DNA from: a virus
Direction: 5' to 3' (one strand)
Length of the DNA stretch: 34,757 bases
Virus record (IMG/VR): IMGVR_UViG_3300024348_003197
Location: 1 to 34,757 of that record
Shown: in pieces, positions 1 through 34,757 of the stretch
Layout of the letters: each line of letters starts with the position of its first letter
Numbering within the stretch: position 1 is the stretch's first letter
The notes under the pieces: model-generated
What the model saw: only the letters and a program-made list of their open reading frames with translations
The model's database searches: none
Told to the model about the DNA's origin: nothing
Program-made: the position numbers and the translations under genes

Positions 1-2115
1 GAATTCTTTAGAGTAATTGACGAATTGAAACCAAGTATTATCGGTGGATATAACTCAGCAAACTTTGACTGGCATTGGATATTTGAACGTTGTAAAATCT
101 TGGGACTTGACCCAAAAAAGATTTGTAAATCTCTACACCCCCAACATTCATTCACAAGAAAAGACGGGATGTTGAAACTTGCCAACGAGGTAGAGACATA
201 TACTCAAACTTCAATTTGGGGATACAATGTAATTGACATTATCCACGCAGTTCGTAGAGCTCAGGCAATCAATTCAAGTATCAAAGCGGCAGGTTTGAAA
301 TACATTACCAAGTACATCAATGCTGAATCACCGAGTCGTGTTTATATAGAACACGATAATATCGGTAAGTTATATCTTAACAAAGAAGAGTTTTGGTTAA
401 ATACTCAGAACGGTAAATACAAAAAGGCTGACAATCCTGAATACGATAACTTAGATATAAAATTCCCTAACGTATACAAAAAAGTTACAGGTGATAAGAT
501 TGTCGAGATGTATCTTGACGATGACTTAGATGAAACCCTAAAGGTTGACCAAGAGTTCAACCAAGGTTCGTTCTTGTTGGCGGCGATGATTCCAACAACA
601 TATGAAAGGGTTTCAACCATGGGTACCGCAACATTATGGAAGATGTTAATGTTGGCTTGGTCTTATAAACACGGACTTACAATCCCCGCCAAACAGGGTA
701 AGACAGACTTCGTAGGGGGTCTCTCACGACTACTTAAGGTTGGTTATAGTAAGAACGTACTTAAGCTCGACTTCTCGTCTCTGTATCCATCTATTCAGTT
801 GGTGCACGATGTATTCCCTAAGTGTGATGTTACAGGTGCGATGAAAGGAATGTTAAAATACTTCCGTGACACTCGTATCAAGTACAAACAACTTGCAGAA
901 CAATACTACGATACTGACCGTAAGAAATCAGAGTCGTACGGTAATAAACAATTACCGATTAAGATTTTCATTAACTCGATGTTCGGTGCGTTGTCAGCTC
1001 CACAGGTATTTGCTTGGGGTGACATGTATATGGGAGAACAGATTACTTGTACAGGTAGACAATACCTTCGTCAAATGATTAAGTTCTTTATGACAAAAGG
1101 TTATGTTCCTTTGGTAATGGATACGGACGGTGTGAACTTCTCGACTCCTGATGATGCGAAAGACAGAGTATATGTTGGTCGTGGATTGAATTGGAAAGTT
1201 AAGGAGGGTAAAGAATATTATGGACCTGAAGCTGATGTTGCGGAGTATAATGATATCTTCATGAGAGGTGAGATGGCACTCGATACGGATGGTGTTTGGC
1301 CTTCATGTATTAACTTGGCTCGTAAGAACTATGCGGTTATGGATGCTAAGGGTAAAATCAAATTGACAGGTAACAGTATCAAGTCAAAGAAACTTCCAAT
1401 CTATATCGAGGAGTTCTTGGACAAAGGTATCAAGATGTTGTTAGAAGGTGATGGTCAGGCGTTTGTTGAGTACTACTACGAATACCTACAAAAGATTTTC
1501 GACAAACAAATCCCATTAAGTAAGATTGCACAACGAGCTAAGGTTAAGCTGACACTTGATGATTATAAGAAACGATTAACTACAAAAACTAAGGCAGGTA
1601 ATAGTATGAGTAGAATGGCTCACATGGAACTTGCATTACAAGAAAACCTTGCAGTTAATCTTGGTGATGTTATCATGTATGTAAATAACGGTTTAAAGGC
1701 ATCTCATGGTGATGTTCAGAAAAAAGGTGACGGTGTTCAGATTAATTGTTACATGTTGAGTAAAGACATCTTGGAAAACAATCCAAATCTAACAGGTGAT
1801 TACAATGTACCAAGAGCGATTACCACATTTAACAAAAGAATGGAACCGTTAATGGTTGTGTTCCAAGATGAGGTAAGAAATAATTTAATCGTTAATGACC
1901 CTGAAAAAAGAGGTATCTTCACTAAATCACAATGTGAACTTATCAATGGACATCCATTAGGTCAAGGTGACCAAGATAGACTACAAGAAGACGTACTTGA
2001 TATTACTGAACAAGAATTGAAGTATTGGGAAAAACGAGGTCTTGAACCAGACTACATGTATGATTTTGCCGAATCAGATTGGAAAGAAAAATTAGGAATT
2101 CTTGAGACCGTCTGA
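1..2115 (+). CDS. 43: DNA polymerase, family B (T4 gp43-like), 5'-truncated by window
   Basis: This is the replicative DNA polymerase with 3'-5' proofreading. The frame is open from base 1, giving 704 residues and no start; the apparent TTG at 25 is internal. Counting from base 1, Exo II is at residues 16-24 (YNSANFD), Exo III at about 171-175 (YLDDD), motif A at 257-264 (DFSSLYPS), motif B at about 321-329 (K, then NSMFG) and motif C at 374-376 (DTD). The Exo I aspartates would lie upstream of the window. T4 gp43 has about 898 residues with motif A near 408, so roughly 150 N-terminal residues are missing. The catalytic aspartates D257, D374 and D376 are present. The last 24 bases overlap the end of a convergent gene on the minus strand. 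Family assignment is firm. Confidence 0.96.
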   Translation, partial: EFFRVIDELKPSIIGGYNSANFDWHWIFERCKILGLDPKKICKSLHPQHSFTRKDGMLKLANEVETYTQTSIWGYNVIDIIHAVRRAQAINSSIKAAGLKYITKYINAESPSRVYIEHDNIGKLYLNKEEFWLNTQNGKYKKADNPEYDNLDIKFPNVYKKVTGDKIVEMYLDDDLDETLKVDQEFNQGSFLLAAMIPTTYERVSTMGTATLWKMLMLAWSYKHGLTIPAKQGKTDFVGGLSRLLKVGYSKNVLKLDFSSLYPSIQLVHDVFPKCDVTGAMKGMLKYFRDTRIKYKQLAEQYYDTDRKKSESYGNKQLPIKIFINSMFGALSAPQVFAWGDMYMGEQITCTGRQYLRQMIKFFMTKGYVPLVMDTDGVNFSTPDDAKDRVYVGRGLNWKVKEGKEYYGPEADVAEYNDIFMRGEMALDTDGVWPSCINLARKNYAVMDAKGKIKLTGNSIKSKKLPIYIEEFLDKGIKMLLEGDGQAFVEYYYEYLQKIFDKQIPLSKIAQRAKVKLTLDDYKKRLTTKTKAGNSMSRMAHMELALQENLAVNLGDVIMYVNNGLKASHGDVQKKGDGVQINCYMLSKDILENNPNLTGDYNVPRAITTFNKRMEPLMVVFQDEVRNNLIVNDPEKRGIFTKSQCELINGHPLGQGDQDRLQEDVLDITEQELKYWEKRGLEPDYMYDFAESDWKEKLGILETV

Positions 2116-2427
2116 TGATAGGATATACCAATTTCCTGCACAGAATCTAAACTCAATACAAGAATATTTGTCCGCAACGATTTCATCGTAATCTTCATCG
2201 ATTTTACCGATATCGGGTTTGATTGTTAGTAATGTCATGGATTTAACTACAACGTGGTCTGTTGTTTTTGAATCCAATATTACTGTTGATTCTTGTACGT
2301 TTCTAATAATAACACACGCTTCACCGTTTGTTCTGTATTCTTTTTCAGATACGATTGAAATTTCCGATGTTTCAAGAATCTCACCATTGATTAATCTTGT
2401 GGACGGTATTGTTCTAATAATTGCCAT
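2092..2427 (-). CDS. small virion structural protein candidate
   Basis: A 111-residue protein starting MAIIRTIPSTRLI, with no signal peptide or membrane segment. It looks like a beta-rich fold: alternating Ile/Val stretches, repeated Thr/Ser, and a C-terminal NWYILSSDGLK segment. From memory, similar endings occur in small uncharacterised virion proteins of T4-like phages; I could not check this. It starts 3 bases after the stop of the neck-protein candidate at 2431-3552, on the same strand, so it is probably the last gene of a minus-strand operon. Its 3' end overlaps the convergent polymerase gene by 24 bases. Existence as a gene is well supported by operon spacing; the structural role is inferred from context. 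Confidence 0.62.
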   Translation of the reverse strand: MAIIRTIPSTRLINGEILETSEISIVSEKEYRTNGEACVIIRNVQESTVILDSKTTDHVVVKSMTLLTIKPDIGKIDEDYDEIVADKYSCIEFRFCAGNWYILSSDGLKNS

Positions 2428-2430
2428 AAA

Positions 2431-3552
2431 TTATATTACGTATATTTGACGAGGCATTGCTCTAAACTTCATTTGTTTATTCAAGTTTTCAGCAAGTAAT
2501 GCTTCTTTCTCCATAACTTTTTCAGGTCTTAATCTGGTTAACCATCCTTCAGCGCCTGTAAGTTCTTCAATTAATTTTGTTTTTTCATCCTTACCTTCCG
2601 TCAATAGACTTGTATAATCCATTTGTAGTTCTGAGTCAGGAGTTTTTAAATTACCACTATATTTTCCTCTAACACGACCTAATGTTTCTTTTACATAAGC
2701 GGTAAACCATCTTCTTACCCATTGTTGTGCAGGAACATTTAAATCAGTCCAAGTCATTTCTTCTAAAGGAACTTCGTTTGGCATTTTAATTACGTCAGGA
2801 TTGTTCTTTAAACAATCTGCTCTACTATCAGGTGTTACATCATAATACCAATACCATACCGCTTTACCTACATAATTACTATACTGACTCCAGTTAAAGT
2901 TATTACCAGGTGCGTTGTATAGTTGTAAATCTTTTTTACCGTCAGGTAATGCTGTGATTCTATAAGTTAAAGAACCACCTAAAATTCTATTTAAGATGTT
3001 CGCCTCTTGCATTCTGATTAGATAATCGAAACCTGACATCATGAAGTAAGACCCTTGGTAACCCATTTGAGCGAATCCCGCTTCATTTGCCCCAAGACCT
3101 ACACCACCAAAACCACCAATACCTCCCATACCAAACGCAGTCCATGGTTGATTACTAAACCACAATACTTCGTTGATTTCACGACCAGCAGGGATTTCAT
3201 AGTTTTGTTTGTCTCTTTCAAGAATGATATAATCTTTCTTTAATACCCAAGGACCTTGAGCTTGAAGACCAACAATTTTAGAATATGAATATGAGAATTG
3301 TTGTTCAAAATCCATTGTTCTTGTGATTAACGCTTGAGCAACAGATTTTTCGGTCATGTTAAGATTAACCAAGTTAACCCACTGACTATCAATTAACCAA
3401 TTCAAGATATACTGTTCGTAATCCTGAATAGATAATTCCATTAAAGAGTCCATCATTTCGTCAGTGACTTCAACACTACGTAATGGAGCACCCAAGAGAT
3501 GTTTTACTCTTGTATAAATTTTTGACCTTTCTGGTTCTGGTATAACTGACAT
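2431..3552 (-). CDS. neck / head-tail connector candidate (gp13-like)
   Basis: A 373-residue protein with no signal peptide or membrane helix. The N-terminal part (KHLLGAPLRSVEVTDEMMD) resembles the 'LGxPxxxVEVTDEQ' opening common in phage neck and connector proteins. Residues around 140-160 are glycine-rich (GMGGIGGFGGVGLG). The C-terminal part (ETLGRVRGKYSG, then a charged helix with LLTEGKDEKTKLIEEL) resembles virion neck proteins of T4-like phages. T4 gp13 has 309 residues, so this is somewhat longer. It lies between the SOD-fusion gene and a small structural candidate, all on the minus strand. A TATTTATT motif sits only 4 bases before the ATG. A virion role is fairly likely; equating it with gp13 is tentative. 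Confidence 0.6.
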   Translation of the reverse strand: MSVIPEPERSKIYTRVKHLLGAPLRSVEVTDEMMDSLMELSIQDYEQYILNWLIDSQWVNLVNLNMTEKSVAQALITRTMDFEQQFSYSYSKIVGLQAQGPWVLKKDYIILERDKQNYEIPAGREINEVLWFSNQPWTAFGMGGIGGFGGVGLGANEAGFAQMGYQGSYFMMSGFDYLIRMQEANILNRILGGSLTYRITALPDGKKDLQLYNAPGNNFNWSQYSNYVGKAVWYWYYDVTPDSRADCLKNNPDVIKMPNEVPLEEMTWTDLNVPAQQWVRRWFTAYVKETLGRVRGKYSGNLKTPDSELQMDYTSLLTEGKDEKTKLIEELTGAEGWLTRLRPEKVMEKEALLAENLNKQMKFRAMPRQIYVI

Positions 3553-3556
3553 ACTA

Positions 3557-3563
3557 ATAAATA
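3557..3563 (-). promoter_or_regulatory. TATTTAT late-promoter-like motif
   Basis: On the minus strand TATTTAT lies directly upstream of the neck-protein candidate, with only 4 bases before its ATG. It belongs to a motif family found before most late genes here. If it is a -10 box the transcript would be leaderless. No -33 TTTG partner is evident. Confidence 0.45.
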
Positions 3564-3575
3564 TCTTTTAGTTTA

Positions 3576-5105
3576 TTATATGTTATATAAAAGTGAGTCA
3601 GACGGGAAAAGAAAATTACCATCAACTATTTTTGGTTTTTGGTCGAACACTAAAACGTTCTTACCTCGTTGAAATACCATCCAATCCGTCTTGTATAATT
3701 TAACACTTGCAGTACCCTCTAAAGAAATCCCATCTTCAGTTTCTTTCATTTCTCGAAATGGTTTAACTTGAGCGGTATATAACTTACCGTCTTTAATTAT
3801 TTCTAAATCTACACCTTGTATTGCATCTTTCTTATTTCCTAACTCACCAACCAATTCAACTTTGGCTGATTTACCAAAAAATCTTTTAAGAATTGCTGCA
3901 GTGATTTCTTCTCTTTTACTACCCGCCTTATCTTTTTCAGTTAAGACTCTTAATATGTTGTGAAGGGTTGAACTGTCTTTATCAAAGATTCTATCTTTAA
4001 AGTAATTCAATGCACTTATAAATCTTTCGACTTCTTTCTTTTGTTCTGCGGGAGTTTTGTCTGTAAAACTAATTGGTTGTTTGTTTGGAATCTTTGAAAT
4101 GACTTGGTTCAAATCTCTCAATAAAATACAGAACGTTGTGTAATTGGTGTTCAATTTATTAATCACCGACCTACCAGTACCTTCTAAATCGTAGACACCT
4201 GATAATTGATTGTTGTCAGGTTTTTCAATAAAGTTTTCACTAAACGCATCTCTAAGGATTCTATTAATACCATTCATGTAAGTCCATTTAACTTCTTGGT
4301 TTACGTTGAATAACATTCTGTAAAATTCTGTTTCAGACTTGGAACACATTTCAGATTTACCTTCACTAATAACTTGTTTCATCTTTGTCGACTCTAATAA
4401 TTTAGTTTCAATCTTCATCTCATACATTTTGGTTACAAAGTCCCAATTCACAACTTTCCAAAAGTTTAAAATATATTCATCTCTTTTGTTTCTATACTTC
4501 AAATAGTATGCGTGTTCCCATAGGTCCAAACCTAATAACGGGAATCCCCCACCTTCAATCACATTCATTAATGGATTGTCTTGGTTTGGGGTCGACATAA
4601 TTTTCAAGGTGTTTCGAGATGTCAAAACTAACCACACCCAACCTGAACCAAATCTTTCTTTGGCAACTTTTTCAAATTCTTTTTTAAAGTTTGTGAATGT
4701 CCCCCACTGTTTTGTAATCTTTTTGTAAAGTTCACCAGTAAGTTTTTTGGGTTCGGGAGTTAACATATTCCAAAACAAAGCGTGGTTAAATGCCCCACCT
4801 GCGTTGTTTCGAATTGTTTTATCAAAACGACTGATTGTTTTGATGATTTTTTCTAAATCTAAATCTCCGTATTTTTTCTTTGATAATGCGTCGTTTAGTT
4901 TATCGACATACCCTTTGTAATGTTTATTGTAATGGAAACTCATGGTTTCAGGGTCAATAAACTGTTTGAGGGCTGAGTAGGAATAAGGTAGTTTTTCTAT
5001 TCCGATTTTCTTCATTTCTGTAATCAACAACTCTTTTTCTTTGGTTACGTGATTTTCAAGTATCTGTAACTCTAGTTGTTGGATTTTCGCTTCTGTTTTT
5101 TTCAT
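3576..5105 (-). CDS. Mn-type superoxide dismutase fused to a C-terminal PD-(D/E)XK nuclease-like domain
   Basis: A 509-residue protein. Residues about 39-232 are a full Fe/Mn superoxide dismutase, which converts superoxide to O2 and H2O2. All four metal ligands are visible: H58, H108 (NHALFW), D194 and H198 (DLWEHAYY). Gly at NNAGGAFNH and Gln175 in NQDNPL match the Mn-type pattern (Gly77 and Gln146 of E. coli SodA). Residues 1-38 form a charged, probably helical extension. Residues about 240-509 are not SOD. They end in a module with AIQGVDLEI (D433), then YTAQVKPF (Q446, K448), matching the D-x(n)-(D/E/Q)xK core of restriction-endonuclease-like folds, followed by beta-strand-rich sequence. 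A typical SOD has about 200 residues. There is no frameshift or internal stop, so the fusion is genuine in this sequence. The gene is 41 bases downstream of the SNF2 helicase gene and has its own TATTTATA motif. The SOD part is firm; the nuclease assignment rests on a short motif. Confidence 0.88.
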   Translation of the reverse strand: MKKTEAKIQQLELQILENHVTKEKELLITEMKKIGIEKLPYSYSALKQFIDPETMSFHYNKHYKGYVDKLNDALSKKKYGDLDLEKIIKTISRFDKTIRNNAGGAFNHALFWNMLTPEPKKLTGELYKKITKQWGTFTNFKKEFEKVAKERFGSGWVWLVLTSRNTLKIMSTPNQDNPLMNVIEGGGFPLLGLDLWEHAYYLKYRNKRDEYILNFWKVVNWDFVTKMYEMKIETKLLESTKMKQVISEGKSEMCSKSETEFYRMLFNVNQEVKWTYMNGINRILRDAFSENFIEKPDNNQLSGVYDLEGTGRSVINKLNTNYTTFCILLRDLNQVISKIPNKQPISFTDKTPAEQKKEVERFISALNYFKDRIFDKDSSTLHNILRVLTEKDKAGSKREEITAAILKRFFGKSAKVELVGELGNKKDAIQGVDLEIIKDGKLYTAQVKPFREMKETEDGISLEGTASVKLYKTDWMVFQRGKNVLVFDQKPKIVDGNFLFPSDSLLYNI

Positions 5106-5111
5106 AGTATT

Positions 5112-5138
5112 GGATTATCCGTTATATATAAATAATCC
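5112..5138. repeat. inverted repeat overlapping the SOD-fusion promoter
   Basis: GGATTAT at 5112-5118 and ATAATCC at 5132-5138 form a 7-bp inverted repeat that flanks and partly overlaps the minus-strand TATTTATA box at 5127-5134. It could be an operator or a small hairpin in the 5' leader. With 7 bp in AT-rich DNA, chance cannot be excluded. Confidence 0.35.
5127..5134 (-). promoter_or_regulatory. TATTTATA late-promoter-like motif for the SOD-fusion gene
   Basis: A perfect TATTTATA on the minus strand, 21 bases before the ATG of the SOD fusion and inside the 41-base gap after the SNF2 gene. It suggests the fusion gene can be transcribed independently of the helicase. Confidence 0.5.
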
Positions 5139-5146
5139 GTAGTTCG

Positions 5147-6901
5147 TTAATGTCGCAGTTCGTTGATTCTTTGTAGTATTTCTTCTGCCATATCTGCGGG
5201 GTGTTGGTTGTCACCCATGACCGTTGCGATGACTTGTTTTTTGTTGTTTAAGATATCGTAGATGATACCTTCGATTGTGTTTTCGAATATTGGGTAATAA
5301 ACCAAAACATTGTTTTTTTGTCCATAACGATAAGCTCGGTCTTCAGCTTGTGCGTGGTCAGATGGAAGGAATGATAAGTCATTCATAATAACAGCTTCAG
5401 CTGCGGTTAGTGTAATACCTACACCCGCAGCTTTAATGTTACCCACAAATACTTTAACCTTGGGGTTGTCTTGGAATTGGTCAACTGAGTTTTGTCTTTC
5501 AGGTTTTGACATGGAACCATCAAGTTTCACCGCGACTTTACCAAAGTGTTCTGTGATTTTATTTAAGGAATCAGTGAAATTACAGAAAATAATAACCTTC
5601 TTGTCTTGTTCAAGAATGTTTTCAGCGAGTTCAATAGTTTGTGCAATTTTTTCATCGGCTATGATTTGTCGAACTTTTGTAAGTTTAGTGAACTGAACTG
5701 TAAGTGATTTTGATTCTTCAGGGTTCTTGTCGTACCAATCGTAATACTCGCCCATTACATTTTCATATTCTTTCGACTTCAATCTTAAATATACAGGAGT
5801 GATAATCTTATCGGGTAAATCCAATACGTTCTCTTTTAGTCGTCTTAATGTTAGACCAACAGTTCGGTCTCTTAACTCCTCCAAGTTGGATGCTCCCGTT
5901 ACGTTCCAAACCTTTCTTCCACCAACATTAAATTGGTATCCTGAACAATAACGGATTGCATAAGCCATCCAATTTTTTGCAACAGGTGAATCAATCAAAC
6001 TCAATAAGTTGAAGTAATCAATTGGTCGTGATGTCATCGGGGTACCTGTTAATAACCAAAGTCGTTCAGTTTTTTTAACAATGTCATTAATTAGTTTTGT
6101 CCTTTGCGCCGTAGCATTTTTGATATAGTGTGCTTCATCGACAATAACCAAATCAAAATTGGCAGCAAGAACTTGAGAGTCATCTTTCTTTTTAGTGTCA
6201 TGGAAATTTTTTATTATGTCGTAGTTTATAATTACAAAATCTGCTTCGGTACTAAAGTTTTTACTTTCCGCAATATAAATTGATTTGTCTGAATAGTTTT
6301 CAATCTCACGTTTCCAATTAATCTTTAATGTTGCAGGACAAATAATTAATACTTTCTTTGAACCTGATTCTAATGCCGCAATAATTGTTGAAGTGGTTTT
6401 ACCAAGACCCATGTCATCGGCAAGGATAAACTTTTTGTTCTCAACTAATTTTTGGATTGCTTCTTTTTGGTGTTCAAGTGGTGGTCGGTGTGAATACTTC
6501 GAATAATCAATGACCACGTCTTTAACTGAATTATCTTTAATAATTGCCGCCTTTGGTAACCAAAAATCATGTAATTCTTCAGTTTCTAAAATCCTACCCC
6601 AAATGTGATATGCCTTTTCTTTATCCGCCAATAACTTCTCAACCCACACCTTTTGTGGTATTTCAGTATACAATTTATCATCGGCTAATTTCTGTGCAAA
6701 GTATGCGTCAAGGATAACCCACTTCTTAGCGACCTTTGGTTTTTGGTCGTGGAAATTAATAATGTATTCTGATTGACTTCGTGTCGGATAAAACTTTTTA
6801 TTGATTTGTGATTTGCGTTTTAATTCCAAGATATAGTTATTGAAACCTTCGTAGGATTCAAGAATCGTCATCGCTTTTGACTCTAAACTAACATCACTCA
6901 T
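5147..6901 (-). CDS. SNF2-family DNA helicase/translocase
   Basis: A 584-residue ATP-dependent superfamily 2 DNA translocase of SWI/SNF type. Both RecA-like lobes are complete: motif I DDMGLGKT (K168), motif Ia region IICPATLKINW, motif II DEAH (about 255-258), motif III TGTPM (285-289), and the C-terminal motif VI DRAYRYGQ, whose arginines complete the ATPase site. Residues 1-135 precede the helicase core and are probably a substrate-binding region. T4 has UvsW, another SF2 helicase, for fork remodelling. The RxxRxGQ motif and LTLRRLKENV segment place this one in the SNF2 group, closer to SMARCAL1-like annealing translocases. It is the first gene of the minus-strand cassette, divergent from the neck-like genes at 6958, and next to the SOD-nuclease fusion. 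Family is sure; role in repair, replication restart or host interference is inferred. Confidence 0.93.
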   Translation of the reverse strand: MSDVSLESKAMTILESYEGFNNYILELKRKSQINKKFYPTRSQSEYIINFHDQKPKVAKKWVILDAYFAQKLADDKLYTEIPQKVWVEKLLADKEKAYHIWGRILETEELHDFWLPKAAIIKDNSVKDVVIDYSKYSHRPPLEHQKEAIQKLVENKKFILADDMGLGKTTSTIIAALESGSKKVLIICPATLKINWKREIENYSDKSIYIAESKNFSTEADFVIINYDIIKNFHDTKKKDDSQVLAANFDLVIVDEAHYIKNATAQRTKLINDIVKKTERLWLLTGTPMTSRPIDYFNLLSLIDSPVAKNWMAYAIRYCSGYQFNVGGRKVWNVTGASNLEELRDRTVGLTLRRLKENVLDLPDKIITPVYLRLKSKEYENVMGEYYDWYDKNPEESKSLTVQFTKLTKVRQIIADEKIAQTIELAENILEQDKKVIIFCNFTDSLNKITEHFGKVAVKLDGSMSKPERQNSVDQFQDNPKVKVFVGNIKAAGVGITLTAAEAVIMNDLSFLPSDHAQAEDRAYRYGQKNNVLVYYPIFENTIEGIIYDILNNKKQVIATVMGDNQHPADMAEEILQRINELRH

Positions 6902-6923
6902 TTAATATTCGTAAATTTTATCT

Positions 6924-6931
6924 TAAATATA
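6924..6931 (-). promoter_or_regulatory. TATATTTA promoter-like motif upstream of the SNF2 gene
   Basis: On the minus strand ACTATATTTA lies 22 bases before the SNF2 ATG, in the 56-base divergent gap. It resembles both the TATTTAT family and the Bacteroidetes -7 element TAnnTTTG with A in the last place. No convincing -33 TTTG is visible. Confidence 0.4.
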
Positions 6932-6944
6932 GTAAAAGTTTAGG

Positions 6945-6952
6945 TATTTATC
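6945..6952 (+). promoter_or_regulatory. TATTTATC late-promoter-like motif
   Basis: TATTTATC is 5 bases before the ATG at 6958, in the divergent region shared with the SNF2 gene. The closeness to the start codon would imply a leaderless or nearly leaderless mRNA if this is a -10 box. Confidence 0.4.
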
Positions 6953-6957
6953 AATAT

Positions 6958-7482
6958 ATGAAACAGACATCAGAAAAGTTAGTTCCAATTACAAGATTGG
7001 GTATGTTCTTCGGAGGTGAGGATTATGACCTTGATGTTGGGATGGGACAAGAGTGGTTAGAGGGTGATATGAACTTTACAGTGGTTTTATATCGTATTGA
7101 CCGTTACAAAACCAAAAAGGATTCAGTGTATGGTGAAGTAGTTGAAGACGGAGTTCAATTCATGGCACCTGTAGAAATAAAAGGTTTGGTTCAAGTTATG
7201 GCGCCAACCAATAAGTTCTATGGTAATTCAAGAGTTGAAATTCAAGAACCAGGAAGTATGAAGTTTTCAGTTTATCAAAAAACTCTTGATGATTTAGGGG
7301 TTGAGATATGGATGGGTGATTATTTTGGATATTACGAAAGTGAAGACCGAGTTAGATATTATGTTGTCAGTGATGATGGATATGTTAAGTCAGATAATAA
7401 ACACACTTATGGTGGGTACAAACCGTTCTACAGAACAATTACTGCCACATGGGTAAGTGAAAATGAATTTAGAGGAATATAA
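6958..7482 (+). CDS. neck protein candidate (gp14-like)
   Basis: A 174-residue, acidic and aromatic-rich soluble protein, with no signal or membrane segment. The middle has the order VYGEVVEDGVQF, then VEIKGLVQV, then a C-terminal YGGYKPFYRTITATWV. This is reminiscent of gp14-type neck proteins, which carry an 'YGE...VEI' segment and end with a 'PFYQ...Y.L.CELF' strand. T4 gp14 has 256 residues, so this is shorter. It is first in a three-gene coupled block just upstream of the tail genes, where neck and tail-completion genes are expected. The stop overlaps the next start as TAATG. The gene is certain; the gp14 assignment is only moderate. Confidence 0.55.
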   Translation: MKQTSEKLVPITRLGMFFGGEDYDLDVGMGQEWLEGDMNFTVVLYRIDRYKTKKDSVYGEVVEDGVQFMAPVEIKGLVQVMAPTNKFYGNSRVEIQEPGSMKFSVYQKTLDDLGVEIWMGDYFGYYESEDRVRYYVVSDDGYVKSDNKHTYGGYKPFYRTITATWVSENEFRGI

Positions 7483-7895
7483 TGCAAGTAATAATAACAG
7501 AATCGCAATTCGATAATTTATTTTTGGGTAAAAAAGTAATGGTATATTACAACTTACACAAACACACATTCTCCATAACATATAAGAGTAAAGTAATTAT
7601 GCATGCTGACTATGTTAAATTAGATGATGTTGAATTCAGAGTGAGAAAGGGTGGAAATGAAAGAGTTAAAAGAGAAAAACAAAAAAATGTTCACGCATTT
7701 GTAATTGGAACATTAATGGATTATTGTGAATATCCTTGTGATGACATACCAAACCCAAATTCAAATATCACGGTAACTTACTACCCCAATGAATATGATT
7801 CATTCATATATAAATCAACAAGTGAACCAATATACTCGGCTAAAGAAGTAGTACTTGCTAACTTAAGAGATAAAATATTTGTAACAAAAGAATAA
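7482..7895 (+). CDS. conserved hypothetical phage protein
   Basis: A 137-residue basic protein of unknown function. It has a beta-rich N-terminal half (KVMVYYNLHKHTFSITYK) and a charged central segment (RVKREKQKNVHAFVIG). From memory that block resembles small uncharacterised phage proteins. There is no signal peptide, membrane helix or catalytic motif that I recognise. Both ends are coupled through TAATG overlaps to the neck-like gene upstream and the gp15-like gene downstream, so it is co-translated with them. That position suggests a role in head-tail joining or assembly, but the sequence alone does not show it. Confidence 0.6.
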   Translation: MQVIITESQFDNLFLGKKVMVYYNLHKHTFSITYKSKVIMHADYVKLDDVEFRVRKGGNERVKREKQKNVHAFVIGTLMDYCEYPCDDIPNPNSNITVTYYPNEYDSFIYKSTSEPIYSAKEVVLANLRDKIFVTKE

Positions 7896-8938
7896 TGCCG
7901 TTACCAAGAACAATAGTCAAACCTACCTTACCTTTAGTACCAAAAAAAGTTTTGTCTGAAAGAAGAGAACAACTTTTAGAATATATTAAAGAGGATGGAA
8001 CTTACTTACCTAAGTCAGTATTACATGCCGACTTGGATAGAGGTATGCTTGATTTTGTTAAGACAGAACTTGAAGTTGTAACTGCAGGTAAAGTCGTTCC
8101 TTTATTAGATATTATCATTACAACTCAAAACTGGACTCAATACTTGGAGACATGGCAATTTGTGGATTTAGATTACAATGCGTCCCCACCATTTATTACA
8201 GTAGTTAGAACGCCTGAAGTTAAGTATGGTAGTAACCCATCACTTCAATATACAATACCAAACAGAAAACAATTTTATTATGCTTCTGTTCCGACTTGGA
8301 ATGGAAACGAACAAGGAATGGACATTTACACAATTCCACAACCTGTACCTGTTGACATCAACTATCAAGTTAAAATTATTTGCAACAGAATGAGAGAGTT
8401 GAACCAATTAAATAAAATTGTAATGCAAACTTTTTCATCAAGACAAGCGTACACTTTTATTAAAGGTCAATATGTTCCAATTATATTAAATAATGTTTCT
8501 GATGAATCTCAATTGAATATGGATTCAAGAAAGTATTATGTTCAAAGTTATGACTTTACCATGTTAGGTTATCTAATTGATGAAGAAGAGTTTGAAGTAA
8601 AACCTGCAATTCAAAGGGTTACCCAACTTATTGAACTTGATACTTCAACAAGAAAACAAAGAAGAAACAAATTTCCTGAAAATCCTGATGAATTTGAAAT
8701 GCCGTTTTTATTTGTTTCAGGTAACACGGTTTTAACCGATAGGATTGATTTTACTGCGAATATGAGTTTAATATCAACTGATAATGTTGATACGTTTGAT
8801 GTTTATATTAATGGTGATTATTACGGTAGTGATTTACAAAGAATTGAAATTACCACAAACGATGTATTACGAATCGAAGTTACAAAAAATGACAATACTC
8901 AAGAAGCAGTTGTGAAATACGAAAACAAATTAGTTTAA
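7895..8938 (+). CDS. tail completion / sheath stabiliser candidate (gp15-like)
   Basis: A 347-residue soluble protein. Residues about 145-200 (PVPVDINYQVKIICNRMREL, then a QAYTFIKGQYVPIIL strand) fit the pattern of tail-terminator proteins such as gp15: conserved Pro-Val-x-Val strand, long helix, then a strand. The C-terminal third (from about 265) is beta-rich with FDVYINGDYYGSDLQ, and may be a separate Ig-like or decoration domain. T4 gp15 has 272 residues. It is third in the coupled block and lies immediately upstream of the sheath gene, as expected for a protein capping the tail. The stop overlaps the 3' end of a small convergent gene by 4 bases. The role is inferred from position and a short pattern. 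Confidence 0.55.
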   Translation: MPLPRTIVKPTLPLVPKKVLSERREQLLEYIKEDGTYLPKSVLHADLDRGMLDFVKTELEVVTAGKVVPLLDIIITTQNWTQYLETWQFVDLDYNASPPFITVVRTPEVKYGSNPSLQYTIPNRKQFYYASVPTWNGNEQGMDIYTIPQPVPVDINYQVKIICNRMRELNQLNKIVMQTFSSRQAYTFIKGQYVPIILNNVSDESQLNMDSRKYYVQSYDFTMLGYLIDEEEFEVKPAIQRVTQLIELDTSTRKQRRNKFPENPDEFEMPFLFVSGNTVLTDRIDFTANMSLISTDNVDTFDVYINGDYYGSDLQRIEITTNDVLRIEVTKNDNTQEAVVKYENKLV

Positions 8939-9096
8939 TCTTCCCCATAGATATCTTTCTTTTCTTTACAGTTTTCAAAAATCAAATTTTCCAAAAACTT
9001 ATAAATCTTTATTCCACGCTTATCACAATACTTTTTTAGGATATCATGTGATTCAGGGGATATTTTAATGTTCTTTATTTCTTTCTTGATTTTCAT
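8935..9096 (-). CDS. small ribbon-helix-helix-like protein
   Basis: A 53-residue basic protein (starts MKIKKEIKNIKI, ends KKDIYGED). The pattern is a short strand (IKNIKISPES), helix 1 (HDILKKYCDKRG) and helix 2 (IYKFLENLIFENC), as in Arc/MetJ-type ribbon-helix-helix DNA-binding proteins that act as dimers, so it may be a transcriptional regulator. It is antisense to its neighbours, between the gp15-like gene (4-base tail overlap) and the sheath gene. Its own strand has a perfect TATTTATA box 34 bases upstream of the ATG. Composition matches the surrounding phage DNA. Coding status rests on the fold-like pattern, an intact frame filling most of the gap, and the oriented promoter motif. Confidence 0.66.
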   Translation of the reverse strand: MKIKKEIKNIKISPESHDILKKYCDKRGIKIYKFLENLIFENCKEKKDIYGED

Positions 9097-9130
9097 AGGT
9101 AGAAAAAAGGTAGAATTAATTCATACCGTT

Positions 9131-9138
9131 TATAAATA
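9131..9138 (-). promoter_or_regulatory. TATTTATA late-promoter-like motif for the RHH-like gene
   Basis: TATTTATA on the minus strand, 34 bases before the ATG at 9096. Read on the plus strand it is TATAAATACTTAT, close to the T4 late consensus pointing at the sheath gene. The sense-orientation rule seen elsewhere in this window favours the minus-strand reading. Confidence 0.42.
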
Positions 9139-9175
9139 CTTATCCAAAAGTAAAGTTTTTTCGTAAAATCTCTAA

Positions 9176-9183
9176 TATTTATC
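9176..9183 (+). promoter_or_regulatory. TATTTATC late-promoter-like motif for the tail sheath gene
   Basis: CTAATATTTATCAATAAAA lies 33 bases before the sheath ATG, followed by an A/T-rich leader without a Shine-Dalgarno sequence. It is divergent from the minus-strand box at 9131-9138, 37 bases away. Confidence 0.5.
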
Positions 9184-9216
9184 AATAAAATAAATCTGTA
9201 ACAGAATAATTTAATA

Positions 9217-12200
9217 ATGGCAACACAAGTAAATCAAAAAGTATTCGTATCACCAGGCGTATACACATCTGAAACCGACTTATCATTTGTAGCTCAGAGC
9301 GTTGGGGTAACTACATTAGGTATTGTTGGTGAGACTTTAAAAGGTCCAGCGTTCGAACCAGTATTCATAACTAACTACGACGAGTTCCAAGCCTACTTTG
9401 GCGGAACTGAACCCGTTAAATTTTATAACACCCAAATCCCAAAATATGAGGCAGCATACATTGCTAAATCATACTTGCAACAATCAAACCAATTGTTTGT
9501 TACGAGAGTATTAGGTTTGTCGGGTTATGATGCGGGTCCATCTTGGAGTTTATCGTTAATCGCCAACGTTGACCCTACAACAATTGGTGACCCATCAAAC
9601 GCAACTACCTTTAGTGCCACATTTACAGGATATTCTTCAGGTAGTACTATCTCATTTACTAATATTAGTCAATTACCTGCACAAGTGCAAGTAAATTTGA
9701 ATGCACAATATAGATTAAGCGATGGTTCTACATCTACACTACAATCTGATTTCAATACGACTTTAGGTAATATATTAGATACACCATCATTATCGGCAAC
9801 AACTTCAGTTGTTTACGGTGCAATACCAAACGCAGATTACGATACTTTAGTTGCAACATACAGTGCGGTTACTGACCCATACAATTGTGTTAACACATTT
9901 AATGATAATGATTTATCATCTTCAGCAAATGACCCATGGTTCTACGCAAACTTTGACATCTCAAGTGGAGATGCATATACAGGTTATTCTTTCTATTATT
10001 CTGTAAGTAGTTTAAGTACAGGTGGAACAGGTATATTTACAGGTGTAATTACAGGTGAATCTTATACTTTTACAGGTACTGCTTATACTGAGTTTAACAA
10101 CATGGTTGTTGGAACACTTCGTTCAAGAGGTATTTCATTATATAGTAATAGTTCATCAAGTGAAAATCACGGACCTGTTTATCAAGTAAGTGGTCTTACA
10201 GATTTACAACTTATAAGTATTGGTCAATACTCAGGTATTACAGATTCACCATTCGCAACTTTCTTACTATCAGGTATTACTAGAGATAATGACACATTCT
10301 CATTTGAGACTTCATTATTAGCGTCATCATCAAAATACTTAACTAAAGTTTTAGGTGTTGATAATTTTGGAAAATCAAGATTTGAAGTTCCTATCTTTGT
10401 TGAAGAGGTTTACCAAGGTAGTTTAAATTATGCTTACAACCAAGGATATATTAGAGGTTTAAACCCTACTTTAATTGCATTACCAGATGCTAGAAGTCAA
10501 TCAAGTCAATCAATTGCTTGGAACTTAGAAAGATATCAGTCACCTGAAACTCCATTCTTAGTTTCTGAATTGAGAGGTAATAAAGTTTATAACTTATTTA
10601 AGTTCATTTCAATTTCCGATGGAAATTCTGCAAACACTGAAATTAAAGTTTCAATTGCAAACTTATCATTTAATAACATGTCATTTGATGTGTTAATTAG
10701 AAATTTCTTTGACACAGATGCAAATCCTGTAGTAATTGAAAAATTCACTAATTGTAACTTAGACCCAGCATCTAACAACTTTATCGCTAAAAAAATTGGT
10801 TCGTCTGATGGTGAATACGCTTTGATTTCAAAATACGTTATGATTGAAATGGCTGATGAAGCACCAATTGATGCGATTCCTTGTGGATTCTACGGTTATA
10901 CTCAAAGAGAATATGAAGATGTGTCTTTATACCCATCACCATATCCTAAATTTAAAACTAAATATGATTATCCTGGTGAAGTTATTGCTAACCCACCATT
11001 TGGTACTGCAACAGGTGGTTCAAACACTGTTGAGTCAGGAGGAGACATTGTAAGAAGAACTTACTTAGGTTTCTCAACTCAATACGGTATTGATGAATCA
11101 TTCTTAACTTATAAGGGAAAACAAAACCCACAAACAGGTTGGGAGACTGCAACCGATTCAGTTAAATGGAATGTATTGAGTAAAGGTTTCCACATGGACT
11201 CAGGTGCAACTGTTGTTACTATTTCAAACACTTCAATGTCAAGTGGTCAAACAGCATTTGAATGTGGTGTTGCTGACTTTAGAGAAGACCCAGACACTCA
11301 AGAAAACCCATACTACTTTATCTACTCAAGAAAATATACATTATGTTTTGCAGGTGGATTTGACGGTTGGGATATCTACAGAGAGTGGAGAACTAACGAA
11401 GACAGATTCCAATTAGGTGCGGCAGGTTACTTGGCAGGTGCGTATCCTTCATCAAGATACCCAACTGCAACAGGAGACGGTATGTTCAAAAGAATTGTTG
11501 TTCAAAACAATACTCAAGATTTTGCAAACACTGACTACTACGCATACTTACTTGGTATCTTAACTTTCGCAAATCCTGAAGCAACTAACATTAACGTATT
11601 TGCAACGTCAAGTATCGATTATGTAAACAACTCAAATCTTGTAGAAGAAGCTATCGATATGGTTCAATATTCAAGAGCGGATTCAGTTTATATCTGTACA
11701 ACTCCTGACTATAGAATGTACACACCAGATGCAAGTAATTCTTTAGATATTATCTACTCACAAGAAGCGGTTGACAATTTGGATAATACAGGAATCGACT
11801 CTAACTACACAGCAACTTACTACCCTTGGATTTTAACGAGAGATACAGTAAACAATACACAAATTTACTTACCACCAACAGGTGAAGTTTGTAGAAACTT
11901 AGCATTGACTGATAACATTTCATTCCCTTGGTTCGCATCAGCGGGTTACACAAGAGGTCTTGTAAACTCAATCAAAGCTAGACAAAAACTTACACAAACT
12001 GACAGAGATACATTGTATCAAGGTAGAATCAACCCTATCGCAACTTTCTCTGATGTTGGAACTGTAATTTGGGGTAACAAAACATTACAAGTTGCGGACA
12101 CAGCACTTAATAGATTGAACGTAAGAAGATTATTACTTCAAGCTCGTAAGTTGATTTCCGCAGTGGCAGTAAGATTATTGTTCGAACAAAACGACCAAAT

Positions 12201-12420
12201 CGTTAGACAACAATTCTTGGATAGTGTTAACCCTATCTTGGATTCAATCAGAAGAGATAGAGGTTTATACGATTTCCGTGTAACTGTATCATCTTCACCT
12301 GAAGACTTAGATAGAAACACATTAACAGGTAAAATCTATTTAAAACCTACGAAGGCGTTAGAATTCATCGACATCGAATTCTTCATTACTCCAACAGGAG
12401 CTTCGTTTGAGAATATTTAA
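9217..12420 (+). CDS. 18: tail sheath protein (gp18-like), enlarged
   Basis: This 1067-residue protein polymerises around the tail tube and contracts at infection. The N-terminus (KVFVSPGVYTSETDLS, then GIVGETLKGPAFEPV) and C-terminus (NVRRLLLQARKLISAVAVRL, then RDRGLYDFRVTVSS and LEFIDIEFFITPTG) are typical sheath strands that form the inter-subunit mesh. T4 gp18 has 659 residues, so about 400 are extra. Much of the excess lies between residues about 110 and 390 and is Ser/Thr/Gly-rich, including a run of TG repeats near residues 268-290. This is probably one or more surface-exposed domains. The gene follows a TATTTATC motif and ends just before a strong terminator hairpin. The family is secure; the role of the extra region is unknown. 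Confidence 0.95.
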   Translation: MATQVNQKVFVSPGVYTSETDLSFVAQSVGVTTLGIVGETLKGPAFEPVFITNYDEFQAYFGGTEPVKFYNTQIPKYEAAYIAKSYLQQSNQLFVTRVLGLSGYDAGPSWSLSLIANVDPTTIGDPSNATTFSATFTGYSSGSTISFTNISQLPAQVQVNLNAQYRLSDGSTSTLQSDFNTTLGNILDTPSLSATTSVVYGAIPNADYDTLVATYSAVTDPYNCVNTFNDNDLSSSANDPWFYANFDISSGDAYTGYSFYYSVSSLSTGGTGIFTGVITGESYTFTGTAYTEFNNMVVGTLRSRGISLYSNSSSSENHGPVYQVSGLTDLQLISIGQYSGITDSPFATFLLSGITRDNDTFSFETSLLASSSKYLTKVLGVDNFGKSRFEVPIFVEEVYQGSLNYAYNQGYIRGLNPTLIALPDARSQSSQSIAWNLERYQSPETPFLVSELRGNKVYNLFKFISISDGNSANTEIKVSIANLSFNNMSFDVLIRNFFDTDANPVVIEKFTNCNLDPASNNFIAKKIGSSDGEYALISKYVMIEMADEAPIDAIPCGFYGYTQREYEDVSLYPSPYPKFKTKYDYPGEVIANPPFGTATGGSNTVESGGDIVRRTYLGFSTQYGIDESFLTYKGKQNPQTGWETATDSVKWNVLSKGFHMDSGATVVTISNTSMSSGQTAFECGVADFREDPDTQENPYYFIYSRKYTLCFAGGFDGWDIYREWRTNEDRFQLGAAGYLAGAYPSSRYPTATGDGMFKRIVVQNNTQDFANTDYYAYLLGILTFANPEATNINVFATSSIDYVNNSNLVEEAIDMVQYSRADSVYICTTPDYRMYTPDASNSLDIIYSQEAVDNLDNTGIDSNYTATYYPWILTRDTVNNTQIYLPPTGEVCRNLALTDNISFPWFASAGYTRGLVNSIKARQKLTQTDRDTLYQGRINPIATFSDVGTVIWGNKTLQVADTALNRLNVRRLLLQARKLISAVAVRLLFEQNDQIVRQQFLDSVNPILDSIRRDRGLYDFRVTVSSSPEDLDRNTLTGKIYLKPTKALEFIDIEFFITPTGASFENI

Positions 12421-12430
12421 TAAACTTAAC

Positions 12431-12458
12431 GGGGGTACTAATCATACCCCCTTTATTT
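12431..12458 (+). terminator. rho-independent terminator after the sheath gene
   Basis: GGGGGTA (12431-12437) pairs with TACCCCC (12445-12451) around a 7-base loop, followed by TTTATTT. It lies 10 bases after the sheath stop and ends 7 bases before the ATG of the next gene, so it may also influence that gene's initiation. Confidence 0.85.
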
Positions 12459-12465
12459 GCCAAAT

Positions 12466-13296
12466 ATGAAAAGACAACTTAGAGAGGGATTTAAAGGTGA
12501 GGGAACACCAGATATGAAATATTATGCTTTTGATTGGGATGATAATATTGTCCATATGCCAACAAAGATAATATTAAAAACTGAAGATGGTGACGAAGTT
12601 GGTATGAGTACAGATGATTTTGCCGAATACAGAAGTATAATCGGAAAAGAAGATTTTGAATATAAAGGAGATACTATTGTTGGATTCGGTGAAGACCCTT
12701 TTAAAAATTTTAGAACTGAAGGTGATAAAGATTTCTTGGTCGATGCGATGAGAGCAAAACTTGGACCAGCATTCAACGATTTTAGAGAAGCAATTAATAA
12801 CGGTTCAATATTTTCCATCATCACCGCAAGAGGTCACAACCCCAACACTTTAAAACAAGCCGTTTACAATTATATTATTGACGGATTTAATGGTATAGAT
12901 AAAGACCAACTCGTTAAGAACCTTAAAAAATACAGGTCGTTTTTTGACGAGGACGATATGACGGACGATGAATTAATCAAGTCATATTTAGACCTCAACA
13001 AATATCATCCAGTGTCTTTTGACGATGAAGAAGGTGCTGCCAACCCTGAAGAAGCTAAAGTTCGTGCTATGGAGGGATTTGTTTCTTATATTAAACAAAT
13101 GGCTAATGACTTAAATAAAAGAGCATTTTTCAAAAATGATGTATCTAATAACTTTGTTCCAGAGCAACCTATTATTGGATTCTCAGATGATGATGTTAGA
13201 AATGTAGAAGTAATGAGTAAACATTTTAAAGATAAACCAGATAATATAGTTAAAACTTATTCTACTGCTGGAGGCGTTAAGAAGGAATATAAGTAG
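12466..13296 (+). CDS. HAD-like phosphatase/hydrolase
   Basis: A 276-residue protein of the haloacid dehalogenase superfamily, likely a phosphatase. Motif I is FDWDDNI (D23 the nucleophile, D25 the acid/base), motif II is SIITARGHN (T120) and motif IV is GFSDDDVRN (D241-D243). Residues about 30-110 and 125-235 form inserted cap regions. I chose ATG 12466 because the in-frame TTG at 12457 lies in the T-tract of the preceding terminator. It is lodged between sheath and tube genes, which are adjacent in T4. The substrate cannot be read from the sequence; end-processing of nucleic acid (as for T4 PseT's phosphatase half) or a nucleotide are possibilities. No kinase P-loop is present. Confidence 0.82.
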   Translation: MKRQLREGFKGEGTPDMKYYAFDWDDNIVHMPTKIILKTEDGDEVGMSTDDFAEYRSIIGKEDFEYKGDTIVGFGEDPFKNFRTEGDKDFLVDAMRAKLGPAFNDFREAINNGSIFSIITARGHNPNTLKQAVYNYIIDGFNGIDKDQLVKNLKKYRSFFDEDDMTDDELIKSYLDLNKYHPVSFDDEEGAANPEEAKVRAMEGFVSYIKQMANDLNKRAFFKNDVSNNFVPEQPIIGFSDDDVRNVEVMSKHFKDKPDNIVKTYSTAGGVKKEYK

Positions 13297-13348
13297 ATTA
13301 TAATCCCGACAAATTAAAAGTAAAGAGAAAAAATTTTTAACAAGACTA

Positions 13349-13356
13349 TATTTATA
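13349..13356 (+). promoter_or_regulatory. TATTTATA late-promoter-like motif for the tail tube gene
   Basis: GACTATATTTATAGGATA lies 38 bases before the tail tube ATG, followed by a very A-rich leader. Apart from one G-to-A change it matches GACTATATTTGTAG at the gp32 promoter. No TTTG element at the -33 spacing is seen. Confidence 0.55.
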
Positions 13357-13394
13357 GGATATAAACAACAAAAAAAAACAAAAATTAAAATAAC

Positions 13395-13883
13395 ATGGCT
13401 GATTTATTAATGAAAATGCCGATACCTTACGAACCGAAACGCCAGAACCGTTTCATCTTAAGGTTTCCATCAAGTTTAGGTATTAACGAATGGTTTGTTG
13501 AAAGTGCTTCAAGACCATCTATCAAGATTGGAGCAACTGAAATTCAATTCTTAAACACATCTACATTCGTTGCAGGTAGATTTAACTGGGACCCGATTAG
13601 TGTTAAGTTCCGTGACCCTATTGGACCTTCTGCGGCTCAAGCACTTATGGAGTGGGTTCGTTTACACGCTGAATCAGTGACAGGTCGTATGGGTTATGCT
13701 GCGGGTTACAAAAAAGACATCGACCTTGAAATGTTGGACCCTACAGGAGTTGTTGTTGAGAAATGGATTCTTTATGGAACATTCTTAACTGATGTAAACT
13801 TCGGAGCGTTATCTTACAGTCAGGATGCGTTAGCGGATATCACAGCTTCTTTAAGAATGGACAGATGTGTGTTAGTATACTAA
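13395..13883 (+). CDS. 19: tail tube protein (gp19-like)
   Basis: A 162-residue protein whose hexamers stack to form the inner tail tube. T4 gp19 has 163 residues, so the length is normal. Typical features are the N-terminal FILRFPSSLGINEWFVESAS, the WDPISVKFRDPIGPSAAQAL segment followed by a WVRLHAES helix, and the C-terminal strand pair with YGTFLTDVNFG and ITASLRMDRCVLVY. The leader of about 40 bases is nearly all A and T, with no Shine-Dalgarno sequence. The gene stands alone between its own TATTTATA promoter motif and a strong terminator, which fits the high copy number needed for this protein. Confidence 0.95.
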   Translation: MADLLMKMPIPYEPKRQNRFILRFPSSLGINEWFVESASRPSIKIGATEIQFLNTSTFVAGRFNWDPISVKFRDPIGPSAAQALMEWVRLHAESVTGRMGYAAGYKKDIDLEMLDPTGVVVEKWILYGTFLTDVNFGALSYSQDALADITASLRMDRCVLVY

Positions 13884-13917
13884 TACTATTTACATAAAAT
13901 CATACTCATTTATATTT

Positions 13918-13952
13918 AACCGTAAAGCTAATAAACTTTACGGTTATTTTTT
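13918..13952 (+). terminator. rho-independent terminator after the tail tube gene
   Basis: A perfect 10-bp stem, AACCGTAAAG (13918-13927) with CTTTACGGTT (13936-13945), an 8-base loop, then ATTTTTTT. It ends 3 bases before the ATG of the gp26-like gene. Confidence 0.88.
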
Positions 13953-13955
13953 TAT

Positions 13956-14699
13956 ATGGACAATCAATCAAAAGACTACGGTCAAGAAAATTTTACACTA
14001 CCACATGACGTGGTTCAATTACCATCTCAAGGGGTATTTTACAAAAATAAAAAGAAAGCGATTAAAGTTGGTTACCTTACCGCATCAGATGAAAACATTT
14101 TGATGGGTGGTGCTAATGACTTAACAATGAGTTTGTTAAGGGCTAAAATATATGAACCAGATATTAAAGTTGAAGACTTAATTGAAGGTGACGTTGAGGC
14201 GATTCTTATCTTTTTAAGGAATACTGCGTTTGGTCCTGAAATGACATTAAACGTTACTGACCCCACTACTAAGAAACAATTTCAAACCACCGTTATGTTG
14301 GATGAGTTGTCTATTATTAGTAACCAAAAACCAAATGAGGACGGGACATTTACTATAATGTTACCAAAATCTCAATCAACTATTAAAGTTAAACCATTAT
14401 CATACGGAGAGATTCAAGATATCAATCGTATGGCTTCAACATATCCACAAGGTAGAGTTGTTCCGAGAGTTACTTGGAGAATGGAAAAAGAAATATTAGA
14501 GGTTGATGGTTCAAGAGATAAAGCACAAATCGCTAAGTTTATCGAGTCAATGCCAATTGCAGATTCAAAGTTCATTAGAAACTTTATGAATGAAAATGAA
14601 CCAAGATTAGACATGAACAAAACAATTATGACCCCGTCAGGAGAAAGACTAACAGTAAATGTTGGTTTTGGGGTCGACTTTTTTCGCCCTTTCTTCTGA
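13956..14699 (+). CDS. 26: baseplate hub protein (gp26-like)
   Basis: A 247-residue protein matching the gp26-type baseplate hub family of T4-like phages. Recognisable segments are VVQLPSQGVFY near the N-terminus, then VGYLTASDENILMGG, then DLIEGDVEAILIFLRNTAFG around residues 68-88, a conserved order in this family, and a C-terminal VGFGVDFFRPFF. In T4 the hub proteins help nucleate the tube and hold the tape measure. The start ATG is 3 bases after the T-tract of the tail-tube terminator, so it may depend on read-through or an overlapping promoter. The last 41 bases overlap the next gene in the +1 frame. Confidence 0.82.
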   Translation: MDNQSKDYGQENFTLPHDVVQLPSQGVFYKNKKKAIKVGYLTASDENILMGGANDLTMSLLRAKIYEPDIKVEDLIEGDVEAILIFLRNTAFGPEMTLNVTDPTTKKQFQTTVMLDELSIISNQKPNEDGTFTIMLPKSQSTIKVKPLSYGEIQDINRMASTYPQGRVVPRVTWRMEKEILEVDGSRDKAQIAKFIESMPIADSKFIRNFMNENEPRLDMNKTIMTPSGERLTVNVGFGVDFFRPFF

Positions 14700-14838
14700 G
14701 TATAGGAAGAGTCAAATCGACGAATTTTATTATTTAACTACATTAATGAAGGTTTCTTATCAAGATTTTGAGAGGATGCCAATATTTGTTAGAAAATATC
14801 TACTTAATAAATGGATAGAAGATAATCAGAAGGACTAA
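14659..14838 (+). CDS. 51: small gp51-like baseplate assembly protein, overlapping gp26 out of frame
   Basis: A 59-residue reading frame starting MLVLGSTFFALSSEYRKSQ at an ATG inside the gp26-like gene. It contains FYYLTTLMKVSYQDFERMP, then FVRKYLLNKWIEDN. The 'hydrophobic helix, MPxxxRxxxL' pattern resembles small baseplate-hub assembly proteins (gp51 type) that follow gp26 in T4-like phages. An ATG at 14746 would leave only 30 residues and drop part of the helix, so the upstream ATG fits better. The overlap suggests translational coupling; a programmed frameshift fusion of gp26 with this frame is an alternative. The stop codon lies in the following hairpin. Confidence 0.62.
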   Translation: MLVLGSTFFALSSEYRKSQIDEFYYLTTLMKVSYQDFERMPIFVRKYLLNKWIEDNQKD

Positions 14839-14857
14839 AAAAATTAGTCCTTCTTCT
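14828..14857 (+). terminator. hairpin / weak terminator after the gp51-like gene
   Basis: A perfect 11-bp stem, AGAAGGACTAA (14828-14838) with TTAGTCCTTCT (14844-14854), and a 5-base A loop, containing the stop codon of the gp51-like gene. The downstream tract (TCTATTTA) is poor in consecutive T, so termination may be partial. It abuts the next TATTTATA motif. Confidence 0.6.
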
Positions 14858-14864
14858 ATTTATA
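14857..14864 (+). promoter_or_regulatory. TATTTATA late-promoter-like motif for the tape measure gene
   Basis: CTATTTATATAGAAACC lies 19 bases before the tape measure ATG and directly after the hairpin. Its context is nearly the same as at 29534 (ATATTTATATAGAAACA). Confidence 0.55.
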
Positions 14865-14883
14865 TAGAAACCAAAAAAATTAA

Positions 14884-16725
14884 ATGGCATCACAAGAAGA
14901 TTTTGAAAATCTAAAAAAATCGATTGAGGGTATTGGTAAACCAATTGACAGAATTCTTGAGTCAATGGGAGACATGTTTGAACAAGCTGAAGAGCTGAAC
15001 AAAGCGTTTCTCCAAGGAAGAACCCGAATGGATGAAATGGCGGACGCGGTTGCAAGGTCTGCTGCGGGTGTCATTCGTTTAGGTGGGGATGCTGCTGCGG
15101 CATCTAGAACAATGGCAGAAATTGCTGAAGGTTCAAAACGAAATGTAATTGCCACTGAAGAACAAGTTTCAAAGTTATATGCTGCTACGACAATATTAGG
15201 TGGAACATCAAAGGACTTAGTTAATAATTTTGCGGAAGTCGGTATTGAAGCGTCTCAAATAGGTACAAACCTTGAAAGTTCAATTGAATACATTCAAAGT
15301 GTTGGATTAAACGCTAAGGATGTAATGGGAGATGTTAATGAAAACATGTCCAAAATGAACCGATACCAATTTGAAGGTGGGGTTCAAGGTATGGCAAAAA
15401 TGGCGGCTCAAGCTTCAATGTTGAGGTTTGATATGCAAGAGACGTTTAATTTCGCTGAAAAAGTTTTAACACCTGAAGGTGCAATTGAAACCGCGGCAGG
15501 TTTACAAAGATTAGGAGTGTCTATTGGGAACTTAACTGACCCATTTGCATTAATGAATCAATCATTGACTGACCCTTCAGGATTACAAGATAGTATTATT
15601 AAAGCCGCAAAACAATTTACAGAGTTTGACGAAAAAACGAAAACATTTAAAATAAACCCACAAGGTGTTTTAATGTTAAGGGAAATTGAACAAGAAGCGG
15701 GAATGTCGGCAGGTTCTTTAAGTAAGGCAGCTTTGGCGGCGGCAGATTTAGACAAAAGAATATCTGCGATTAGTCCTGAAATACAATTTGAAAAAGAAGA
15801 GGACAAACAATTGTTGGCAAATATGGCGACAATGAAAGACGGTCAATATGTTGTCCAACTTAAAGATGACCAAACAGGTATTATAGAACAAAAGAAATTA
15901 AGTGATTTAACTCAAGAAGAATTTAATAAATTAAAAGAGATTCAAGAAAACAGACCTAAAACACTTGAAGATATTTCGATAAGTCAATTAGGGGTTTTAG
16001 AAAATATGGATGCATCCCTTAGGGCTAACCTTGCTAAAGGTACTTTTGGTGTTGCGGCAACACCAGTAATTCGTGAAAACCTTATGGGTGCTGACAGAAT
16101 TATGGGGGCATTAGCGAAGGCGGTTGATAAAACAGTTCCTGAAAGTGCTGAGGTTACTAAAAGTGTTACAGGTGCAATTGATAAGATGAGGGCGTTATTT
16201 GTTGAAAAAGATGCTGGTAAATTGTCCCAAGATGATTTTGCCAAAAAGATTAAAGCTTTGGAAGATGGTATTCTTAAACAAGCTGGAACTCTTGGTGATA
16301 AAGGTATGGAAGCTCTTAAAGATGTTTTAGAAATAACAAGTAAAAATGTTAAAGGTTCAAGTGGTATTGAAAAAGAATTTAGGACATATGCTAATGAAGT
16401 TTTAAATGCTGTGGGTAGACCAACTGCCGCAGCTGAGGCGGTAAAAGAAAGAGCAAATGTAAAACCAATTAGTGATGCTCAAATTTTAGGTGAAACAATA
16501 CAATCTAAAATGGCGTCAAAACAAATTGAAACCACTCAACCAAAAACAACTAATGTTACAAATAACGTAACGGGTAGTATTAAAATAACTATAGATGGTC
16601 CTGTTGGTGCCAATGGATTAACACAACAACAATTAACTCAAATATTCAATAGTGAAGGATTTAAACAATATGTTGCCACTCTTGGAAAAGATACAAAAGG
16701 TTCAGGTGTTATTAGTTACCAATGA
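14884..16725 (+). CDS. tail tape measure protein candidate (gp29 position)
   Basis: A 613-residue protein, close in length to T4 gp29 (590), which sets tail length. It is rich in Ala, Met, Glu and Lys with long predicted helices (for example ILESMGDMFEQAEELNKAF and ADAVARSAAGVIRLGGDAA). A C-terminal segment after about residue 540 has Thr/Asn-rich sequence, then GSIKITIDGPVG and LTQQQLTQIFNSEGF, a tail pattern I have seen in tape measure proteins of related phages. No transmembrane segments are evident. It follows the gp26 and gp51-like genes and precedes the large baseplate genes, the usual place for this protein. Assignment rests on helical composition, length and order; no enzymatic motif is visible. 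Confidence 0.75.
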   Translation: MASQEDFENLKKSIEGIGKPIDRILESMGDMFEQAEELNKAFLQGRTRMDEMADAVARSAAGVIRLGGDAAAASRTMAEIAEGSKRNVIATEEQVSKLYAATTILGGTSKDLVNNFAEVGIEASQIGTNLESSIEYIQSVGLNAKDVMGDVNENMSKMNRYQFEGGVQGMAKMAAQASMLRFDMQETFNFAEKVLTPEGAIETAAGLQRLGVSIGNLTDPFALMNQSLTDPSGLQDSIIKAAKQFTEFDEKTKTFKINPQGVLMLREIEQEAGMSAGSLSKAALAAADLDKRISAISPEIQFEKEEDKQLLANMATMKDGQYVVQLKDDQTGIIEQKKLSDLTQEEFNKLKEIQENRPKTLEDISISQLGVLENMDASLRANLAKGTFGVAATPVIRENLMGADRIMGALAKAVDKTVPESAEVTKSVTGAIDKMRALFVEKDAGKLSQDDFAKKIKALEDGILKQAGTLGDKGMEALKDVLEITSKNVKGSSGIEKEFRTYANEVLNAVGRPTAAAEAVKERANVKPISDAQILGETIQSKMASKQIETTQPKTTNVTNNVTGSIKITIDGPVGANGLTQQQLTQIFNSEGFKQYVATLGKDTKGSGVISYQ

Positions 16726-16745
16726 TAAAAAAAACTCAATCAACC

Positions 16746-16753
16746 TATTTATT
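16746..16753 (+). promoter_or_regulatory. TATTTATT late-promoter-like motif
   Basis: CCTATTTATTAGTAAAG lies 13 bases before the ATG of the 1690-residue baseplate gene, in a 41-base gap. It would start an operon of three overlapping baseplate genes. Confidence 0.5.
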
Positions 16754-16766
16754 AGTAAAGATATAA

Positions 16767-19700
16767 ATGGGTAGTCCGTTAGATTATATTAGCACCGAAG
16801 GATTCAGAAAAAAACTGATGACTCGTAATTTAGTACCTTATGCTAAATCGCCAAGTCCTGCTACGCCACCAATTACTTATGAAGTAATTCAACAAGATTT
16901 AACACCTGTTGATTCACCCGATTTCTTAATTGATACAACATTTTTTGCCGACAAACAATATCCACTTAATAGGTGGGGTAATGAGGGGGGATATGAGTTT
17001 GCTCCTGACTTAACGGGTAATTTAAACACAACGTCTAACCAAGGTGAATACGGACCTGGGCAACAAGATGCACACATTGTTGATACAGGATTTGCTGCAA
17101 CTCAACTATGGAGACCATTAAACGCTTACTCAAGTCCAAATAATTTTGATGCGGGTGAAGCGGTTGTGTCTTTAGAAGTTGTTACTCCTGACCAAGATAG
17201 ACCTGCAAACGGACAACCATATCCGAGATTTAATCCATCATCCTATAGACCAATATCAATATTATTAAACCCCGACCCTCAAGGTAGTAATGGTTTATTG
17301 AGTGCTGACTCATTTATTGCTCGTTTAGGTGCCAAAACTTTAAAGAAAGAATTTGAAGACCGAATTGGACGAGCAATCATCAGAGAAACTTTAGGTAAAG
17401 CGAACATATTAAATGTTAATAGTAGTAGTAATCTTGTTAATATTTTAACAGGTAATGTACCTTTAATTGAACCGAACTATAATATTACGGTACCTTCTAA
17501 CCCAATCGGTGCGGCAGCACAATTTGGGTTGAGTCTTGCGGGAAGTCAAGTACCGTTCTCAACAATACCTGGTTCATATTGGGACCCAAATGTTAATCCA
17601 CCACAGCCTTCAACAATTGGTCAAGCACTTCTTGGTAATCCTATTGCTGCGGTAGGTAATTTAATAAGTAATCTTTTAGGAGCGGGTAAGACTGGTTCTC
17701 AAATATTCTTTGAGAATACAGGGCAAGGTCAAAAATCGTTATTGTTTAAGAACATTAACTTTAACAAATATAAGCCAAGTTACGACAGAACTTTAATTGA
17801 TAGATTGGGAGGTGCTCTTGTTGGTACCAACACAAACAATGCCAACTATTATATTGGTTCAACAACATCAGACCCATCAAGAATCTTTTCTCCATCAGGT
17901 GCACTTCCAAACAATGCCTTTGGATTTGAACAACAATCACCTGTTTATGGACCTGAAGTATTAGCTCAATTATATGAGGGACCAAGTAAAGAGATTAGAC
18001 TTGGTGCTAACGGACCGACTTACAGTAATGGTGGGGGTATTGAAGGTGGATTCACATGGGTATCTCCAAAGTATAGAGGTAATGCGGGTAAGAAAGTTGG
18101 TATTGGTGGAGAGATTACAAACGAAGATGAGGACTTTAAACCATCATCATACAACTCGACTGAGTCTACTCAAAGAACATTCAGAGAAGGTTCAATCCTT
18201 GACGACACCCAAAGAATTATTGATAGTCAACCACAAGGTGGTAATCGTTTAAGACATGCGGGTAATGCAATTGACCAAGTCAGTAAGGTATTTAACGATG
18301 GATACAAAGAAATGACTAAAGGTTCAAGAGTGTTAAGTTATGTTGGGGCGATTGGTCAAGAAGTTGGTACTGAATATTGTCGTGTATTTGCCAAAGATAT
18401 TCCTTATTTACAATACAATGACCTACAAAAGACTGATGGTATTACAACCGAAGGTAGAAGATTTGCTTGGTCTGTTTTAGATAAGACATACAACCTTAAC
18501 ATTGCTCCAAACAAACAAGAAGGGGGACAAGACTCAACAAATATAATTGGAACAATGAATAACGCTTATGCCAAAAAGTATATGTTCTCATTAGAAAACT
18601 TGGCATGGGCAACATCAAATACTCCAGGTTATTCGGTTTCAGATTTGGCGGTATGTGAGAGAGGACCTAACGGAGGTCGAGTTATGTGGTTCCCACCATA
18701 TAATCTGACATTCAATGAGTCCGTTCAGGCAAGTTGGCAAGGTAATGACTTTATTGGAAGACCTGAACCAATTTATACTTATAAAAACACAAGTAGAAGT
18801 GGTAGTTTAAGTTGGGATATTGTGGTTGACCACCCATCAGTATTGAATGTTATTGTAAATAAGGTTTTAGCTAACGAAACTAACAAACCAAGAATTGATA
18901 GTATTTTAGATTCATTCTTTGCTGGATGTAGAAAATATGACCTATATGAATTGGCTAAAAAATATTATACAATTAACCCTAACGATTTGTTTCAAATCCA
19001 ACAAGCTATAACGTCAAAGGAGATTACAAAAGAACAGATGCAATACGCGATTAGCGAAATAACCGTAAATGACGATGTTGCGGCAAATAATAGTGGAGGA
19101 GGAGCGTCTGGTTCGGGAGGTAGTGGTGCAGGTAGTGAAGATTATTTTAACAAGTATAAACAACTTGGATTTTACTTTTCAAACGACTACCCAAGACCTA
19201 AAACATCTCCAAACTATGAAGAAATGTATACCGAATATATTGGTGAAAAACCAACATATTCTAAAAAATCAAACGGACCACAATTGGATGAGTTTTATAA
19301 TACTGTGGTTACACCAAACTATGAAGTTGCCAAACAGTTTGCTATTGATATTTCCGAACAATTAAAAAATAGTGAAAGTGGTACTGTAACTGTTTATGTT
19401 AATTCAAGTTGTTCCGCACCTCAGACGGTTGCGTATAACAAATCATTGTCTGCTCGAAGAATTGATTCTGTTATTAAATTCTTTGAAAATAATCCTGCAA
19501 CATCCAAATGGATGAAAGAAAAAAGATTATTGGTCCTTAGTGGTACAGGTTTTGGAGAACAAACAACATCACAACCTTTAAAATCTAAAACAACTCAAGC
19601 ACCATATTCTATTGAAGGACTTTCACCCGTAGGTAATGTTGTGAATTGTACGGACAACGATGGTCAAGCGGTTGGTGGGGATACTCAATCAGTATCTAAA

Positions 19701-21839
19701 GAAATATATACGATAAATGCTATGTCATGTAGAAGGGCATATATTTCTAATATAAAATCTAATTTAAAGGCTCCGCAACCAATACCTACAACTCCTGCAC
19801 AAAGAACACAAACAGTTGTTACAGGTAATGTTGTTACAACAACTGAGACTCAAACAACAGTTGAAGAAAGTTGGGCGCCAAGAGATAATATTACAAAAAG
19901 AGTTTTAAGAGCTCTTTTATCTGAGTGTGATTATTTTGAAGTAATTAAAGAAGAGACACCAATGGTGTTTGATAATCTTAAAGATAAATTAAAGTTTTTT
20001 CAACCAGCTTTCCACTCAACAACACCTGAAGGTTTAAATACAAGATTAACCTTCTTACAACAATGTATGAGGCCTGGTGATACAATACCTGTGGTTAAGT
20101 CTATTGGGGGTAAGGATGTGTTAGAATATAATAATGCGACTAACACGGCATTTGGGGCACCACCAGTTCTTATTTTAAGGGTTGGGGATTTTTATAACAC
20201 TAAGGTTATACCAACAAGTTTGAGTATTACTTATGAAGGATTAGATATTAACCCTGAAGGTATCGGGATTCAACCTATGATTGCTAAAGTTCAGATGCAA
20301 TTTAACTTTGTTGGTGGTAGTGGATTGAAAGAGTCTGTTGATAGATTACAGAACGCACTAACATTTAACTACTATGCAAATACTGAGATTTATGATGATA
20401 GGGCGGATGTTACCGATACAAGTTATCAAGTGTTGGATAAAGAATTTTTACAATTTGCGGCATTATCTAATGTACCACCACCATCCATCAACAGTGCGGA
20501 ACCAAACAATGGTTTATCAAATGAAAGTACAATTGGTACAATATTGACAAATGTTATTAGTGAAACGGGTCAAACAGGTACTATTAGTTATCAAACTTTT
20601 ATGGATAAGTTGGCGGCTGAAACACAAAATTATTTTACAAATGTTGTAAATAAAAATAAAGAGGCTGTAAATCAGTATAACAACGCTTTACGTCAACAGT
20701 GGATGTTAGAGAGAAATTATCAACAAGGTAAGTTCTTGTTAACTGAAAACAGTGATACTATTTTATTTGGAAAACCATATAATTTTGAAAAAAGAATCGA
20801 TGATATTTTCAACGACTTAATTAAAGATGTTAAACAAGGTGACGAAGGATTTATTCAATTTATTGATAATTCTCAAAAAAACTTTTCAAACAAAGTAATT
20901 CGACAAGTAAAAGAAAATTATGCTAAAATACTTAACGATAAACGAGGAACGTATCAAAATGCGGTAACTAACATTACTCAGGGTATTGTTAATACCCAAC
21001 AAACTTATGTTGGTTATATTGCTAGAGCTAATACTATTTCATATACTGTTCCATCATTTACAAATACTGGTACTGACGGTTCGCAACAAAAAAATGGAAA
21101 TGTCGTTTCATACATTACAAAACCAACTCCAGACATTGATACGAGTTCTCAAGGTGTTACAAATACATTAGAAGAATTGGTACTTGATATCAAAAAAATT
21201 AACAGTGGAATTACTGAATTTAATAAAGTCGTAATGACTCAAAGTTCTTTCTTAAATCCTGGTGACGGTAAATTATACGCTGGAGTTTATTTAGTTTTTC
21301 CACCAAATTATACTTTCCCTCAAGGGGTAAAAGTATTTGTGCCAATTTCTAAAAATCAAAGTTATGTTAACTTAAGTCCAACAGCGACATTTGAAAATAC
21401 GACATTTAAAATGGTATATATGTTATTGTCTGATGATGTTGTTGATTCAAAAAAATATGAAACCTTTAAAAATGCTATGATTGGTAATATAATTAATAAT
21501 CAGGGGCTTATTGGTGATGGATGGGACGGTACTAAATTGAGCGAACAATTTGATGCATATTGGGATAAAATTGCAAAACCATTATTTAACGAAGAAAATA
21601 ATTTAACTAAAGAGTTTATAACAAGTCAAGAAAAAGTTAAATTAGAACCTTTCTTAAAATATACCCCTTATTCAACTAAAAAACGTGTATTTAGTTACAC
21701 GACTGAAAATGCGGGAACAAAACCTCAAGAAACTTTAATCAAAGGGTTAGGTTCGATTGAAAACCAAAATACAAATAATAAAACGTGGAATGATGAATTA
21801 TCTGCCGACGTGTATATATCAAAAGCAAAGTTTAACTAA
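16767..21839 (+). CDS. giant baseplate protein with an OmpA-like domain
   Basis: A 1690-residue protein. Residues 1-770 are structural sequence (for example PYNLTFNESVQASWQG, then GSLSWDIVVDHPS). A Gly/Ser linker (about 772-790, NNSGGGASGSGGSGAG) leads to an OmpA-like module at about 868-995. This shows a VTVYVNSS strand, YNKSLSARRIDSVIKFF near 889, LLVLSGTGFGEQ, and a closing NAMSCRRAYISNI. The arginine of the LSxRR motif is kept, but the peptidoglycan-contacting Asp of the usual TDxxG loop is absent. Residues about 1100-1240 carry RPGDTIP, APPVLILRVGDFYNTK and NPEGIGIQPMIAKVQM. This resembles a baseplate/tube-initiator region, perhaps gp48/gp54-like, though that is uncertain. The C-terminal 400 residues are mainly helical then beta-rich. 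The stop overlaps the gp53 start (TAATG). A baseplate location is inferred from the operon. Confidence 0.66.
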   Translation: MGSPLDYISTEGFRKKLMTRNLVPYAKSPSPATPPITYEVIQQDLTPVDSPDFLIDTTFFADKQYPLNRWGNEGGYEFAPDLTGNLNTTSNQGEYGPGQQDAHIVDTGFAATQLWRPLNAYSSPNNFDAGEAVVSLEVVTPDQDRPANGQPYPRFNPSSYRPISILLNPDPQGSNGLLSADSFIARLGAKTLKKEFEDRIGRAIIRETLGKANILNVNSSSNLVNILTGNVPLIEPNYNITVPSNPIGAAAQFGLSLAGSQVPFSTIPGSYWDPNVNPPQPSTIGQALLGNPIAAVGNLISNLLGAGKTGSQIFFENTGQGQKSLLFKNINFNKYKPSYDRTLIDRLGGALVGTNTNNANYYIGSTTSDPSRIFSPSGALPNNAFGFEQQSPVYGPEVLAQLYEGPSKEIRLGANGPTYSNGGGIEGGFTWVSPKYRGNAGKKVGIGGEITNEDEDFKPSSYNSTESTQRTFREGSILDDTQRIIDSQPQGGNRLRHAGNAIDQVSKVFNDGYKEMTKGSRVLSYVGAIGQEVGTEYCRVFAKDIPYLQYNDLQKTDGITTEGRRFAWSVLDKTYNLNIAPNKQEGGQDSTNIIGTMNNAYAKKYMFSLENLAWATSNTPGYSVSDLAVCERGPNGGRVMWFPPYNLTFNESVQASWQGNDFIGRPEPIYTYKNTSRSGSLSWDIVVDHPSVLNVIVNKVLANETNKPRIDSILDSFFAGCRKYDLYELAKKYYTINPNDLFQIQQAITSKEITKEQMQYAISEITVNDDVAANNSGGGASGSGGSGAGSEDYFNKYKQLGFYFSNDYPRPKTSPNYEEMYTEYIGEKPTYSKKSNGPQLDEFYNTVVTPNYEVAKQFAIDISEQLKNSESGTVTVYVNSSCSAPQTVAYNKSLSARRIDSVIKFFENNPATSKWMKEKRLLVLSGTGFGEQTTSQPLKSKTTQAPYSIEGLSPVGNVVNCTDNDGQAVGGDTQSVSKEIYTINAMSCRRAYISNIKSNLKAPQPIPTTPAQRTQTVVTGNVVTTTETQTTVEESWAPRDNITKRVLRALLSECDYFEVIKEETPMVFDNLKDKLKFFQPAFHSTTPEGLNTRLTFLQQCMRPGDTIPVVKSIGGKDVLEYNNATNTAFGAPPVLILRVGDFYNTKVIPTSLSITYEGLDINPEGIGIQPMIAKVQMQFNFVGGSGLKESVDRLQNALTFNYYANTEIYDDRADVTDTSYQVLDKEFLQFAALSNVPPPSINSAEPNNGLSNESTIGTILTNVISETGQTGTISYQTFMDKLAAETQNYFTNVVNKNKEAVNQYNNALRQQWMLERNYQQGKFLLTENSDTILFGKPYNFEKRIDDIFNDLIKDVKQGDEGFIQFIDNSQKNFSNKVIRQVKENYAKILNDKRGTYQNAVTNITQGIVNTQQTYVGYIARANTISYTVPSFTNTGTDGSQQKNGNVVSYITKPTPDIDTSSQGVTNTLEELVLDIKKINSGITEFNKVVMTQSSFLNPGDGKLYAGVYLVFPPNYTFPQGVKVFVPISKNQSYVNLSPTATFENTTFKMVYMLLSDDVVDSKKYETFKNAMIGNIINNQGLIGDGWDGTKLSEQFDAYWDKIAKPLFNEENNLTKEFITSQEKVKLEPFLKYTPYSTKKRVFSYTTENAGTKPQETLIKGLGSIENQNTNNKTWNDELSADVYISKAKFN

Positions 21840-22162
21840 TGGCGTATCAATATTGGAATAGGTATAGTGATTTTTTAATTAATGGTGAACAAACCGTTGT
21901 CCCTTTTGTGCAATTACCTCAAAAACCAACAGATAAGTCTTACATATATAAAGTAGCTCGTAGTCGATTAGATGTGGTATCTCAAGAGTATTATAACTCA
22001 CCATATTTTGGTTGGTTAATTTTACAAGCTAACCCTCAATTTGGTGGTTTAGAAAATAATATATTCGACGGTGCGGTATTGATTATTCCTTATCCACTAC
22101 TACCTTCATTACAAGACTATAAAGCGGCTTTAGATAACTATTTCTATTATTATGGCAGGTAA
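21839..22162 (+). CDS. 53: baseplate wedge protein (gp53-like)
   Basis: A 107-residue protein with the gp53/LysM-like pattern: SRLDVVSQEYYNSPYFGWLI, then LQANPQFGG, IFDGAVLIIPYPL and a final LQDYKAALDNY helix. In T4, gp53 (196 residues) joins neighbouring wedges into the hexagonal baseplate; this is a minimal version covering the conserved core. The start overlaps the previous stop as TAATG, and the end overlaps the next gene by 11 bases, so the three baseplate genes are translationally coupled. Family assignment is good. Confidence 0.85.
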   Translation: MAYQYWNRYSDFLINGEQTVVPFVQLPQKPTDKSYIYKVARSRLDVVSQEYYNSPYFGWLILQANPQFGGLENNIFDGAVLIIPYPLLPSLQDYKAALDNYFYYYGR

Positions 22163-25100
22163 CAGACCAGGAGACAACAGTGGAAACGTATTAGTAGAAT
22201 TTGATTACAATAACATTATTGTTGTTGACCCAAATAAAACTATTGATGCGTTTGGTAATATTAGTGAAAGATTGGTTGACCATGAGAATTTGGTTATGTT
22301 TGCCAACCTTGAAGCCGAAGTATTGCCAAGAACTAAGTTGGCGGTAGGTGGAAGTCCTGAAGACAGAGCTCGAGTTATTTCCGTTGCTAAAATTAATTTT
22401 TTAAGACCAACTGAAGGAACTTATTTAACTTCAGGGTATTACGATGAGTTGACTGGTAAGGGTGCCGTAAATGGTTTAGGAGTAAACCAAACAAGAACAC
22501 AAACTATTGACCCAAATGATGGGACAAAACCATATGATAAGGTTACGGTAAACAACCCTGGAAATGTGGCAACCGACAACGGGTTATTGGGTATCACTTC
22601 AATTAACGTAAGAACAAACACTTCATTTGTACCTCAAGTAACAATTGAATTGGAAGATATTCAAGGTAAAGCTTTATTTGAACTTGGTGATAACTCACCT
22701 TACGCAGCTTTTTTTAATTTACCATATCCTCCATTTTATCTTACACTTAAAGGTTATTATGGTCAAGCGATTAAGTATCAATTAAATTTAAAAACTTTTA
22801 ATGCCAGATTTAATTCATTCAGTGGGAATTATCAAGTTACGTTAGAATTTGTTGGATATAAATTTAATATCCTTAATGAAATATCTATGGGTCATTTATT
22901 GGCGGCTCCACACATGTATAGTACAAGATTTGATATTTCTAAATCGCCAACATCTGCTGAGGGTGGTAATAAAAATATTGAATCAACTACAAAACAAAGT
23001 AATACCATTGCGGGTCAGGCGAGTAATAGTCAAAACAATGTGGTTACCCAAATTGTGAGTGAAAAAGGTTATCAGAAAGTTATTGAGGTTTATAGTGAGT
23101 ATAAGGCTAAAGGATTACTTGACCCTGATTTTCCTGAAATGACATTTGCTCAGTTTATGAATTCTTTGGAAAATTTTGAAAAGACAATTATTGATTCATA
23201 TACTAAAGTTGATGTGGAACCATTGACTAATATTAGGGCGTATAAAGAAACTTTGAAAAATTATTATAACGAAATTTATGGTTCTGATACGTCTTGGTAT
23301 AATACATACATGAATACAAGACCAATTGTATTAAAAAATGGAACTTACATTTACGCGTTTAAAGAAGAAATATTAAAAGACCCTACAAGACAACAAGCTG
23401 CTCGAACATTGTTAAGTGGTTATACCTCACAATATAATGCACTGTTGGCTGAAAATCCAACACTTGGGGTAAAAGGTAAATCACCAATTAAAAACCCAAT
23501 AACCAATAATACTATGTTAATTACGGTTAACATAGATGATATTGATTTGACTAAGACAACAATTCAACAAACGGGTATATTTGCACCAACTCAGGGAAAT
23601 ATTGATGCGACTAAAAAATACTTACAAGAATTGTACAAACCAGCCGCTGAAATAACTTTGAGTCCAACAACATCTTCAAATCAGTCAAGTTCTTTAAATG
23701 TAATTAAATCACCATTTTTTATTTTTAAAACAAATACGGTAACAAACCAAGTTGAGCCAAGATTTGAAAATTTAATTTACCAAGTTGAGGCTGAGGCGAA
23801 TAGAAAACTAACGGAATATGAAACTATATTAACTGCCGATTTTTCAAGGAAAATCGAGGATTCTAAAATTGGTCTTGGATTTAGACCAACGGTAAGAAAT
23901 GTTTGTGCGGTTATAATGGCATCTGCTGAAGCGTTTATTCGTTTAATGGATGAGGTTCATACAAATGCTTGGAATGTAAAATATGACCCTGTTAGACAAT
24001 TAGCGATATTAGATAATCCTTCATCGGCACCTGGTACTGATACATTACAAAAAGTTGGGAAAACCCAAGAAGCGGCAAATCAAAACCAAGGATTATCGAC
24101 AAGTGATGTGCCTGTTTATCCTTGGCCTCAATTCTTTGTTGAAACTCCTGATGATAAAAAAGGAAGATTTCAATTAAGGTATATTGCGGACCCTTCAGTT
24201 GTTGATATAACAAAAGGATTTCTTTATGACAAATGGCCTGAAGTTGAGTTTGTTGAAGAATACATGAAAGGTATTACCCAAAGGTTTAATCCACCTATTG
24301 CTCAGGTACCAACGGATAGTCAGGCAACTACAAACATTATTAATATCAATGCGATTGAATACCCTTCAAATGGGATTGCTTATGCTAACAAAGAAGAAAT
24401 TAAATTCTTTTATGAAATTTGGGAAAGACAATTTTTAACCGCTAACTACTCAGGATATATTAGAGCGAATACAAATCAGTTAAGTCAATTAACGGACTTA
24501 GTTTCAAATTCGGAAACAACTAATATTGTTACAAGTTTAGGTGTTAGTTCACCATTTTTGACTTTAAAACTTAAAAATTACGATATAACTGCTCAGAATT
24601 ATGAACAAACTTTATCTAATTTTTCTAACCAAGGTACAGGTAGAGCGTACCAAGAATTTATACGAGATTTTTATGTGACACCATACATTAGAAATCTAAC
24701 TGAAAACTCTTTTAATATACTAACAATAAATGATTTGGGTAAAGAACCCCAAAATGCTGCCAAATATGAAGCTTTAGAACAGTTGGTTAAAAACGCATCA
24801 AACGACACATTAATTATTGATACATATCCGTTTACAAACTCAACTTGGGTTTCTAATAACATGGCTCAAAGTATTACAAACACTAACAATTCTGTTTATA
24901 ATACAAAACAAGTATTAAGAGTTTTTAAAGAAAGAAATGTTATATCAAACTTTGATAGTGTTTATGATTATACAACAAACAGACCTGTAACTAATTTTTC
25001 TTATTTAACGGTAACCGACCCAATTCCTGAGATTACTCAAACTAATTTATCAGTATTTTTAGATACTAGAAAAAACCCTGAAAAGTTCATACCAACTGAA

Positions 25101-28100
25101 GGGTATGTTTATCATACAAGACAGGTAAATAATATTACAACTGAAACAACAACCACTATGTTGAATACACCGTACATGGTGAATGCGATTCAAAATGGTG
25201 TATATAATTGGAGGAAGAAAGATAAGTACCCATATGTTCAAGCGGCTTACTTATTTATTAATTCATTACCTTTAGCTTCTCTAAAAGAAAAATACAAAAC
25301 ATTAAACTCGTCGAATGATTTAGATTACATTGCATCTTGTTTTAAAAAGTTTGGTGCGATTCATAAAATGCCATACGCTTGGGTTTTAAAAATGGGGTCT
25401 ATTTGGTATAGATATAAAACTTATAAAACAACTGGCGTTGATTTCTTGGATAGTGCTTGGACTAACTTTGACTATAAAGGTAATTTTGACCCAGTGGCTA
25501 GTTCAGATACTAAAACATATAAGTTTGAGTTTGACGGTTTTAAAGAAATTACATTACAAAACACAACATCAAGTTTAAATCCAAAAATACAATCAGGGTT
25601 TTATCCTAAAGTTATTAATGATTTTAACGTGTTTTATAATGGTTATGATTTATACAAAGATTATACTGATACTGAGATTCAATCGAGTATTGGTGGAGGT
25701 ATGAAAGTGTATAACTTTAAAGATTCGAATATTAACCCAAGTGGTTCAGTTGTAGACCTTTTAACTGGTGTTCCTAAAATAACCACAATTGAGACTTGGT
25801 CTGTGGTGTTACCTGATACTGTAATGGATTTAGATAATTTAGCAAGTAATTGTAAACCAAACCAAAATACTAAAAGTGGTAAGTATTTTATAGTACCTTC
25901 ATTTGGTTCACCTATAAACCAAATAAACGTTGAGTTATTACAAAATAATGTTCAGATTGTTCCGTTCTTAAATAACCCTTCCATTTATAATGGTTCTGTA
26001 AGAATGTTGTGGTCGGCACCAAACTATGGTTATTTTAACAATACAGAAGTAATTAAACCAAGTCCCGAAAAATATGTAAACAAAATTTTAACAGGTAATA
26101 CAAAACAATCTGCGTTTAAATTATTAATTACTGACGAGTATTCGAACATTGAAGAAATATTCTCTGTGTTTGATAAAAGTATTTTGGATAAATTTGAACA
26201 AGAGTTTTTAAATTTCTCTAAGCCAATTGCTGATATTGATTTAGGTCCACAAGTAAGTGTACCTGTTGGTGAATCCCCTGTTGATAACACCGCATTATAC
26301 AGGAATTTCCAATATTTGTTTAGAAGTTTAATGTCTGTGAATACAAACCTTGGACTAACTAATTCAGAATATTTTAACACACTTGGTAACACACAACTAG
26401 TTTCATTTTCAAATACCATCAAATCGTTTTTAGATTATGATGTGATGTTAAAATACGGTAACCCTGCCAATTATAAGAGAAGAGTTGTTGATTCGTTTAT
26501 TGAAGCTAACAACGGACCAAATACAGTTACCGACCCAATTAATTTTGGGACTTATATTAATGGTACCTTACCTTCAAGTAATGGAACTATAACTTTGGCT
26601 CAATCTAAAGCGTTGTACCCTAATCAATGGTTGGCGTTAGAAACTGAAGTTGGATTCTCAACTATTAAAAACTTGGTATATACTAACCAGGGTTCATATA
26701 TTACAGATTTCTTTATTGATAATAATATTGGATTTACCGTTGATAACATTGTTTTATGTTCTCAATTAATTAAACAGTATGCAACACAAAAACTTATTAC
26801 ACCAACTTTAACTAGTGGTGAGTTTAAGACAAGATTACAAACTTATTTAGGGGGTACGGCAGCAATTCAAGATTTGTTTTTAAATCAAATATTAACAAGA
26901 GTTAGACTTGAATTACCTAATCAACAAGAATTACCTGAAAAGAAAATACAGAGTGTTATTGATGGGCAACAATCTAAAGTTGAGAATTATGAAATGTTCA
27001 AAGCGTTGAATGACAAATGGATTGCAGGTGGAGATTATTCAAGTAAAACATTATTCGAAGATTTCTTGTTCTTAGATAGAGCGTCAAGAAATATTGGTGA
27101 CACTTTATTAGTTGACATCTTCTCATTAAAAGATAGTCTTTTAGGTAACAAAACTTTTGAAGAATCTTCATTTAATATGGAAATGAGTGTTTTCACATTC
27201 ATAAGTGGAATATTAATTAGAAATAAATTTAATGTGATGCCACTACCAGCTTACGTTAATTTTTATAATGTACAGGATGCTGATGGAACAACTATATCGC
27301 AAAGTGCTGAGGGTTCTTTAGAATTTGCGGATAATATGTGGGGTACATTTTTAGATGTTGATTATAGAAAATCAAGTCCAAAAGTAGTTTGTTTCTATGC
27401 GGGATTACCATCCGCTCAATTAGACCTACCTAAAGGTAATTCAAGATTTAGAGATGATTCATTTGAGTTAAGACGAGCATCTGAAAATCCGTTAATTGAA
27501 AATCAAGTAGGTAAACGAGATTGGGCTTTTTCTAATAAATGTGTTGGATTTAATGTTGATATTGGAACTAGAAATCAAAACATATTTTACTCATTCAATG
27601 TTTCAATGGATAGTGGGAAAGCAACGTCTGAAACAATACAAACTCAGATTAACATGGTTAATCAAGCTAACGGTAAGAATGTTGCAACACAAAACGTAGG
27701 GTTATATAATCTATACAAACAAAGAAGTTACCAATGTCAAGTGGTTTGTTTGGGTAATGCTTTATTACAACCAACGATGTACTTTAATTTAAGACACGTC
27801 CCAATGTTTAATGGACCTTATTTGATAACAGAGGTTAATCACACAATTCAACCAGGTCAATTCCAAACAGATTTTACAGGTGTTAGACAGGGTATTTATG
27901 ATTTACCATCTATTGATAATTTATTACAAAGTTTAAATCAGAATTTATTAACACAAATTGAAACCGCGATTTTAACTAAGAAAGATAATATACCTGCAAA
28001 ACCAATTACAAATATAAATAAGACTGCACTTCTTTCACAAATAGGTGAAAATACTGCGGCGGCAGTGAATAGTTGTACTTTATCTTTAAATACTAATTAT

Positions 28101-29516
28101 AGTACTTGGGGAGATTTTGTTGAATCCGCAACAATTAAATTGAGTGAACAACAATTAGCAGATGCAATTGTTGCTAAAACAAGTGATGTGAATTTGCAAA
28201 TGCTTATTTACCTAATGTGTTATATTAAAACATATAATAAGGATAGTTTCTATGGTTATAATAACAACTTCGCCAATGTTGAGTTAAGTGTATATTGGGG
28301 GCAAAGTACCCAATACTTTATACAAAAACAGGCATCATGTGTTTCAGTTTCAAACTCAACTTCATCATTAGCGAATAGTCCAACACCAATCGCTAACTTT
28401 GATAGTATTGACAAGTTTATTGATTTTATGATTGCAAGGTTAACGCCAAATGTTAGACGTATTTTGTTTGGTGAGAATGGTAATGCTCCATTAGGATTAC
28501 CAAAATTCTATGTTTGTTATTGGACGCCAGCAACAAGTGCAAATCCTAATACTACTCCAGAATATTTTGACGCAAATCAAGATGAGTTTAAAACACTTTT
28601 TGAAACGGTTAAAAAAGGATTAAACTCGGCTAGAGAAGTACAATTAAGTACTGATGCCAATTTTAATGTAACTAAAGCAAATAAAGAACAAGAACAACAA
28701 ATCGCCAATGGTGGTGCTGGTGCAACAAACAACCAAAATACTACAACAGTTCCTGCTCCTGTTTGTTTACCACCTTCGATAACATCATTTACACCATCAA
28801 CAGGTGTTGTGGGTACGATAGTTAATATTATTGGTAAAGAATTTAGTTCAGTGACTGGTGTAACAATAAATGGAGTTACCGTTACAACGGGTATTACTAT
28901 TAATAGTGATACTAATGTGGTTGTTGTAGTTCCATTTAGTAATACTATTGTTCCACAAAACAATGTAATAACATTAAAAGGTGTTTACGGTGTCGGTTCA
29001 AGTACGACAACATTTACATATAACCCGCAACAAGTATCTGCGGCACCTCCATCAACGGTATCAAACGTACCGTTAAATGCTAATACCCAACCACAACAGA
29101 CTGGTGAATTACCATTGATTGGTGTAACCCAAAATGGTTTATACTCGTTAAGTCAGGCATCTATCAACGTTAGCATTAATCCATCGTTAAGTGCTTCGTA
29201 CACAATGTTACCAACACAAATACCGCCAATACTTAAATTTAAAGTAACGCAACAAAACACATCAAATAATGTTACACAAACATATACAGTTTATGAAAGT
29301 GGTGAAATTGCGTTAGATGTGATTTATTTTACAACACCATCTAATTTCTACATGTCAGAAAATGATATAATATCAGTTATTACAAATGCTTGGCAAACCC
29401 CACCACCAAATAGTAATATAATTTGTGAGTTTGCGTTTAACGCTGAACCTATTTTAGTTGCTGCGGTACCACCTCAAACGGTTTACCAATTCTTTAAACT
29501 AAACATACAGATATAA
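22152..29516 (+). CDS. giant baseplate/hub protein with an IPT/TIG domain
   Basis: At 2454 residues this is the largest gene in the window. The N-terminal 250 residues carry ITSINVRTNTSFVPQVTIEL and PYAAFFNLPYPPFYLTLKGY. They look like a beta-rich baseplate fold that I believe recurs in large baseplate proteins of Bacteroidetes phages, though I could not verify this. At about 1877-1913, HVPMFNGPYLITEVNHTI and FQTDFTGVRQG resemble the C-terminal strands of gpD/VgrG/gp27-type hub proteins. Residues about 2206-2291 (PPSITSFTPSTGVVGTIVNI, then VTINGVTVTTG) are an IPT/TIG immunoglobulin-like domain. The last 160 residues are Thr/Pro/Asn-rich. No lysozyme or other catalytic motif was recognised. 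Several T4 wedge and hub genes have no separate counterpart here, so it may combine their roles. The gene is certain, baseplate location likely, exact role unknown. Confidence 0.66.
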   Translation: MAGNRPGDNSGNVLVEFDYNNIIVVDPNKTIDAFGNISERLVDHENLVMFANLEAEVLPRTKLAVGGSPEDRARVISVAKINFLRPTEGTYLTSGYYDELTGKGAVNGLGVNQTRTQTIDPNDGTKPYDKVTVNNPGNVATDNGLLGITSINVRTNTSFVPQVTIELEDIQGKALFELGDNSPYAAFFNLPYPPFYLTLKGYYGQAIKYQLNLKTFNARFNSFSGNYQVTLEFVGYKFNILNEISMGHLLAAPHMYSTRFDISKSPTSAEGGNKNIESTTKQSNTIAGQASNSQNNVVTQIVSEKGYQKVIEVYSEYKAKGLLDPDFPEMTFAQFMNSLENFEKTIIDSYTKVDVEPLTNIRAYKETLKNYYNEIYGSDTSWYNTYMNTRPIVLKNGTYIYAFKEEILKDPTRQQAARTLLSGYTSQYNALLAENPTLGVKGKSPIKNPITNNTMLITVNIDDIDLTKTTIQQTGIFAPTQGNIDATKKYLQELYKPAAEITLSPTTSSNQSSSLNVIKSPFFIFKTNTVTNQVEPRFENLIYQVEAEANRKLTEYETILTADFSRKIEDSKIGLGFRPTVRNVCAVIMASAEAFIRLMDEVHTNAWNVKYDPVRQLAILDNPSSAPGTDTLQKVGKTQEAANQNQGLSTSDVPVYPWPQFFVETPDDKKGRFQLRYIADPSVVDITKGFLYDKWPEVEFVEEYMKGITQRFNPPIAQVPTDSQATTNIININAIEYPSNGIAYANKEEIKFFYEIWERQFLTANYSGYIRANTNQLSQLTDLVSNSETTNIVTSLGVSSPFLTLKLKNYDITAQNYEQTLSNFSNQGTGRAYQEFIRDFYVTPYIRNLTENSFNILTINDLGKEPQNAAKYEALEQLVKNASNDTLIIDTYPFTNSTWVSNNMAQSITNTNNSVYNTKQVLRVFKERNVISNFDSVYDYTTNRPVTNFSYLTVTDPIPEITQTNLSVFLDTRKNPEKFIPTEGYVYHTRQVNNITTETTTTMLNTPYMVNAIQNGVYNWRKKDKYPYVQAAYLFINSLPLASLKEKYKTLNSSNDLDYIASCFKKFGAIHKMPYAWVLKMGSIWYRYKTYKTTGVDFLDSAWTNFDYKGNFDPVASSDTKTYKFEFDGFKEITLQNTTSSLNPKIQSGFYPKVINDFNVFYNGYDLYKDYTDTEIQSSIGGGMKVYNFKDSNINPSGSVVDLLTGVPKITTIETWSVVLPDTVMDLDNLASNCKPNQNTKSGKYFIVPSFGSPINQINVELLQNNVQIVPFLNNPSIYNGSVRMLWSAPNYGYFNNTEVIKPSPEKYVNKILTGNTKQSAFKLLITDEYSNIEEIFSVFDKSILDKFEQEFLNFSKPIADIDLGPQVSVPVGESPVDNTALYRNFQYLFRSLMSVNTNLGLTNSEYFNTLGNTQLVSFSNTIKSFLDYDVMLKYGNPANYKRRVVDSFIEANNGPNTVTDPINFGTYINGTLPSSNGTITLAQSKALYPNQWLALETEVGFSTIKNLVYTNQGSYITDFFIDNNIGFTVDNIVLCSQLIKQYATQKLITPTLTSGEFKTRLQTYLGGTAAIQDLFLNQILTRVRLELPNQQELPEKKIQSVIDGQQSKVENYEMFKALNDKWIAGGDYSSKTLFEDFLFLDRASRNIGDTLLVDIFSLKDSLLGNKTFEESSFNMEMSVFTFISGILIRNKFNVMPLPAYVNFYNVQDADGTTISQSAEGSLEFADNMWGTFLDVDYRKSSPKVVCFYAGLPSAQLDLPKGNSRFRDDSFELRRASENPLIENQVGKRDWAFSNKCVGFNVDIGTRNQNIFYSFNVSMDSGKATSETIQTQINMVNQANGKNVATQNVGLYNLYKQRSYQCQVVCLGNALLQPTMYFNLRHVPMFNGPYLITEVNHTIQPGQFQTDFTGVRQGIYDLPSIDNLLQSLNQNLLTQIETAILTKKDNIPAKPITNINKTALLSQIGENTAAAVNSCTLSLNTNYSTWGDFVESATIKLSEQQLADAIVAKTSDVNLQMLIYLMCYIKTYNKDSFYGYNNNFANVELSVYWGQSTQYFIQKQASCVSVSNSTSSLANSPTPIANFDSIDKFIDFMIARLTPNVRRILFGENGNAPLGLPKFYVCYWTPATSANPNTTPEYFDANQDEFKTLFETVKKGLNSAREVQLSTDANFNVTKANKEQEQQIANGGAGATNNQNTTTVPAPVCLPPSITSFTPSTGVVGTIVNIIGKEFSSVTGVTINGVTVTTGITINSDTNVVVVVPFSNTIVPQNNVITLKGVYGVGSSTTTFTYNPQQVSAAPPSTVSNVPLNANTQPQQTGELPLIGVTQNGLYSLSQASINVSINPSLSASYTMLPTQIPPILKFKVTQQNTSNNVTQTYTVYESGEIALDVIYFTTPSNFYMSENDIISVITNAWQTPPPNSNIICEFAFNAEPILVAAVPPQTVYQFFKLNIQI

Positions 29517-29533
29517 TTTAACAAATAACGATA

Positions 29534-29541
29534 TATTTATA
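29534..29541 (+). promoter_or_regulatory. TATTTATA late-promoter-like motif
   Basis: GATATATTTATATAGAAACATA lies 13 bases before the ATG of the 74-residue gene, in the 38-base gap after the giant baseplate gene. It is nearly identical in context to the motif at 14857. Confidence 0.55.
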
Positions 29542-29554
29542 TAGAAACATAATT

Positions 29555-29779
29555 ATGGACATTAAAACAGCATTAGACAACTACCTTGGTAAATCTACAA
29601 GATTTTCACAAGAAGATAATGGTGACGGAACTAAGCAAGTTTGTGACTTGGATACAGGAGATTGTTATACTGTAAGAGAAAGAGATGGTCTTATTGAAAG
29701 AGCTGGACACCAAACAACTGCCAACAGAAAAGTTAGAGTTGAAACCTCTAAAGGTATAAAGCAATTGTTAAACGGTTAA
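29555..29779 (+). CDS. small acidic hypothetical protein
   Basis: A 74-residue protein of unknown function. A central segment reads QVCDLDTGDCYTVRERDG with two cysteines five residues apart, flanked by charged helices. No known enzyme motif, signal or membrane segment is visible. It has its own TATTTATA motif and is 4 bases upstream of the next gene, so the two are probably co-transcribed. Position after the baseplate operon suggests a virion or assembly role, unproven. Confidence 0.6.
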   Translation: MDIKTALDNYLGKSTRFSQEDNGDGTKQVCDLDTGDCYTVRERDGLIERAGHQTTANRKVRVETSKGIKQLLNG

Positions 29780-29783
29780 CGAA

Positions 29784-30479
29784 ATGAGCATAGACAGAAA
29801 AATTTTAAGTGAAATTGAAAGATACAGAAGTATCAATAAATATATTATGGAACAAGCTGCAGAGCCTGCTCCTGATGATTTAGCGGCACTTGCACCTGAT
29901 GCAGGAGCGGCACCTCCACCACCACCCGCAGATGTTGCGGCAGTTCCCCCACCACCTCCAGGTGATGCGGCAGCTCCACCAGCAGACGCCGCTCCAACAC
30001 CTATTGATGTTGAGAATGACCCTGACGTTGAAAAAATTGGAGATGATGGAGAATCACAAGAAAAAGGTGCTGAAGAAACCGATTCTGAGGAATTAGATAT
30101 AACTGAATTAGTTACTACTCAAAAAGATATTCAATCAAAACAAGATAGTTACTTTGATAATTTATTTGGTCAATTAAACAAATTGGAATCAAGATTAGGT
30201 GAGATGGATTCGATTATGAATAAATTAAACTCTCTTGAAAATAAAATTGAAAAGTATCGTGAAAAAACTCCACAAGAAAAATTGGAATTAAGAACGTATG
30301 ATTCATATCCTTACAGTCAAAAATTATCACAATTCTTCGATGACAAATCAGAAGAGATGGAAAAGACGGGAAAAAATGATTATGTTTTAACACCTGATGA
30401 CGTGACTGACATCAATGTTAATGATATTAAGAATTCTTTCCAAGGTAACGGATTTGAGGACGAGTTCAAATACAAATAA
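29784..30479 (+). CDS. Pro/Ala-rich, coiled-coil protein, likely virion-associated
   Basis: A 231-residue acidic protein of unknown function. After a short N-terminal helix, residues about 26-75 form a low-complexity Pro/Ala stretch with two PPPPP runs and repeated ADAA/GDAA units. An acidic segment (about 76-110) follows, then a heptad-like region (about 110-160, with FGQLNKLESRLGEMDSIMN and LNSLENKIEKYRE) expected to form a coiled coil, and an acidic C-terminal region. The layout (flexible spacer, then coiled coil) suits an elongated structural or scaffolding protein. It is second in a two-gene unit closed by the strong terminator at 30499. Confidence 0.65.
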   Translation: MSIDRKILSEIERYRSINKYIMEQAAEPAPDDLAALAPDAGAAPPPPPADVAAVPPPPPGDAAAPPADAAPTPIDVENDPDVEKIGDDGESQEKGAEETDSEELDITELVTTQKDIQSKQDSYFDNLFGQLNKLESRLGEMDSIMNKLNSLENKIEKYREKTPQEKLELRTYDSYPYSQKLSQFFDDKSEEMEKTGKNDYVLTPDDVTDINVNDIKNSFQGNGFEDEFKYK

Positions 30480-30498
30480 CAAACACAACAAATAATGT

Positions 30499-30526
30499 AA
30501 GGTCACCCAAAAGGTGACCTTTTTTT
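30499..30526 (+). terminator. rho-independent terminator between structural and replication blocks
   Basis: GGTCACC (30501-30507) pairs with GGTGACC (30513-30519) around CAAAA, extended by AA/TT, followed by seven T. It separates the late structural genes from the host-type promoter of the gp32-like gene. Confidence 0.92.
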
Positions 30527-30527
30527 A

Positions 30528-30558
30528 TTTGACAAAGTGGGAAACTAGACTATATTTG
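30528..30558 (+). promoter_or_regulatory. Bacteroidetes-type promoter for the gp32-like gene
   Basis: TTTG at 30528-30531 and TATATTTG at 30551-30558 are separated by exactly 19 bases. This fits the Bacteroidetes consensus (-33 TTTG, -7 TAnnTTTG). It lies right after a terminator and 31 bases before the gp32 ATG, so it probably uses the host primary sigma factor early in infection. Confidence 0.82.
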
Positions 30559-30589
30559 TAGAACAAATTAAACTTAAATATATAAAAAC

Positions 30590-31438
30590 ATGATGAGTTC
30601 ATTAGACGCCGTATTGGCACAGTACGAAAAAGCACAACAAGGGGGCGGGGCCCAAAGTAAAATGTCACAAGACGAAAGAATGAAAAAGTATTTCGCTTGT
30701 ATCCTCTCTGACAAAGAGAAATCAGGACAACGTAGAGTACGTATCCTACCAACCGCAGACGGTTCTTCACCATTCAAAGAAGCGTGGTACCACGAAATTC
30801 AAGTTGGTGGTCAGTGGAACAAATTCTACGACCCAGGAAAAAATGACAACGAGCGTTCACCTTTGAATGAGGTATACGAAGAGTTGATGTCTACGGGTAA
30901 AGAATCAGACAAAGAATTGGCGAAACAATACAAGTCTCGTAAATTTTACATCGTTAAAGTTATCGACCGTGATAACGAGGAAGATGGAGTTAAATTTTGG
31001 AGATTTAAACACAACTATAAGAATGATGGTATCTTGGATAAAATCATTCCGATTTGGAGAAACAAGGGTGATATCACTGACCCTGAAAAAGGACGTGACC
31101 TTATCATCGAATTGACTAAATCTAAAACACCTGCAGGTAAAGAGTACACAAGTATCTCTACAATCATGTACGATGACCCAACCGCAGTTCATGAAGACAA
31201 AGCTCAAGCAGATGCTTGGATTAATGATGAATTGACTTGGTTGGATGTATATTCTAAAAAACCTGTTGATTATCTTGAGGCAATTGCTCGTGGAGAAACT
31301 CCAAAGTGGGATTCTGAAAAAGGTGGATACGTTTACGCAAACGACCTCGAATCAACAACATCTATCGGTGGTGGTAAATCTACACCGTCTGTTGACCCAC
31401 AGGCTAACGACGAAACTGACTCAGAATTACCATTCTAA
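30590..31438 (+). CDS. 32: single-stranded DNA-binding protein (gp32-like)
   Basis: A 282-residue protein expected to coat ssDNA in replication and recombination, working with gp43, UvsX and gp41. The gp32 OB-fold core is seen around residues 28-190: RRVRILPTADGSSPFKEAWY, KFYDPGKND, and SRKFYIVKVIDRDNEEDGVK, then VKFWRFKHN. T4 gp32 has 301 residues. The zinc-binding Cys/His set of T4 gp32 is missing (only one Cys is seen). The C-terminus is a Ser/Gly/Asp-rich flexible tail ending in TDSELPF. An acidic tail with a final Pro-Phe is typical of bacterial SSB, not of T4 gp32. Two ATG codons in tandem (30590, 30593) are possible starts. A host-type promoter lies upstream and a terminator downstream, so it is a strong single-gene unit. 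Confidence 0.9.
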   Translation: MMSSLDAVLAQYEKAQQGGGAQSKMSQDERMKKYFACILSDKEKSGQRRVRILPTADGSSPFKEAWYHEIQVGGQWNKFYDPGKNDNERSPLNEVYEELMSTGKESDKELAKQYKSRKFYIVKVIDRDNEEDGVKFWRFKHNYKNDGILDKIIPIWRNKGDITDPEKGRDLIIELTKSKTPAGKEYTSISTIMYDDPTAVHEDKAQADAWINDELTWLDVYSKKPVDYLEAIARGETPKWDSEKGGYVYANDLESTTSIGGGKSTPSVDPQANDETDSELPF

Positions 31439-31447
31439 TTTAACAGA

Positions 31448-31487
31448 GCATGGACACTTGGATAGACATAGTGTCCATGCTTTTTTT
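31448..31487 (+). terminator. rho-independent terminator after the gp32-like gene
   Basis: GCATGGACAC (31448-31457) pairs with GTGTCCATGC (31471-31480), 10 bp, around a 13-base loop, followed by seven T. It begins 10 bases after the gp32 stop. Read-through or a separate promoter would be needed for the UvsX operon. Confidence 0.92.
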
Positions 31488-31511
31488 ATTTAATCAAGAA
31501 AAAAACAACAC

Positions 31512-31739
31512 ATGCAAAATAGAATTGGAAAAAGAATGTTTGAATCTCTTGTATTGAAATACGAGAGTGAAGTTGCTGAGGCTGAGGCAACATTAATGGT
31601 TTATATGGAAAATGCGGTAGGGATTGGTGAACACCCACAACATTTGGAAGAGATGGATAATTTCGTCGAAAAACTTGCAAACGCGTCAGATAAACTTGTA
31701 ACCATAAAAGAATTTTACTCAAAACATTATGGCAATTAA
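31512..31739 (+). CDS. small conserved phage protein upstream of UvsX
   Basis: A 75-residue acidic protein, mostly helical and probably a helical hairpin (FESLVLKYESEVAEAEATLM, then VGIGEHPQHLEEMDNFVEKL). Similar short helical proteins are, from memory, found next to recombination genes in T4-like phages with no known function. It overlaps the UvsX start by 11 bases, indicating translational coupling and perhaps a partner role. No DNA-binding motif is evident. Leader: A-rich, no Shine-Dalgarno sequence. Confidence 0.66.
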   Translation: MQNRIGKRMFESLVLKYESEVAEAEATLMVYMENAVGIGEHPQHLEEMDNFVEKLANASDKLVTIKEFYSKHYGN

Positions 31740-32733
31740 GAAAAACGATTTTAGCTCGGTAAAGAAGAAATTCTCTACTTCTGCTAAATACAAACCACAA
31801 AGATTTTTTGACTTAGGTCCTGATTTCTTGGATGCGGTTGGACTACCTGGTCCTGCGATTGGACACTTGAATATGTTCTTGGGTCACTCAGATACGGGTA
31901 AAACGACTGCTTTGGTTAAAGCTGCGGTTGATGCTCAGAAGAAAGGTATTCTACCTGTGTTCATTATCACAGAACAAAAATGGTCTTTTGAACATGCAAA
32001 ACTTATGGGTTTTGAATGTGAAGAAGTAGTTGATGAGGAAACAGGGGAAATTGATTGGGATGGTTTTTACATCTTCAACAATGACTTTGATTACATTGAA
32101 CAAATCACAGACTACATCAACAGTTTGTTAGACGCTCAAGAAAAAGGTGAATTGGATTACAGTTTATTATTCTTGTGGGATTCTGTTGGTTCAGTTCCAT
32201 GTAAGATGACTTACGATGGTAAAGGTGGTAAACAACACAACGCATCTGTATTGGCAGATAAGATTGGTATGGGTATCAACCAACGTATTTCAGGTTCACG
32301 TAAATCTGATTCAAAATACGAAAACACTTTGGTTATTGTAAATCAACCTTGGGTTGAATTACCTGACAATCCATTTGGACAACCAAAAATTAAGGCAAAA
32401 GGTGGTGAAGCTATTTGGTTAAACTCATCTTTGGTATTCTTATTTGGAAACCAAAAAGGTGCGGGAACAAATAAAATCACTGCAACAAAAGACAAAAGAA
32501 GTGTTAAGTTTGCAATCAGAACAAAAGTATCCGTAATGAAAAACCACATCAATGGATTAGGATATGAAGACGGAAAGATTATTGTGACACCACACGGATT
32601 CTTGGCAGGTAAAGAAGCATCTGAAGAGAAGGCTTCGATTGAAAACTACAAGAAAGAATACGCAGAATATTGGAAAGATATTCTTGGAGTTAGTTCAATT
32701 GATTTTGAATTAAAAGAAGAAAAAGAGGATTAG
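31729..32733 (+). CDS. uvsX: UvsX/RecA-family recombinase
   Basis: A 334-residue strand-exchange ATPase that forms filaments on ssDNA for recombination-dependent replication and repair. Walker A is GHSDTGKTT (about 52-60) and Walker B is LLFLWDSVGS (D151). The sequence LVIVNQPWVE (after about 200) is the L2-side strand typical of UvsX, and KAKGGEAIWLNSSLVFLF follows. T4 UvsX has 391 residues; the N-terminal self-assembly region is short here. It is coupled to the 75-residue gene upstream and followed by the 5' nuclease. In T4, UvsX acts with gp32, gp41 and RNase H; all have counterparts here. Confidence 0.94.
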   Translation: MAIKKNDFSSVKKKFSTSAKYKPQRFFDLGPDFLDAVGLPGPAIGHLNMFLGHSDTGKTTALVKAAVDAQKKGILPVFIITEQKWSFEHAKLMGFECEEVVDEETGEIDWDGFYIFNNDFDYIEQITDYINSLLDAQEKGELDYSLLFLWDSVGSVPCKMTYDGKGGKQHNASVLADKIGMGINQRISGSRKSDSKYENTLVIVNQPWVELPDNPFGQPKIKAKGGEAIWLNSSLVFLFGNQKGAGTNKITATKDKRSVKFAIRTKVSVMKNHINGLGYEDGKIIVTPHGFLAGKEASEEKASIENYKKEYAEYWKDILGVSSIDFELKEEKED

Positions 32734-32762
32734 TATATTGTTTCACCCTTTAAATCACAGAT

Positions 32763-33764
32763 GTGATTAAGACACTATTAGTAGACGGTAATAATTTATT
32801 TAAGATAGGATTCCACGGAGCCAAAGATGTTTTCAACAACGGAGACCACGTGGGCGGAGTATACCACTTTGTGAATATACTCCGTAAATTCCTTGAAGAA
32901 CACAACCATGATAAAGTTGTTGTGTTTTGGGATGGAGAATCAAATTCATCTATCAGAAAGTCTATATACCCCCAATACAAAGAGAACAGACGAGAGAGTA
33001 TGAATGAGTATAAATACGAATCGTATTTGTACCAAAGGTCTCGTGTCAAACAATACCTTGAAGAAATTTTTGTAAGACAAATTGAAGTTGAGGACAACGA
33101 AGCCGATGACCTCATCGCTCACTATTGTAAGATATCCAAAGACGAACAGATTATCATTTTTTCTGCGGATAAAGACCTCACACAACTTATCTCTGAGAAT
33201 GTGACCATCTACTCCCCAATTACAAAACAATACTTTAAGAACGGAGATATGATATCCATCAACAAGGTGGACATACCCCACTATAATGTATTGGTTACAA
33301 AAGTGTTTACTGGTGATAAGTCAGATAACATTGATGGTATTCAGGGACTTGGAGAAAAAACATTAGTTAAGTTATTCCCTCAATTGCAGGAGAAACCATG
33401 CACTATCGAAGAAATCTTGGATTATGCACGAAATATCCCGCAAGACAAACCTTCAAAAACATTAACAAATCTTTTGACAGGCAAAACAAAATCAACTATA
33501 CTTGGTGAAGAGTTTTATACAACAAACAAAAAGATAGTCGACCTTACAAACCCTTTAATCACTGCCGATGGAAAAGAATTAGTTGAACAAATTTTAACAG
33601 ACACTATAGACCCTACGGATAGGGGATATAAGAACTTAATGAGAATGATGATGGAAGATGGTCTCTTTAAGTATTTGCCCAAAGACAATGATGCTTGGGT
33701 TAACTTCCTCAAACCTTTTATGAAATTAACAAGAAAAGAAAAAAGAAATACAAACAAAAATTAA
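32763..33764 (+). CDS. rnh: 5'-3' exonuclease / RNase H (T4 rnh-like, FEN family)
   Basis: A 333-residue structure-specific 5' nuclease that removes RNA primers and flaps from lagging strands. The acidic metal-site residues are all visible: LVDGNN (D8), FWDGE (D57) followed by RK and YKENR, EADDLIAH (E113, D115, D116), SADKDLTQL (D136, D138) and GDKSDN (D185, D188), then the helix-three-turn-helix GIQGLGEKT. T4 RNase H has 305 residues. The start is GTG at 32763: an in-frame TAA at 32751 rules out anything longer, and LVDGNN must begin close to the N-terminus. An ATG at 32761 is out of frame. It follows UvsX after 29 bases. Confidence 0.93.
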   Translation: MIKTLLVDGNNLFKIGFHGAKDVFNNGDHVGGVYHFVNILRKFLEEHNHDKVVVFWDGESNSSIRKSIYPQYKENRRESMNEYKYESYLYQRSRVKQYLEEIFVRQIEVEDNEADDLIAHYCKISKDEQIIIFSADKDLTQLISENVTIYSPITKQYFKNGDMISINKVDIPHYNVLVTKVFTGDKSDNIDGIQGLGEKTLVKLFPQLQEKPCTIEEILDYARNIPQDKPSKTLTNLLTGKTKSTILGEEFYTTNKKIVDLTNPLITADGKELVEQILTDTIDPTDRGYKNLMRMMMEDGLFKYLPKDNDAWVNFLKPFMKLTRKEKRNTNKN

Positions 33765-33767
33765 ATT

Positions 33768-34220
33768 ATGAAAGAGCAAGACAGCACCAAAATGGAATTC
33801 TTACTTACGTTGAACGACAACATCGTTGTCCAAAGATTCTTTAATGTTCGAGGGTATAACCCGAAAGCGAAAAATTCTTTGGAGTTGTACGACTTTGTTA
33901 AACGACTAAAAGAATCACTTGAGTACAACCTCAAAATGAAGACGGTTATTTACATGATGGACAACAAAGATGCTATTGTTGCAGACCCTGCAATTATGGA
34001 CACATCGTTCACCGATGAGAAAGAAGAATTCAACATTTATGTAAGAATTGGAGAACAGACAATTTGTCATAGAAATTTTGATGGAAAATTATTCCCGCCA
34101 AAAGTTCGTTATACAGTTGATGTACGACCATTTTTGAAAGACGTTCTCCGAGAATTAACTGACATTTTTTCAGGTCAAAAATTAAGTTTAGAATATTTGA
34201 ACTTTGACCTAAACAAGTGA
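33768..34220 (+). CDS. hypothetical protein between RNase H and gp41
   Basis: A 150-residue soluble protein of unknown function. It has mixed alpha/beta character: a strand-rich start (KMEFLLTLNDNIVVQRFFNV), a basic central helix, and a C-terminal VRYTVDVRPFLKDVLRELTD segment. The start 3 bases after the nuclease stop gives 150 residues; an internal Met at residue 9 is another possible start. I do not recognise a T4 counterpart. In T4, rnh is followed by dsbA, 33 and 59, but nothing in the sequence supports any of these. Operon position suggests a replication role. Confidence 0.6.
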   Translation: MKEQDSTKMEFLLTLNDNIVVQRFFNVRGYNPKAKNSLELYDFVKRLKESLEYNLKMKTVIYMMDNKDAIVADPAIMDTSFTDEKEEFNIYVRIGEQTICHRNFDGKLFPPKVRYTVDVRPFLKDVLRELTDIFSGQKLSLEYLNFDLNK

Positions 34221-34221
34221 A

Positions 34222-34229
34222 TATTTAAT
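34222..34229 (+). promoter_or_regulatory. TATTTAAT promoter-like motif before gp41
   Basis: GAATATTTAATAAAAC lies 26 bases before the gp41 ATG. It is a weaker variant of the TATTTAT family, and the same TATTTAAT occurs at 31487-31494 ahead of the UvsX operon. Low confidence in AT-rich DNA. Confidence 0.25.
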
Positions 34230-34255
34230 AAAACAGACGAACGAAAAAATACAAT

Positions 34256-34757
34256 ATGAACAAAAATTTTGATTACTTAGGAACAACATTTCAAATACAG
34301 CTTTTAAACCAAATTGTCGTCGATAAAGAATTTTCGGCGTCGATTATGGACGTAATCGAGAGTTCATATTTTGACAACAAATACTTCAAGATTATCTTGC
34401 AAATGATTAAGGAGTATCACGTAAAGTACCAATCAACACCAAATTTTGACACACTCGAACAGATTGTTAAATCTGAGATTTCACAAGAGTTAGTTGCAAA
34501 AATTGTCCTTGACACTATCAAACAAGTGAAAGATGCGCCATTTGAAGGAACTCAGTTTGTTCAAGAGAAAGCGTTGAAGTTCTGTAAACAACAAGAACTT
34601 CAGAAGGCGATGGACAAAGCCCAAAAAATCATTACGGAAGGTGACTTCGAATCTTACGACAAAGTTGAAGGATTGGTTCGTGAAGCTCTTCAGGTTGGGG
34701 AAAGAGATACAGGTACAACTGATATCTTCTCCAATCTTGACACCGTTCTTGATGAGG
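34256..34757 (+). CDS. 41: DnaB/gp41-like replicative helicase, 3'-truncated by window
   Basis: The first 167 residues of a frame that stays open to the window end. The N-terminal part (FDYLGTTFQIQLLNQIVVDK, then FSASIMDVIESSYFDNKYF) matches the N-terminal domain of gp41/DnaB-type hexameric helicases, as does ALKFCKQQELQKAMDKA in the linker region. The RecA-like ATPase core with Walker A would lie beyond the window. ATG 34256 is preceded by an A-rich leader. It follows the 150-residue unknown by 35 bases and completes a replication cluster with gp32, UvsX and RNase H. Confidence 0.82.
   Translation, partial: MNKNFDYLGTTFQIQLLNQIVVDKEFSASIMDVIESSYFDNKYFKIILQMIKEYHVKYQSTPNFDTLEQIVKSEISQELVAKIVLDTIKQVKDAPFEGTQFVQEKALKFCKQQELQKAMDKAQKIITEGDFESYDKVEGLVREALQVGERDTGTTDIFSNLDTVLDE

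Follow-up and report, generated by a model that had tools for sequence, protein, structure and literature searches.

Why should a phage gene join a superoxide dismutase (SOD) to a nuclease-like protein, and does the joint product act as one enzyme or as two? The question is raised by the window, a 34,757-nucleotide stretch of viral DNA (IMG/VR record IMGVR_UViG_3300024348_003197, positions 1 to 34,757) in which an initial annotation had read a SOD and a further C-terminal part as one uninterrupted 509-residue frame. The frame is real, and it lies on the minus strand: a single run of 509 codons from ATG to stop, where the plus strand has many stops. The locus comprises the following features, in window coordinates.

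5147-6901, minus strand: preceding gene, 584 aa, SNF2-type DNA helicase (PF00176, 8.5e-29; PHROG 62)
5128-5134, minus strand: TATTTAT late-type motif, 29 bases 5' of the fusion ATG
3576-5105, minus strand: SOD-PD-(D/E)XK fusion gene, 509 aa, kept as a single frame in 69 distinct sequences
5016-5105, minus strand: leader, residues 1-30, proposed capsid-targeting propeptide ending I-T-E, variable save at its end
5016-5024, minus strand: proposed cleavage site 1, I28-x-E30 / M31; I and E in 69/69, middle residue T, S or A
4428-5015, minus strand: Fe/Mn superoxide dismutase module, residues 31-226 (Pfam match 36-226)
4392-4400, minus strand: proposed cleavage site 2, L236-x-E238 / S239; L/I and E in 69/69, middle residue A, T, L or M
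4362-4370, minus strand: proposed cleavage site 3, (L/I)246-x-E248 / G, S, A or E249; E in 69/69, L/I in 66/69, M in 3/69
3579-4361, minus strand: C-terminal module, residues 249-509, from AlphaFold2 and Foldseek; a helical part (about 256-378), then a PD-(D/E)XK-like part (about 379-509)
3762-3809, minus strand: putative nuclease motif D433 ... Q446-V-K448, with E399 upstream; invariant in 69 sequences
2431-3552, minus strand: next gene, 373 aa, head-tail adaptor (neck) homologue (PHROG 211 Ad2, E 3e-10)

An imperfect inverted repeat, GGATTAT...ATAATCC (5112-5118 and 5132-5138), flanks the late-type motif; it is present in most relatives, with some changes in the arms, and might be an operator or an RNA hairpin.

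The join is no accident of assembly. Relatives of the fusion protein are encoded in 368 IMG/VR stretches, the best 80 of which match mostly over residues 1-509, and conservation could be followed in 69 distinct full-length fusions from IMG/VR (65 in an earlier set, to which counts out of 65 refer). When 80 contigs were fetched by the neck-adaptor gene alone, independently of the fusion, 74 carried the fused gene. These fusions and contigs rule out an assembly artefact, and the pairing that the initial annotation had held to be undescribed is absent from the publications that we found in open-access full text. Gene order is constant where inspected: the SNF2-type helicase, the fusion, the neck adaptor (PHROG 211) and a 111-aa protein follow each other on the same strand, and the DNA polymerase gene faces this run. 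The view that the gene belongs to a phage is supported; its carriers, uncultured T4-like phages of fresh water, form a widespread group. The adjacent helicase contains intein and LAGLIDADG-type insertions in two relatives (L452:980-4936 and L446:1198-4086), reaching 1318 and 962 aa respectively, against 584 aa in the window. Two very long genes occupy the tail/baseplate region of the window (16767-21839, 1690 aa; 22152-29516, 2454 aa); their counterparts in G001, a contig that carries the fusion, encode 1674 and 2548 aa.

Is the SOD half a working enzyme? Residues 36-226 match Pfam Sod_Fe_N (PF00081, 2.9e-22, 79.4 bits) and Sod_Fe_C (PF02777, 1.8e-39, 134.3 bits), both complete and over the cut-offs. 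The metal ligands H58, H108, D194 and H198 and the Mn-type Q175, named at these positions in the initial annotation, are unchanged in 69/69 full-length fusions; H62, Y66 and E197 are likewise invariant. By sequence this part is closest to Mn-type enzymes, and it is under strong constraint, since mean identity among the fusions is 90% in the SOD region and 66-68% in the C-terminal part. The data support a complete Mn-type SOD of the Fe/Mn family, with dismutation activity and bound metal as predictions. One residue stands out: position 105 is Ala in 65/65 fusions tested, where SODs usually have His (by comparison with 6gsc). This substitution could be taken to mean that the SOD has become a structural domain or a scaffold for dimerisation, its enzymatic role lost, leaving only the nuclease at work (or the reverse), a reading that would also suit the fact that MnSODs are dimers; set against it are the invariance of every metal ligand and of H62, Y66, Q175 and E197, and the SOD region being the most conserved part of the protein. 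We consider it very improbable.

The cellular SODs nearest to the phage enzyme are nearly all from Bacteroidota, many of them Chitinophagales; identity to Bacteroidota SODs is about 49%, and that to bacterial Fe/Mn-SODs over the SOD part is 44-57%. The phage SODs form one clade (support 100/99) on a long branch that is poorly placed among the Bacteroidota SODs, and their M31 corresponds approximately to the start of bacterial SODs that have no signal peptide. The motif TAnnTTTG, typical of Bacteroidota promoters, precedes some G001 genes, that for DNA polymerase among them. The host of the fusion phages is likely a member of the Bacteroidota. A peroxiredoxin (AhpC/TSA) that might act as partner in removing H2O2 was not found in eight related contigs.

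For the C-terminal part, a restriction-endonuclease-like fold had been proposed from GVDLEI (431-436) followed by QVK (446-448). Both motifs are present as described, and D433, Q446 and K448 are invariant in 69/69 fusions, residue 435 being E, K or R. The profile match to a curated PD-(D/E)XK family that might have been expected did not materialize: no Pfam family scored above its curated cut-off with the C-terminal part of the window protein, 30 of 39 members had a weak match to DUF6602 (7.7e-4 at best), PHROG and PADLOC searches with this part gave zero matches, and no solved structure matching it by sequence was found. AlphaFold2 supplied with 39 sequences of the C-terminal part returned a model with pLDDT 90.9 and pTM 0.85 (a first full-length model, poor in its SOD half owing to a shallow alignment, was left unused), the core of which resembles the alpha-beta-beta-beta arrangement of known PD-(D/E)XK members. 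Among solved structures Foldseek placed I-Ssp6803I at the top (E 7.7e-3, probability 1.00), Hjc after it (0.82), and PrfA and RecU lower; the remaining matches were implausible, so that the PD-(D/E)XK enzymes are the only credible ones, though their E-values are weak. Because a confident model finds only these enzymes as sensible solved neighbours, the PD-(D/E)XK fold is supported for the C-terminal part, while a nuclease or DNA-binding function is putative.

Among predicted viral proteins the best Foldseek matches were A0A6J5L953, aligned over 257 columns of the C-terminal model (35% identity, TM 0.89), and A0A8D9CCA0, a marine-phage protein of 1113 aa (21% identity, TM 0.84). The length and UniProt name of the former ('superoxide dismutase', 501 aa) imply the same fusion, and it is probably another copy that has passed unremarked. 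Two huge phages have remote relatives that keep G-x-D...Q-x-K intact and lack SOD, one of 251 aa in LR745206 and one of 290 aa in LR756501; the module thus exists in phages unjoined to SOD. The D/QxK motif is kept in the remote relatives L158 (LR745206), L335 and L446. The LR745206 protein used as query gave no matches in viral contigs, and a pattern-based search of genome contigs, which detects close relatives only, yielded no cellular relative of the C-terminal part.

If both modules are sound, what lies between them? In the first 65 fusions only three (L/I)-x-E triplets are invariant, and all three are at module borders—immediately before M31, at 236-238 and at 246-248—each with a free middle residue. 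L/I-x-E is the cleavage rule of the T4 prohead protease gp21 (PMC9026906). In the enlarged set of 69 the third triplet begins with L/I in 66 and M in 3, and the residues before M31 are ITE, ISE or IAE throughout, at the end of a 30-residue leader that otherwise varies; cleavage at this first site would put Met at P1'. The motif is only three residues long, and a focused test on this gene, border against folded-domain invariant glutamates, gave p = 0.067. A broader signal comes from G001–G007 ortholog pairs, which represent whole genomes and not the fusion gene itself: conserved L/I-x-E is 2.1 times as frequent in the first 30 residues as beyond residue 60 (47/2462 vs 161/17762, p = 1.8e-5). 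Of the control patterns, [LI].Q was somewhat raised near N-termini, and [LI].D, [VF].E and [LI].K showed no enrichment there. The gp21-type protease itself starts MKQLRILE/A, and the SOD-less relative in LR745206 starts MKKFTEYIKE/S; L335, the relative in a 735-kb huge phage, starts MAFEKFED, with no clear capsid-targeting sequence (CTS). Internal initiation at M242, which would give two proteins from the one frame, is unlikely because this Met is replaced by F, L or I in 17/65 sequences.

Leaders of this kind are seen elsewhere. The window encodes (12457-13296) a protein with a YYAFDWDDN(I) motif and a short leader containing L/I-x-E (MKRQLREG), another candidate for a packaged protein; the protein with this motif in huge phage LR745206 (L158:606-1661) has a different leader, MIKKFNQFLEN. 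Many neighbouring proteins on that stretch (L158, LR745206.1) begin with leaders of MKxF type that have a final E, such as MKHIKSFRLYEN and MRHLKRFNES, which suggests widespread capsid targeting in that huge phage too.

Relatives in which the slot is filled differently provide an independent view of the module borders. The adaptor-fetched contigs without the fusion have the nuclease alone (L446, L448), the SOD alone (L454) or neither (L440, L452, L466). The stand-alone nuclease of L446 and L448, 278 aa long, starts MTTVKTSTYLILLTE/KAEKCS, its leader ending LLTE, and aligns with ILSE-GKSEKCS of the fusion, the junction at site 3. The stand-alone SOD of L454, 272 aa, opens with about 66 leader residues; their end, FILSE/MKKIGIEKLPYAYS, aligns with LLITE-MKKIGIEKLPYSYS of the fusion so that L-S-E occupies the position of site 1; the protein stops at the counterpart of residue 236, i.e. 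at site 2. The ends of the stand-alone forms thus show natural module borders coinciding with I28-x-E30, L236-x-E238 and (L/I)246-x-E248. In a tree of fusion and stand-alone forms the stand-alone rows were too long-branched to be placed. The SOD-only contig also encodes a small protein, MNKIVRLTERDLQRIVKRVINED..., between helicase and SOD (L454:3285-3644), which resembles other CTS-like N-termini of G001 (MKTVKLTESDITRLVKRVLSEQ).

These borders bear directly on the suggestion in the initial annotation that the SOD rides on a DNA-bound protein. An uncut bifunctional enzyme, its SOD tethered to a DNA-bound nuclease for local protection of DNA in the cell or capsid, would be at ease with a single conserved frame devoid of a conserved internal start and with the retention of catalytic residues in both modules. 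It sits badly with the occurrence of single modules at the same locus, each with its own leader, and with conservation of L/I-x-E at both borders of the SOD; nor is it evident why else the linker should have retained two L-x-E triplets whose middle residue varies freely. We regard it as rather unlikely. Because these motifs mark both SOD borders and the modules also stand alone, SOD and nuclease modules are probably separated after packaging. Of the original interpretation, then, the SOD, the fold, the D...QxK motif and the true, widespread fusion in a phage gene all stand; the tethering of the SOD to a DNA-bound protein is not the best reading.

Separation by a head protease presupposes a head protease, and a gene made at the right time. 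A gp21-type protease (PF03420) is encoded in two contigs that carry the fusion, G001 (182 kb) and G007 (107 kb), the former of which has gp23 (PF07068) as well; these genes are found only in contigs spanning that region, which the window itself does not span. TATTTAT, which corresponds to the reverse-complemented core of the T4 late motif TATAAATA, lies upstream of 52/184 G001 genes (L163-L171; ORF calling mechanical), where about 4 are expected, and TATTTAT(A) is a strong late-promoter-like motif in this phage group. It precedes the fusion and the genes for protease, putative scaffold, sheath, tube and baseplate, and is absent before the DNA polymerase, RecA-like and adjacent helicase genes. 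(Scored matches underlie the names tube, protease, gp23, helicase, DNA polymerase and adaptor; scaffold, sheath, baseplate and RecA-like are presumptive names, given from position, sequence resemblance or our own reading, without a scored match.) The motif is present in 49/51 distinct fusion upstreams, at -23, -26 or -29, and also precedes the stand-alone nuclease gene. CTS-like N-termini are commoner in the genes that bear it (20/52 vs 25/132, p = 0.006). The distribution of TATTTAT and its co-occurrence with CTS-like N-termini place the fusion gene with the late virion genes; against a head precursor, the adjoining helicase is a non-virion gene.

Late expression would also suit an auxiliary enzyme that stays out of the particle, its SOD guarding the infected cell and its C-terminal part processing replicating or packaged DNA in the manner of a Holliday-junction resolvase. 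Hjc and RecU are indeed among the structural neighbours, and helicase and DNA polymerase genes are close by. Such an enzyme would not require leaders ending in L/I-x-E on all three forms of the gene, and, since the module is missing at the slot in three relatives, it does not look like the essential resolvase of the group. This explanation appears to us quite unlikely.

We therefore return to a head precursor as the preferred reading: on the whole it is probable, though by no means firmly so, that two internal head proteins are made from the fusion gene as one precursor, which is packaged, split by the gp21-type protease and delivered with the DNA. The 30-residue leader would serve as capsid-targeting sequence, and the protein would be built into the core of the prohead during its assembly. 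Cuts by the gp21-type protease of the phage, made after I-T-E30 and, within the linker, following L-x-E238 and/or (L/I)-x-E248, would set free the leader, the Mn/Fe-SOD and the PD-(D/E)XK-fold protein inside the capsid, and the last two would both be delivered with the DNA. The SOD might then remove superoxide around the incoming or packaged genome, or shield the host cell while infection upsets its respiration; the nuclease-fold protein might act upon DNA of the host or of competitors, or else upon ends or junctions of DNA. Packaging, cleavage, ejection, the two enzyme activities and their targets are what we infer from the genes. In its strongest form the proposal is possible but tentative: SOD and nuclease, both active once the protease has released them, would be injected with the genome as a pair of entry enzymes, one to quench superoxide and the other to attack the DNA of the host or of rivals. 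Should the head-precursor reading be right, oxidative stress during genome entry would be of consequence for phages of abundant freshwater bacteria, tailed phages would stand beside chloroviruses as carriers of SOD in the particle, and T4-type capsid targeting would be a general means of delivery, its cargo in metagenomic phages recognizable by L/I-x-E motifs. The locus is modular, with both enzymes, either or neither, and offers natural variants for comparison.

One of the closest parallels is T4, which loads internal proteins via short N-terminal propeptides (CTS) that are then removed (PMC9026906), and whose heads have been loaded with foreign enzymes, nucleases included, by the CTS route (PMC9026906, PMC3012670). 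To judge from the genes, the fusion protein would seem to work in the manner of a T4 internal head protein; membership of the class hinges on packaging and cleavage. With IPI, IPII, IPIII and Alt it would share an N-terminal leader ending in L/I-x-E, gp21 and gp23 homologues and late-type control, and, as with T4 internal head proteins, the "cargo" enzymes vary at a given locus. It differs in its cargo, a SOD and a PD-(D/E)XK-fold protein in one precursor with two or three predicted cuts, and in its leader, 30 residues long against about 10 in T4 internal proteins (PMC9026906) and without evident similarity to theirs, a short leader being typical and not strict. Taken singly, the SOD module has the ligands and Mn-type Gln of bacterial Fe/Mn-SODs (SodA/SodB); unlike these single-domain enzymes, the phage SODs form their own clade, have Ala at 105 and carry an extra leader and C-terminal module. 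The C-terminal module shares core fold and D...QxK-type motif with I-Ssp6803I, archaeal Hjc and RecU, and differs from them by an additional helical part of about 120 residues. The probable further copy of the fusion, A0A6J5L953 from an uncultured Caudovirales phage, was deposited under its SOD name only. For a SOD in a virus particle there is the A245R protein of chlorovirus PBCV-1, a late product that is carried within the virion and is linked to lowered superoxide during infection (PMC7019647). A245R is a Cu/Zn-SOD of unrelated fold, unfused, in a eukaryotic virus and without a head-protease step; it is nonetheless the closest functional precedent for the phage SOD, whose packaging we infer.
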